From: Clostridiales bacterium
GTDB lineage: Bacteria > Bacillota > Clostridia > Peptostreptococcales > T1SED10-28
Direction: 5' to 3'
DNA: 52,484 nt
Assembly (NCBI GenBank): GCA_007120165.1
Contig: SKOH01000028.1
Span: 1 to 52,484 of the forward strand
Positions 1 to 52,484 of this stretch are shown piece after piece; position 1 is the first letter of the stretch; the number at the start of each line of letters is the position of its first letter. The notes beneath the pieces are model-generated. The model was given only the letters and a program-made list of their open reading frames with translations. It made no database searches and was not told where the DNA came from. Both the position numbers and the translations under genes were made by a program.

Positions 1-545
1 CTTTTTTCACCCTTATTTGAGATCGTATAGGGTTCCCGGAAGGCCTTTCGGATCGGGTTCCCGGTTAGTGCTATTTCCCTTGGATGAACAAAGTATTTTT
101 TCGAGTCTTCAAAACTGATGGCAATAATATCCACTTTTTTTCCAAGGATCTTATTTGTTAAACCCGGGTATACATTTTGTTCATGAAGCATCGTTGGGAT
201 TTTTTTTAAGGCTGCGCTATAAACGATTGGGCCGCTTACAAATCCCCCGGTGCCGATCACGACATCCGGCGAGAAATTCTTAAGAATTTTATTTGACTGC
301 ATTAAACCTTTTAGTAATTTAAAACCACTCCTGATATTATGGAAAGAGATCTTGCGCTTCAGGTATCCTACTGTAATAAATTCTATTGGATAACCATACT
401 TCGGAATGATTTCGCTTTCCAATCCCTCTTTTGTTCCGATAAACAAAATTTGTGCATCAGGATTTTTTGCTTTTATGGTATCGGCAATGGCCAGGGCCGG
501 GTAGATGTGTCCACCGGTGCCACCTCCGCTAATTATCACTTTCAT
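1..545 (-). CDS. murG: MurG, N-terminal part (runs off the window)
   Basis: UDP-N-acetylglucosamine--N-acetylmuramyl-(pentapeptide) pyrophosphoryl-undecaprenol N-acetylglucosamine transferase: the peripheral membrane enzyme that turns lipid I into lipid II. About 181 residues are visible and the frame is open to the window edge, so the C-terminal UDP-GlcNAc-binding half is missing here. The glycine-rich loop GGGTGGH lies at residues 7-13, followed by the GT-B N-domain with VIGTGGFVSGP and HEQN motifs typical of MurG. The ATG at 545 has a good ribosome site (AGGAGG) and overlaps the ftsW stop in an ATGA, so the two are translationally coupled. Identification is by sequence pattern and by its position at the end of the dcw cluster. 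Confidence 0.96.
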   Translation of the reverse strand, partial: MKVIISGGGTGGHIYPALAIADTIKAKNPDAQILFIGTKEGLESEIIPKYGYPIEFITVGYLKRKISFHNIRSGFKLLKGLMQSNKILKNFSPDVVIGTGGFVSGPIVYSAALKKIPTMLHEQNVYPGLTNKILGKKVDIIAISFEDSKKYFVHPREIALTGNPIRKAFREPYTISNKGEK

Positions 546-1678
546 TTTGCGCCTCCTTTAGTAAAATCACAGTATTTAGAAATGTTAATTAGTATACCCA
601 TTGCAGCCATAAAAATTAATAATGAACTTCCCCCATAACTTATAAAGGGTAAGGGCATACCGGTAACAGGCATGGATGATGTGGTTACCGCAATATTTAT
701 AATCACTTGTACGGAAATCATGGCAACAATACCGGTAGCTACTAAAGAACTAAAAAGATCCGGAGCATTCATGGCGATCTTAACACCCTTCCAAATCAGA
801 AGCATAAACAGCAGCATGACTACCAGTCCCCCGACAAATCCTAATTCTTCACCGATTACAGAAAAGATAAAATCATTCTGCGGCTCCGGCAGATACAAAT
901 GTTTTTGTACGCTTTTTCCAAGGCCTTTACCAAGAATGCCTCCTGCTCCAAGGGCATATAAAGACTGTATAATTTGATACCCATCCCCTTGAGCATATGC
1001 CCAGGGGTCTATAAAAGTCATGAGTCTGTCCGTTCGATAATTAGCTCTTTCCGCAACAAAAACCAGTTGATACAACATAAAAACCATGCCGGCGGTTACG
1101 GAACCTGCCAGAAATATAAAGTGAGAAACCTTCATCCCACCGATAAATATCATGGTAACCATAATGGCTACCACCACAACCGCCGTGCTAAAATCCGGCT
1201 GTTTGTTAATCAAATAAAAAAATATGCCGCCTAAGACCATATAAGGAAGTATGCCGGTGAAAAATTTCTTTATACCCTTTCCTTTGTTTTCAATAGATGC
1301 TGCTAGAAATATTATGATGGCCAGCTTTGCAATCTCTGAAGGCATAACTCTTATGGGACCGGCGCCAAGCCACCGAGTAGCCCCTTTTACAGTGATTCCA
1401 AGCGGGGTAAACAGCAAAAGTAAAGCAACAATGCTTACAATTAAAATAAACTTTGACCACCGTTTCCAAACAATATATTTGATTTTTGAAGCCATGAACA
1501 TTCCAATACTACCCAGTACCGTCCACATAGCCATTCGTTTCAAATAATGCAGACCGTCATTGTACTGAACCAAGGAATAAGTATAACTGGCACTAAAGAC
1601 CATGATGATCCCAATAGCTACTAAACTTGCAACGGCAAAGACAATGGTTAGATCCGTTGCATTTTTTTTAATCATCAT
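542..1678 (-). CDS. ftsW: FtsW/SpoVE SEDS-family peptidoglycan glycosyltransferase
   Basis: A 378-residue polytopic membrane protein of the SEDS family (FtsW/RodA/SpoVE), which polymerises lipid II together with a class B PBP. About ten hydrophobic segments are visible. Family landmarks are present: GATRWLGAG followed by PSEIAKL, the NKQPDFSTA stretch, and the C-terminal LPFISYGGSS motif. It starts with ATG-ATG inside the end of murD (11-base overlap) and its stop overlaps the murG start. Its place between murD and murG is that of spoVE in Bacillus and of ftsW in other bacteria; the sequence alone does not tell whether it serves vegetative division, spore cortex synthesis, or both. Only one SEDS gene is seen in the window. 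Confidence 0.95.
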   Translation of the reverse strand: MMIKKNATDLTIVFAVASLVAIGIIMVFSASYTYSLVQYNDGLHYLKRMAMWTVLGSIGMFMASKIKYIVWKRWSKFILIVSIVALLLLFTPLGITVKGATRWLGAGPIRVMPSEIAKLAIIIFLAASIENKGKGIKKFFTGILPYMVLGGIFFYLINKQPDFSTAVVVVAIMVTMIFIGGMKVSHFIFLAGSVTAGMVFMLYQLVFVAERANYRTDRLMTFIDPWAYAQGDGYQIIQSLYALGAGGILGKGLGKSVQKHLYLPEPQNDFIFSVIGEELGFVGGLVVMLLFMLLIWKGVKIAMNAPDLFSSLVATGIVAMISVQVIINIAVTTSSMPVTGMPLPFISYGGSSLLIFMAAMGILINISKYCDFTKGGAK

Positions 1679-3044
1679 ACTTCCTCCTTAACATTTCATA
1701 AAGCTCCTTAAAATGCCGGCCTCGTTGTTCATAACTTTTATACATATCCCAACTGGCACATGCAGGAGATAAGAGTATAACATCTCCAGCCTCGCCTTTA
1801 TCAAATGCAAAACTGACTGCCTGTTCTAAGTCTTTCAGGATTTTGGTATTTTTAAAATTTTTCTCATGGGCAGTTTTTTCAATAATAGAAGCCGTCTCTC
1901 CATACAGTACTAACTGTTTCACTCTTCCCGGGAAAAGGTCAAGGAGTTCGTTAAAATCACTGCCTTTATCCATCCCTCCGGCCAACAGAATGATCGGATC
2001 TTTTACCGCTTCCACTGCTTTAATTGAGGCATCAGGGTTTGTACCCTTTGAATCATTAATAAAAGTAATTCCGTTAACTTCTCCGCAAATTTCCATTCGA
2101 TGTTCTACCCCCTGGAAACCTTCCAGGCCCTTTTTAATACTGTCAGTTCCAATACCCATAGACCATGCAATAGCTGTGGCTGCAAGGGCATTTTCCACAT
2201 TATGCTCCCCTAGGATTTTTAAACGATCGGTATCTAAAACCTTAATTTCCTGATCTTTTGTTCTTATGGTAATGATTCCGTTTTTAACGAAAATCCCTTC
2301 TGCTAAAGCCTTTTTTCTGCTAAAGTAAATTTTCTGTCCAGTCAAATCCCGGGTTACCTCTCGTAATATCGGATCATCATAATTGATTACCGCTTTGTCC
2401 TCAGGCCCTTGATTTTTAAAAATATTTAATTTGCAGTGAGTATAATTGTCCATGGTTTTGTGTCGATTTAAATGATCCGGTGTCAGATTCAGAATGGCAG
2501 CCACTTCCGGTTTGAATTTTTCCACACTCTCAAGTTGAAAACTGCTGACTTCGGTAATAAAATAATCTTCCTCCGTAGATTCTAATACTTTAGAAATCAT
2601 TGCCACGCCAATATTTCCCACTACATGGGTACGGGGTTTTTCTTGTTTGAAAATTTCTCCTGTCAGAGCCGTAGTAGTAGTCTTTCCATTTGTTCCGGTT
2701 ATCGCCACCAATCGCCCGCGCATTAACTGATAAGCTAATTCAATTTCACCAATTACGGTTATTCCTTTTTTCTTTGCATCCAAAATCAGGGGAATTTCCA
2801 TCGGCACTCCCGGGGAGACGATCACAAGCTCCGGATTTCCCCCTTGATCTAAATTATTCATTTGACGACCTAGAAGCAGTTCTTCTTTCTTTAGCTTTAA
2901 CGTTTTTATGGTTTCACTTAATTCTTCCTCCGTTTTCGTATCGGTGATCATTACTTCTGCCCCTAATTTTTTCAATACCTCTACTAGCGGAACTCCGGTT
3001 GTTGCCAAGCCTACGACCAATACTTTTTTATTTTCCAAAATCAT
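1668..3044 (-). CDS. murD: MurD, UDP-N-acetylmuramoylalanine--D-glutamate ligase
   Basis: Cytoplasmic Mur ligase that adds D-glutamate to UDP-MurNAc-L-Ala using ATP; 458 residues from the start chosen. Three-domain layout: N-terminal Rossmann-like domain (VLVVGLATTG), central ATPase with the P-loop GTNGKTTT at about residues 117-124 and the NLTPDHLNRH segment, and a C-terminal ligand-binding domain with NDSKGTNPDA and LLSPACASWD. The frame is open further up to a TTG at 3086, but the ATG at 3044 is preceded by GGGGTGAGG at correct spacing, so it is preferred. Its end overlaps the ftsW start, and mraY ends 63 bases upstream. Confidence 0.96.
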   Translation of the reverse strand: MILENKKVLVVGLATTGVPLVEVLKKLGAEVMITDTKTEEELSETIKTLKLKKEELLLGRQMNNLDQGGNPELVIVSPGVPMEIPLILDAKKKGITVIGEIELAYQLMRGRLVAITGTNGKTTTTALTGEIFKQEKPRTHVVGNIGVAMISKVLESTEEDYFITEVSSFQLESVEKFKPEVAAILNLTPDHLNRHKTMDNYTHCKLNIFKNQGPEDKAVINYDDPILREVTRDLTGQKIYFSRKKALAEGIFVKNGIITIRTKDQEIKVLDTDRLKILGEHNVENALAATAIAWSMGIGTDSIKKGLEGFQGVEHRMEICGEVNGITFINDSKGTNPDASIKAVEAVKDPIILLAGGMDKGSDFNELLDLFPGRVKQLVLYGETASIIEKTAHEKNFKNTKILKDLEQAVSFAFDKGEAGDVILLSPACASWDMYKSYEQRGRHFKELYEMLRRKYDD

Positions 3045-3107
3045 AGTCCTCACCCCTGTTTCATATTTAATCCTGTTTATCTCCAAATCTTAAGTATTAA
3101 ATACTGT

Positions 3108-4100
3108 TCATCGAATTATGAAAACTGCGAATACCGCTAATAATGTGGTAGCTGTCCAAAATACCGCCACAACTTTAGTTTCTTTCCATCCAATCATCTC
3201 AAAGTGATGATGAATTGGGCTCATTTTGAATACCCTTTTTCCGGTTAGTTTAAAAGAGATTACTTGAATAATAACCGAAAGAGACTCTAAAAAAAAGATG
3301 CCTCCTACGATGGGAATCAATAAAACACTCTCTGTCAATAAAGCTACCGCAACTATTCCTCCCCCTAGGGCTAAGGAACCGGTATCCCCCATAAAGACCT
3401 TTGCTGGATTCGCATTAACTATTAAAAAGCCTAAACAGGCTCCCGCAATAGCACCACTGAAAATTCCTGCAGTGATAAATCCCAGACTTACGGCAAACAG
3501 TGCGAAAAAAATTGCCACAACTGCAGATACCCCAGAAGCTAACCCATCCAAACCGTCAGTAAGATTGACACTGTTAACGGTAGCAATGATTACAAAAATC
3601 ATAAAAGGTATGTAAAAAGCTCCCAAATCCAAATACTCTGGAATAATAAAATTACCAATCTGAACACTTTCTTTAATAAAGGGAATCAGCACAAATGTGC
3701 TTCCCGAGGTTTGTAGATGAAACAGAACAACTAAAAGCGCTGCAAGGAATTGCATGATGATTTTCTGATAAGCCCTTAGACCGAGGTTGCGTTTTAGTAC
3801 CACTTTTATAAAATCGTCAATAAATCCAATCAGACCGAAAGCCGTAAGGGAAAATATCAAAATCCACATTTCCCGACTGCTGCCTCCCATAATTAATGCA
3901 GCAATAATCGTCCCCAATATAATAATGATTCCTCCAATGGTGGGAGTTCCTGACTTCGAATAGTGACTCTCAGGACCTTCTTCCCGTATACTTTGCCCTG
4001 CTTTAATCCGCTTCAGTAAAGGAATCATTACCGGTCCCAACAATGCAGCAATAATAAAACTTAAAACTAAGGTTATGATAATTTGTGTGTAATTAAACAT
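3108..4100 (-). CDS. mraY: MraY, phospho-N-acetylmuramoyl-pentapeptide transferase
   Basis: Integral membrane enzyme that moves phospho-MurNAc-pentapeptide to undecaprenyl phosphate, making lipid I; 330 residues with about ten membrane spans. Recognisable signatures: SKSGTPTIGG near residue 45, NLTDGLDGLASG with the catalytic aspartates, NANPAKVFMGDTGSLALGG, and the C-terminal SPIHHHFE histidine motif. The frame opens at an upstream ATG (4130), but the ATG at 4100 has the better-placed ribosome site (GAGGA, ten bases upstream) and gives the normal family N-terminus. The start lies 8 bases inside the end of murF. Confidence 0.96.
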   Translation of the reverse strand: MFNYTQIIITLVLSFIIAALLGPVMIPLLKRIKAGQSIREEGPESHYSKSGTPTIGGIIIILGTIIAALIMGGSSREMWILIFSLTAFGLIGFIDDFIKVVLKRNLGLRAYQKIIMQFLAALLVVLFHLQTSGSTFVLIPFIKESVQIGNFIIPEYLDLGAFYIPFMIFVIIATVNSVNLTDGLDGLASGVSAVVAIFFALFAVSLGFITAGIFSGAIAGACLGFLIVNANPAKVFMGDTGSLALGGGIVAVALLTESVLLIPIVGGIFFLESLSVIIQVISFKLTGKRVFKMSPIHHHFEMIGWKETKVVAVFWTATTLLAVFAVFIIR

Positions 4101-5505
4101 CCAGTTTTCGTCCTCTCTTAATATATTCAATAATCTGTTCCATCTGCATCCCTCTTGATCCTTTAATCAGCACCAAATCCCGGGGTGACAGATCTTCGTT
4201 CAGCAGTTTAGCGGCTTCTTCGTTTGAAACTACATGATAGACTTGTTCAGCAGGAAACCCTTCCGTAATCGCTTCCAGACCTATCCACTTCGAATCTTTT
4301 CCTTTAGTTATTAATCGGTAAAAATCTCCCTTTGCGAGAAAGGCGCCTACTTTTCTGTGCCCTTCTTCCGAATAATCTCCCAGTTCTAATACATCCCCAA
4401 GAACTAATGTCCGTCGATAACCCTTCATATTTTCGATAACTGCAATAGAGGCCTCCATGGATTCCGGGCTGGCGTTATAGGCATCATTAATTATCTTTGC
4501 CCCGGAAATTTTGTGGGTTTCAAAACGCATATCGCTGATAACAACTTTTCCCAAACCCTTTTGGAGGGCTCTTTCTTTCATACCATAGTAATAACCGATC
4601 CAAATAGCCGCTAAGGCATTGGCTATTTGATGTTTTCCCGGAATCCCTAATTGAAAGGCGGTACTTTTACCGTCCAGATCCACATAAAAGATGCATCCAT
4701 CCTCTTCTTCAATAATTTCCGCGGGATGAAAATCGTTGTGTTTATGAATTCCATAATACACTTTCTGATAGACGGTGTCCTGCTTTCTAAGCTCCCACAA
4801 AAGAGGGTCATCACCGTTTAACAAAAGGATGTCCCCTTCCTCAAGATTACGGGCAATTTCCATTTTTGCCTGTAAAATATTCTCCTTAGTTTTCAGGTTT
4901 TGAATATGGGCAGACCCAATATTAGTGATTACAGCAATATTGGGAGGGGCGATTTCTACCAATCTTTGGATTTCTCCAAGATCCGACATTCCCATTTCGA
5001 GTACGGCCATTTCGTGATTTTCTTCCAGGTTTAACAAGGTCAATGGAAGTCCCACTTCATTATTGAAGTTTCCTTTTGTTTTTAGAATCGAAAAACTCTC
5101 TCCGAGAATTTGGCTGATCATATCCTTTGTGGTTGTTTTCCCTACACTTCCGGTGATTCCAATGACTTTTGGGTTTGTTCGGGTTAGTTTATAATGACCT
5201 AGATTTTGAAGAGCCTGTAAAGAATCTTCTACCTCCAGGATATTAATTTCAGGATTTTTTTTAAGAATTTCATCTATATTGGAAATTTCCCAGGATTTTT
5301 CTTTAAAAATACCGGAAGCTTTTTTTTCTATTGCTTGGGTGATAAATTCATGTCCGTTGAAATTTTCTCCAGTTAATGGCAGATAAAAATCCTTCTGGGA
5401 GATCGTTCTACTGTCTATTGATAAATTTTTAATCAGTCTGGATTGATCGCCACGAACCAAATTTCCCTTGGTGGCTTTAATCATTTCTTTTATTGTTAAG
5501 TTCAA
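4093..5505 (-). CDS. murF: MurF, UDP-MurNAc-tripeptide--D-Ala-D-Ala ligase
   Basis: Cytoplasmic Mur ligase adding D-alanyl-D-alanine to UDP-MurNAc-tripeptide; 470 residues. It is MurF rather than MurE: after the P-loop GSVGKTT (residues 119-125) comes KGNFNNEVGLPLTLL, and further on NDAYNASPESMEASI. The start is a TTG at 5505 with a strong AGGAGGA ribosome site; no better ATG exists. It opens a separate transcription unit: the PBP gene upstream ends in a hairpin terminator and a promoter with an inverted repeat lies between. In most Firmicutes murE would be found between the PBP gene and murF; here there is no room for it. Confidence 0.95.
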   Translation of the reverse strand: MNLTIKEMIKATKGNLVRGDQSRLIKNLSIDSRTISQKDFYLPLTGENFNGHEFITQAIEKKASGIFKEKSWEISNIDEILKKNPEINILEVEDSLQALQNLGHYKLTRTNPKVIGITGSVGKTTTKDMISQILGESFSILKTKGNFNNEVGLPLTLLNLEENHEMAVLEMGMSDLGEIQRLVEIAPPNIAVITNIGSAHIQNLKTKENILQAKMEIARNLEEGDILLLNGDDPLLWELRKQDTVYQKVYYGIHKHNDFHPAEIIEEEDGCIFYVDLDGKSTAFQLGIPGKHQIANALAAIWIGYYYGMKERALQKGLGKVVISDMRFETHKISGAKIINDAYNASPESMEASIAVIENMKGYRRTLVLGDVLELGDYSEEGHRKVGAFLAKGDFYRLITKGKDSKWIGLEAITEGFPAEQVYHVVSNEEAAKLLNEDLSPRDLVLIKGSRGMQMEQIIEYIKRGRKLDV

Positions 5506-5579
5506 ATTAATCCTCCTTCTGTTCTAGTCATACATTGAAATACTAACGCTTACGTCCCTAAAAAATTACAATCAACTAC

Positions 5580-5608
5580 ATTATAGCAGATTTTAGATAA
5601 TGTTATCT
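5580..5608 (-). promoter_or_regulatory. Candidate murF promoter with inverted repeat over the -35
   Basis: Minus-strand TATAAT at 5585-5580, about 75 bases upstream of the murF start. Seventeen bases further upstream the -35 position carries AGATAA, a poor match to TTGACA, but it is half of a perfect inverted repeat AGATAA-CA-TTATCT (5595-5608). The repeat overlaps where polymerase would bind, so an operator is possible. This is inference from spacing and symmetry only. Confidence 0.45.
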
Positions 5609-5674
5609 ATGGCTATATAGTCTTTATTTCCTGCAATACCCGCCCTTGCCTTTCTTTAAAGGAATACTGAGGAA

Positions 5675-5725
5675 AGAAAATAAAACAGAAAACTATTCCC
5701 CATCACCACTAGCGAGGAATAGTTT
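5675..5725 (-). terminator. Terminator after the PBP gene
   Basis: AAACTATTCC (5690-5699) and GGAATAGTTT (5716-5725) form a ten-base-pair stem. On the minus strand it is followed by a T-rich stretch (5689-5675). It lies right after the PBP stop and splits the dcw cluster in two. Confidence 0.8.
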
Positions 5726-5728
5726 ATT

Positions 5729-7927
5729 TTATCGGAATTCCACAAGAATAACCGTTTCTTTCACTACCGCTGTGCCCGGTAATACGTCCTGATTTACAGC
5801 CCGTCCTTCCCCTTGTACTTTAAGCTGTAAACCCATGGCGTTCAGTATCCTTTTTACTTCCTGCACACTCATTCCTTCAAGATTCGGCATAAGAAGCTCC
5901 TCGTCCTGCTCTCTTCGTTCAATATGAATGTTTATTGTTGAATTTTTTTCCACTTTTTCTCCCGGTGCTGGTCTGGACTCGATTACCAGCGATTCATCCT
6001 CGACAAAAATTTCATTAACCACCAGATAATCCAGTTCACTATCAGATAGTAAGGCTTTTGCCTCTTTTAAAGTTTTGTTTAGAATGTTGGGGACTTCGAT
6101 ACCTTCCTCTTCCTCAATTTTATCCATTTCATCCTCAGTATAACTGGGTTCAATTCCTAAATACCGAAAAGTTTCCGCAAAAATTTCACCTGCAATGGGT
6201 GCGGCTGTGGTATTGCCATAGAGGGTCCCCCCCCTTGGTTCATCCACAATAGTAATAACCGCGATTTCCGGATCATCCATCGGTGCGGCGCCAACAAAAG
6301 AACCAATAACCACCCCTGCAGGATAATGTCCGTCAATTAGCTTTTGTGCGGTTCCGGTCTTTCCACCCACCCCATACCCGGGGACATAAGCTTGACTATT
6401 GCCGAGCCGCATGGCCTCTTCGGATATTTGACGGATTATTTCTGAAGTTTTAGCTGATATAACTTGGCGGACTTTTCGGGGCTTTACCTCTTCTACGATA
6501 TTACCTTCCGTATCCAAAAGTTCTTTTACAATTTGAGGTTCCATTAGAATGCCATCATTCACAGCTGCTGCATAAGCAGTTAAAATCTGTAATGGTGTGG
6601 TATTAAAGGACTGTCCGAAGGACATGGTTGCTAAATCCCGGGTGAATACTTCAGGACCCTTGGGTTGTACCTGATCCAAACTGGGAATAATGGATCCTGT
6701 CTCTCCGGGAAGATCAATCCCTGTCAAATCGAAGAATCCAAAACCTTCAATATACTCATAAAAAGCTTCTCCCCCTAAGGCCTGTAACATTTCTACATAT
6801 ACGGGATTATCAGAATTTCTGTAAGCCTCGGAAAAGGTTTGATGTCCAAAGGGATCGTAGTATCTCCAGCTGCGAATAGGGGGGCCTCCTACGTTGATAT
6901 AGCCGTCAGAATAATATTCTGAATCTAAACTTGCGGCGCCTTCTTCCAGTGCTGCCGCCGCAGTAATGGCTTTGAAAGTGGAACCGGGTTCGTAAGTATC
7001 ATTAATCAAAGGATTTCGCCACATACTGTACCAGTAATCCAGCTGTTCTTCGGAGGTCATTGAGCTTAACGTTTCTTCTTCCTCCTCCGACCAAGGTTCC
7101 CGTGGGTTATTAGGATCATAATCCGGTTTTGCGGCCATTGCTAAAATTTCTCCTGTTTTAACATTCATGACCACTGCCATCGCCCGTTTAGGGTTATGAA
7201 TCTCCATGGCACTACCCAGCGCTTTTTCTGTAATATGCTGAATAACTTCATCAATAGTCAGGACTATTCCCAAGCCTTCCTCCGATGGATGGTAAACCTC
7301 CATGGATGAAGAGAGTTGTCTTCCATCGCGATCCACAGTTTTTATCCATCTTCCGGGAATGCCGCTCAGATGTTTGTCGTATCGCAGTTCAATCCCTGCA
7401 ACTCCATCATTATCCGCATTGGTATGACCGAGTATATACGAAGCAAAGTTTCCATAGGGATAATGTCGCTTATGGTCATCCGTTATCCATATACCGCGAA
7501 AACCAATTTTTTCAATTTCTTTTCCGATCGATCGATCTACCCAGCGCTTCAAGGTAATTACCCGGGCCGTCTCATTATTAAACCGGTCTAACAGTTCCCC
7601 TTCGTCGATTTCCAAAAGATTTGCTAAACGGTTTGCGGTTTCTTTCTTGTTTATGATCTCGCCGGGACTCGCATATACCGCATTAGTACTGGCGCTTAAT
7701 ACAAGCTCCTTTCCGTTGCGATCATAAATCGTCCCTCTGCTGGGGGTAATGGTTATATCACTGGTCTGCTGGCGCCGAGCCATCTGTTGGAACTCTTCAC
7801 CCCGAATTACTTGAAGCCATCCTAATCGAAGTACAAGCCCAAACATACAAACAGTTAATGTTAAAAACATAATGATCAAACGAGTTCTGGTAGATCTCGT
7901 GGGTTTTTGATGTCGGTCCTTCTTCAT
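5729..7927 (-). CDS. Class B penicillin-binding protein with two PASTA domains (SpoVD/FtsI type)
   Basis: Septal or cortex peptidoglycan transpeptidase, 732 residues. One N-terminal membrane anchor (about residues 15-36), then a dimerisation/pedestal domain, then the transpeptidase with SxxK as STFK at 316-319 (catalytic Ser316), SDN at 372-374 and KTGT at 523-526. Two PASTA repeats fill the last ~120 residues. The length and two PASTA domains resemble Bacillus PBP2B, while clostridial members are usually called SpoVD; only one such gene sits in this cluster, so it may do the vegetative FtsI job or both. ATG with AGGAGG site; ftsL lies 20 bases upstream. It should work with FtsW/SpoVE. Confidence 0.93.
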   Translation of the reverse strand: MKKDRHQKPTRSTRTRLIIMFLTLTVCMFGLVLRLGWLQVIRGEEFQQMARRQQTSDITITPSRGTIYDRNGKELVLSASTNAVYASPGEIINKKETANRLANLLEIDEGELLDRFNNETARVITLKRWVDRSIGKEIEKIGFRGIWITDDHKRHYPYGNFASYILGHTNADNDGVAGIELRYDKHLSGIPGRWIKTVDRDGRQLSSSMEVYHPSEEGLGIVLTIDEVIQHITEKALGSAMEIHNPKRAMAVVMNVKTGEILAMAAKPDYDPNNPREPWSEEEEETLSSMTSEEQLDYWYSMWRNPLINDTYEPGSTFKAITAAAALEEGAASLDSEYYSDGYINVGGPPIRSWRYYDPFGHQTFSEAYRNSDNPVYVEMLQALGGEAFYEYIEGFGFFDLTGIDLPGETGSIIPSLDQVQPKGPEVFTRDLATMSFGQSFNTTPLQILTAYAAAVNDGILMEPQIVKELLDTEGNIVEEVKPRKVRQVISAKTSEIIRQISEEAMRLGNSQAYVPGYGVGGKTGTAQKLIDGHYPAGVVIGSFVGAAPMDDPEIAVITIVDEPRGGTLYGNTTAAPIAGEIFAETFRYLGIEPSYTEDEMDKIEEEEGIEVPNILNKTLKEAKALLSDSELDYLVVNEIFVEDESLVIESRPAPGEKVEKNSTINIHIERREQDEELLMPNLEGMSVQEVKRILNAMGLQLKVQGEGRAVNQDVLPGTAVVKETVILVEFR

Positions 7928-7947
7928 GACGCTCCTCCTTAATACTA

Positions 7948-8484
7948 TTAAAACAAGGCCTCTACCCTGGAAAATATTTCACGCAAATTCTCATTGGCTT
8001 TTTTTATAAATCCCTGATTTGGACTTTCCTGATTATCCAGTCCCTCTAAATGATTTGCAATTCGATTGACCTCATCGGCGTCCACCTGTATATAATTGAC
8101 TTCACGGGTATCCGGATATATCATGCCTAAACGTTCCGCAGCTTCAACTTCCACTCGATTGGACCTGGCCAGACTTTCAACCTCTACCCTTAGGGCCCGC
8201 TCATCATTCTTCAAGTCTGTAATTGCGGCATTCAGTTGATGAATGTCATGTCGGGCTTCAGTAATCATTACGTAACGTAATAAAAGTCCTAATGAGATTA
8301 TTGAAATTATCAAAATCATCGTTCCAAAAAACAGCTTCTCCCGACGGTATTTTTTCTGCATCTCCTGACTTTGCTTTTGAAGTCTTTTCCCCTTTTTGCT
8401 TTTACGTAGTTTATTTTTATCAAATTTTGACGGTTTTTTATCTGTTTCTTCCGGATAATAAATTTCTTCTCGTGCGACCTCCAT
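7948..8484 (-). CDS. ftsL: FtsL-like cell-division protein
   Basis: Small bitopic protein, about 178 residues: a very basic N-terminal cytoplasmic part (many Lys/Arg), one membrane span (about GTMILIISIISLGLLLRYVM), then an extracytoplasmic coiled coil of the septum-formation-initiator type. FtsL proteins bridge the divisome and activate the FtsW-PBP synthase; sequence conservation is low, so the call leans on topology and position between rsmH and the PBP gene. A GTG nine bases further upstream is in frame, but the ATG at 8484 is better spaced from GAGGTGA. The N-terminal tail is longer than usual. Confidence 0.85.
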   Translation of the reverse strand: MEVAREEIYYPEETDKKPSKFDKNKLRKSKKGKRLQKQSQEMQKKYRREKLFFGTMILIISIISLGLLLRYVMITEARHDIHQLNAAITDLKNDERALRVEVESLARSNRVEVEAAERLGMIYPDTREVNYIQVDADEVNRIANHLEGLDNQESPNQGFIKKANENLREIFSRVEALF

Positions 8485-8501
8485 CTCATTCACCTCACTT
8501 T

Positions 8502-9437
8502 TTATCGTTTTTCCATAATCCGAAGCTTAGCACTTCGTGATCTCGGATTATTCTCTAATTCATCCTGGCTGGGAAGAATTGGTTTTCGGGTGATAATTTT
8601 AATTTCAGAACGTTTATCACAAGTACATATCGGGAACTCTTTGGGACATATACAGGAGTTTGCAAGTTCCTTATATGTATTTTTGACAATCCGGTCTTCC
8701 AAAGAGTGAAAAGTAATAATTGCCAATCTTCCCTCTGTTTTTAGATAGGGAAGAATGGCTTTGATGGTATCTTCAATAATTCCCAGTTCATTATTCACTT
8801 CTATTCTTATCGCCTGAAAAGTTCGTTTAGCCGGATGCGGCCCGGTGTTCCGGGCTTTTTTCGGAATGGCCCGTTTAATAATTCTAACCAACTCTTCACT
8901 ACGGGTGATTTCTTTTTCTTTTCGCTCTTCTACAATAAAACTGGCAATTCTTTTTGCCCAATTTTCTTCACCGTATTCCTTAATAATTCGATGGAGCTCT
9001 TCTTCACTATACTGATTTACTACAGTTTTAGCAGTAAGTACGGCGCTGGTATCCATTCGCATATCCAACTCGGTATCCTGCATATATGAGAAACCCCGTT
9101 CAACGGTGTCCAGTTGATGCGAGGAAACCCCAAGGTCCAATAACATTCCATCGATTTCATTTACTCCTAAGGCTTCTAAAACCTCGTGAATATTTTTAAA
9201 GTTGTTATGTACCAATTGTACATTTTGTTCAAAGGCCTGCAATTTATCTTTTGCATTATCCAAAGCCTGCAGGTCCTGATCTATTCCAATCAACATTCCC
9301 TTTTCGCTTAGTCTTTTTACAATTTCCATGCTATGTCCTGCTCCCCCCAGGGTACCGTCCACGTAAATTCCATTTTCCTTTATTTGAAGTCCCTCAATAC
9401 ATTCCTGTAACAATACGGATTCATGTGTGTAATTCAT
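8502..9437 (-). CDS. rsmH: RsmH, 16S rRNA (cytosine-1402-N4)-methyltransferase
   Basis: SAM-dependent methyltransferase modifying C1402 in the ribosomal P site; 311 residues, normal for the family. SAM-binding loop [10 protein letters not shown] near residue 28, plus [24 protein letters not shown], the RRAIP-like segment ([20 protein letters not shown] region) and [14 protein letters not shown] preceded by AAAGGAG. It is the first gene of the dcw cluster here; mraZ, which normally precedes it, is absent and the next gene upstream is lgt, ended by its own terminator. Confidence 0.97.
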
Positions 9438-9476
9438 AATAATCTCCTTTTCTAATCTTCTATCGAAAACAGCCTT

Positions 9477-9505
9477 TCTATACTTAAGTATTCGCTGTTT
9501 TCCAA
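9477..9505 (-). promoter_or_regulatory. Candidate rsmH promoter
   Basis: Minus-strand TTGGAA (9505-9500), 17-base spacer, TATAGA (9482-9477), about 40 bases before the rsmH start and directly after the lgt terminator. It fits as the start of the rsmH-ftsL-pbp unit. Confidence 0.55.
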
Positions 9506-9539
9506 TGAAAATCCTTCTTTTTTTTTAAAAAAAATAAAA

Positions 9540-9569
9540 AAATTTAAAAAAACTGCCATTTTTGGCAGT
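9540..9569 (-). terminator. lgt terminator
   Basis: Stem ACTGCCA (9552-9558) / TGGCAGT (9563-9569) with a tight loop. On the minus strand it is followed by a run of seven T and further T-rich sequence. It starts 3 bases after the lgt stop codon. Confidence 0.9.
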
Positions 9570-9572
9570 CTT

Positions 9573-10313
9573 TTATGATTTTTGTGCTTTTTTCTTCACT
9601 AAAACCTGTCGAATCCCTATGGCTGCCAGGATTATGGCTACACTGATCAGCTGAGCAACACGAAATTGGCCGATCATTAAACTGTCGGTTCTAAGTCCCT
9701 CAATGAATATCCGTCCCACTGAGTACAAGGCGAAATAAAGAAGAAACACTTCTCCGGTTACCTTTTTATGCTTCGAGTATAACAGCAAAAATATAAAAAC
9801 ACCGATATTCCATAGAGACTCGTATAAGAAGGTTGGATGGACCATCTGTCCATTTACTTCAATAGCCCAGGGTAAATCAGTAGGCCCCCCATGGGCCTCC
9901 TGATTTACGTAGTTCCCCCAACGTCCGATGGCCTGACCCAGGATAATACTGGGAGCAACGATATCTGCCAGTTCCCAGAAGTTTATTTTCTTATATACCG
10001 TAAAAAGATACCCTCCGAGGACGCCTCCGATCAACCCTCCATGAATCGCTAATCCACCGGAACGGAAATCAAAAACATTTAAAAGACTGTGGATTTCCGG
10101 ATTGTAAGTAAAAATGAAGTAATACACTCTTGCACCTATTATCGCAAGAGGAATAACAATAATAGACATATCCACTATAGTATCAGAGTGTAACCCTGCC
10201 CGCTTCGCTCGAATGCTTGCTACTACCACTCCGAGAATCATTCCCATGGAAATGATGATTCCATACCAGGCAACGTCTATTCCAAAAATTGTAAAAGCTA
10301 TTCGATTCATCAT
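9573..10313 (-). CDS. lgt: Lgt, phosphatidylglycerol--prolipoprotein diacylglyceryl transferase
   Basis: Membrane enzyme that attaches diacylglycerol to the lipobox cysteine of prelipoproteins; 246 residues, seven predicted spans. Signatures: HGGLIGGVLGG (essential His in the HGG motif), GRWGNYVNQEAHG around the conserved Arg, and VGRIFIEGLRTDSL near the C-terminus. Starts at the first of two ATGs. A near-consensus promoter lies upstream and a strong hairpin follows, so it is a single-gene unit, divergent from ychF. Confidence 0.96.
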   Translation of the reverse strand: MMNRIAFTIFGIDVAWYGIIISMGMILGVVVASIRAKRAGLHSDTIVDMSIIVIPLAIIGARVYYFIFTYNPEIHSLLNVFDFRSGGLAIHGGLIGGVLGGYLFTVYKKINFWELADIVAPSIILGQAIGRWGNYVNQEAHGGPTDLPWAIEVNGQMVHPTFLYESLWNIGVFIFLLLYSKHKKVTGEVFLLYFALYSVGRIFIEGLRTDSLMIGQFRVAQLISVAIILAAIGIRQVLVKKKAQKS

Positions 10314-10349
10314 AACAACCCCTTAATTTCTATTCCATTCACATCCTTC

Positions 10350-10378
10350 ATTATAGGCAAGAGCTTAGGAAAAGTCAA
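10350..10378 (-). promoter_or_regulatory. lgt promoter
   Basis: Minus-strand TTGACT (10378-10373), 17-base spacer, TATAAT (10355-10350). Near-perfect sigma-A promoter 37 bases upstream of lgt; back to back with the ychF promoter. Confidence 0.8.
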
Positions 10379-10395
10379 TTGTTTTGAAGTTTCGG

Positions 10396-10424
10396 TTGTA
10401 GGTTTATCGGTTATAAGGTATAAT
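10396..10424 (+). promoter_or_regulatory. ychF promoter
   Basis: TTGTAG (10396-10401), 17-base spacer, TATAAT (10419-10424); leads into ychF with a leader of about 85 bases. The -35 boxes of this and the lgt promoter are less than 20 bases apart. Confidence 0.7.
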
Positions 10425-10514
10425 CTTATAGGTTTGATTTTAAATTACCGAAAGACTATGATTCTAATATAATTTTATCTTTAAATAATTTTATTGAAAC
10501 GAAAGGAAGATTTT

Positions 10515-11609
10515 ATGAAGCTAGGAATAGTTGGATTGCCCAACGTAGGAAAAAGCACTTTATTTAATGCCGTTACTAAAGCAGGAGCACAATCTGCAAA
10601 TTATCCCTTCTGTACCATCGACCCGAATATCGGTGTAGTTTCTGTACCGGATAGCCGGTTAAAGGTGCTGGAAGAAATGCATCAATCAAAATCCGTAATC
10701 CCCACGGCTATTAATTTTTATGATATTGCCGGCCTTGTAAAAGGAGCCAGCAAAGGAGAGGGTTTAGGAAATAAATTTTTATCCCATATTAGAGAAGTAG
10801 CCGCAATCCTTCACGTGGTACGATGCTTTGAAGACTCGGATGTGACTCATGTGGATGGGAGCGTGAATCCCGAAAGAGATGTGGAAACCATCAGTTTGGA
10901 ACTGATTTTTTCAGATATTGAAACCATCGAAAAAAAGATGGAACGATCAAAAAAACAGGCAAAAACCGATAAATCCTTACAGGAAGATATTAAAGTTTTA
11001 GAAGCTGTGAAAGAAAGTCTTGAAAACGGTAAATCCGTTCGGGAAATGGACCTTACTGAAAAAGAGGAGTCGGTAATACGCGAACTGAATTTATTATCTT
11101 CAAAGCCTGTAATCTACGTAGCGAATGTCTCTGAGGATTATATATCCGATGATACCCTCAGCAATGATTATCTTGAAACTCTTCAGAAGATTGCAGATGC
11201 CGAAGGTTCTGCGATGATTAAAGTATGCGCAAAAATTGAAGAGGAAATCTCGGAATTGGAAGAAGAAGAAAAAGCCATGTTTTTAGAGGATCTCGGATTG
11301 AGCTCTTCCGGCCTTGATAAGCTAATCCAAACATCTTATGATCTACTGGGTCTTATTACGTATTTAACTGCCGGTCCTCAAGAGGTCCGGGCATGGACGA
11401 TTAAAAAAGGCACTAAAGCTCCTCAAGCCGCTGGAAAAATCCATACGGATTTTGAACGAGGTTTTATTCGGGCGGAAGTGACTGCCTATGAAGATCTGAT
11501 TGCTGCCGGCAGCCCGGTGGCAGCTAAAGAAAAGGGATTGGTCCGCCTGGAAGGCAAAGATTATATCGTAAAAGACGGAGATGTCATTCTATTTCGATTT
11601 AATGTATAG
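10515..11609 (+). CDS. ychF: YchF/EngD ribosome-binding redox-responsive ATPase
   Basis: Obg-family P-loop NTPase that prefers ATP; binds the 50S subunit and is linked to oxidative stress responses. 364 residues, the standard length. P-loop GLPNVGKST at 7-15, effector region ANYPFCTIDPN, G3-like DIAGLVKGASKGEGLGNKFL, the ATP-specific variant of the G4 motif (NVSE rather than NKxD), a coiled-coil insertion (about 130-175), and a C-terminal TGS-like domain with TAGPQEVRAW and KGTKAPQAAGKIH. An in-frame TTG lies at 10494, but the ATG at 10515 follows GGAAGA and gives the canonical MKLGIVGLPN start. Single-gene unit. Confidence 0.97.
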   Translation: MKLGIVGLPNVGKSTLFNAVTKAGAQSANYPFCTIDPNIGVVSVPDSRLKVLEEMHQSKSVIPTAINFYDIAGLVKGASKGEGLGNKFLSHIREVAAILHVVRCFEDSDVTHVDGSVNPERDVETISLELIFSDIETIEKKMERSKKQAKTDKSLQEDIKVLEAVKESLENGKSVREMDLTEKEESVIRELNLLSSKPVIYVANVSEDYISDDTLSNDYLETLQKIADAEGSAMIKVCAKIEEEISELEEEEKAMFLEDLGLSSSGLDKLIQTSYDLLGLITYLTAGPQEVRAWTIKKGTKAPQAAGKIHTDFERGFIRAEVTAYEDLIAAGSPVAAKEKGLVRLEGKDYIVKDGDVILFRFNV

Positions 11610-11616
11610 CAGTGAT

Positions 11617-11650
11617 AAAAAGGCTTTTCGGATAACACTCTCAGCCTTTT
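11617..11650 (+). terminator. Possible first terminator after ychF
   Basis: AAAAGGCT pairs with AGCCTTTT across a 17-base loop just after the ychF stop. The long loop makes it weaker than the hairpin that follows. Confidence 0.45.
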
Positions 11651-11672
11651 GAACTTACTGGTTTAGGAGTGC

Positions 11673-11711
11673 AAAAAAGGATGATCCTCAGTATGAGGGC
11701 CATCCTTTTTT
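11673..11711. terminator. Bidirectional terminator between ychF and deoC
   Basis: AAAAAAGGATG (11673-11683) pairs with CATCCTTTTTT (11701-11711), and an inner CCTCA/TGAGG extends the stem. A-run on one side and T-run on the other serve the converging ychF and deoC transcripts. Confidence 0.9.
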
Positions 11712-11750
11712 GATTTAATGCTGTTCTTCATTAATTTACTTTTTTGTTGG

Positions 11751-12422
11751 CTATTCCCTTTTTTGCTCACTGCGAAATTCTTTTACAATATTTACTGTAG
11801 AACTTGCTCCGATCCTCGTGGCTCCTGCGGCAATTACTTCCTTGGCCTTGGCCATATCCCGAATTCCCCCGGAAGCTTTTACTTCGATATCCGGACCTAC
11901 GGTTTTTTTCATCAAAGCGACATCCTCTTTGGTGGCTCCTGCTGAACTAAATCCTGTAGAAGTTTTGACGAACTGCGCCCCGGCTTCCTTCGCCAATTCA
12001 CAAACCTTGATCTTTTCATCGTCCGAGAGCAAAGCCGTTTCAATAATGACTTTTACAATGGCCTTGCCCCTCGCCACATCAACCAAAGCTTTAATATCAT
12101 TTAACACATACCCATATCTGCCATCTTTAAGGGCCCCGATATTGATTACCATGTCAATCTCATCGGCTCCCTTCATAATGGCATCTTCCGTTTCAAAAAT
12201 TTTGGATTCTGTTGTGGAGGCCCCTAAGGGGAAACCTACTACCGCGGCGATTTTTACGTCGGAATCCTTTAAGAGTTCTTTCGCCGTCTCAATGTACGAA
12301 CCATTAACACAGATTGCGTAAAAATTATATTCTTTAGCTTCCTTAACCAGTTTTTCAATGTCTGCTAATCGGGTGTCCGCTTTAAGCGCGGTGTGATCCA
12401 TATATTTCTCTATGGATTTCAT
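11751..12422 (-). CDS. deoC: DeoC, deoxyribose-phosphate aldolase
   Basis: Class I aldolase splitting 2-deoxyribose-5-phosphate into glyceraldehyde-3-phosphate and acetaldehyde; 223 residues. Schiff-base lysine in FVKTSTGF (Lys153), second active-site lysine in VKASGGIRD (Lys182), and the aspartate of EIDMVINIG (about Asp90). ATG with GGGAGG site, 13 bases after pduL. It is last in hpt-pduL-deoC; its acetaldehyde product could be drawn toward acetyl-CoA and then acetyl phosphate by the neighbouring PduL, although no aldehyde dehydrogenase is in the window. Confidence 0.96.
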
Positions 12423-12435
12423 ATTATTTCCTCCC

Positions 12436-13017
12436 TTATTCTGTAATCAACTCTACTAACGATCCGTTTCTTAGATTGGCCGCATTTCCTTCGTCAGTAT
12501 CTAAATGCATTTCCAGAGCGTATTTAGGACTCACACGGACTAAAACATTTTCAAAAATCAAAGCCCGTTCTCCCGAAGTTCTGACCTTCACCCGGTCTTT
12601 ATCCTTCACGTTGTATTTTTCCGCATCTGAAGAATGCATATGGATATGTCTTGCCGCAATGATCACACCCTTATCAAGCTGTACTTCTCCCTTAGGCCCT
12701 CTGAGGGTAACCCCTGGACTGTCATCGATGTCACCGGAGTCGCGTATTGGCGGCTTTACTCCCAGTAAAAAACTGTCACTTACGGAAACTTCGATCTGTG
12801 TTTGCGGTCTTGCCGGACCCAGAACTCGAATTCCTTTTATTTCACCTTTCGGTCCAATTAAATCTACTTTCTCTTCACAGGCAAATTGACCCGGTTGTGA
12901 TAAATCTTTCAATGTGCAAAGATTATAATTCTCTCCGAATAATAAATCGATGTGCTCTTGGGCTAAATGCAGGTGTCGATTGGATAAGGCTGCGGGAATC
13001 ATTTTCTTCTCAGACAT
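12436..13017 (-). CDS. pduL: PduL-type phosphotransacylase
   Basis: Converts acyl-CoA (propionyl- or acetyl-) and phosphate into acyl phosphate; structurally unrelated to Pta. About 193 residues with two PduL repeats: the zinc-binding His motif NRHLHL near the start, [12 protein letters not shown] in the middle and [11 protein letters not shown] near the end. The frame opens upstream (13044), but AGGAGG is 7 bases before the ATG at 13017, the better start. It has no N-terminal microcompartment-targeting extension and no shell genes are near, so it probably acts free in the cytosol as the housekeeping-type enzyme. Confidence 0.92.
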
Positions 13018-13036
13018 GGTCATACCTCCTTTTTTT

Positions 13037-13579
13037 TTATTCATACACTTCTCTTTTTAGAGTGGCAATATATGGAAGGTTCCGATATTTTTCTGCATAA
13101 TCAATACCGTAGCCTACAATAAACTCATCAGGAATTTCAAAACCGACGAAATCCACAGGAATTTTCACTTTTCTCCGATATTCTTTGTTTAAAAGGGTTA
13201 CAATTTTAATGCTGTTCGCTTTTCTCGTTCCCAGATTTTCCGTAAGATAATGTAATGTTAACCCTGTATCAATGATATCCTCTACAATTAAAACGTCCTT
13301 GTTTTCCACTTCCATATCAAGGTCTTTGACAATTTTTACTACGCCGGAACTTTGTGTGGACTGCCCGTAACTGGACACCGCCATGAAATCAATGTATAGT
13401 GGAATATTCATTTTCCGAACCAAATCTCCTAAAAACACATTAGCCCCTTTTAATATTCCGATTACCACTAAATCTTTCTCTCGATTCCTATAGTGCTTTT
13501 CAATGGATTTACCAAGTTCTTCGACTTTTTGCTGAATTTCCTCTTCACTAAACATGATTTCTTGAATATCTTTTTCCAT
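13037..13579 (-). CDS. hpt: Hypoxanthine phosphoribosyltransferase
   Basis: Purine salvage enzyme making IMP/GMP from hypoxanthine/guanine and PRPP; 180 residues. PRPP-binding motif VLIVEDIIDTGLTLHYL with the two acidic residues, flexible-loop region MAVSSYGQSTQSSG, and the C-terminal DFVGFEIPDEFIVGYGIDYAEKYRNLP segment that binds the base. First gene of the hpt-pduL-deoC unit; pduL starts 19 bases after its stop. Confidence 0.96.
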   Translation of the reverse strand: MEKDIQEIMFSEEEIQQKVEELGKSIEKHYRNREKDLVVIGILKGANVFLGDLVRKMNIPLYIDFMAVSSYGQSTQSSGVVKIVKDLDMEVENKDVLIVEDIIDTGLTLHYLTENLGTRKANSIKIVTLLNKEYRRKVKIPVDFVGFEIPDEFIVGYGIDYAEKYRNLPYIATLKREVYE

Positions 13580-13626
13580 AAATACAGTCCTTTCTTTGGG
13601 TACACCCTAGAATCTATCTCTTTATC

Positions 13627-13632
13627 ATTATA
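13627..13632 (-). promoter_or_regulatory. -10 element of hpt
   Basis: TATAAT on the minus strand about 48 bases before hpt. The -35 (TACAAA, 17 bases upstream) is weak, so only the -10 is claimed. Confidence 0.5.
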
Positions 13633-13703
13633 ACAAACTTTTTTACTAGTTTGTAGACAGCTTAGGCATTTCTTTGGATTTTCCCGGTATTTTTAACCCT
13701 CTA

Positions 13704-13732
13704 TTGACTTGACTCTTCTTTCTATATATTAT
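13704..13732 (+). promoter_or_regulatory. Promoter of the CBS-type pyrophosphatase gene
   Basis: TTGACT (13704-13709), 17-base spacer, TATTAT (13727-13732). The start codon is 131 bases downstream, leaving a leader of about 120 bases that can form two hairpins (GTACTT/AAGTAC at 13737-13765 and GATCAGA/TCTGATC at 13810-13836). Confidence 0.7.
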
Positions 13733-13863
13733 AGGGGTACTTCCTTATACTGGTCATTAAAGTACTTTTGGATAAATATTTCACGATTTTATTGTTTGTA
13801 TGAAAGTGCGATCAGAGCGCAGTCATTATTCTGATCTCTATTAATAAATAAAGGAGCGGTCTT

Positions 13864-15477
13864 ATGTCTATTCTAATATTCGGTCATAAAAATCCCGATA
13901 CCGACTCTGTAGTGTCGGCCATATCCCTATCCTATCTGAAAAATAGCTTGGGATACAAAACTACACCGTGTATTTTAGGGGCGATAAATAAAGAAAGCAG
14001 CTTTGTCCTCGATTATTTTCAGTTGGAAACTCCAAAAAACATCAAGGATGTTAAGGTGCAGGTCCAGGACCTTGATTTTCATAAAACCCAGGGAATCAGC
14101 GTCGATACATCAATTCTTTCCGCCTATAATTTAATGGACCATGAAAAAATAGCCACCTTGGCCATTGTAAATAACGAAAAAGAATTTCTCGGTATTGTAA
14201 GTATCAAAGATATTGCAGTCAGTCTTATTGCAGGAGATTTTAGAAAATTGGAAACCTCCATGGAAAATCTCCTTGCTGATCTTGAGGGAACGCTCCTATC
14301 TGAAGGTTTAAAGTATTTTAAGGGCAATGTATCGGTAATTGATGACTATTACAAAACCATCAGGGGGCACCTTGGGGAAGAAGACATTATTATAGTAGGA
14401 GACCGCTATGATATCATTGAATACGCCATTGCCTGCAAGGTGCAACTGATCGTGGTAACCGGGAATCGGGAAGTCCCGGAGAAGTTTTTAAAAAAAGCCC
14501 TTGAACAGAACATCTCAATGATTTCCGTACCCTATGATTCTTTGTATACTACCCGGGTTATTGATCAATGTAATTACATCTCTAAAATTATGCGATCCAA
14601 CAACATTATCCGGTTCAGTGAAGAGGAGTATTTAGACGATGTTCGGGAAACCATGAGCCAAAGTCATTACCGCAATTATCCGGTAATCAATCGGGACAAG
14701 AAATTTCTGGGGTTCGTTTCTCGAAAGCATATTCTCAATCCTAAAAAGAAGCAGACCATTTTAGTGGATCACAATGAATATGCCCAGAGTGCCGTAGGAT
14801 TAGAAGAATCCGAAATCATAGAAATCATTGACCATCATAAATTAGGGGATATCTCCACTTCAATGCCCATCTCCTTTCGAAATAATCCCGTAGGCAGCAC
14901 GGCTACAATAATATTCTCCATGTTTCAGGAACATGGGATGGATATACCCAAACCAATTGCCGGAGCCCTTCTTTCCGGAATTTTATCTGACACGCTGTCT
15001 TTTCGATCTCCTACGACTACGGAAACTGACCGGAGAGCCGCTAAAATTTTAAACCAAACCCTGAATTATGATCTAGAAAAATATGCCATGAAAATGTTCA
15101 AAGCCGGTACTTCCTTAGAAGGCCAAAATGTTGAGGAAATTTTTTATAAGGATTATAAAGAGTTTAATTTGGATTTTCATATAGCCGGCATTAGTCAAGT
15201 CTTTACCTTGGATATTGATGAGGTATTCCGCCAGAAAAAAACTTTTTTAACCTTTATTGAGGAAACTCATAAAAAGAATAACCATGATATTACTTTATTG
15301 CTGGTAACAGACATACTCAAAGAAGGCTCTTATATTCTTTATGCTTCAAATAAACCTCATTTAATTTCAACCGCTTTTAATATCTCCAAAGAACAAGGGA
15401 TCTTTATTCCCGGTGTGGTCTCACGAAAAAAACAGGTAATCCCCAAACTGTTAAGTGCCATAGAAATTATGAAATAA
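13864..15477 (+). CDS. ppaC: Manganese-dependent (family II) inorganic pyrophosphatase with CBS and DRTGG domains
   Basis: Hydrolyses pyrophosphate; the CBS insert makes the enzyme inhibited or activated by adenine nucleotides in studied clostridial and Moorella relatives. 537 residues: N-terminal DHH half with GHKNPDTDSV at 7-16, an inserted regulatory block (CBS, then a DRTGG domain, then a second CBS, about residues 65-300), the DHH motif at 323-325 (IIDHHKLGD), and the DHHA2 C-terminal domain with SRKK near the end. ATG behind AAAGGAG. Single-gene plus-strand unit with its own promoter and a strong terminator. Confidence 0.95.
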   Translation: MSILIFGHKNPDTDSVVSAISLSYLKNSLGYKTTPCILGAINKESSFVLDYFQLETPKNIKDVKVQVQDLDFHKTQGISVDTSILSAYNLMDHEKIATLAIVNNEKEFLGIVSIKDIAVSLIAGDFRKLETSMENLLADLEGTLLSEGLKYFKGNVSVIDDYYKTIRGHLGEEDIIIVGDRYDIIEYAIACKVQLIVVTGNREVPEKFLKKALEQNISMISVPYDSLYTTRVIDQCNYISKIMRSNNIIRFSEEEYLDDVRETMSQSHYRNYPVINRDKKFLGFVSRKHILNPKKKQTILVDHNEYAQSAVGLEESEIIEIIDHHKLGDISTSMPISFRNNPVGSTATIIFSMFQEHGMDIPKPIAGALLSGILSDTLSFRSPTTTETDRRAAKILNQTLNYDLEKYAMKMFKAGTSLEGQNVEEIFYKDYKEFNLDFHIAGISQVFTLDIDEVFRQKKTFLTFIEETHKKNNHDITLLLVTDILKEGSYILYASNKPHLISTAFNISKEQGIFIPGVVSRKKQVIPKLLSAIEIMK

Positions 15478-15502
15478 AAAGAGGCGTCTCCGCCTCTTTT
15501 TT
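15476..15502. terminator. Bidirectional terminator between ppaC and the universal stress gene
   Basis: GAGGCG/CGCCTC stem with four-base loop (15481-15496), A-run before and T-run after. Serves both converging genes. Confidence 0.92.
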
Positions 15503-15515
15503 ATCTTGGTTTTAC

Positions 15516-16364
15516 CTAGTTCTCCATCGAGGGAAAAATAAGCACTGGAACTCTCGAGTTGGTTACCACAGTGGTGGCGGTACTCCCAATAAGCAGCTCC
15601 TTGATTTTCCCTTCTCCTCTTTTAGAAAGAATAACTAAGTCCACGGCTTCATTCTCAGCGACCTCTAAAATATTCTTAGAAGCTGTTCCCTCTTTAATAA
15701 TGTAGTTAGAGGAAAAACCTGCATTGAATAGATCCATCCGGATTTTACCCAAATGTTTTTCCAGTTTATCTTTGGCCTCGTTTAATTCCTTTTCTGTTTG
15801 GCTGTACTCAATCGCCGAGACCAAAAGGATTTCCTGTATTTTTGCCATTCCTTTTACTTTTTCCAGTACATTCATTGCATGGGAGGAGTAATCCACCGGT
15901 AGCAATACTTTCTTAAATTTATCCTGGACCAAAAGACGATTGCCCTCTTTCCTTGCGCTTTCGTACTTTTCCACCAATACTGGTTTTTTACTTAAACGAA
16001 CCACATCAAATGTTGTACTCCCCAACAGGATCCGTTTAATAAAACCTTTCCCATGGGATCCGATCAGTATCAGGTCCACGTCCTCTTCCTCTGCCTTCTT
16101 TACAATATCCTTAGCAGCAGAACCGATTTTAATATCAATCGTAACTTTAAACCCTTCCATTTCAAGCTCCCGCTGATCCGCTTTCAGCGCTTCTTTTTTT
16201 TGTTTTTGAAAACTGGGGGCATTGCTTCCTGCGGAATCTATTTCCACCACATTAAAAATAATCACTTCTTCCAATCCAAGGTCTTTCAGCTCGTACAATG
16301 ACTGTACCAGACTATCGGATTCGAAAGAGAAGTCTGTGCAAAGCAGTACTTTTTTAAATGTCAT
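15516..16364 (-). CDS. Tandem universal stress protein (UspA family)
   Basis: Two UspA domains in one chain of 282 residues (about 1-140 and 150-282). Both keep the nucleotide-binding pattern G-x2-G-x9-G(S/T): GSHGKGFIKRILLGST in the first and the RGEGKIKELLIGST version in the second, so ATP/AMP binding by both halves is plausible. Role is general stress or metabolic sensing; no specific partner is known. It begins three bases before the transketolase stop is passed, and its ribosome site (GGGGGAATAAG) is inside the end of tkt, so it is probably translated together with tkt. Confidence 0.9.
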   Translation of the reverse strand: MTFKKVLLCTDFSFESDSLVQSLYELKDLGLEEVIIFNVVEIDSAGSNAPSFQKQKKEALKADQRELEMEGFKVTIDIKIGSAAKDIVKKAEEEDVDLILIGSHGKGFIKRILLGSTTFDVVRLSKKPVLVEKYESARKEGNRLLVQDKFKKVLLPVDYSSHAMNVLEKVKGMAKIQEILLVSAIEYSQTEKELNEAKDKLEKHLGKIRMDLFNAGFSSNYIIKEGTASKNILEVAENEAVDLVILSKRGEGKIKELLIGSTATTVVTNSRVPVLIFPSMEN

Positions 16365-16366
16365 TC

Positions 16367-18355
16367 TTATTCCCCCTTAATTCTTTCAATAATTTTATCT
16401 GTGATCCCCCTTGCCTCAAATCCGAATTTATCTGCTACCTGATCTCCCGGACCGCTGGCACCATAGGACTCCATGGTTATCATCAGATCTTTTTCTGATA
16501 AGAACCGGTACCAGCCGTTTTTCACCCCGGCTTCCAGCAACACTCTTAACTGCGTGGAATCTCCAAGCACTTTTTCAAGATAGGACTTTGACTGCAGCTC
16601 AAAGGTGTTTCGATCCGGTACGGAAACCACCCGGGAAGAAATCCCCTGATTTTTTAGCATCTCTCTTACCTCTACGGCTAACGAAACTTCACTGCCTGAG
16701 GCTATTAACGTGACTTTTTCATCCGGGTTCTCAGAAACAATATATCCGCCTTTAGAAAATGCTTTAATATCTTTCTTATTTTCGATCAAAGGCACTCCCT
16801 GTCTAGTTAAAATCAATGCGGTAGGTCCATCTTTGTATTCCAATGCTTCAATCCAAGCTTGTACCACCTCTTCCGTATCTGCCGGTCTCAGCACTTTTAA
16901 ATTCGGAATCAGCCGCAAAGATTCCAATTGCTCAATCGGTTCGTGGGTAGGTCCGTCTTCACCTACGTAAATGGAATCGTGAGTAAAAATAAATAGAACC
17001 GGTTGTTTCATAATCGCAGCCATACGAATGGATGGTCGCATATAATCAGAAAAAACTAAAAAGGTTGAGATGAAAGGTTTATATCCCCGGTATAAGGAAA
17101 TCCCATTGGCAACCCCGGCCATGGCATGCTCCCGAACCCCGAACTCTATATTGCGTCCGTTAAATTGATTTTTTTGAATGTCTCCATAATTTTTCAAATT
17201 CGTTTTGGTGGAAGGAGACAAATCCGCAGAACCACCGATCAGGTTCGGAATTTCATCCGCAAGGAGATTTAATATTTTACCGGAAGAACTTCTGGTGGCG
17301 TCTTTTCCCATTTTTTCCTTCGGATAATTTTTTAGTAATTCCAATGCTTCTGTAGGGGTTTCACCGTTTACATACTGATTCAGTTCTTTTTTTAGTTCAG
17401 GATATTTTAAAGTCCAGGTATCAAATAATTCTTTCCATTCATCGTATTTCATTTTATTTGTCTGAGAAAGTTCTTCAAAATACTCGGCAACCTCAGGGGA
17501 TACATAGAATTCTTCATCTTTCGGCAGACCAAAATATTTTTTCATACCGATAAGATCCTCTTGCCCTAACGGGGAACCATGGACTTCCGCTGTCCCCTGT
17601 TTATTTGGAGCACCATAACCAATATGGGTTCGAGCAAGGATCAGTGTGGGCTGTTCTTTATTGGATTTTCCTTCTTTAATGACTTGTCTTACCTGATCCA
17701 GATCATGTCCGTCAACATTTTCGATCACATGCCAATTATAAGCCTTAAACCGATCCGCTACGGATTCGGTAAATGCGATTTCGGTGCCGCCTCCGATGGA
17801 GATTTTATTATCATCATAAATAGCAATCAATTTTTCCAAACCTAAGTGTCCTGCCAGGGATGCCGCTTCCGAGGTAATCCCTTCCATCATGCAACCGTCT
17901 CCAAGAATGGTATAAGTATAATGATCAATAATACTAATTGCATCACGATTGAATTTTTCAGCCATAAGTTTTTCTGACATAGCCATTCCTACTGCGTTGG
18001 CAAAGCCTTGTCCTAAAGGTCCCGTTGTGGCTTCCACCCCGGGGGTATCTCCATGCTCGGGATGTCCCGGAGTTTTAGAGTCCACTTGCCGGAAGTTTTT
18101 TAAATCTTCCATGGAAACATCATAGCCGGTGAGATAAAGGTAAGAATACAACAGCATAGACCCATGACCTGCCGAAAGAATTAAACGATCTCTGTTGATC
18201 CAATCCGGGTCTTTCGGGTTATAGTTTAGAACTTCTCCATACAATACTGCTCCAATTTCAGCACAACCCAGCGGCAAACCCGGATGTCCGGACTGTGCTT
18301 TTTCCACTGCATCTGCGGATAAACCTCTTGCGATATTAGCAACTTTTTTTAACAT
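16367..18355 (-). CDS. tkt: Transketolase
   Basis: Thiamine-diphosphate enzyme of the non-oxidative pentose phosphate pathway; 662 residues, a full-length single chain. N-terminal ThDP domain with SGHPGLPLG, SAGHGSMLLYSYL and the GDG...DDN motif (LGDGCMMEG then IYDDNKIS); middle pyrimidine-binding domain with FGVREHAMAGVANG and FTHDSIYVGEDGPTHEP; C-terminal domain with SGSEVSLAVE. The ATG at 18355 is 7 bases after GGAGGG; an in-frame TTG two codons upstream overlaps this site. Followed directly by the universal stress gene. Confidence 0.96.
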   Translation of the reverse strand: MLKKVANIARGLSADAVEKAQSGHPGLPLGCAEIGAVLYGEVLNYNPKDPDWINRDRLILSAGHGSMLLYSYLYLTGYDVSMEDLKNFRQVDSKTPGHPEHGDTPGVEATTGPLGQGFANAVGMAMSEKLMAEKFNRDAISIIDHYTYTILGDGCMMEGITSEAASLAGHLGLEKLIAIYDDNKISIGGGTEIAFTESVADRFKAYNWHVIENVDGHDLDQVRQVIKEGKSNKEQPTLILARTHIGYGAPNKQGTAEVHGSPLGQEDLIGMKKYFGLPKDEEFYVSPEVAEYFEELSQTNKMKYDEWKELFDTWTLKYPELKKELNQYVNGETPTEALELLKNYPKEKMGKDATRSSSGKILNLLADEIPNLIGGSADLSPSTKTNLKNYGDIQKNQFNGRNIEFGVREHAMAGVANGISLYRGYKPFISTFLVFSDYMRPSIRMAAIMKQPVLFIFTHDSIYVGEDGPTHEPIEQLESLRLIPNLKVLRPADTEEVVQAWIEALEYKDGPTALILTRQGVPLIENKKDIKAFSKGGYIVSENPDEKVTLIASGSEVSLAVEVREMLKNQGISSRVVSVPDRNTFELQSKSYLEKVLGDSTQLRVLLEAGVKNGWYRFLSEKDLMITMESYGASGPGDQVADKFGFEARGITDKIIERIKGE

Positions 18356-18395
18356 ATGCAACCCTCCATATTAGTAAAGTTTTACTCTATCTTAT

Positions 18396-18401
18396 ATTAT
18401 A
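18396..18401 (-). promoter_or_regulatory. -10 element of tkt
   Basis: TATAAT on the minus strand, about 41 bases upstream of tkt. No convincing -35 at 16-18 bases. Confidence 0.45.
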
Positions 18402-18485
18402 CCCATTGATCAGAACTTTATTGACGGAAATCTAAAATACCCGGGATCTATGAATACCTTTCTTTCGTAATCATTTATTTAATTG

Positions 18486-18514
18486 TTGCAGAATCTTTGG
18501 AGTATTTGTATAAT
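18486..18514 (+). promoter_or_regulatory. ndk promoter
   Basis: TTGCAG (18486-18491), 17-base spacer, TATAAT (18509-18514), 30 bases before the ndk start. Confidence 0.75.
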
Positions 18515-18544
18515 TAAACCTAGGTGTATTGGAGGTGAAAAGAA

Positions 18545-18952
18545 GTGGAAAGGACATTTATTATGATTAAAAGCGACGGCGTACAACGGGGATTAATCGG
18601 CGAGATCATCTCCCGAATTGAACAAAAGGGATTTACACTTATTAAAGCGGAACTGAAACAACCGGAACGCAAAACCATAGAAGCTCATTACACAGAGCAT
18701 AAAGGCCGCCCTTATTTTGAATCTCTGGTATCCTTTATTTTGGAAGGCCCCGTTATGGCAATGGTTATCGAAGGGGAAAACGTCATTACCGTAATGCGCC
18801 TAATGATTGGCGATAAAAATCCGGAAAAGGCAATCCCGGGAACGATCCGAGGAGATTTTGCAAATAATACTACACGGAACCTAATTCATGGTTCCGACTC
18901 TACAGAGAGCGCTGAGAGAGAAATAAACATTTGGTTTTCTGAAGGCAGCTAG
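18545..18952 (+). CDS. ndk: Nucleoside diphosphate kinase
   Basis: Transfers the gamma phosphate of ATP to NDPs through a phosphohistidine; 135 residues, slightly short but typical for clostridia. N-terminal [18 protein letters not shown], the PGTIRGDF loop, and NLIHGSDS with the catalytic histidine at about residue 115. The start is GTG at 18545 behind GGAGGTGA. The middle ([21 protein letters not shown]) is the normal Kpn-loop region. Solitary plus-strand gene with its own promoter and terminator. Confidence 0.95.
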
Positions 18953-18977
18953 TTCAAACGCTATTTTATAGTTACTC

Positions 18978-19000
18978 AAGGGCCTCTATAGGTCCTTTTT
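18978..19000 (+). terminator. ndk terminator
   Basis: AAGGGCC (18978-18984) pairs with GGTCCTT (18991-18997, one G-U) and is followed by T residues. No T-run on the other strand, so it serves ndk only. Confidence 0.7.
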
Positions 19001-19007
19001 CCATTCA

Positions 19008-19829
19008 TTATTCTCCTCGGTTTTGCAGTTTCTGAAAATTTTCCGACTCTTTTAGGATTTTATCTAAGTCCGGAAGGAGACGTCTCATCTCAATTGGAAA
19101 TGGGAACAGAATAGTGGTACTTTCTGAGTTTTTCATATCCGAGATGGTGCGTAAAGTTCGCAAGGTTAATGAACCTTCCTGATGACTAAGGATTTCCGCA
19201 GCTTCTGAAATTTTCACCGCCGCTTGTTTTTCTCCTTCTGCTTGTATGACTACGGCTCTTCTCGTACGTTCAGCCTCTGCTTGGTGAGCGATGGCTCGCT
19301 GCATAGATTCAGGTATGATCACATCTCTAAGTTCCACTGCAGTGGCTTTTATGCCCCAGGGATCTGTGGCTTCATCAACAATTTCCTGGATTTTTTTATT
19401 GATTTTCTCTCGTTCGGAAAGCAGTTCATCAAGGTCAGCTTGACCGACAACACTTCGCATAGTTGTTTGAGCAAATTGACTGGTCGCTTCATAAAATTTT
19501 TCTACATTCACAACGGCTTTATCCGGTTCCGTGACACGATAATAAAGCACAGCATTCACTTTGCACGTCACATTATCCCGAGTGATTACTTCTTGGGGTG
19601 GTACATTATCCACGACAATTCGTAAGGAAATACGTTCAATTCGGTCAATAAAAGGAATAATAATTACTAAACCCGGACCTCGCACCCCTACCAAACGGCC
19701 TAGACGAAACAGTACGCCTCTTTCATATTCCGGAAAAATCTTGATGGCCATCCTAAAAATGAGTAAAAGTATTATAATTAAAACAATGATCGGAACCACA
19801 CTTTCCAGATTTTCAATGATACCCGGCAT
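19008..19829 (-). CDS. Slipin (stomatin-like SPFH/band 7 protein)
   Basis: Membrane-anchored SPFH protein of 273 residues. One N-terminal hydrophobic hairpin (about 8-28), then FPEYERGVLFRLGRLVGVRGPGL opening the SPFH domain, the RDNVTCKVNAVLYYRV and VVGQADLDELLSERE segments, and a C-terminal AEAERTRRAVVIQAEGEKQAA coiled coil that drives oligomerisation. It follows the NfeD gene by 19 bases; this NfeD-slipin pairing is widespread, and in Pyrococcus the NfeD partner cleaves the C-terminal part of the slipin. Likely role: membrane microdomain organisation. Confidence 0.92.
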   Translation of the reverse strand: MPGIIENLESVVPIIVLIIILLLIFRMAIKIFPEYERGVLFRLGRLVGVRGPGLVIIIPFIDRIERISLRIVVDNVPPQEVITRDNVTCKVNAVLYYRVTEPDKAVVNVEKFYEATSQFAQTTMRSVVGQADLDELLSEREKINKKIQEIVDEATDPWGIKATAVELRDVIIPESMQRAIAHQAEAERTRRAVVIQAEGEKQAAVKISEAAEILSHQEGSLTLRTLRTISDMKNSESTTILFPFPIEMRRLLPDLDKILKESENFQKLQNRGE

Positions 19830-19848
19830 ATTTCATCACCCTCTCCTA

Positions 19849-21207
19849 TTATTTATCCCTGCTCTTTTCCTGTTCATTTTCTTTCACAACAATACATACC
19901 ATACCTTCTCTTTTTAAAATTCGAACCTTCTCTCCTTCCTGAATTGAAGCGGAGTCCCGAGCTTTTGCTCGCCATAGCTCTCCATGCACTTTTATCAACC
20001 CTTCGGGATCTATGACTTCTTTAACGATTCCTGTAACTTCAGCAAATTCGTCCTTACCGTGAACCACTTTTGATTTTTTTAATCGATAAAGAGCGGCTAC
20101 AATGATAACCAAAAGAATCGATGCTATAATACCAACTCCAATGGCAATCGTTCGAAATTCTGCCAGCCAACGGTCCGAAGCAAGGGGTTCTAGAGGTAAA
20201 TACAGTATCCCAATAATCATACTGATCACTCCTCCAGTACCGAGGACACCATAAGTGGGAGTATAGGCCTCGGCAATGATCAATCCTATCCCTAATAGAA
20301 TCATAATTGCTGCAAAAACGTTTACTTCAAACATCCCTAATCCATAAAAAGCCAACATAAGAGCGATTGCTCCGAGTACCTCCGGAAAAAATGTTTCCGG
20401 CGCATTAAATCCAATTACTAAACCGTAAAACCCTACTATAAAGAGGACAAAAGCGATTTGAGGGTTACTGATCAGATGAGTTATAGTGTCCCTAGTACTT
20501 CTTTCAATTTCTAGAACTTCCACACCTTCTGTGTTGAGTATAACCTCTTTAGTCTGCAACATTACCTCAAATCCCTGCAGGTTATCCAGCAGAGCAGGTA
20601 TATCCTCTACTATTCCGTCAATAATTTCCAACTGGATCGCTTCGTCTCCGCTTAAGGTTAAATTTTCAATTACGAAACGTTCTGCCACATCAGCAGGACG
20701 GTTCCTGGATTCTGCAATACTGCGGATATGCCCAGCTAAAAATTGTACGGCTTTGTCATCTGCCGATGTGCTTTCTCCTTCTGCACTCATAGTCACCGGC
20801 ATTGCAGCACCAATTGTTGTTCCCGGTGCCATAACCGCTTGATGTCCTGCTAATAAAATGAAGGTTCCCGCAGAAGCTGCAATTCCTCCTTGGGGATATA
20901 CGTATGTGACAATGGGAACATCCGCATTGATCATACTCGATACAATATCAAGGGTTGCATTCACCAAGCCTCCTGGGGTGTTCAGAAGAATCAGCAAAGC
21001 CTCAGCACCTTCTTCTTCCGCTATCTTTATTCCCCGCTGGATATGAGATGCTGTGCCGGCGGTCACCATTCCTTCAACACGAATGCTGTAAATAAACGGA
21101 TCTGGACTCTCTTCTTGCCCGAAACTTACCGTAAACAAAGTTAAGATTATAATTACCACAAGTGTAAGGGAAAATGTGTGTTTTTTATAGCTGCTTAAAA
21201 CTCTCAT
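19849..21207 (-). CDS. NfeD-family membrane serine protease
   Basis: 452 residues: signal peptide/first membrane span (about 9-28), ClpP-like Ser-Lys protease domain with TPGGLVNATLDIV, a conserved SAGTFILLAG motif holding the nucleophile (serine just after IAA), and a downstream lysine in DDKAVQFLAGHI as the probable general base; then four or five membrane spans (about 245-365) and a soluble NfeD OB-fold at the C-terminus (GIVKEVIDPEGLIKVHGELW). This is the long form of NfeD. It is paired with the slipin gene downstream, its likely substrate or partner. Confidence 0.92.
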   Translation of the reverse strand: MRVLSSYKKHTFSLTLVVIIILTLFTVSFGQEESPDPFIYSIRVEGMVTAGTASHIQRGIKIAEEEGAEALLILLNTPGGLVNATLDIVSSMINADVPIVTYVYPQGGIAASAGTFILLAGHQAVMAPGTTIGAAMPVTMSAEGESTSADDKAVQFLAGHIRSIAESRNRPADVAERFVIENLTLSGDEAIQLEIIDGIVEDIPALLDNLQGFEVMLQTKEVILNTEGVEVLEIERSTRDTITHLISNPQIAFVLFIVGFYGLVIGFNAPETFFPEVLGAIALMLAFYGLGMFEVNVFAAIMILLGIGLIIAEAYTPTYGVLGTGGVISMIIGILYLPLEPLASDRWLAEFRTIAIGVGIIASILLVIIVAALYRLKKSKVVHGKDEFAEVTGIVKEVIDPEGLIKVHGELWRAKARDSASIQEGEKVRILKREGMVCIVVKENEQEKSRDK

Positions 21208-21299
21208 TTAAATCCCCCCTATCCTCCGTAGAAAACCTTTATTATTATATAAATACCCCCGATGTAGTTATTTAAGAAAATGATTTGGCATTTTCCCAA

Positions 21300-21328
21300 A
21301 AAAAAACACCTCAGTAGAAGGTGTTTTT
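21300..21328 (-). terminator. rnpB terminator
   Basis: AACACCT / AGGTGTT stem with a seven-base loop; on the minus strand followed by eight or more T. Lies about 12 bases after the RNase P RNA 3' end. Confidence 0.85.
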
Positions 21329-21337
21329 GAGAAAAAC

Positions 21338-21682
21338 ATAGCGAGCAAATCTATAAGCCGAGTTCTGTATTAAATGGTCATCTATCTAGACTTACTGTTG
21401 CCAGTAAGTTCAAGCAACCTACCACGGGACACGACGGGCAGCCGCATTTTCAGTCCCTACTTGGTCTTGCTCTAGGTGGGGTTTACATAGCAGGCTAGTC
21501 ACCTAGCCTCTGGTGAGCTCTTACCTCGCCATTCCAACCTTACCTCTATAAGAGGCGGTATATTTCTGTTGCACTTTCCTTAGAGTCGCCTCCACTGGGA
21601 ATTACCCAGCACCCTGCCCTATAGAGCTCGGACTTTCCTCGTTAGCCAAAGACTAACGCGACCATCTGATTTACTCGCTCCA
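21338..21682 (-). ncRNA. rnpB: RNase P RNA (M1 RNA)
   Basis: Catalytic RNA that removes tRNA 5' leaders. Terminal helix P1 is visible: minus-strand AGCGAGTAAATC (21679-21668) pairs with GATTTGCTCGCT (21351-21340). Universally conserved blocks are present: GAGGAAAGTCCGAGCTC near the 5' end, the AGGGTGCTGGGTAA and GGAAAGTGCAACAGAAA segments, and near the 3' end GGTAGGTTGCTTGAAC plus CAGAACTCGGCTTATAG. The arrangement looks like the ancestral type A rather than the Bacillus type B. Exact ends are estimates (within about 5 bases). Confidence 0.93.
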
Positions 21683-21697
21683 TTAATTTTCATCAAA

Positions 21698-21726
21698 ATC
21701 ATACCATAGAATGTCGAATAAGTCAA
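21698..21726 (-). promoter_or_regulatory. rnpB promoter
   Basis: Minus-strand TTGACT (21726-21721), 17-base spacer, TATGAT (21703-21698); predicted start about 8 bases before the mature RNA. The -35 lies just after the nif3 stop region. Confidence 0.8.
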
Positions 21727-21740
21727 AGCTGGCGTCCTTA

Positions 21741-22847
21741 TTACAGGGTTTTAAAAGGGTTATTTAAATTTTCAGCCAGATGGATTTCCAAATCTTCAAA
21801 TCGATCCTGCAGTTTATTTTTAATAAACTCCCGAAAAATAATTTCACTTTCATAATGACCGATATCCAAAATCGCCATTTCCCCCACGGATGCATCCTGA
21901 GCCTCATGGTACTTTAGATCCCCAGTAATGTAACAATCTGCGCCGACCCTTCTTGCCTGCTCGACAAAATCACCCCCGGACCCATTCAAAATGGCAACAT
22001 TGGTTATATCCCGCTGCAAATCTCCCACAAACCGCACTTCTTTTAGCTGCAGGATTTTTTTTAAATGTCTGATAAATTCTTCCAAACCCAGGGTATTAGA
22101 GAGCTTTCCAAACCTTCCCAGGCCCACATTCTTCAGTGGGATTTCCAATGGATAAAGATCATAAGCGACCTCTTCATAGGGATGAGCCAGCTGCACTTCT
22201 TTTATAAGTCTTGGGATATCCTTTCGCTCCACTATGGTTTCGACCTTATATTCCTCTACCATTTCCAATGCATCTTTCTTCCCTAAAAATGGATTGGAAC
22301 CGGTTCCCGGTTTAAACGTTCCAATGCCCGAAGTCCCAAAGGTACAGTGACTGTAACTGCCGATATGTCCCCCACCGCCACTATGAATGGCATCAATTAT
22401 TTTTTCCCTGTGGGTTTTCGGTACATAAACCGTAAATTTATAATAAGGCTTTAGATCGGAAGAGGCAAGCAATTCGATCTCCCTTAACCCGATTTTTTCT
22501 GCAATATATTGATTCAGCCCTTCCGGGGCCACATCCATATTTGTATGGGTGACGTAAATCTGAATATCCTGTTGAATAATTTTTTGAATCATGGCTCCTT
22601 TAGGCTCTTCAAAGTCAATATTCTCTAAGGGTTTGAAAATTAACGGATGATGAGAAATAATAAGGTCTACATCTTTTTCCACGGCTTCCCGCACTACCCC
22701 TTCATTAACTTCAAGGGTAACCATGATGCGCTGCACTTCTTTACTCTTTGAACCGATTTGCAAGCCTACCCGGTCCCATTCCATTGCATAGGTCTTCGGT
22801 GCAATACTTTCCAGCTGTTCGATAATATCCTTTACCTTTATAGACAT
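21741..22847 (-). CDS. Nif3-like dinuclear metal-centre hexameric protein
   Basis: 368 residues, the long form of the NIF3/YqfO family: two halves that build the metal site (N-terminal ISHHPLIFK with the histidine pair; C-terminal ILDIGHYESE) around an inserted PII/CutA-like domain (about 125-230, with GGGHIGSYSHCTFG). Annotated elsewhere as GTP cyclohydrolase I type 2 homolog, but the true function is not settled. It overlaps trmK by 10 bases, the conserved sigA-trmK-nif3 arrangement of Firmicutes. ATG with AAAGGAGG site. Confidence 0.9.
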   Translation of the reverse strand: MSIKVKDIIEQLESIAPKTYAMEWDRVGLQIGSKSKEVQRIMVTLEVNEGVVREAVEKDVDLIISHHPLIFKPLENIDFEEPKGAMIQKIIQQDIQIYVTHTNMDVAPEGLNQYIAEKIGLREIELLASSDLKPYYKFTVYVPKTHREKIIDAIHSGGGGHIGSYSHCTFGTSGIGTFKPGTGSNPFLGKKDALEMVEEYKVETIVERKDIPRLIKEVQLAHPYEEVAYDLYPLEIPLKNVGLGRFGKLSNTLGLEEFIRHLKKILQLKEVRFVGDLQRDITNVAILNGSGGDFVEQARRVGADCYITGDLKYHEAQDASVGEMAILDIGHYESEIIFREFIKNKLQDRFEDLEIHLAENLNNPFKTL

Positions 22848-23614
22848 CCTTTAACCTCCTTTAACTTATCCGCCTTAATCTTCGCCCTTTCATTCATTCG
22901 AATCGCGGCTTCACTATCTCTACCCCCGGTTTCCCGGATGATTTTTTCCATTTGGTCAATCCGCAGATCCAAAAATTTCTCGGCAAGACTTTTAGGATTT
23001 TCAAAGAAAAAAAAGCCCAGTTCCATTTGCATACTTTGATAAATTTCAAAAGATTTGGGATACTGCTTTTCGATACGCGCTGTTTCCGGTCCGGGAATAG
23101 AAGGGCTCCTTTCTTCAGGTTCCTTTGATTTCCCACCAGTCTTCAGGGATACTACAAGAATTTCATATATTCTGCGGCCTTCCTGAACCAGTAAGTCCTT
23201 TTCTATATGATAGCCTTCCATGGATAAGTGCAATCGCAGTTCCGATTGCTGCTGCATGGGCTGTAATATCATCCGATTGACAGACTTTTTTAACCGGCTG
23301 CTGTTTTTCAAGATTTCAATGATCAGTTTTCCGCCCATTCCCGCCACAATAATTACATCCAGCTCCTCTTCCTCTAAAGGAACCGTCCCTGCCCCTAATT
23401 TTGTTTTAATATGCTCGTCCAAACCATGGGCTCTAATATTATTCCTTGCAGCGCAGAGGGGCTCCGGGTTAATATCTGTGGCAATAACGGTTGATGCAAT
23501 TTGATTTTTAATTAGGTAAATTGGAAGATACCCATGATCTGTGCCGATATCTCCAACCCTTTCCTTAGGACGTATCTCCTGAGCGATTTTTAAAAGACGT
23601 GGGGTTAAATCCAT
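22838..23614 (-). CDS. trmK: TrmK, tRNA (adenine-22-N1)-methyltransferase
   Basis: SAM-dependent methyltransferase modifying A22 of tRNA; 258 residues, slightly longer than the Bacillus protein because of an insertion around residues 165-185. Rossmann motif I reads DIGTDHGYLPIYL (from about residue 22), followed by ATDINPEPL and VAGMGGKLIIEIL, and a helical C-terminal coiled coil. Good AGGAGG site. Preceded by sigA (with a terminator between), followed with overlap by nif3. Confidence 0.93.
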   Translation of the reverse strand: MDLTPRLLKIAQEIRPKERVGDIGTDHGYLPIYLIKNQIASTVIATDINPEPLCAARNNIRAHGLDEHIKTKLGAGTVPLEEEELDVIIVAGMGGKLIIEILKNSSRLKKSVNRMILQPMQQQSELRLHLSMEGYHIEKDLLVQEGRRIYEILVVSLKTGGKSKEPEERSPSIPGPETARIEKQYPKSFEIYQSMQMELGFFFFENPKSLAEKFLDLRIDQMEKIIRETGGRDSEAAIRMNERAKIKADKLKEVKGCL

Positions 23615-23673
23615 TATAGATCCTCCTGCTTCCTGATTAGTTTCTTGATTCGTTTATTTATACTATAAAGAAA

Positions 23674-23701
23674 CCAATAGATTCGGTTAGGAAGCTATTG
23701 G
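23674..23701 (-). terminator. sigA terminator
   Basis: CCAATAG (23674-23680) and CTATTGG (23695-23701) pair across a 14-base loop; minus-strand tail TTTCTTTAT. About 24 bases after the sigA stop. Confidence 0.6.
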
Positions 23702-23725
23702 CTTGAATTTAATTTACTGCTGTGC

Positions 23726-24863
<1,138 letters not shown>

Positions 24864-24871
<8 letters not shown>

Positions 24872-26699
24872 CCTGGTCCCTCCCTTCTTTTAATTGATGA
24901 CTTTGAAGCTCTTTGTTAATTCCCATGATTTCCATTCCTATTTTCAGCAAGATTCTATCTACCTCTTCCTTTTCAAAATTGGGACTTGCCAAGTGTTCCT
25001 GTTGTTGTTTTTCCAAGATCTTTTTTCGATAGAGCAATTTATATTTTTTAAGATTGTATAAATAATCTTCAAGGATTTTTCGAATTTCACCTTCCTGACG
25101 ATCAAGGGAGGCAATTTCATCTAACAGGTCTTTATGATCCTGCAGCTCATGATCTGTGGGACTTCGCTGATCCTGGTAGAATAAATAACGTACCACTTGC
25201 TGATGGGCTTCAATGGAAAAGTCCTCAATTTCCACATGTTCTTTTATAAAAGGAATTTGGTTTTCATTATCCAGCATAAATTTGATAATGAGTTTTTCCA
25301 GCTTAATATGCCCGTCCTGTTCAATACTGGGCATGGTATACAAATAACTTGACCTGGATCCCTCTTTTGTTTGGGTATAGTCTGCCTGGTTACTAAATTT
25401 TTTGTGAAGCTGCTTCTGATTCTTTCCTCGGATTTCTATTAACAAAGAACCCTTTGAAAGACTCAGCTCTTTCGCCAGTTCCTCTGCGTAGGCTTCCTGT
25501 TCGATAGGGCTTTTCACTTTTCGTAAAAGCTTGGTTGCTTCCTTTGAGAAATCAACCTTCCCTTCCGTACTGTTTAAGGGATATCTTTCTCTGATATTTT
25601 GAATTTGATATTCTATATGGTTTGGCGATTCTTTAATCCGTTGGTAAAAAACTTCTTTTCCCCGTCGACGTATGAAATCATCAGGATCTTCTTCTTTTCC
25701 CAAGGACAGAACCCTGATTTTCAGGCCTTCGTTTTCGAGAATCTGAATGCTTCGCAGGGTAGCTTTAACTCCGGCTTCATCGCCATCAAAGGCGACCACC
25801 ACTTCATTAGCATATTTTTTCAATAATTGGCCATGGTCTTTGGTTAAAGAAGTTCCGAGCGTCGCCACAGCATTTTTGACTCCATTACCATGGAGGGCAA
25901 TTACATCCATATAGCCTTCTACTAATATCAGTTGATGATCTTTAATATTTTTTTTTGCCAGATTTAAACCATATAATATTTTTCGTTTGTTAAATATCTT
26001 GGTTTCCGGCGAATTCAGGTATTTGGGTAAACTTTGGTCCAGTACCCGTCCGCCAAATCCAATAACCATTCCCCGGGTATTAAATATCGGATAAATAATT
26101 CGATTCCGAAAGCGGTCGTAGTATCGATCCCCTTGCTTATTTTTTAAAATAAGTCCGGTTTTTTCGATGGTCTCTTTAGGATAATTATTCTTTACTAAGT
26201 AATCCAATAAGCCATCCCATCGATCCTCGGCGAGGCCTAAGCCAAAGGCTTTAATCTCCCCGGAAGTGACACCCCGTTTTTTGAAATACTGCAGCCCTTT
26301 ATTTTGGGAAGATGTCAAGTTTTTATAATAGTATAGTCCCGCTATTCGATTAATTTCGTATAGTTGTTTAGTTTCCTGTCTTTCCTGATCCGAGATATTA
26401 TCTTCGGTGTCTACAGGGATATTTGCTTTTTCTCCCAGCAATTTCAAAGCTTCAATAAAATCCAGATTCTCCATTTTCATGACAAATTGTAAAACATCTC
26501 CCCCTTCACCGCATCCAAAGCATTTATAAATCTGCTTATCCCGGTTAATCATAAAGGAGGGAGTTTTTTCATTATGAAAAGGACATAGGGCTTTATAAGA
26601 TGTACCTGAGGATTTTACCTCAATGTAATTCCCTATTGTATCCACGATATCATGGGCTTCTTTAATGGCTTCAACTTTATCTTCATTTATCTTTCCCAT
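24864..26699 (-). CDS. dnaG: DnaG primase
   Basis: Makes RNA primers at the replication fork; 611 residues. N-terminal CHC2 zinc finger ([11 protein letters not shown] ... CFGCGEGGD, about residues 41-65), core DnaG_N domain, TOPRIM domain with [11 protein letters not shown] (acidic Glu) and [10 protein letters not shown] (DxD-like), and a C-terminal helicase-binding region. ATG behind GGTGAT. First gene of dnaG-sigA with a clear promoter upstream. Confidence 0.97.
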
Positions 26700-26756
26700 A
26701 GAATCACCTAATTCTTAAAGTTGTCATTCATGGGAATTTACACCCACGAGCTTTAT

Positions 26757-26785
26757 ATTATAACCATAATTCAAAAAAAGATCAA
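26757..26785 (-). promoter_or_regulatory. dnaG-sigA promoter
   Basis: Minus-strand TTGATC (26785-26780), 17-base spacer containing seven T, TATAAT (26762-26757), about 58 bases before dnaG. A small hairpin GTGGG/CCCAT is possible in the leader. Confidence 0.7.
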
Positions 26786-26880
26786 TTAATTTATAACTGA
26801 AAATCTCTATTCTTATGACTTTATTCGACATACTTCTTTTTAATTCCTTCTTAATCACTAAAAAAAATATATTCAGAATA

Positions 26881-27909
26881 TTATTTCGGTTTCGGAATAA
26901 ATTTTTCTTGGAAAATTTTTATGATATATCCATCGGTACACCCTGCTATAAAATCCACGATTCCCCGCTCCAACCCTTCTTCCTCCGCGATGGCACAATA
27001 CTTCGGCGGCAGCTCCCGGGGATTATCCAAAAAGTAAGAATATAAAAATTCGATGATATAATGAGCCTTTTGCCGTTCTTTACTGCAGAAATCTCCTTTA
27101 TAGACCTTTGTAAACATAAAGCTTCTGAGTTTTGCCATCATGGCTTTTGCCTCTTCACTTTGATAGGTCTTAACTTTCTCTTTTATCTCAAGGCTTGGAT
27201 TCTCGAGTTTTGCTCTTGTTTCAAAAACCAGGTCTTTCGTTAACGTATTAACCCGCTCACTATGGGTATTGCCTAAATACTCTAATAACTCTTTTGGGAT
27301 CTCCGACTCGGTTAATACCCCCACACTTAAGCTGTCTTGAATGTCGTGGCATAAGTAAGTGATCCGGTCCACGACCTTTACCACATTCCCTTCTAGAGTT
27401 TTACAAAATTCTTTACCGGTGTGATTTAATATGCCATCACGAACTTCATCACTTAAATTAAGACCCCTACGTTGTTTTTCCAATTTATCTACCACTCTAA
27501 GACTCTGTTCATTGTGTTTAAAATGACCGGTTATCTCGTTTAAGGTTTCCTCTCCGCTATGACCGAAACAAGTGTGTCCCAGGTCATGTCCGAGACTGAT
27601 TGCCTCTACTAAGTCTTCGTTTAACCGTAAAGCTCTTGCTACCGTTCGTGAAATTTGACTGACTTCCAGTACATGGGTTAACCTAGTTCTGAAAAAGTCA
27701 TCCTTTACAATAAAAACCTGGGTTTTTTCCTTTAGCTTTCGAAAGGATTTCGAATGAATAATCCGGTCCCGGTCCCGTTGAAACATGGTTCGAATTTCAC
27801 AAGGCTCTTCATATTTAATTCTTCCCCTGCTCTCAGCGCTTAGCATAGCATAGGGGGATAGGGTTTTTTTCTCGAGGGCTTCACTTTCCTGACGAATGTT
27901 ATACTCCAT
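26881..27909 (-). CDS. dgt: Deoxyguanosinetriphosphate triphosphohydrolase-like protein (Dgt)
   Basis: HD-superfamily dNTP triphosphohydrolase, 342 residues from the ATG chosen. Metal ligands in the order H...HD...D: TRLTHVLEVSQI, LGHDLGHTCFGHSGEE, and VVDRITYLCHDIQD. The N-terminal RDRDRIIHSKSFRKLKEKTQVF segment is typical of the family. A GTG three codons upstream is in frame, but it overlaps the GGAG ribosome site, so ATG at 27909 is preferred. Stands between ppdK and dnaG, a common clostridial arrangement. Confidence 0.93.
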   Translation of the reverse strand: MEYNIRQESEALEKKTLSPYAMLSAESRGRIKYEEPCEIRTMFQRDRDRIIHSKSFRKLKEKTQVFIVKDDFFRTRLTHVLEVSQISRTVARALRLNEDLVEAISLGHDLGHTCFGHSGEETLNEITGHFKHNEQSLRVVDKLEKQRRGLNLSDEVRDGILNHTGKEFCKTLEGNVVKVVDRITYLCHDIQDSLSVGVLTESEIPKELLEYLGNTHSERVNTLTKDLVFETRAKLENPSLEIKEKVKTYQSEEAKAMMAKLRSFMFTKVYKGDFCSKERQKAHYIIEFLYSYFLDNPRELPPKYCAIAEEEGLERGIVDFIAGCTDGYIIKIFQEKFIPKPK

Positions 27910-27970
27910 TGGAATCACTCCTTTTGTTGAAGTATGATGCCTTATTTATACCCATTACCCGGACAAATAA

Positions 27971-28001
27971 AAATAAATGGAGCAATTGTCTCCATTTATT
28001 T
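27971..28001 (-). terminator. ppdK terminator
   Basis: AAATAAATGGAG (27971-27982) and CTCCATTTATTT (27990-28001): a twelve-base-pair stem with seven-base loop, followed by T-rich sequence on the minus strand. About 90 bases after the ppdK stop. Confidence 0.8.
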
Positions 28002-28092
28002 TTAGAGGGCCTAACATTTAGTGTTTTATCGTCTCTTCCATTTGGATTTGTCTTCACTATAGAATATCTGAAAATTCATCATCACTCTTGGT

Positions 28093-30723
28093 TTATTTGT
28101 TTTTGGGAAACCGAATTGCGGCCTGGGCAGCTGCAAGTCTCGCAACCGGGACTCTAAAGGGTGAGCAGGAAACATAGTCCAGATTGAGTAAATGACAGAA
28201 TTCTATAGAACTTGCTTCGCCCCCATGTTCACCACAGATTCCAAGTTTCAAATCTTTTCGTGTCTTTAGGCCGAGTTCCACTGCAATTTCCATCAATTTT
28301 CCTACACCCTTGCGATCAATTTGCTGGAAGGGATCTTTTTCCAGTATTTTTTTATCTTCATACTCTTTGATAAATTTCCCTGCATCATCCCTGGAAAAAC
28401 CAAAGGTCATCTGGGTTAAATCATTGGTTCCAAAGGAGAAAAATTCCGCTTCTTCCGCAATCTTATCTGCGGTAACTGCAGCCCTCGGCACCTCAATCAT
28501 TGTGCCGATAAGGTAGGTAGCTGTAGTTTGATGGTCCATCAATACTTCATTGATGGTGGCTATGATCAATTCTTTTATATATTGAAGTTCTTTTAGCTCT
28601 CCTACAAGGGGAACCATGATTTCCGGTATCACTTCCAGATCTTTTTCTTTTTTCAGCTCAACTACCGCTTCCATAATTGCACGAACCTGCATTTTATAGA
28701 TCTCCGGATAGGTTACGGCTAAGCGGCATCCTCGATGGCCAAGCATAGGATTGACTTCCCCTAAGTCTTCGATTACCGAATGCAGATGGGCGACGGAAAT
28801 ATCCATTTCCTTTGCCAACTTCTTTATATCTTCTTCTTCCTCCGGCAAAAATTCATGAAGAGGCGGATCTAATAACCGCACCGTTACAGGTCTGGAGCCC
28901 ATGGCTTCAAAAATTTCTTTAAAGTCTGAACGCTGCATGGGTAAAAGTTTATCTAAAGCCTTGACCCGATCTTCTACCCCTCGGGATAAGATCATATTTC
29001 GCACCACCGAGATTCTTCCTTCTTCGAAAAACATATGCTCGGTTCGACATAGTCCGATACCTTCAGCGCCAAAATCGATGGCTTGTTTCGTGTCCTTAGG
29101 CGTATCCGCATTGGTACGAACCTTTAGCGTTCTAAACTGATCTACCCAGGACATAAACTTCGAAAAGTCTCCCGAGAGTTCCGGTTTCTCCGTTTGAATT
29201 TTTCCTTTGTAGACATTCCCTTTGTTTCCATCCAGAGAAATAAAATCTCCTTTTTTGAACTTTTGATCATTCGCAACAAAATATCCTTCTTTTTCGTTTA
29301 CACGGATTTCACTAGCACCTGCAATGCAGCATTTACCCATACCTCTGGCAACTACCGCCGCGTGGGAGGTCATTCCGCCCCGGGCTGTAAGAATTCCTTT
29401 GCAGGCTACCATTCCCTCAATATCCTCCGGGGAGGTTTCGGTTCTGACCAGAATTACGTCTTCACCCCGTTCCTTCGCTTCTGTCGCTCCTTCCGATGTG
29501 AAATACACCTGACCTGAGGCGGCTCCTGATGAAGCGGGAAGGCCCTGGGTGATCTTTTCCGCCTGTTCCAGCATTTCCGGGTCGAAGGTCGGGTGAAGCA
29601 GCTGTTCAATTTGGTCCGGATGAACTTTTAAAACCGCTTCTTTTTCTGATATTTTCCCTTCAGCTACCAGGTCCACAGCGACTTTAACCGCCGAAGCAGC
29701 CGTACGTTTTCCTGTTCGGGTCTGAAGTATAAACAGCTTTTCCTTTTCAATGGTAAATTCGATGTCCTGCATATCTTTATAGTGTTCTTCCAGTTGGTCA
29801 CAAACTTTAATAAATTCCTCAAACACCTGGGGCATCTTATCTTTTAGTTCTATAATATCCTTCGGCGTTCTTGTTCCCGCTACAACGTCTTCTCCCTGGG
29901 CGTTAAGTAAGTATTCTCCATAAAGCTTTTTCTCACCGGTAGAAGGGTTTCTGGTAAATGCTACCCCGGTTCCACTGGTGTTCCCCATATTCCCGAAAAC
30001 CATCTCCTGAATATTCACAGCGGTACCCATATCGTCAGGAATACTGTTGATTCTACGGTATATTTCCGCCCGGGGATTCATCCAGGAATTAAACACCGCT
30101 TCAATAGCAATTAAGAGCTGATCACGGGGCTCTTCCGGGAAGGGGGCTCGATTTTCTTTTAAAACCAAATCCTTATATTCTTTAACAATCTGCATAAGAT
30201 TTTCTGTGGAGAGTTTAGTATCCTCCTCCACTCCATTTTCATTCTTCACCCTATCAAAAATAATATCAAATTTGTATTTATCAATTTTCAAAACCACATT
30301 CGCATACATTTGAATAAACCGTCGATAGGAATCATAAGCGAACCATTCATTTCCGGTTTCTTTGGCAAGACCGATTACCGACTGGTCATTCAATCCGAGA
30401 TTTAAAATCGTATCCATCATTCCCGGCATGGAAATCGCAGAGCCGGATCGAACAGAAACCAATAACGGATTCAGATCATCCCCGAACTTCTTGCCTGCCC
30501 GTTCTTCCAGATCATGAAGATGTTGAAAAATTTCACTTTTTAATTCCTCCCAAATTTTTGAACCTTTGGCTAAGTACTCATTGCAAGCCTCCGTGGTCAC
30601 AGTAAAGCCCGAAGGTACCGGAAGTCCGATGCTTTTCATTTCTGCCAAGTTGGCACCTTTTCCTCCCAGCAATGCTTTCATTTCTCTGTTTCCTTCAATA
30701 AATGAATATACCCACTTTTCCAT
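28093..30723 (-). CDS. ppdK: Pyruvate, phosphate dikinase
   Basis: Interconverts pyruvate + ATP + Pi and PEP + AMP + PPi; 876 residues, full length. N-terminal ATP-grasp domain (KGANLAEMKSIGLPVPSGFTV, SVRSGSAISMPGMMDTILNLG), central phosphohistidine domain with the swivelling His in GGMTSHAAVVARGMGK, and C-terminal PEP-binding TIM barrel with FGTNDLTQMTFG and the catalytic Cys in GICGEHGGE. The threonine two residues before the His (the site acted on by PPDK regulatory proteins) is present. The PRP gene and a CcpN-like regulator precede it on the same strand. Uses PPi, so it links functionally with pyrophosphate metabolism. Confidence 0.97.
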   Translation of the reverse strand: MEKWVYSFIEGNREMKALLGGKGANLAEMKSIGLPVPSGFTVTTEACNEYLAKGSKIWEELKSEIFQHLHDLEERAGKKFGDDLNPLLVSVRSGSAISMPGMMDTILNLGLNDQSVIGLAKETGNEWFAYDSYRRFIQMYANVVLKIDKYKFDIIFDRVKNENGVEEDTKLSTENLMQIVKEYKDLVLKENRAPFPEEPRDQLLIAIEAVFNSWMNPRAEIYRRINSIPDDMGTAVNIQEMVFGNMGNTSGTGVAFTRNPSTGEKKLYGEYLLNAQGEDVVAGTRTPKDIIELKDKMPQVFEEFIKVCDQLEEHYKDMQDIEFTIEKEKLFILQTRTGKRTAASAVKVAVDLVAEGKISEKEAVLKVHPDQIEQLLHPTFDPEMLEQAEKITQGLPASSGAASGQVYFTSEGATEAKERGEDVILVRTETSPEDIEGMVACKGILTARGGMTSHAAVVARGMGKCCIAGASEIRVNEKEGYFVANDQKFKKGDFISLDGNKGNVYKGKIQTEKPELSGDFSKFMSWVDQFRTLKVRTNADTPKDTKQAIDFGAEGIGLCRTEHMFFEEGRISVVRNMILSRGVEDRVKALDKLLPMQRSDFKEIFEAMGSRPVTVRLLDPPLHEFLPEEEEDIKKLAKEMDISVAHLHSVIEDLGEVNPMLGHRGCRLAVTYPEIYKMQVRAIMEAVVELKKEKDLEVIPEIMVPLVGELKELQYIKELIIATINEVLMDHQTTATYLIGTMIEVPRAAVTADKIAEEAEFFSFGTNDLTQMTFGFSRDDAGKFIKEYEDKKILEKDPFQQIDRKGVGKLMEIAVELGLKTRKDLKLGICGEHGGEASSIEFCHLLNLDYVSCSPFRVPVARLAAAQAAIRFPKNK

Positions 30724-30740
30724 AATGCGCCTCCTCTAAA

Positions 30741-31574
30741 TTATTTTGTGTTTCCTACTTTATATCCTTTTTCTTTGAATATCTCCAGAATAATGCTTGC
30801 ACTTTCTTCCACGGCTCTTGTGGAGACATCGATTACAGGACAGTTTAGCTTTCTCATGACTTTGTCTGCATAGTCAAGTTCTTCAAGAATCCGCTCCATC
30901 GACGCATAGTTCGCCCCATCTTTCAGTCCCAAGGCTTTCAGCCTTTCCTGTCGGATTTCAATGAGCTTTCTGGGATTGGTGGTAAGACCGATGATTTTTT
31001 CCGAGGGAGCATTGAAGAGTTCCTTAGGTGGAGATACTTCCGGTACTAAAGGCACATTCGCAGCCTTTATATTTCTATGGGCCAGGTACATGCTAAGTGG
31101 AGTTTTGGATGTTCTGGAAATTCCCACCAGAACGATATCCGCTTTGTTGATCCCCCTAGGGTCCTTACCGTCATCGTATTTTACAGCAAATTCAATCGCC
31201 TCGATTTTTTTAAAATATTTCTCATCCAGACGTCGAATGGTCCCCGGCTCTTTTTTCGGTTTGATATCCAGCTTATTGCTTATTAAATTTAACAACGGGG
31301 TCATGATATCCACGGTCTGAACATTTTCTTTTTCCGCTTCTTCCAATAAATAATCCCGAAGTCCGTTTATTACCATGGTAAATACAATAATTGCACTTTC
31401 TTTTTTTGCTTCGTGCAATATCTCTGCTAATTGGGTTTTTTCCGTGGTAAAGGGAAACCTGCGCAGTTCATAATTTCGTGTTTCAAACTGCCCAATTACG
31501 GCCCTTGTAACCTGTTCAGCAGTTTCACCTACAGAGTCCGACACGATATATAGTACTAATGGTTTATCTGTCAA
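30741..31574 (-). CDS. Pyruvate, phosphate dikinase regulatory protein (PRP, DUF299)
   Basis: Bifunctional ADP-dependent kinase / Pi-dependent phosphorylase that switches PPDK off and on by phosphorylating its active-site threonine. About 277 residues. P-loop-like GISRTSKTPLSMYLA and the N-terminal VSDSVGETAEQVTRA are family signatures. The ATG at 31598 overlaps the preceding gene and has no ribosome site; TTG at 31574 has AGGAGGGG at the right distance and gives the normal start, so TTG is chosen. PPDK itself follows 17 bases downstream, supporting the PPDK (not PEP synthase) target. Confidence 0.92.
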   Translation of the reverse strand: MTDKPLVLYIVSDSVGETAEQVTRAVIGQFETRNYELRRFPFTTEKTQLAEILHEAKKESAIIVFTMVINGLRDYLLEEAEKENVQTVDIMTPLLNLISNKLDIKPKKEPGTIRRLDEKYFKKIEAIEFAVKYDDGKDPRGINKADIVLVGISRTSKTPLSMYLAHRNIKAANVPLVPEVSPPKELFNAPSEKIIGLTTNPRKLIEIRQERLKALGLKDGANYASMERILEELDYADKVMRKLNCPVIDVSTRAVEESASIILEIFKEKGYKVGNTK

Positions 31575-31585
31575 AAATACCCCTC

Positions 31586-32224
31586 CTATTTTTTGCATAA
31601 GTTTACAAATAATTCTGTGATCGTACTTTTGGATACTTTCCCAATGATTTTTAACCGCTCTTTCCCATTAGCCTCCATCACTTCCACTACCGGTAAGCTG
31701 TCCACTTCATTTTCTACGATTCGAATCGCCGCTTCGATAATCGTTTCCCCTTTGGTAATAGTTGCTAAGTTTGGCATTCTGCTCATGATCATACCAACAG
31801 GCATTTTATTCATATCTGCTCCGCCCATTAAGGTTTTGAGGAAGTCTTTCCGAGAAACCACTCCACTTAAAAAACCCTTTGATACTACATAAATGGTACC
31901 TGTATCTTCGAGAAACAGGGTGACGATTGCATCGTATATCGTCGAATCCTCTGTAACGACCACCGGCATTTTCATTACATCTTCAACTAAGTACTTTTCC
32001 GCTTCTTGAGAAAACACATTGATGTCGGATTTTCCGGAGTAAAAATAACCTACCTTCGGTCGGGCATCCAGGATCCCGGACATGGTCAGAATTGAAAGGT
32101 CCGGCCTTAAGGTTGCACGGATGACCCCCAGTTGTTCAGCGATTTTCTCGCTGGAAATCGGTTCATTATCTTTTACAATTTCAATAATTAGTTTTTGTCT
32201 CTTGGTAAGTTCTATGACTACCAC
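31586..32224 (-). CDS. ccpN: CcpN-like transcription regulator with CBS domains
   Basis: 212 residues: N-terminal winged helix (LTKRQKLIIEIVKDNEPISSEKIAEQLG, then TRATLRPD-like RATLRPDLSILTMSG) and a pair of CBS domains (about 80-200) that bind nucleotides. In Bacillus, CcpN represses gluconeogenic genes and responds to ATP/ADP; here it heads the PRP-ppdK group, so control of pyruvate/PEP interconversion is a sensible inference. GTG start at 32224 gives an N-terminus (VVIELTKRQ) that lines up with remembered homologs; its ribosome site is weak. It may repress its own operon. Confidence 0.88.
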   Translation of the reverse strand: MVVIELTKRQKLIIEIVKDNEPISSEKIAEQLGVIRATLRPDLSILTMSGILDARPKVGYFYSGKSDINVFSQEAEKYLVEDVMKMPVVVTEDSTIYDAIVTLFLEDTGTIYVVSKGFLSGVVSRKDFLKTLMGGADMNKMPVGMIMSRMPNLATITKGETIIEAAIRIVENEVDSLPVVEVMEANGKERLKIIGKVSKSTITELFVNLCKK

Positions 32225-32259
32225 CCCTTATTCTGTTACTCTATTTGCTATTGTGCTAT

Positions 32260-32265
32260 ATTATA
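32260..32265 (-). promoter_or_regulatory. -10 element of the ccpN-PRP-ppdK unit
   Basis: TATAAT on the minus strand about 36 bases before the GTG, within very AT-rich sequence. The -35 is not convincing. Confidence 0.4.
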
Positions 32266-32346
32266 TAATATTTTCTGTTCATTTAAAAGCTTTTTTTTGA
32301 ATTTTTTTCTTTATTAAACGCTTTATTAGCTTATTACATAGAAAAA

Positions 32347-32402
32347 AATACTTCCAAGGATTACGTTGCTTTTAAAAACAAACGTATCTCCTTGGAAGTA
32401 TT
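32347..32402 (-). terminator. Long hairpin terminator after the 192-residue orphan
   Basis: AATACTTCCAAGGA (32347-32360) pairs perfectly with TCCTTGGAAGTATT (32389-32402), and an inner ACGTT/AACGT adds more pairing. On the minus strand it ends in seven T. Unusually long stem for a simple terminator. Confidence 0.85.
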
Positions 32403-32418
32403 CTTACCCAAAATCCCC

Positions 32419-32997
32419 TTATGCTTTCATAATTTCTTCTAAATTTTCTAATAAATATGCTTTTCCTTCATTATTCATTACCACCATGTCGTATTCATTC
32501 CCGTTTTTTTCCCGCTTTTCGGTTTCAAAACCCATTTCTAATGAATGTTCGTTGGTAACGGTTCGTTTTTTTCCACCCTCTAAGGTTTCTTCTGAAAGGA
32601 CCTGTAACTTTTTGAGCTGACGATTAAGTTCTATCCCGGTAAGCCGCTTACTAAGGTGGAGGTCAATATGATCATTAATGATTCGAGAAAATTCATTTAC
32701 TCCGATTTTCCGCTCCGGTAGACGGACCATTGATTTTTGTTCCGGGGTAATAATAAATTCCGTCAGCTTACGGTTGTTGTAGGACCCCTTTTTAACATTT
32801 TCCAATACCTGTTTAGCAAAGTAAAAACTTCGAATAATCTCCGGATCATGGAGAATATGGTCCTTCTTTACTTCCTTCTTCGTAGTGGGATTAAAGCCCT
32901 TAGCTAAATCCTCCAAAATCCCTACCGTTCTCTCAATACTTACCTTCTCCTGCTGAAGCTCTGTTACCGTTTTTACTTCCTTTTCTTTCATAGCCAT
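32419..32997 (-). CDS. Uncharacterised protein, 192 residues
   Basis: I do not recognise the family. It is a soluble, charged protein (rich in Lys and Glu) with no signal peptide, membrane span or cysteine pair. The N-terminal half is helical and could coil (residues 8-35); the middle has LTEFIITPEQKSMVRLPERKIGVNEFSRIIN; the C-terminal 60 residues look beta-rich (TVTNEHSLEMGFETEKREKNGNEYDMVVM). Strong ribosome site (AAGGAGG) with ATG, a TATAAT about 43 bases upstream (33040-33045) and its own terminator, so it is a real, separately transcribed gene. No functional hint from neighbours. Confidence 0.8.
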   Translation of the reverse strand: MAMKEKEVKTVTELQQEKVSIERTVGILEDLAKGFNPTTKKEVKKDHILHDPEIIRSFYFAKQVLENVKKGSYNNRKLTEFIITPEQKSMVRLPERKIGVNEFSRIINDHIDLHLSKRLTGIELNRQLKKLQVLSEETLEGGKKRTVTNEHSLEMGFETEKREKNGNEYDMVVMNNEGKAYLLENLEEIMKA

Positions 32998-33039
32998 TTT
33001 CTAACCTCCTTAAAGTTTTATATTACTTACCTTAAAAAG

Positions 33040-33045
33040 ATTATA
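33040..33045 (-). promoter_or_regulatory. -10 element of the 192-residue orphan
   Basis: TATAAT on the minus strand, 43 bases before the start; no good -35 match. Confidence 0.4.
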
Positions 33046-33060
33046 TCCCATGATTTTAAC

Positions 33061-33084
33061 GAAAAGGTCGCTTCTCAGGCGACA
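33061..33084 (-). terminator. Possible terminator after the EEP-family gene
   Basis: GTCGC/GCGAC stem with seven-base loop (33068-33084); minus-strand tail CTTTTCG has only four T. It would end the five-gene operon, about 130 bases after the last stop. Confidence 0.4.
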
Positions 33085-33212
33085 TCGGTGTAAAATCTAC
33101 TATAAAAATCAACTATCCATTTTCTAGGTTTTATTGTCCTAAGGATTCGCTCTTGAAAGTTTGCTTATATACAATTTTAGTGCTGTTCCAGATCACAGGA
33201 TTCTCTAAATGT

Positions 33213-34280
33213 TTAGTCTTCTATCAATTGAAACCTTAAAGTTACGGGATTGTGATCTGAATATTCAAATCCGAGATCATGTCCGATAACTTCTATTATT
33301 TTTATATTCGGCGATACTAAAAAACCATCAATCACCGTTTCAAAAGTCTTCCCCGGTTTGTAGGGTGCTTCGATATCCCGAACGGTCATTACCGATTCAT
33401 CCACTCCCCATTGGTACCCGGTATTTTCTAAGGAATCTGCGATCGGTACAAGCCACTCCGGCCATTCCTCCATAAAGTCATCATCCTCCAGCTGGGAAGT
33501 GCCCAACAATTGATTCCAGTCTCCTCCAAGGATCACATAATCATTTTGTCTGTATACCTCTTCAATAAGACTTACCAAATGGGATACCTGTTGTTCCCGT
33601 AAGATTCCACCTTCGTCATAAGCCGAAAGATGAAGATTGACTAAAATCAATTCCCGGCCGTTTGCCACAGAAATTCTAGTTTCCAACAGACTCCGGTCTA
33701 AATCCGCAAGAATAACCGGCCAGGACTCCTGACCGGTCAATTCCCTGCGCAGGCCGGAATGCATGGAATGTTTTGACAGAGTAGCCAGTCCGCTTCGCGC
33801 ATAACCCATAGGATTTACTATCGGCACAGGAACCCAAATCGCTTGATAATTATAACTAAAGGCGGAAGCGTAATGTTGAAATCGGGTCTGCAGCATTTCA
33901 TACTGATTAACATCGTAGCTTCGAGCTGAGCGGATATCCACTTCCTGTAAAAGCATAAAATCCGGGTTTTCCCGGCTTAAAAAATCCAGCATGCCCTCTA
34001 CATTCTCTAAAACTTTTGCTTTACTCTCTGCCCTGGAAGAGGCCCCTCCGTCCATAAAAAAATCCTGATCTTTATCAAGTCCTCCATAGCCTATATTAAA
34101 TATCAGCACAGAATATTCTTCATTCAGTAATAACTCTCCTGTTTGATTGTTGTCTATTCCAATTTCTTCAATATCCTGATGGGTGGGATTTTTCCAGCTG
34201 ACATATCCGATAAAAATAACCGGTATCATAATTGCAATCCCCAGGCCCCCTATTAGGATTTTAAACAGCGGTCTTTTCAC
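33213..34280 (-). CDS. Membrane-anchored endonuclease/exonuclease/phosphatase (EEP) family protein
   Basis: 355 residues: an N-terminal signal anchor (about 7-29), a short linker, then an EEP domain related to DNase I and sphingomyelinases. Metal and catalytic motifs visible: FMLLQEVD (Glu ligand), ILVNLHLSAYDEG, LGGDWNQ (Asp/Asn pair) and YSDHNPV (the C-terminal Asp-His). The substrate cannot be told; phosphodiester or phospholipid headgroup are both possible, and the anchor places it outside the membrane. GTG start behind GGAGGGTG. Last of five co-directional genes (34-38 kb), 13 bases after the DUF1848 gene. Confidence 0.85.
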   Translation of the reverse strand: MKRPLFKILIGGLGIAIMIPVIFIGYVSWKNPTHQDIEEIGIDNNQTGELLLNEEYSVLIFNIGYGGLDKDQDFFMDGGASSRAESKAKVLENVEGMLDFLSRENPDFMLLQEVDIRSARSYDVNQYEMLQTRFQHYASAFSYNYQAIWVPVPIVNPMGYARSGLATLSKHSMHSGLRRELTGQESWPVILADLDRSLLETRISVANGRELILVNLHLSAYDEGGILREQQVSHLVSLIEEVYRQNDYVILGGDWNQLLGTSQLEDDDFMEEWPEWLVPIADSLENTGYQWGVDESVMTVRDIEAPYKPGKTFETVIDGFLVSPNIKIIEVIGHDLGFEYSDHNPVTLRFQLIED

Positions 34281-34293
34281 TTATTCACCCTCC

Positions 34294-35238
34294 TCAATCA
34301 TCAAAGATGGTTAACTGCTGATTGTTGATGATCAGACTTTCCATTTTTCTTTCTCTAATCACTGCATCCTTGGGAACTTTACCAATCAGTAAAGGAGAAT
34401 CCGGGTCATGTTTTTGATACTGCTCTTCTATCACTTCATATCGGTGATTGGCATAACAGTAGGCACATTGATGGAGACAGCTGTCGTAACTTCCCACATC
34501 AATGCTTTCCACACATTTACAGTTCGGGCGCTGATTTTTGTCCCGTTTTATAGTTATTTTTCCTTTTATTAATTTTTCGATCCGCCGGGGATCAATACAG
34601 CTGCCGGATAGCAGGCCTTGGGAAGACGGTATCCGTTTTTCTGCACAGCTCCTTATGGTAAGGTTATTTTTCTTTGCAATCCTTACAAAGGCTTTTACCA
34701 GGGATTCCACCTCTTGTAAGCTCGGTTCCCGAACCTTCAACCTTCTCATGTTTTTTCGGATTTTACGATAATCATCCAAAAAACTCACCATAACGGTGTC
34801 TGTATAATATCGAAGGATTTCCGAAAGCATAGCAAATTCCCCAGTGTGATAATCCACTCCCATATTCTCAGTGAAAATAATCGGGTCGTATCTCCATACT
34901 ATCCGGTCTTTTCCGATGGTATCTGCTAACTGCCTAAAAGTTTTTAAACGGTGTTCAAGTACAGGAATATCTTTTTCAAACTTTTCATCGTAAGGATTTA
35001 GGGTGTATTGAAAATAATAGGAGTAACCCTTCAATAAGTCCAGTTTTCCCATTGCCGGAGTCGGATTTTTTGTCCAAAATACAATGGCATCGATAATGTC
35101 AGGGTTTATGGCCACTTTATGTATCTGTTTCGGATTCATCGGATTTTTAACCATTAAATGCCCTTTATCAACACGTTTTAAAAACCAGTCAAAGTAAAAG
35201 GCCGGAACGTCCGTCCTGCGGCTTACACTAAGAATCAA
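34294..35238 (-). CDS. DUF1848 protein with C-terminal radical-SAM-like cysteine motif
   Basis: 314 residues. The N-terminus MILSVSRRTDVPAF and the FWTKNP and WRYDPI motifs are DUF1848 signatures. Near the C-terminus Cys254-x3-Cys258-x2-Cys261 (CLHQCAYCYAN) matches the iron-sulfur triad of radical SAM enzymes, but at the opposite end of the chain from its usual place; further cysteines (SCAEK, GSCID, NCKC) precede it. Family function is unknown; relatedness of its barrel to SPL-type radical SAM proteins is inference. TTG start behind AAAGGAGTG. Lies between a DUF3137-like gene and the EEP gene. Confidence 0.88.
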   Translation of the reverse strand: MILSVSRRTDVPAFYFDWFLKRVDKGHLMVKNPMNPKQIHKVAINPDIIDAIVFWTKNPTPAMGKLDLLKGYSYYFQYTLNPYDEKFEKDIPVLEHRLKTFRQLADTIGKDRIVWRYDPIIFTENMGVDYHTGEFAMLSEILRYYTDTVMVSFLDDYRKIRKNMRRLKVREPSLQEVESLVKAFVRIAKKNNLTIRSCAEKRIPSSQGLLSGSCIDPRRIEKLIKGKITIKRDKNQRPNCKCVESIDVGSYDSCLHQCAYCYANHRYEVIEEQYQKHDPDSPLLIGKVPKDAVIRERKMESLIINNQQLTIFDD

Positions 35239-35265
35239 TGGATCACTCCTTTCCAGACTAAAATA

Positions 35266-35880
35266 TTATTTGTAATCTATCGGCTCCGCTAAATGATCTA
35301 TGGAGCCCATCTCTTGTAATTTCTTTAATACTTCCGAGAACAGGTAAAAAAGGGACACCAACCGTTTTTCATCCTTGATCACTCCGTGATCTTGGAAATA
35401 AAGTTGTTTTACCCCCTCAGGAAACTTCGTGCCCATCCATCCATCATTTTCCTTTACTTCCAGCGTGATACGCTCCTGGTCTTCAATGATTTTTCTAATG
35501 CCCGGATGGGTAAACAGATCTATTACCTTCTGCTCGTTATTGCCTTGGATAATAAAGTTTTCATCCAGGGAAGGGACACCCACTTCCACGTTCTGAGTAC
35601 CAAAAATTTTCCCGATATCACTGAAAATTCCTTTTCGATAAATTTTGAATCGAAAATCATCCCTATCCTGAAAAGGGGCTCGGAGTCGTGTGTAGGCAGT
35701 TGAAGTTTTACCGGTGGAAACCGTATAAGTATCCAGTGTAATCCTCCAACTCTGTAGAGTACCTACGACTTTGTCCGACTTAAAAAAACCACCGTCAATA
35801 AATTGAAAATCCATCTCCTTTGCAATTTCCTGCCAGACAACTTTACGCCTTTTGCCGAAGAGTCCTGTTTTTTCCGTCAA
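35266..35880 (-). CDS. Uncharacterised protein resembling DUF3137
   Basis: 204 residues, soluble, no signal peptide. Begins with TEKTGLFGKRRKVVWQEIAKEMDFQFIDGG, then a beta-rich body containing YTRLRAPF, FKIYRKGIFSDIGKIFG and FIIQGNNEQKVIDLF, and ends in a helix. The pattern (aged protein compared with 'width' of stored state: KIYRKG...FDENFIIKGN) recalls DUF3137-type proteins of unknown role; I give that as a resemblance only. Start is TTG at 35880 with GAGGTGATGGT; no ATG alternative fits. Member of the five-gene operon. Confidence 0.7.
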   Translation of the reverse strand: MTEKTGLFGKRRKVVWQEIAKEMDFQFIDGGFFKSDKVVGTLQSWRITLDTYTVSTGKTSTAYTRLRAPFQDRDDFRFKIYRKGIFSDIGKIFGTQNVEVGVPSLDENFIIQGNNEQKVIDLFTHPGIRKIIEDQERITLEVKENDGWMGTKFPEGVKQLYFQDHGVIKDEKRLVSLFYLFSEVLKKLQEMGSIDHLAEPIDYK

Positions 35881-35941
35881 ACCATCACCTCATTATAAAT
35901 GGATATTTTAATTATCATGCTGTTTCCTTGAAAGAGTTATT

Positions 35942-36958
35942 TTAGTAGCCGATATATTTTGCGTAAATCGATTTTGCCACATCTTCATTTTTCGCATTCT
36001 TCAAAATGGCCCGCCCATCCTTAAAGATCTTTATTTCAACGTCTTCCGCCTCGAAGCTCAATAAATAGGGATTTCTGCGGGTCTGAATATTTTTGCTTTC
36101 CAATCTCTGTTGAATCTCTGCCAGATTCATATTATCCTGTCCCAAATTGATCTGGATACTGTTCTGACCGCAGATATAGGTAGCTTCCGGTCTTTTGTTT
36201 TCCAAATAGCGGTAGGTTTCCTTTACGCAGCAGGGGCAGTCCTCATTTTTTCGCTGAGGGATTTTCTTAAAGGTATTATCCCAAAGATCCATAAATACCA
36301 AATCCTTCTCCACTTCCTCAATAAAACCTAAGAAGTATTTCAGTGCCTCGTTACTTTCCAGATTGGCCACCACTCCCGTTAACGTATTTACCACCCCGGC
36401 GGTATCACAGGTTGGAAGTGCTCCGCTGTCCGGAGGCTTGGGAATCATGCACTGCAGGCATCCACTTTTTTCTTCGGGAATAAATACCTTTACCATCCCG
36501 GAAGTACCTAAGGCCCCACCGTAAATCCAGGGAAGATTGTATTTAAATGCTGCGTCATTAATTAAAAAACGGGTTTTGAAATTATCGGTACAGTCCACAA
36601 TCAAATCCATCCCTTTGATGAAATCTTCAATAGTCCGACTGTTGACTTCTTTAACCATCCCTTCAATGGTAATTTCACTGTTAATCTTTTGAAGCTTCCC
36701 TTCCGCAGCCTTAGCTTTCGGCATGCTGTTCGCTACATCCTCCTCATCAAAGAGAATTTGCCGATGAAGATTTGTCAGTTCAACAAAATCCCGATCCACT
36801 ATTCGAATATGTCCGATTCCCATTCGCACAAGATTGTTTGCCACCACGGTACCTAAAGCCCCGCAGCCGACAATCAGAACCTTGGATTGTTGTAATCGTT
36901 CCTGTCCGATTCGTCCGATTTTTTCGTAATTTATCTGCTTTTCATAGCGTTCAAACAT
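35942..36958 (-). CDS. ThiF/MoeB-family E1-like adenylyltransferase
   Basis: 338 residues. Adenylates the C-terminal glycine of a ubiquitin-like sulfur carrier (ThiS/MoaD). Nucleotide loop GCGALG at 31-36, VDRDFVELTNLHRQILF with the Arg that contacts ATP, VDCTDNFKTR, catalytic-type Cys184 in PTCDTAGV, and a complete zinc site made by Cys167/Cys170 and Cys241/Cys244. A C-terminal ~85-residue extension (from about 253) is beta/alpha and resembles that of Bacillus MoeB-type proteins. No ThiS, MoaD or other cofactor gene is nearby, so thiamine, molybdopterin or another pathway cannot be chosen. It follows the APH-type gene by 11 bases. Confidence 0.9.
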   Translation of the reverse strand: MFERYEKQINYEKIGRIGQERLQQSKVLIVGCGALGTVVANNLVRMGIGHIRIVDRDFVELTNLHRQILFDEEDVANSMPKAKAAEGKLQKINSEITIEGMVKEVNSRTIEDFIKGMDLIVDCTDNFKTRFLINDAAFKYNLPWIYGGALGTSGMVKVFIPEEKSGCLQCMIPKPPDSGALPTCDTAGVVNTLTGVVANLESNEALKYFLGFIEEVEKDLVFMDLWDNTFKKIPQRKNEDCPCCVKETYRYLENKRPEATYICGQNSIQINLGQDNMNLAEIQQRLESKNIQTRRNPYLLSFEAEDVEIKIFKDGRAILKNAKNEDVAKSIYAKYIGY

Positions 36959-36969
36959 CGTTTGTCCTC

Positions 36970-37878
36970 CTAATTCACCTTTGTTTTATACCAGTTGGGT
37001 ACGGTCTGAGTAAAATTCCCATAAGACGCTAAGGTCTTTTGAAATATGCTCTTCATTATTTTAACATCTGCTGCTCCATATTCCAATGCCCAGGGAAGAG
37101 CTGAAATTTGATTTACTGCAATATATAATTTCAAAAGTTCGAAAAATTTATTCGGGACCTCCCCATTAAAATAACCGTGGATCAACCCTGTGGCAAATTC
37201 TGTGCTGACTTCAGCGGAAAAAGTCAATCGGTTGAATTCCTCCCAGGGATCTCCGAAACTAAACCGGTTAAAATCAATTATTCCCAGCTCTTTCTTATCG
37301 TTTAAAATCATATTCCCAATATGATAATCTCCATGCTGGAAGCTTTGGGGACGGTTTTTTAATAAATCTCGGTGTTCCGCAATATAGTTTAAATAATATT
37401 GATCTCCCTCTAAGGCTATCCCACATGCTTTATAAGCTTTAATTTTACGATCAATCTTACCATTATATACCCGTTCCCAGGGGATTTGGTCTTCCGGTGC
37501 ACTAAAGGAATGAAACTTTTTCAAAATTTTTCCCGCTTCAATTCCCAGTTCGTACTGCTCCTTTAAGGAATATTGGGGTAGTAAACTCTCTGCATCCTGC
37601 CCTTCAAGCCAGGTAAAAAGAGTATATACCGATTTCCCTTCATTACAGAATCCGGTTTCCAAGGGTGTGGACATCCAAATATTTAACGGTTTTAAATCAC
37701 TAAGAAGCTTGAATTCCCGCTGCTTGCGTTCCGTGTGTTCCCGATCCACAATTCGAAGCAGTTGAATTTCTCCGGTGTCCAAGGTGATTTTAAATTTTTT
37801 TTCCTGGGACCATCCTTTTTTTACTTCTTCGACCTTTTTCCATTTTCGCGCTCCTAGAATATCCCGATAGATCGTCAT
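36970..37878 (-). CDS. Aminoglycoside phosphotransferase (APH) family kinase
   Basis: 302 residues with the small-molecule kinase fold. Catalytic loop QHGDYHIGNMIL (Asp184 as base, Asn189) and metal-binding Asp202 in GIIDFNRFSFGDPWEEF. The substrate is unknown: members of this family phosphorylate aminoglycosides, choline, methylthioribose, fructosamines and others, and nothing here points to drug resistance. First gene of the five-gene operon reaching to 33213; ATG behind AAAGGAG. A TATAAA at 37918-37913 may be its -10. Confidence 0.85.
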   Translation of the reverse strand: MTIYRDILGARKWKKVEEVKKGWSQEKKFKITLDTGEIQLLRIVDREHTERKQREFKLLSDLKPLNIWMSTPLETGFCNEGKSVYTLFTWLEGQDAESLLPQYSLKEQYELGIEAGKILKKFHSFSAPEDQIPWERVYNGKIDRKIKAYKACGIALEGDQYYLNYIAEHRDLLKNRPQSFQHGDYHIGNMILNDKKELGIIDFNRFSFGDPWEEFNRLTFSAEVSTEFATGLIHGYFNGEVPNKFFELLKLYIAVNQISALPWALEYGAADVKIMKSIFQKTLASYGNFTQTVPNWYKTKVN

Positions 37879-37912
37879 CGCCTTATCTCCTTTCCTTAAT
37901 GTTAATTATCTA

Positions 37913-37918
37913 TTTATA
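37913..37918 (-). promoter_or_regulatory. Possible -10 of the five-gene operon
   Basis: TATAAA on the minus strand, 35 bases before the APH-type gene; TTGGAT lies 19 bases upstream of it, a long spacer. Confidence 0.35.
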
Positions 37919-38033
37919 CCCTATTAGCAATACAACTATCCAATTTCAGTATATTATATATGAAGTCAAAAAACTTCCCCAAAATGATAAAATCAACAAT
38001 TTTTAAAAACCCACGGGATTTTCGGTGAGGATG

Positions 38034-38062
38034 TTGCCACCACTGCCTAGAACTGTTAGGAT
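38034..38062 (+). promoter_or_regulatory. Candidate promoter of the amidohydrolase gene
   Basis: TTGCCA (38034-38039), 17-base spacer, TAGGAT (38057-38062), 47 bases before the start codon. Confidence 0.5.
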
Positions 38063-38108
38063 GATATTAATTGAATGTAAAGTTTAACCCAACTTAAAGG
38101 AGGAACCT

Positions 38109-39314
38109 ATGGAAAACTCATTTTTGATTCCCTGCAAAGGGCTGATCGACGGTAAGAGCAAAGAAATTCAAAGGGATGTTTATCTTCTTGTGGAAAATGG
38201 CATCGTTTCGGAAATTGGTCCCCAAAGAGACATGCCGAACATTGACTTCTTCCAGGGAAACATCAAGCTTTTGGATTATCGCTACGGATACATTACTCCG
38301 GGAATAATCGATACACACGTTCATATGACTTTCTCCGCAGAAGCGGATACCATGGGTGCCCTAACCAGTAAAAGTACTTCGGCTATCACCATCGAGGGTG
38401 TGAATAATTTAAAAGCCACGTTACAAGGAGGAGTTACCGCGATCCGGGATTTAGGAGCTCCCGGGTATATTGATATCGCGCTACGGAATGCCCAGGCCGA
38501 GGGGCGAATAATCGGACCAGAATCCTTAGTCAGCGGCAGATTCATCACGATGACCGGAGGCCACGGTTGGCAGATCGGACGGGAGTGTGATGGAGCCGCA
38601 GAAGCTACTAAAGCCGCCCGGGAACAACTGAAGCAGGGCGCCGATGTAATAAAAATCATGGCCACCGGCGGAGTACTGACACCGGGGGTGGATCCAAATT
38701 CCACTCAGCTGTCGGAAATGGAAATCAGAGCCGCTGTTGTAGAAGCCCACAAATCCGGAAAGAAAACCGCAACCCATGCCCAGGGCATTCAGGGTATCAA
38801 GAATGCGGTACAGGCTGGTATTGACTCTGTAGAACACGGGGTATATTTAGATGGGGAAACCGCCGATATGATGGTGGCGAAAGGGACATATCTAGTACCT
38901 ACATTTTCTGCAATCTATAATATTATTAAATTCGGAGAGGAATACGGCATCCCGAAGTTTGCCGTGGATAAGGCAAAAATGATTAAAGAAGTTCATTTTG
39001 AAAGCTTTCAACGGGCACGGGAAAAAGGCGTCAACATTGCCATGGGCACTGACGCCGGGACACCCTTTAACCGTCATGGGGATAACCTGTTCGAGTTAAA
39101 ACTTATGGTGGATATGGGTATGAGTCCCATGGAAGCGATCCAAGCCTCTACTTCACAGAGCGCCAAATTACTGGGCATTGAAAATACACACGGTTCCCTT
39201 GAAGTTGGTAAAAAAGCGGATTTTCTATTAGTAAAAAACAATCCTGTCACCGATATTCAAAACCTCCTTGATTTTGAAACCGTCTATCAGGAAGGTTGGA
39301 AAATAGACTCTTAA
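38109..39314 (+). CDS. Metal-dependent amidohydrolase (imidazolonepropionase/prolidase-like)
   Basis: 401 residues of the amidohydrolase superfamily. Metal ligands: HVH in GIIDTHVHM (about 65-69), the lysine in ADVIKIMATGG, His in ATHAQG and SVEHG, and the aspartate in MGTDAGTP. These match the 'Xaa-Pro dipeptidase / carboxypeptidase' group of binuclear amidohydrolases (the Sgx9260-like enzymes that cleave N-acyl amino acids or dipeptides). The exact substrate cannot be read off. ATG behind AAAGGAGG. Solitary plus-strand gene; converges on the next gene with only 13 bases between, and I see no strong terminator. Confidence 0.9.
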   Translation: MENSFLIPCKGLIDGKSKEIQRDVYLLVENGIVSEIGPQRDMPNIDFFQGNIKLLDYRYGYITPGIIDTHVHMTFSAEADTMGALTSKSTSAITIEGVNNLKATLQGGVTAIRDLGAPGYIDIALRNAQAEGRIIGPESLVSGRFITMTGGHGWQIGRECDGAAEATKAAREQLKQGADVIKIMATGGVLTPGVDPNSTQLSEMEIRAAVVEAHKSGKKTATHAQGIQGIKNAVQAGIDSVEHGVYLDGETADMMVAKGTYLVPTFSAIYNIIKFGEEYGIPKFAVDKAKMIKEVHFESFQRAREKGVNIAMGTDAGTPFNRHGDNLFELKLMVDMGMSPMEAIQASTSQSAKLLGIENTHGSLEVGKKADFLLVKNNPVTDIQNLLDFETVYQEGWKIDS

Positions 39315-39327
39315 GAAACGCCAGGGA

Positions 39328-40305
39328 CTACCTGGAGGTTCCTGTTGGACTGTTTTTGGAAGCAATCCAATTAAACTCCTTGAATAGTTTACAACGGTTG
39401 GCAATCAGCACTCCTTTCCAGATCCTTTTTGCAACGGCAAAGGCTTCCGGATATTGATCCCAATTCCAGGTGATATCCCAAACGCCCTCTTCGTTCAGTG
39501 AGTTAGCATAATAGATTAGATTTTGCTTCACAAGTTTTTTCATTGCCGGATTCTGATAATTTTCCAGATACTTCGGGTGAGTAATGAAATCCAAGGGTAG
39601 CGGCAGATAGTCGCTGCCCCATTTTTTACAATCTTTATTGATACAATCTTCAATTAGTTCCCATACTTTCTTTTCTACTACTTGAAAAGAATATGGGATT
39701 TTTTCATTAAATTCTTTAGTGTCTGTTCGAAGAATTTCCAGTGCATTCTTAAAATTACTTAACTCATGACGGTCCATCTCGTCGACCTTCATTAAACGCC
39801 GGATGCCCTTTTCCATGGACTGCCATCCAATTTCCCAAGCTTCACGGTCCCAAGAAGACCAGTGAATTAAATAGGCTGAAAGCTCAGCAGAAGGATTAAA
39901 CATCCAATTATCCTGGGCCCCTTCAGACCATTGCCACCAGGGTGCATGGGGATACAGGTTGTTTTCCGGGACGGTGGAGGACCACATGCCCGTTTTAGGC
40001 TCCAACGTCCCCATTAAATACTTTACCAGTTTTCGGACAATTTCTTCCTCCGGCTTCGCATCAATTTCTTTTAGGATTTGTGCGGCTGTCCAACTAGCCA
40101 TAGGAGTAGAACCGGGATTCCAAAAATCCGGTTCAATTCCATGACCAAATCCGCCATCGGAATTTTGAAAAGCTTTTAAACAACCCAAGACTTCTTCTTT
40201 GGTTCCCGATTCGATGTTATATTTCCACTTTGCCAACTCTAAGGGTCTTGCATTCCGATACATCCAATTTTGAAGTGCTTTAAATTTTTCATTGTCTATT
40301 TTCAC
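39328..40305 (-). CDS. Terpenoid-cyclase/prenyltransferase-fold protein, function unknown
   Basis: 325 residues, helical throughout. The FQNSDGGFGHGIEPDFWNPGS segment (about 47-68) is a QW-like repeat of the alpha/alpha-barrel prenyltransferase and squalene-cyclase fold, and similar but decayed repeats follow. The DxDD or zinc motifs of true cyclases or prenyltransferases are missing, so it is probably not a terpene enzyme; related clostridial proteins are annotated as hypothetical. Tryptophan-rich (about 5% Trp). GTG start at 40305 behind GAGGTGAGGG. Convergent with the amidohydrolase. Confidence 0.75.
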   Translation of the reverse strand: MKIDNEKFKALQNWMYRNARPLELAKWKYNIESGTKEEVLGCLKAFQNSDGGFGHGIEPDFWNPGSTPMASWTAAQILKEIDAKPEEEIVRKLVKYLMGTLEPKTGMWSSTVPENNLYPHAPWWQWSEGAQDNWMFNPSAELSAYLIHWSSWDREAWEIGWQSMEKGIRRLMKVDEMDRHELSNFKNALEILRTDTKEFNEKIPYSFQVVEKKVWELIEDCINKDCKKWGSDYLPLPLDFITHPKYLENYQNPAMKKLVKQNLIYYANSLNEEGVWDITWNWDQYPEAFAVAKRIWKGVLIANRCKLFKEFNWIASKNSPTGTSR

Positions 40306-40398
40306 TTACCCTCACCTCTTTTTTATTATTAAATACACCTGCAGTTTTCAAATATATTTTTCTAAGCATAAGCTAAATATAATATGTATATTCTCCAC

Positions 40399-40532
40399 TT
40401 ATTTATTTTTTCCTTCTTTTAAACCATTAAACCATCTATTCCAATCTGAATTTTTCAACGGCTCAAAAAACACGCCTTCTTAAACTCAGGTGCACAGTCC
40501 ACAAGAGTTTCACCTAAGGAATTAATTGTGTA
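40399..40532 (-). pseudogene. C-terminal gene remnant with a frameshift
   Basis: On the minus strand from 40532 the frame reads YTINSLGETLVDCAPEFKK, then at a run of six T (40470-40465) it must shift by one base to continue as FEPLKNSDWNRWFNGLKEG and a stop (about 40399). Both halves look like real protein (aromatic, balanced, few rare residues), and joined they look like one C-terminus. There is no start codon or ribosome site and an in-frame stop precedes it. I do not recognise the family. A sequencing slip in the T-run would restore the frame but not the missing N-terminus. Confidence 0.5.
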
Positions 40533-40534
40533 TT

Positions 40535-40558
40535 AAAAAAGAGGCTTTCGCCTCTTTT
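40535..40558 (-). terminator. psuG terminator
   Basis: AAAAGAGGC (40537-40545) pairs with GCCTCTTTT (40550-40558) around a GAAA-type loop; minus-strand tail of six T. 33 bases after the psuG stop. Confidence 0.88.
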
Positions 40559-40591
40559 AAAACAATTTTAATTCATGCTTAGGAAGGATTT

Positions 40592-41506
40592 TCACTCTAA
40601 GTTCTGATAGGCTATTGCAATATCCGCACCTACCCGGGCATTATTGTATACCAGTTCAATATTGGCTCTTAAGCTTTCGCCCTTTGTGGCCTCCTTTAAA
40701 TGGGAAAGTAAAAAAGGGGTGACTTCCTTTCCGTGAATCCCTTTTTCCTCTGCTAAGTTTACGGCCTTTTCAATGGCATCGTTGATTGACTCCGGATTTA
40801 GTTCTGCCTCCTTCGGAATAGGATTTCCGATTACTATGCCTCCTTTTAAATTCATCTCCCATTTATCTTTCATAATTTGGGCCATAGTCTGAACATCATC
40901 TACCTTATAATCCGCGGAGAAGCCACTATCCCTGGTATAAAAAGCCGGAAAAGCCTGAGTACCGAACCCTACTACCGGCACTCCCTGAGTTTCTAAGTAT
41001 TCTAATGTTAATCCAATGTCCAATATGGATTTTGCGCCGGCACAAATCACTGCCATATCCGTTTTGGAAAACTCCATTAAATCCGCTGAAATATCTAATG
41101 TGTTTTGTCCCCCTCTGTGTACCCCGCCAATTCCTCCGGTGACAAAAACTTTAATTCCTGCCATGCCGGCGAGAATCATCGTTGAAGCAACGGTGGTGGC
41201 TCCGTCCAATTTGTTTGCGGTGATATAGGGAATATCCCTCCGACTGGTTTTTAAGATTCCTTTTTCCGTAGCAAAATACTTCAGTTCCTCTTCTGTCAGT
41301 CCGATTTTCAATCGTCCTTTCATAATTCCGATAGTTGCAGGAACAGCCCCCCGTTTACGAATAATATCTTCCACTTCCCGGGCGGTCTCTAAATTTTTCG
41401 GGTAGGGCATGCCATGGGAAATAATGGTGGATTCCAGGGCCACCACAGGCTTTTTCGTCTCCAGAGCTTGTTTGACTTCCGGGCTGATATCGATATAATT
41501 TTTCAT
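40592..41506 (-). CDS. psuG: Pseudouridine-5'-phosphate glycosidase
   Basis: Splits the C-C glycosidic bond of pseudouridine 5'-phosphate to uracil and ribose 5-phosphate (run in the degradative direction in cells). 304 residues from the ATG with AGGAGG site at 41506; the frame opens at a TTG seven codons upstream that would overlap that site. Signatures: VVALESTIISHGMPYP, GRLKIGLTEEEL, the TTVASTM and VFVTGGIGGVHRG segments, and AGAKSILDIGLTLEYLET. Follows psuK by 53 bases; the two enzymes act in sequence. Confidence 0.95.
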   Translation of the reverse strand: MKNYIDISPEVKQALETKKPVVALESTIISHGMPYPKNLETAREVEDIIRKRGAVPATIGIMKGRLKIGLTEEELKYFATEKGILKTSRRDIPYITANKLDGATTVASTMILAGMAGIKVFVTGGIGGVHRGGQNTLDISADLMEFSKTDMAVICAGAKSILDIGLTLEYLETQGVPVVGFGTQAFPAFYTRDSGFSADYKVDDVQTMAQIMKDKWEMNLKGGIVIGNPIPKEAELNPESINDAIEKAVNLAEEKGIHGKEVTPFLLSHLKEATKGESLRANIELVYNNARVGADIAIAYQNLE

Positions 41507-41559
41507 TTTCTGCCTCCTATTCAACATTTACATCCTGATTAAAATTTATCCTCTTGACA

Positions 41560-42666
41560 CTAAAAAACGGTTAATGATATTTCATGATTTTTCAACTGGT
41601 CTGCTATTTCAGCTGGGGAAAAATAGGGATGGATGGTCTGTTCACTGCTTAATGTTGTAAAGGCTGCACCCATGGCGAAGTGCAGGGTTTCTTCCATGGT
41701 GGCTTTCTTCATATAACAGTAAATAATCGCCGCCATAAATGCATCTCCGGCCCCTGTTGTACTTCTGATGATTTTGGGGGTTCCTTTAATCAATCCTTCA
41801 AAAACTTCATTTCGAGCATACACCCCTTCGGAACCTAAACTTATATAGATCTGCTGAATACCTTTTTCAAGAAAAGCTTCCCCGGCATATCGTACTTGGT
41901 CTATTGTATCAAGAGATCTGTCTAAGAGCATTTCCGCTTCTATTCGGTTCGGTTTAAAGGTATGAATTTTTCCTAATACATTCTCGAAGACCCGGGCCTT
42001 GGTACTGGATACCGGGTCGGCAAAAATCGGGGTTTTTCCCGCTTGTTCCACGATATATTCCACGGCATCCCTTGTTAGGTTGGCATCAATACAAATCAAA
42101 GAAGCATCTTTGAATAAGGGACTTTTTTTCTCCAGCCACGGAGGATCGATTAACTTAAGAATTTCCATTTGTGAAATAGCTGCCATCATATCATGATTTT
42201 CATCCATTAACGATAAGTACATGGAGGTTGGGTATTCCTTGGATCTTAAAATATGATCCATGTCCATCCCCCGCTTTTGACACTCTTTTAAAATTTTCTC
42301 CCCATAAATATCCTTTCCCAGGGCAGTCAGAAAACGGGTAGGCATCGATAAACGAGCTAAGTTTTCAGCAATATTCCGACCTACCCCTCCCTGGGAGGTT
42401 TCAATACTGCCGGGATTTGAATCATACAGCGTTAACTTCTGATAAGGGCTGCCTTCCAGATCCATATTCGCTCCGCCGATTATCAAAACCTTTTTTTCCT
42501 CTTCCACGATATAACCCTTCCCTTTAATGTAGCCCTTTTTCATTAGGTTTCCGATGTGTACTGCTACAGAGGAACGATTGATCTGTAACCGTTCTGCTAA
42601 TTCTTGCTGAGATATTAATGGGTCATCTTTTATAATTTCAAAAATTTCTTTTTCTCTTGAGGTCAT
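41560..42666 (-). CDS. psuK: Pseudouridine kinase with N-terminal winged helix (PfkB family)
   Basis: Phosphorylates pseudouridine at the 5' position for PsuG. 368 residues: residues 1-58 form a helix-turn-helix/winged helix (EKEIFEIIKDDPLISQQELAERLQINRSSVAVHIGNLMKKGYI), then a PfkB/ribokinase domain with GGANMDLEG, GGVGRNIAENLARL and the ATP/anion-hole motif STTGAGDAFMAAII. The HTH fusion is common in clostridial sugar and nucleoside kinases and suggests the protein also regulates its own operon. ATG behind GGAGGG; strong promoter 48 bases upstream with an inverted repeat in the leader. Confidence 0.93.
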   Translation of the reverse strand: MTSREKEIFEIIKDDPLISQQELAERLQINRSSVAVHIGNLMKKGYIKGKGYIVEEEKKVLIIGGANMDLEGSPYQKLTLYDSNPGSIETSQGGVGRNIAENLARLSMPTRFLTALGKDIYGEKILKECQKRGMDMDHILRSKEYPTSMYLSLMDENHDMMAAISQMEILKLIDPPWLEKKSPLFKDASLICIDANLTRDAVEYIVEQAGKTPIFADPVSSTKARVFENVLGKIHTFKPNRIEAEMLLDRSLDTIDQVRYAGEAFLEKGIQQIYISLGSEGVYARNEVFEGLIKGTPKIIRSTTGAGDAFMAAIIYCYMKKATMEETLHFAMGAAFTTLSSEQTIHPYFSPAEIADQLKNHEISLTVF

Positions 42667-42700
42667 GCGTCTTTCCCTCCTATTCGGATCAGGGATTTAT

Positions 42701-42741
42701 AAACTATTGTTTAATTATATCATATATGTTTATTTTGTCAA
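42701..42741 (-). promoter_or_regulatory. psuK-psuG promoter and possible operator
   Basis: Consensus TTGACA (42741-42736), 16-base spacer, TATAAT (42719-42714). Immediately downstream, where transcription should begin, lies the inverted repeat AAAC-AATA-GTTT (42712-42701). A repressor bound there would block initiation; the HTH of PsuK is the obvious candidate, by inference. Confidence 0.7.
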
Positions 42742-42800
42742 CAGATACTATGGGTCCTGCTAAAATTCCACAAAACTTCAGGCTGCCTTCGTAGATGGTA

Positions 42801-44099
42801 TTATTCCCTGGGTACCCGAAACACTTCTTCATATTTTTCCATAGAAAGATGCTCTTTTTCTTTTTTATTCTCAAGGAGATGTCTTCCAAAGAAATCCAGT
42901 ACAAATGCTTCCTGAATATCCTCAAACCGATCACGATCTAGAGATCCGGTAAGGCGCACCTTATTTGTCATCGGTGAATACAGATGAATCATTGTAAAGT
43001 CCACATGAGTGGTCCCCATTATTTGATATAGTTCTCCCTGGGGGTTATTGCTTAAAATATTATAGAGATTTTCATCATTTTTTTGCCCTATCCATTCTTC
43101 GCTCTGCAAAAATAAATAGGGGCATTTCATTCTCTTCTTCAAGGTTATCTCTGAAAAAGACTCTACCCAAGGATCCAAGCCGATAATTCCCTGAACACGG
43201 GAATCCATACTGGCGACTTTAACCCCGGCTCCACCACCGGTGGAATGCCCTAATAAACCTATTCTACTTGTATCCAATACCTTCCTTATCATCTCGTCCA
43301 TATGATTCCCATCGGCTTCGGTAAGCACATCCAGTACAAAAGAAATGTCACTTCCGTAGGTATTTACAAATTTTTCAGCAAAGGAAAGAAAATCCGGATC
43401 ATTTCGTCTGGGTAAAGCTTCTCCGTCAATGGCAACCTGACTTCCATCTTCAAAAATAACTACCGGGGCACCGTAGGTGTGATCGATGCCGAATACAATA
43501 TATCCATGGCTTGCCAAAAGTTCTCCCAAATCTGTATGAAGGGAGCGAAATCCGCTCCAACCATGGGAGAGCACAACAATGGGATATAAACTGTCCTGTA
43601 GGAAAACCGGAGCATTGAGATAACTGTTGGAAAGCACTTCCTCTGACTGGTCCAGCATGAAGGGTGGGAAATAAAAAATTCTGGCCAGGTTTCTTGAAAC
43701 TATTCTGCCTTCTGGAATCCAGGGAAGCCGTTCAAATCCCTCTATGGTCTTTGTAGGATACCAAACTTGAACCTTGATTTTCCGAGCTTTATCCCCGGCT
43801 TCAACCCCGTAGGTCTCCATGCGGTCTTCATCGGTCCATTCATAAATTTGAGAACCCACATAATAGGAGCCGCTGGGCACTTCTATATCCGGCACAGGAA
43901 ATATAATATGAAAAACCAAGGAAAGTAAAAAAGCAAACCCATAGGTTATCAATAAGCGGTTTTTTATATTTAAAACCCAATTTCTATAGCTAACCTTTTC
44001 ATAAAGCCCCTGTTTGTTTCTCATTTTTGTATAAACTAAACAGTGGGCTAGGATGGCACCATAAAAGGGATAATAATACCATTCAATATATCCACGCAT
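42801..44099 (-). CDS. Membrane-anchored alpha/beta hydrolase (PAF-acetylhydrolase-like)
   Basis: 432 residues: a hydrophobic N-terminal segment, a clear membrane span at about 51-67, then an alpha/beta-hydrolase domain. Nucleophile elbow GHSTGGG with Ser286, oxyanion region VVLSHGWSGF, a probable acid Asp in GIIGLDPW and catalytic His in GTTHVDF. The layout resembles platelet-activating-factor acetylhydrolase/chlorophyllase-like esterases; substrate unknown. An ATG at 44117 is in frame, but ATG 44099 has the GGGAGG site. Topology puts the catalytic domain outside the cell. About 100 bases after the ADP-ribosylglycohydrolase gene, same strand. Confidence 0.83.
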   Translation of the reverse strand: MRGYIEWYYYPFYGAILAHCLVYTKMRNKQGLYEKVSYRNWVLNIKNRLLITYGFAFLLSLVFHIIFPVPDIEVPSGSYYVGSQIYEWTDEDRMETYGVEAGDKARKIKVQVWYPTKTIEGFERLPWIPEGRIVSRNLARIFYFPPFMLDQSEEVLSNSYLNAPVFLQDSLYPIVVLSHGWSGFRSLHTDLGELLASHGYIVFGIDHTYGAPVVIFEDGSQVAIDGEALPRRNDPDFLSFAEKFVNTYGSDISFVLDVLTEADGNHMDEMIRKVLDTSRIGLLGHSTGGGAGVKVASMDSRVQGIIGLDPWVESFSEITLKKRMKCPYLFLQSEEWIGQKNDENLYNILSNNPQGELYQIMGTTHVDFTMIHLYSPMTNKVRLTGSLDRDRFEDIQEAFVLDFFGRHLLENKKEKEHLSMEKYEEVFRVPRE

Positions 44100-44201
44100 G
44101 CTATCCGCCTCCCACATCCCAATGGCGTAAAATCACTACCCTAATTTTCGCCCTATGTCTCCTAAAGGAAACTTACTCCAAACTATTTGAAACGGTTTGA
44201 A

Positions 44202-45248
44202 TCAGTAGCCGGGGTAGCGCTCCCAATTCATGGTTTCTTCATCATAATCCTTCAACAGATCATCGGCAATCAGTATCAGCACATCCCTCAACTCAATCTT
44301 ACCGATCCACGCACTGGGGATATTGGCAACTCCGTTATAGGCCCCAAGGATGTTGCCTGTTATAGATCCGGTACTGTCGCTGTCCCCATCATGATTGACA
44401 GCAGCTATGAGTGCTTTTTTTATGCTATTTTTGTATTTAAGTGCACAATAGATTCCAATGGCTATCGCTTCTTCTCCAACCCAACCTTCACCGATTTTTG
44501 AAATCGCCCGATAATTTGTAAAACCCTTTTGAGACATTTCCAAAGCCATCGTAATTTTTTCCGAACATTGCTGATGATCGTCATATTCCTCCAGTTTCAA
44601 AAGGGTTCCTTTCACCGCTGTTTCCAGTTCTTCCCCTTCTATGATTGAGGCAATCAAATAGGCTAAGGCCCCGGCTGCTAAATAACCCGAGGGGTGCCCA
44701 TGGGTCAAGGCTGCACATTGGACCGCTATATCGAATGCTTCCCGTTTCCGAAACATCAGTCCGATGGGTGCTACACGCATAACAGCGCCGCACCCTTTAC
44801 TGTTGTTGATGGGTTCCTGAAGACTTCCTTGCCTTCCGCTAAGTAAAGCGGATATGCATGCCCCCCCGGGAGCTCTTTGATTAAATAACTCATTGGCAAA
44901 TAAGAGCCAGCTTTTTTCCAGTATACTTTCGTCCAAGTCCTCATTATAGCCTTGGGTATATAGCCATCGTAAATAAGCATAATAAACTACTGAAGGGATA
45001 TGGCATATCCCTTTTGATAAATAACGGTTTTGAGCCCGTAGAATACCCTCTGCGGTAAATAAAGTCATTTGAGTATCATCCGTTACTTCTGCTACCCCTC
45101 TCGAGGAGAGCGACAATTCTCGAATCCCTCCGATTCCGTATCTTTCAAGAATTTCTTTATAATCCAAAAACTCTACCGGCCAACCTAACGCATCTCCGAT
45201 GGCTCCCCCTAATAAACAGCCACGGAAATAATCCACGGACCTCTTCAT
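44202..45248 (-). CDS. ADP-ribosylglycohydrolase (DraG/ARH family)
   Basis: 348 residues, all-helical family with a two-metal centre. Metal motifs: GCLLGGAIGDALGWP near the start, TDDTQMT at 56-62 and HDGDSDSTGSITGN near residue 290, both complete, so it should be active. Members remove ADP-ribose from arginine or other acceptors, or act on ADP-ribose derivatives. There is no DraT-type transferase, macrodomain or nitrogenase gene close by, so its substrate is unknown. ATG behind AAAGGAGG. Confidence 0.92.
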   Translation of the reverse strand: MKRSVDYFRGCLLGGAIGDALGWPVEFLDYKEILERYGIGGIRELSLSSRGVAEVTDDTQMTLFTAEGILRAQNRYLSKGICHIPSVVYYAYLRWLYTQGYNEDLDESILEKSWLLFANELFNQRAPGGACISALLSGRQGSLQEPINNSKGCGAVMRVAPIGLMFRKREAFDIAVQCAALTHGHPSGYLAAGALAYLIASIIEGEELETAVKGTLLKLEEYDDHQQCSEKITMALEMSQKGFTNYRAISKIGEGWVGEEAIAIGIYCALKYKNSIKKALIAAVNHDGDSDSTGSITGNILGAYNGVANIPSAWIGKIELRDVLILIADDLLKDYDEETMNWERYPGY

Positions 45249-45362
45249 CTTAATCCTCCTTTGCCTAGGGAGTTTTTATTTGAAGGAATGACTCTCTTAT
45301 GTTCATTATTACCCCCTGAAAAGCTTATCAAATCAAATTCCGAGTTTATTCATCAATAGTTT

Positions 45363-45384
45363 TTATATACACTAAACGTTTAAA
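45363..45384 (-). promoter_or_regulatory. Palindrome near a TATATA box upstream of the ADP-ribosylglycohydrolase gene
   Basis: TAAACGTTTA (perfect ten-base palindrome with a central CG) lies a few bases from TATATA on the minus strand, about 115-135 bases upstream of the gene. LacI/GalR-type operators have central-CG symmetry, but ten bases is short evidence. Confidence 0.25.
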
Positions 45385-45424
45385 ATATTCTGCTATGATC
45401 AAGCTTACCCTAAAAGAAATAAGC

Positions 45425-45460
45425 AAAGCCCATAAAGTCATCTTATGGTCTTCACGGGCT
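45425..45460 (-). terminator. Possible terminator after alpha-amylase
   Basis: AAGCCC and GGGCTT pair around an inner CATAA/TTATG hairpin; the minus-strand tail TGCTTATTTCTTTT is only moderately T-rich. 26 bases after the amylase stop. Confidence 0.4.
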
Positions 45461-45485
45461 TATTACTTCTTAACAAATAATATTT

Positions 45486-46964
45486 TTATCCGGCCTCAAT
45501 CCATACAGAAATGGATCGTCCTCTTGCGGAAAACATGCCCCACCCATTTTCATCGGTGTGCACACTTTCTTCAACATGCTCAGTCAAATCTCGGTACTCC
45601 TGATTACTTTTGGGCATCTCCATCCATACCTCTGCATCCTGATGATTGGTAATTACTACTCCTACACCGCCGGAATTGTTCCCATTGCCTTCCCGGGTCC
45701 AGGCAAATACATTCCGGTTCTCAAAATAATCCTTCTGTGTTCCATAGGCATAATCTTTACGAACATATAAGAATTTATCAATCAACCACTGATGACTGGT
45801 CAAATTAATCTCATATTCATTTCCATCAGTTCCGGTGTCTTTATACTCCGCACCATGATAATCCGCTATGGAGACCGTGGGGTAGCCTTCTTTTCTAAGG
45901 AGTATAATGCCGTATGCCAATGGAACGAACCAGGGTTCGACAACGGATTCTAATGACTGTAGCGGCTGAGAATCATGATTGGATACAAAAGTTGCCGCTA
46001 AATGGGGGGCCTCTTTTACCAGGGTATTATCAAAGATGCTTCTGATATCATAATATTCCAACCCGAGACTTGCTTTTACAAAATTGAAGTGTAAGTTCAC
46101 ATCAAACAGCATGATATTTTCATTTGTATCATCTATAAACCTACAGAGGGATTGTAAGTCGTGGGACCAGTATTCTCCCACGGCAAACAGATCTTTACTG
46201 GTATGTTTACGCATACTATGAAGCCATTTTAAGAAAAATGTAGATTTTACATGCTTTACAGCATCAAATCGAAACCCGTCAATACCCGTAGTATCTAAAT
46301 ACCATTTACCCCAATAGATCAGTTCTTTTTGTACATCCGGATTATTCAAATCAAGATTACAGCCCATTAAATAATCAAAATTGCCTTTTTCCCGGGCTAC
46401 ATCCCATTCAAATTCCTTGCCTTCAATTAAATAAATCGCATCCCGTTCCTCATCCAGCGCACTGTAATCCACTGCACTGAAATGCCACCAATGCCAATGC
46501 AGTTCAGAGTATTTCCCATCTCTCCCAGGAAATGAAAAATGGGTCCAGGCTTTAACCTTATGTTTTTCTCCAATCACCTCATCCCGATTTTCAGGATTTA
46601 TCGGTATTCCGTAAAACTCTTCCTCATGATCACCACCGAGACGATGGTTGAAAACAATGTCGCCATACACTTGCATACCTGAGTTCTGAGCTTCTTTAAT
46701 CCCTTTAAGATAATCTTCCTTCGTTCCGTATTTTGTAGCTACGGTTCCTTTTTGGTCAAATTCCCCCAAATCAAAAAGATCATATACCCCGTAGCCCACA
46801 TCGAATCCTCCACCGGACCCTTTATAGGCTGGAGGTAACCAAACCGCAGTAAATCCAATATCGGATAAGGTGCCCGCTTGCTGTTGCAGCCAAGTCCAAA
46901 GCCAGCCGTCTCCTCGGGTGTACCAATGGAAAGCCTGCAGCATAACTCCATTTTTTTCTGTCAT
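45486..46964 (-). CDS. Cytoplasmic alpha-amylase (GH13)
   Basis: Hydrolyses alpha-1,4-glucan or maltodextrin; 492 residues. No signal peptide, and the start MLQAFHWYTRGDGWLW is typical of the cytoplasmic subgroup (E. coli AmyA and Bacillus-type liquefying amylases, GH13_5). Conserved regions: DIVFNHRLGGD (region I), GFRFDAVKHV with the nucleophile Asp (II), AVGEYW with the acid Glu (III), and TFVSNHDSQP (IV). A C-terminal beta domain ends in GRSISVWIEAG. It likely works on internal glycogen or imported maltodextrins. No maltose transport genes in the window. Monocistronic as far as seen. Confidence 0.95.
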   Translation of the reverse strand: MTEKNGVMLQAFHWYTRGDGWLWTWLQQQAGTLSDIGFTAVWLPPAYKGSGGGFDVGYGVYDLFDLGEFDQKGTVATKYGTKEDYLKGIKEAQNSGMQVYGDIVFNHRLGGDHEEEFYGIPINPENRDEVIGEKHKVKAWTHFSFPGRDGKYSELHWHWWHFSAVDYSALDEERDAIYLIEGKEFEWDVAREKGNFDYLMGCNLDLNNPDVQKELIYWGKWYLDTTGIDGFRFDAVKHVKSTFFLKWLHSMRKHTSKDLFAVGEYWSHDLQSLCRFIDDTNENIMLFDVNLHFNFVKASLGLEYYDIRSIFDNTLVKEAPHLAATFVSNHDSQPLQSLESVVEPWFVPLAYGIILLRKEGYPTVSIADYHGAEYKDTGTDGNEYEINLTSHQWLIDKFLYVRKDYAYGTQKDYFENRNVFAWTREGNGNNSGGVGVVITNHQDAEVWMEMPKSNQEYRDLTEHVEESVHTDENGWGMFSARGRSISVWIEAG

Positions 46965-47105
46965 CCTATTCTTCCTTTCTATTTTCTCAATATTTTTTGT
47001 TATAGGTAAATATAATTCTTTTTCCGTAGATGTTACTGTTTTCTGACTACTGCCATATATACCCGATTTAATTTCAGTAAATCTTTTTAAAGATCAACAA
47101 AAAAA

Positions 47106-47123
47106 CCACAGCCTTTGCTGTGG
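47106..47123 (-). terminator. aroE terminator
   Basis: CCACAGC/GCTGTGG seven-base-pair stem with four-base loop; the minus-strand side runs into seven T (47105-47099). 40 bases after the aroE stop. Confidence 0.92.
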
Positions 47124-47163
47124 ATGGGTATTTCAGATAAAAACCCGGTTATATTCAACAATG

Positions 47164-48048
47164 TTAAAACAAGGAGGTTTTGATAGTTTGGAGGGGCATA
47201 TCCTCTCCCGTCCAAATCTTAAAAGCCAAAGCCCCTTGCCAGAGAATCATCCCGGACCCATTGATGGTTTTGCACCCTGCTTTTTCTCCAAGTTCTAAGA
47301 GAGCTGTTTTTCCTGGAGTATAGATTAAATCGGAAACAATCAGGCCTTTGGGCAGGAGATGTAAATCCTTGATAATACTATTTCCGATTTCGTCTCCCAT
47401 CCCAACAGGGGTACAATTGATCAATATATCAGCCTTCGGCAATTCTTTATGGATGCTTTCTTCATGGAGTTTAGAAGCTGAAGCCTGACAGTTTTTACTA
47501 ATTTTATTAATGGTAAAAACAATCCTGCGGGCTTTTTCAATATTTCGATTCAGTATCGTAATCTTACCGGCTCCTGCTCGGGCGAGTTCTACTGAAATAC
47601 CGGTCGCGGCGCCTCCAGCCCCCAGCAAGAGAAAACTTCGGCCTTCAATATTTACTCCCTTGTCCTGTAGGTCGGCAACATAGCCAAGTCCATCAGTATT
47701 ATAACCGACTAACTGACCATTTTCATTGTGTACGGTATTTACAGAACCGATCAGTTCCGCTTCGATGGATAATTTATCTAGATAAGGGATGATTTTTTGT
47801 TTTACCGGCATGGTTACATTAAAACCTAAAACATTAAGGGCTCTCATTGCGTCCACTGTGGATTTTAGATTGTCCCCGTTAGAAATAAAGGCCATGTAGG
47901 CATAATTCAAGCCCAGAGTCTCAAAGGCCAGGTTGTGCATAGCAGGGGATATGCTGTGGTCAACCGGGTCACCCAGCAGCCCCAAAAGCCTGGTATTTCC
48001 TGATATGCTAACTTTTGTTGCAACACTTTTTTCCTCAGTCTGCTTCAT
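47164..48048 (-). CDS. aroE: Shikimate dehydrogenase
   Basis: NADPH-dependent reduction of 3-dehydroshikimate to shikimate; 294 residues. Substrate domain with the SISPAMHN motif, catalytic Lys in NVTMPVKQ, NTVHNENGQLVGYNTDG, then the nucleotide-binding loop GAGGAATG and the NRN that selects NADPH (ILNRNIEKA). The N-terminus has about 17 extra residues before GLLGDPVDHS. ATG behind AAAGGAG plus TTTTTAGGA. Follows aroQ (gap 48 bases), the preceding pathway step. Confidence 0.95.
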   Translation of the reverse strand: MKQTEEKSVATKVSISGNTRLLGLLGDPVDHSISPAMHNLAFETLGLNYAYMAFISNGDNLKSTVDAMRALNVLGFNVTMPVKQKIIPYLDKLSIEAELIGSVNTVHNENGQLVGYNTDGLGYVADLQDKGVNIEGRSFLLLGAGGAATGISVELARAGAGKITILNRNIEKARRIVFTINKISKNCQASASKLHEESIHKELPKADILINCTPVGMGDEIGNSIIKDLHLLPKGLIVSDLIYTPGKTALLELGEKAGCKTINGSGMILWQGALAFKIWTGEDMPLQTIKTSLF

Positions 48049-48096
48049 TCCTAAAAACTCCTTTAAATAGAATTTCTCAGTATCCAGGGAAGTCCT

Positions 48097-48537
48097 TTAG
48101 GTTTCAATCGCTCTTATAATAGCTCTTAAACCTAGTAAATAGCTGTCAACTCCGAAACCGCTTATTTGTCCAGTACAAAGGTCTGCAAACACCGATTTCC
48201 GGCGAAATTCTTCTCTTTTGTAGATGTTCGACATATGAATTTCTACGATGGGCACCTTTAGAATTTCTAATGCATCCCGAATACCGTAGCTGTAATGGGT
48301 CCATGCGCCTCCATTAATCATTACCCCGTCCACTTCTTCAAGAAAACCTTGGTGAATTTTTTCACACATCTCCCCCTCATGGTTGGTTTGAAAAAACTCC
48401 AGCTCCACCCCCAGGTCTTTTCCTAAGGTTCTAAGACGATCATTAATCTCCTCCAAAGTAACTTTCCCATAAATTCTTGGGTCTCTTTTCCCAAATAAGT
48501 TATGGTTGATTCCGTGAAGCATCAAAATTTTTTTCAC
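48097..48537 (-). CDS. aroQ: 3-dehydroquinate dehydratase, type II (divergent)
   Basis: Dehydrates 3-dehydroquinate to 3-dehydroshikimate; dodecameric flavodoxin-like fold, 146 residues. The catalytic residues of the type II family are in place: Arg18 and Tyr23 in GKRDPRIYG, His81 in the THYS motif, His101 in IHMSNI, Arg108 and Arg112 in REEFRRKS. Two usually invariant spots differ: GPNLN is GINHN, and NPGAY is NGGAW. It is probably active, but of a divergent clostridial branch. GTG start behind GGAGGTGGAG. Lies between the M20-like gene and aroE. Confidence 0.9.
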   Translation of the reverse strand: MKKILMLHGINHNLFGKRDPRIYGKVTLEEINDRLRTLGKDLGVELEFFQTNHEGEMCEKIHQGFLEEVDGVMINGGAWTHYSYGIRDALEILKVPIVEIHMSNIYKREEFRRKSVFADLCTGQISGFGVDSYLLGLRAIIRAIET

Positions 48538-48600
48538 GGCTCCACCTCCTGTTCCGGAAATTTTTATGAAAGGATATGTTTGTCAGCGTTTTTGTATTTC

Positions 48601-49572
48601 TTATCCATTTCTTTTGGACTGCTCATCCCTAAGATATTCTTCAATGGTTTTAGAAGGGTTATAATCTTTCAAAATCTTTCTGGTCTTCTTAGCGTTATCA
48701 TATAGCAGATCCACAATCGTAAGAGCCAATATCTTGGCAGGTATGAGATAGGCGGTATCCTTATCTTCCAAGATAAAATCATTACTTCCCCGTTCTCCTC
48801 TGACGCCCCCTGCCAACGGTTGGAATGTAGGCATGATTTGCGACAAGGCATGCATATTGATGAAATCTTTTTGCTCCACTTCTTCTGTTAATTTCAGCTG
48901 TGCTTCATTATAAAACAGCTTAGCATTCTCCAGAAGAATCGGACCAATACCCTCACAGTCAGGAACCGAGGGATATTTGGGGGAGAGTATCATTTTGGTT
49001 TGGGTATCCCCAAGGTCCATATTTTGAATGGACATTGCCAGGTCTATTTCATCCAGACCCTCTCTGGCCAGGAGTTCGTTGATGCCATATACGTGATGTA
49101 TTTTTCCTTCCTCTATCAGTTTATTGCGAAAATCCAAATCCACACCCTCTTGAGCCGGTACAGCAATGAACGTTACTTTGCCGTCAAGATTTTGAACTGC
49201 GTGGGATTTTATCAGTCCAAAGGCTACAGCAATCATTATGCCTACTTGATGGTTGTTTCCAGCATTATGGACGATTCCATCTTCATTAGCCTCTGGATGT
49301 GACGGGTCCACCCCGGCATCCATCGCCGCAATTACGGCTAGGTTGGGTCCTCGCAGATCCTCATTGATTGTGGCTTTACATCCGGTCAGGGCAATATGGT
49401 CTTCCACTTCCAAATCCATTTTTTCAAATATTTTACCGATCTTTTTGCTCAGATACTCTTCCTTATAACCAAGTTCCGGATGATTTTGTATTTCCCGTAC
49501 AATTCTCAGGATCTCCTTTCGATGATCATCAATACTGTTACATATCAGTTCTTTTAAGATTTTCTTCGACAA
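48601..49572 (-). CDS. M20-peptidase-like protein lacking its metal ligands
   Basis: About 323 residues of the M20 amidohydrolase fold (REIQNHPELGYKE start; AAMDAGVD where enzymes have AELDALP). The metal motif HxCGHD reads HNAGNN, so the Cys and His ligands and the Asp are lost; PAEE reads PAQE, and later His ligands are not found. The lid domain is also shortened. Likely not a metallopeptidase; perhaps a binding protein or an enzyme of changed chemistry. ATG at 49590 has no ribosome site and sits at the predicted +1; TTG at 49572 follows AGGAGGG and is preferred. Heads the M20-aroQ-aroE group. Confidence 0.82.
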   Translation of the reverse strand: MSKKILKELICNSIDDHRKEILRIVREIQNHPELGYKEEYLSKKIGKIFEKMDLEVEDHIALTGCKATINEDLRGPNLAVIAAMDAGVDPSHPEANEDGIVHNAGNNHQVGIMIAVAFGLIKSHAVQNLDGKVTFIAVPAQEGVDLDFRNKLIEEGKIHHVYGINELLAREGLDEIDLAMSIQNMDLGDTQTKMILSPKYPSVPDCEGIGPILLENAKLFYNEAQLKLTEEVEQKDFINMHALSQIMPTFQPLAGGVRGERGSNDFILEDKDTAYLIPAKILALTIVDLLYDNAKKTRKILKDYNPSKTIEEYLRDEQSKRNG

Positions 49573-49596
49573 ATCCGATCCCTCCTCCATAGCATT

Positions 49597-49613
49597 ATAT
49601 TATTATTATACCA
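49597..49613 (-). promoter_or_regulatory. -10 elements upstream of the M20-like gene
   Basis: Two overlapping candidates on the minus strand, both TATAAT, within 12 bases of each other. The -35 is not clear. Transcription from here would begin next to the ATG at 49590, which supports the TTG start further in. Confidence 0.45.
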
Positions 49614-49643
49614 CATTCTAGAATACTAAGTATTTTCAAGGTT

Positions 49644-50888
49644 TTACGACTGCGTTTTGATATTTTTCGGGTTTACTACCTTTCCCTGGAAAAAATATAT
49701 TTCTGCAGATTTACCCAAGGCATATGTGGCGGAGCTGGCAATTCCTCCGGAGATAAATACTCCCCCTATTGGAATCATTTTTGTCAACTGATGGGCTAAT
49801 GATCGAAAACCCAGTGCTGCACCGATGTTAAGCCCCATGGCAGCCAGGTACTCATGGGCGGTTTCTAATTTCATTTCTTTCCCTGCCAGGGTTCCAATAA
49901 GTACGATCATTAATAGTTGTAATGGGGTCAGTACAAAAAAATCTGCAACGGGAATCGGAGAGGAACCTACCCCACCGGCAACAGTGGAAAAACGTTTAAT
50001 AATCGATGTGGTAAACTTTTTCATCTGGGCTGTATGATTTTTCACTTGTAAATAATCAAGTTTAGCTTTTTCCGGCAGCACCTCCCCGATAAATTCTTCT
50101 AAAGTCTCGATATTCCAAAGGTTCCCTGGGTAAGTGCTTACAGGAATGATCGATAAATAATGTTTTTCTCGAAGAATGTATCCTCGGGAAGGATGATTAA
50201 GATTGATAATTTTCACTTTCGGTTCTTCGATTTTGAAAACTTCACGAATCAAATAGTTCATACCCTGGGAAATCTGACCCTGCTTTTCCGGGTCCTCTAT
50301 GGGAAGTCCGGGATTTCCTAAAATATCTACGTTACTGAGGATTGTAATTATTGGAATTTGTATGTTTTGTTTTTGGAAAATGCTTTGAAGTTCTTCCATT
50401 ACTAATAAATCGTTGGACATTGTCCGTATTTCTTTGATGTTTACCACATGCAAAAAAACATCCGGCAGATATTGAAGAATTTCTTTTTTCAGTTGTTTGA
50501 CCGCATCCTCTTTGTCCTTCTCTTTGCTGCTGTAAACATCGAAAAAGCCCCGTGTATCGATCATCCTCCATGTGGCTCCATATTCCTCAAAGGGCACGTC
50601 ATAAATAGTGGATTTTTGTGTCTGCGGTATTACCGGGTTAACCTTTGCTATCTCTTTTCCGACTAAGGCATTAATCAGAGAGGATTTCCCATGACCTGAT
50701 CGTCCGATGGCCATCATTACCGGAGGTCGACTTTCCTCAATCATTTTCCGGATGTCATTCAACACCGGACCTAGAACAAAATTTTTAATATAGGTTTTGT
50801 TTTTAGAAGACATTTTAATCGGCAGCTGTTCAAATAAATCATCAATATCTTCCAGTAGCTTTTGAGTTTTTTCTTTATCAAACCCCAT
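49644..50888 (-). CDS. Dynamin/Era-like GTPase with hydrophobic C-terminal (DUF697-like) region
   Basis: 414 residues. G1 loop GRSGHGKSS at 62-70, G3 DTRGF at 111-115 (DxxG kept), and G4 reading SNVD at 185-188 in place of NKxD, which may weaken guanine selectivity. The last ~110 residues hold glycine-rich hydrophobic stretches (about 325-345 and 385-405) of the DUF697 type, suggesting membrane contact or insertion. The relatives (YeeP/YkfA-like and bacterial immunity-like GTPases) have unknown roles. ATG behind AAGGGGG. No partner gene adjoining. Confidence 0.82.
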   Translation of the reverse strand: MGFDKEKTQKLLEDIDDLFEQLPIKMSSKNKTYIKNFVLGPVLNDIRKMIEESRPPVMMAIGRSGHGKSSLINALVGKEIAKVNPVIPQTQKSTIYDVPFEEYGATWRMIDTRGFFDVYSSKEKDKEDAVKQLKKEILQYLPDVFLHVVNIKEIRTMSNDLLVMEELQSIFQKQNIQIPIITILSNVDILGNPGLPIEDPEKQGQISQGMNYLIREVFKIEEPKVKIINLNHPSRGYILREKHYLSIIPVSTYPGNLWNIETLEEFIGEVLPEKAKLDYLQVKNHTAQMKKFTTSIIKRFSTVAGGVGSSPIPVADFFVLTPLQLLMIVLIGTLAGKEMKLETAHEYLAAMGLNIGAALGFRSLAHQLTKMIPIGGVFISGGIASSATYALGKSAEIYFFQGKVVNPKNIKTQS

Positions 50889-51219
50889 TGTAAGACCCCC
50901 TTATCTCCGTCTGCATAAAACTTTTAAGGCAACTATCCAACAAGTTAAAATCCCTTTCCTAACATTCGCGAAGTGATTTAACCGGCAAGCCTCATATTTA
51001 AATTTAATAATTCACCCCTTTAAGGGTTCTTTTAATCTTTTCTATATTCTTACCCCCTTTACAGGAATTTATGAGTACCATTTTAGAAATATTATTCCCC
51101 GAACTGAAAAATTCCCAAAAGCCTGATTAGAAGTGCTAAAGAATTAAAGCAGGCTGCTAAGTTAATCCTTAGAAACCTGCTTTTTTAAATTTCATTTCGT
51201 ATACATTTCTTAATTGCTT
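50889..51219. other. 331-base intergenic region
   Basis: Holds the leader and unidentified promoter of the GTPase gene, a small hairpin (ACCC/GGGT near 51018-51030), a plus-strand 19-codon ORF at 51071-51130 (MSTILEILFPELKNSQKPD) with AGGA five bases before its ATG, and a hairpin at 51146-51183. The ORF may be chance. Nothing else recognised. Confidence 0.4.
51146..51186. terminator. Terminator after the sensor kinase (or of a plus-strand transcript)
   Basis: AAAGCAGG (51146-51153) pairs with CCTGCTTT (51176-51183), with inner CTAAG/CTTAG. The T-run of six is on the plus strand; the minus-strand tail is TTTAATTC. So it suits a plus-strand RNA at least as well as the kinase. Confidence 0.65.
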
Positions 51220-52484
51220 CTATTCGTAATTTGAGCTTCTGTTAACAGGTACTTTTTCCAACGGTATTCTAACGTTAAAGGTGCTCCCTTTCCCATAGGT
51301 GCTGTCTATCGAGATTTCCCCGTCCATAATACCAAGGAGTTCTCTGACAATGGCAAGTCCGAGCCCGGTGCCGCCATATTTTCGGGTATAAGTATCATCT
51401 GCCTGGTTAAAGGGTAAGAAAACTTTCTTCATTTCCTTTTTTCTAAGACCAATTCCCGTATCTTTAACAGAAAAACATAAAGACAGCTTTTTCTCATCTT
51501 CGTCCGCTACGTGGGCTTTTACAAGAACTTTTCCTTCAGGGGTGAATTTAATGGCATTTGTGATCAGATTTGTTACAATCTGCATCAATTTTGTTTCATC
51601 GGCATAAACCACTTGGGAAAGCTTTTCGGAAATCTCCATTTCATAGTTTATCCCTTTACTCTTTGCGCGGTATTCAAAGGGATGCAGCATGTTATCAATG
51701 GATTCTTTTAAATTAATGGGATGGGCCTCGAAAGGAATTTCTCCCGACTCTATTTTTGTTAAATCTAAAATGTCACTTATAATGTTTAATAAATTCACAC
51801 TGGAATTTTCAATATGCTCAAGATAATCTCTTTGCTCTTCATCTAAAGGGGTATCTTGCAAAAGCTGTAAAAATCCTCTTATTCCATTCATCGGTGTTCG
51901 AATCTCATGACTCATGTTTGCCAGAAACCTTGTTTTAGCGATATTTGCCAGTTCTGCTTTCCTTTTTGCTTTTACCAGGGCCTCCTGGCTTTTCCGTCGC
52001 TCGGTCACATCCCGAACCAAAGCCATTACATATTCCTCATCCCCAAAATTGATCTTTCTTGCCCGAATTTCAACCTCAATAATATCTCCTTTTTTTGTGA
52101 TGTGTTCTGTGGAAAATTCGATAATTTCATTTTTGGTCCATTTCTCCCATATGTCTATAAAATACTGGGAATTTGTTTCAAAGGGATGCAGGTCCAAGAC
52201 ATTCGATGAGATAAGCTCCTCCCTCGTATAGCCCATTTCCTTACAGGCAGTAGCGTTCACATCCACAATATTTCCCTTCAAGTCATGAAGATATAACATT
52301 TCAGTGGACTGTTCCACCAAGGTTTTGTATTTTTCTTCACTTAATTGTAAATTCCGCTTATCCAGCTCCTGTTCTGTAATATCCCGGGCTACGGCATAGA
52401 TTTTTCGATCCACAGGTTTTGCTCTCCACTGCAGCCAGCGATAAGTGCCATCTTTGCGACGGTATCGGTTCATAAAGCCTATTA
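51220..52484 (-). CDS. PAS-domain sensor histidine kinase, C-terminal part (runs off the window)
   Basis: About 420 residues are visible and the frame is open to the edge, so the ATG at 52473 need not be the start. The visible part begins in the end of one PAS/PAC domain (RRKDGTYRWLQWRAKPV), then a complete PAS-PAC (about 45-165), the dimerisation helix with phosphoacceptor FLANMSHEIRTPMNG, and the HATPase domain with N box TNLITNAIKFTP, G1 DTGIGL, F and G2 GGTGLGLAIV. No receiver or Hpt domain follows, and no response-regulator gene is in view. Signal unknown. Confidence 0.92.
   Translation of the reverse strand, partial: IGFMNRYRRKDGTYRWLQWRAKPVDRKIYAVARDITEQELDKRNLQLSEEKYKTLVEQSTEMLYLHDLKGNIVDVNATACKEMGYTREELISSNVLDLHPFETNSQYFIDIWEKWTKNEIIEFSTEHITKKGDIIEVEIRARKINFGDEEYVMALVRDVTERRKSQEALVKAKRKAELANIAKTRFLANMSHEIRTPMNGIRGFLQLLQDTPLDEEQRDYLEHIENSSVNLLNIISDILDLTKIESGEIPFEAHPINLKESIDNMLHPFEYRAKSKGINYEMEISEKLSQVVYADETKLMQIVTNLITNAIKFTPEGKVLVKAHVADEDEKKLSLCFSVKDTGIGLRKKEMKKVFLPFNQADDTYTRKYGGTGLGLAIVRELLGIMDGEISIDSTYGKGSTFNVRIPLEKVPVNRSSNYE

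Follow-up and report, generated by a model that had tools for sequence, protein, structure and literature searches.

What does a protein of the M20 hydrolase fold do once its metal centre has been erased, and does its position ahead of two shikimate-pathway genes say anything about its job? The question is raised by a reverse-strand gene in the window, by which we mean the whole 52,484-nucleotide stretch of clostridial DNA analysed here. A sequence-only reading of this stretch had proposed that selection keeps the protein for a function other than the ancestral one, possibly a regulatory, chaperone or ligand-binding role tied to its aro neighbours. The gene and the features that define its start and its losses are the following:

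48601..49572, reverse strand: M20D-like pseudoenzyme gene, TTG start, 323 codons plus stop
49580..49588, reverse strand: Shine-Dalgarno-like block before the common TTG start, conserved in four of four genomes
49252..49269, reverse strand: HNAGNN, bridging Cys changed to Ala (Ala/Gly/Lys/Gly in the orthologues) and ligand His to Asn
49147..49158, reverse strand: PAQE, catalytic Glu changed to Gln, adjoining ligand Glu kept
49024..49026, reverse strand: Gln183, His at this position in 20 of 20 relatives
48943..49008, reverse strand: scar of the lid (dimerisation) domain, limits approximate
48787..48789, reverse strand: Gly262, His at this position in 20 of 20 relatives

The mechanical list of open reading frames holds a longer frame, 48601-49590 on the reverse strand. 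We prefer the TTG at 49572, the end also used in the sequence-only reading, because the Shine-Dalgarno block and the TTG are common to all four orthologues and G003 has ATT at the position of the upstream ATG. Among 118 related genomes, 91 of which gave some match at E 0.001, orthologues were found only in G000, G001, G003 and G004, all from one uncultured Clostridia genus (completeness 98, 100, 99 and 79%), and the three other orthologues are 74-76% identical to the window protein. None was found in the fifth genome of the genus (G002, 63% complete) or in the one other genome of the family (G005, 80% complete). Two sediment MAG records that carry the gene in a scan of named genomes look the same as two of the four. 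A search of the order at E 1e-25 matched 59 of 393 genomes, these four and 55 others whose listed frames are longer, except in G027, where the frame is cut by a contig end. No lid-less copy outside the genus was found among the matches in 393 genomes of the order (E 1e-25), 391 of the class (1e-25) and 299 of the phylum (1e-40), sets that overlap and in which five short or cut frames were read closely and the longer class and phylum frames were taken as listed. Four of those five are HxCGH types interrupted where the contig ends or the frame breaks, and no frame was recovered for the fifth, a second piece of G027. Within the searches made, the gene is restricted to one genus.

We aligned the four orthologues with 20 intact relatives, leaving out two with truncated starts (L037, L039) and near-duplicates. 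All 20 relatives carry Cys104, His106, Glu141, Glu142, His183 and His262 (window numbering), positions that in the orthologues are occupied by Ala/Gly/Lys/Gly, Asn, Gln, Glu, Gln and Gly. In all four orthologues, four of the five metal-ligand positions are changed, with Glu142 kept, and the general base Glu141 is Gln; positions 183 and 262 we take to be metal-ligand His, after M20D structures. All 24 sequences keep Asp85 and His102, and of 51 core sites at which the relatives do not vary, 15 carry a change in every one of the four orthologues. The erased metal centre and the Glu-to-Gln change in PAEE, both claimed in the sequence-only reading, therefore recur in all four orthologues against an intact background, and the changes His183 to Gln and His262 to Gly extend them. 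Its derivation of HNAGNN from HxCGHD stands for the motif itself and for the lost Cys and His, but the final D-to-N change is not specific to the lineage, the last residue being Asn in 17 relatives, His in two and Ser in one. The lid it described as shortened is indeed altered, but a whole domain has been deleted: the relatives carry about 115 extra residues near window residues 189-210, in one of them matched by Pfam M20_dimer, and all four orthologues lack them. A bridging Cys and a dimer are described for an M20D aminoacylase (PMC11511702).

Up to E = 1 the window protein matches no Pfam M20 family, and its match to TIGR01891 (amidohydrolase), confined to the first half of the protein, scores 54.4 bits against a cut-off of 153.75. 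Its sequence matches in the PDB are hydrolases of the M20 type, and in the printed alignments HNAGNN stands opposite HACGHD and PAQE opposite PAEE. An AlphaFold2 model (mean pLDDT 88.5, pTM 0.91) superposes on HmrA with Z 28.9 and 2.5 A over 265 residues; the top structure matches, HmrA, a plant IAA-amino acid hydrolase and PM20D2, are tied (Z 28.9, 28.8 and 28.7). The core fold is intact in the model and the frame is open in four of four genomes, in agreement with the earlier claim that both are kept. A common fold by itself demonstrates no function. By descent and core fold the gene product is an M20D (HmrA/PM20D2-like) amidohydrolase core, one that falls below the TIGR01891 cut-off and lacks the bridging Cys, the ligand His, the catalytic Glu and the lid.

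Selection has not let go of this gene. In six orthologue pairs pN/pS is 0.14-0.20, within the range of the neighbouring genes, which upholds the view that it is kept for a non-ancestral function despite the lost catalytic residues. The four orthologues form one clade (support 100/100) nested among intact enzymes, with a stem branch of 1.68 changes per column and end branches of 0.06-0.24, a tree that reads as a burst of change followed by constraint. We compared invariance along the protein with that in 17 identity-matched quartets of intact relatives, which are drawn from 11 sequences, overlap and are not independent. Residues 1-82 are 87% invariant (50-61% in the quartets) and residues 273-312 are 82% invariant (53-72%), whereas the active-site loop, residues 83-108, is only 54% invariant against 73-85%. 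Segments 1-82, 183-188 (5 columns) and 273-312 lie above all 17 quartets, 83-108, 151-182, 189-214 and 215-247 lie below all of them, and 109-150 and 248-272 are unremarkable. As judged from these sequences, the highest constraint is now at the N- and C-terminal segments and no longer at the old active-site loops.

Part of the conservation of residues 1-82 may act on DNA or RNA, because synonymous divergence is low there: pS over codons 1-82 is 0.29-0.53, at or below every other segment in each pair, and pS over the first 40 codons is 0.33, the lowest of 124 windows over seven genes. The Shine-Dalgarno block and these 40 codons (49453-49588, reverse strand) make up a stretch that is unusually conserved, synonymous sites included. 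An RNA element was considered for this 5' part and rejected, since it folds no better than most shuffled sequences do (z 1.22 for the window and -1.00 for G004); Rfam gave no match for it.

The surroundings of the gene were read from these features:

49644..50888, reverse strand: GTPase gene (MMR_HSR1; DUF697 below cut-off), upstream and adjacent in four of four genomes
49605..49616, reverse strand: extended -10-like block (TGTGGTATAAT) upstream of the pseudoenzyme gene, conserved in four of four genomes
48097..48537, reverse strand: aroQ (DHquinase_II), adjoining the pseudoenzyme gene in three of four genomes
47164..48048, reverse strand: aroE, beside the pseudoenzyme gene in two of four genomes
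47106..47123, reverse strand: terminator-like hairpin CCACAG..CTGTGG at the end of the unit, of the same kind in the other three genomes

As had been noted, aroQ and aroE follow the gene in the window, and no terminator was found between it and aroQ there. The order gene-aroQ-aroE is found in G000 and G003, gene-aroQ in G004 and the gene alone in G001, which has aroQ-aroE on another contig; in G004 aroE lies in a separate aro cluster, as we read the ORFs. An obligate link to aro genes, examined in six genomes of the family, was rejected on G001, with no adjacent aro gene, and G004, with aroQ only. The check proposed earlier, whether proteins of this variant always adjoin aro genes, thus comes out negative, and a copy with the normal ligands in an identical neighbourhood, the case that would have spoken against a special function, was not found. 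A hairpin of the CCACAG..CTGTGG type followed by a T run closes the unit in all four genomes, although the terminator scan scored the window copy only and the promoter scan did not score the TGTGGTATAAT block. Since the upstream block, the Shine-Dalgarno block and the unit-end hairpin are found in four of four genomes, the gene seems to head its own unit. The aro genes look like optional additions to this unit and their adjacency looks incidental.

Comparison of the aro copies themselves (window 47164-48537; L082, L083, L084) showed that aroE beside the pseudoenzyme gene is 46-53% identical to copies elsewhere in the family (G001, G005, G004) and aroQ 62-68% (G001, G005); because these identities are low, the two aro sets may have separate histories. 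GTPases of the upstream type, with a weak terminal DUF697 match, are sporadic, occurring in 9 of 297 genomes of the order at E 1e-20, four of them from the genus. The relatives in the five further genomes are 26-44% identical, and no pseudoenzyme orthologue was found with them. The GTPase was considered as a functional partner and set aside: its adjacency in four of four genomes is part of a larger syntenic block, and because the block is syntenic and the GTPase occurs without the pseudoenzyme, adjacency is no evidence of a functional pair.

Taken on its sequence, the gene is a maintained pseudoenzyme, because the losses occur in all four orthologues, purifying selection is strong and the predicted fold is intact; catalytic residues have been lost in a conserved, selected gene, which is what the term describes. 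Its job is very probably non-enzymatic, as most metal ligands, the catalytic residue and a whole domain are gone. We give roughly even chances to a specific reading, in which a pseudoenzyme that descends from an M20D amidohydrolase with a lid now acts by binding through its terminal segments.

The main rival to protein binding is a ligand-sensing pocket, in which the altered site would bind the ancestral N-acyl amino acid or dipeptide uncut and the protein would signal to a partner or sequester the ligand. Of eight positions of the former active site, seven do not vary among the four orthologues, amide side chains occupy three lost positions (N106, Q141, Q183), and D85, H102 and E142 are retained. 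Against this, loop 83-108 is less conserved than in every matched quartet and there is no longer a lid to close over substrate. The invariance of the pocket is also weak evidence, because seven given sites would all be invariant by chance with a probability of about 0.05 at 65% background invariance. We regard such a sensor as unlikely.

The idea carried over from the sequence-only reading, a regulator or scaffold whose product assists AroQ or AroE, draws on probable cotranscription with aroQ in three of four genomes and on the finding of no terminator between the two genes in the window. However, aroQ and aroE both adjoin the gene in only two of four genomes, aroQ alone in one and neither in one. 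Purifying selection acts on the G001 gene (pN/pS 0.14-0.16 against G003 and G004) with aroQ-aroE elsewhere, and aroE of G004 sits apart in its own cluster, all of which leaves a shikimate-linked role improbable. We judge a rebuilt enzyme, in which H102, D85, E142 and the amides would serve a site with one metal or none, equally hard to credit: those three residues are kept in all 24 sequences, but the general base is gone along with four ligand positions, and in DapE lid removal alone abolishes activity (PMC4012986). Decay at an early stage, which the long stem branch and the 15 changed core sites might suggest, is already contradicted by the selection test on these sequences, the frame being open in all four genomes with high synonymous divergence and pN/pS as in the neighbours, and is the least probable reading.

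If the protein does act by binding through its termini, it would no longer hydrolyse amides or form the lid-mediated M20 dimer, and would most likely hold a protein partner through segments 1-82 and 273-312. A small ligand may still bind in the old pocket, where Asn106, Asn107, Gln141, Glu142 and Gln183 are invariant, and the gene would be transcribed from a start of its own, with aroQ and aroE as optional passengers. We found no co-occurring gene beyond common synteny to support the binding role. In DapE, deletion of the dimerisation domain abolished activity and the truncated Vibrio cholerae enzyme kept its dizinc site (PMC4012986); because lid loss alone inactivates DapE with the dizinc core kept, two separate steps to inactivity appear to have been taken here.

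Several known systems resemble parts of this picture. HmrA of Staphylococcus aureus (M20D; PDB 3ram) and human PM20D2 (7yh4), whose core folds match the model equally well, are also the best sequence matches of the orthologue-group profile, but HmrA keeps HACGHN and PAEE and both chains are of lid length, whereas the window protein has lost the residues and the lid. The intact Clostridia M20D relatives, with frames mostly of 433-508 aa and often beside DUF3100, are 31-40% identical over the common core in the 20 that were aligned and are alike at the start and in the C-terminal helices; all 20 keep Cys, His, Glu-Glu, His, His and the lid, and the pseudoenzyme does not. The transferrin receptor 1 ectodomain, a metal-less M28 descendant that works by binding, shares the broad fold (Z 21.5-22.0), but it belongs to another family, and the receptor has additional domains. 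Pseudoenzymes as such are well known among metallopeptidases. The model also matches lid-deleted DapE constructs (4onw, 4op4, 4h2k), M20 cores without a dimerisation domain; these are engineered, and the truncated V. cholerae form keeps its dizinc site (PMC4012986). No M20 pseudoenzyme with the lid also lost was found in the literature by titles and abstract openings, and the available text of a review of inactive metallopeptidases makes no mention that we found of the M20 peptidase family (PMC11266112).

The ancestral setting appears to have been different. Among 21 genomes outside the genus with matches below E 1e-30, at least 15 have DUF3100 within about 2.5 kb of the hydrolase and two more have it on another contig; none was found in the five genomes of the genus. 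We infer an ancestral DUF3100-hydrolase pairing that was lost in the pseudoenzyme genus. At L024:7472-10144, L029:7326-9974 and similar loci three genes stand in a row, coding for a DUF3100 protein, for a 156-aa product that Pfam does not match and for an intact M20D hydrolase. This row hints at a role for DUF3100, which we would guess to be a transporter.

A fuller account, which we hold with somewhat less than even confidence, is that an M20 core naturally without a lid was turned into a dedicated binding protein in one Clostridia genus: its metal site, general base and dimer domain went on one stem branch, amides took the place of several lost residues, and constraint moved to the N- and C-terminal segments, which would dock on a partner. 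Genes of this kind should not be named amidohydrolases, nor tied to aro genes by position. The genus would open the change from enzyme to binding protein to stepwise study, since it offers four orthologues, a well-marked stem branch and outgroups that are intact.
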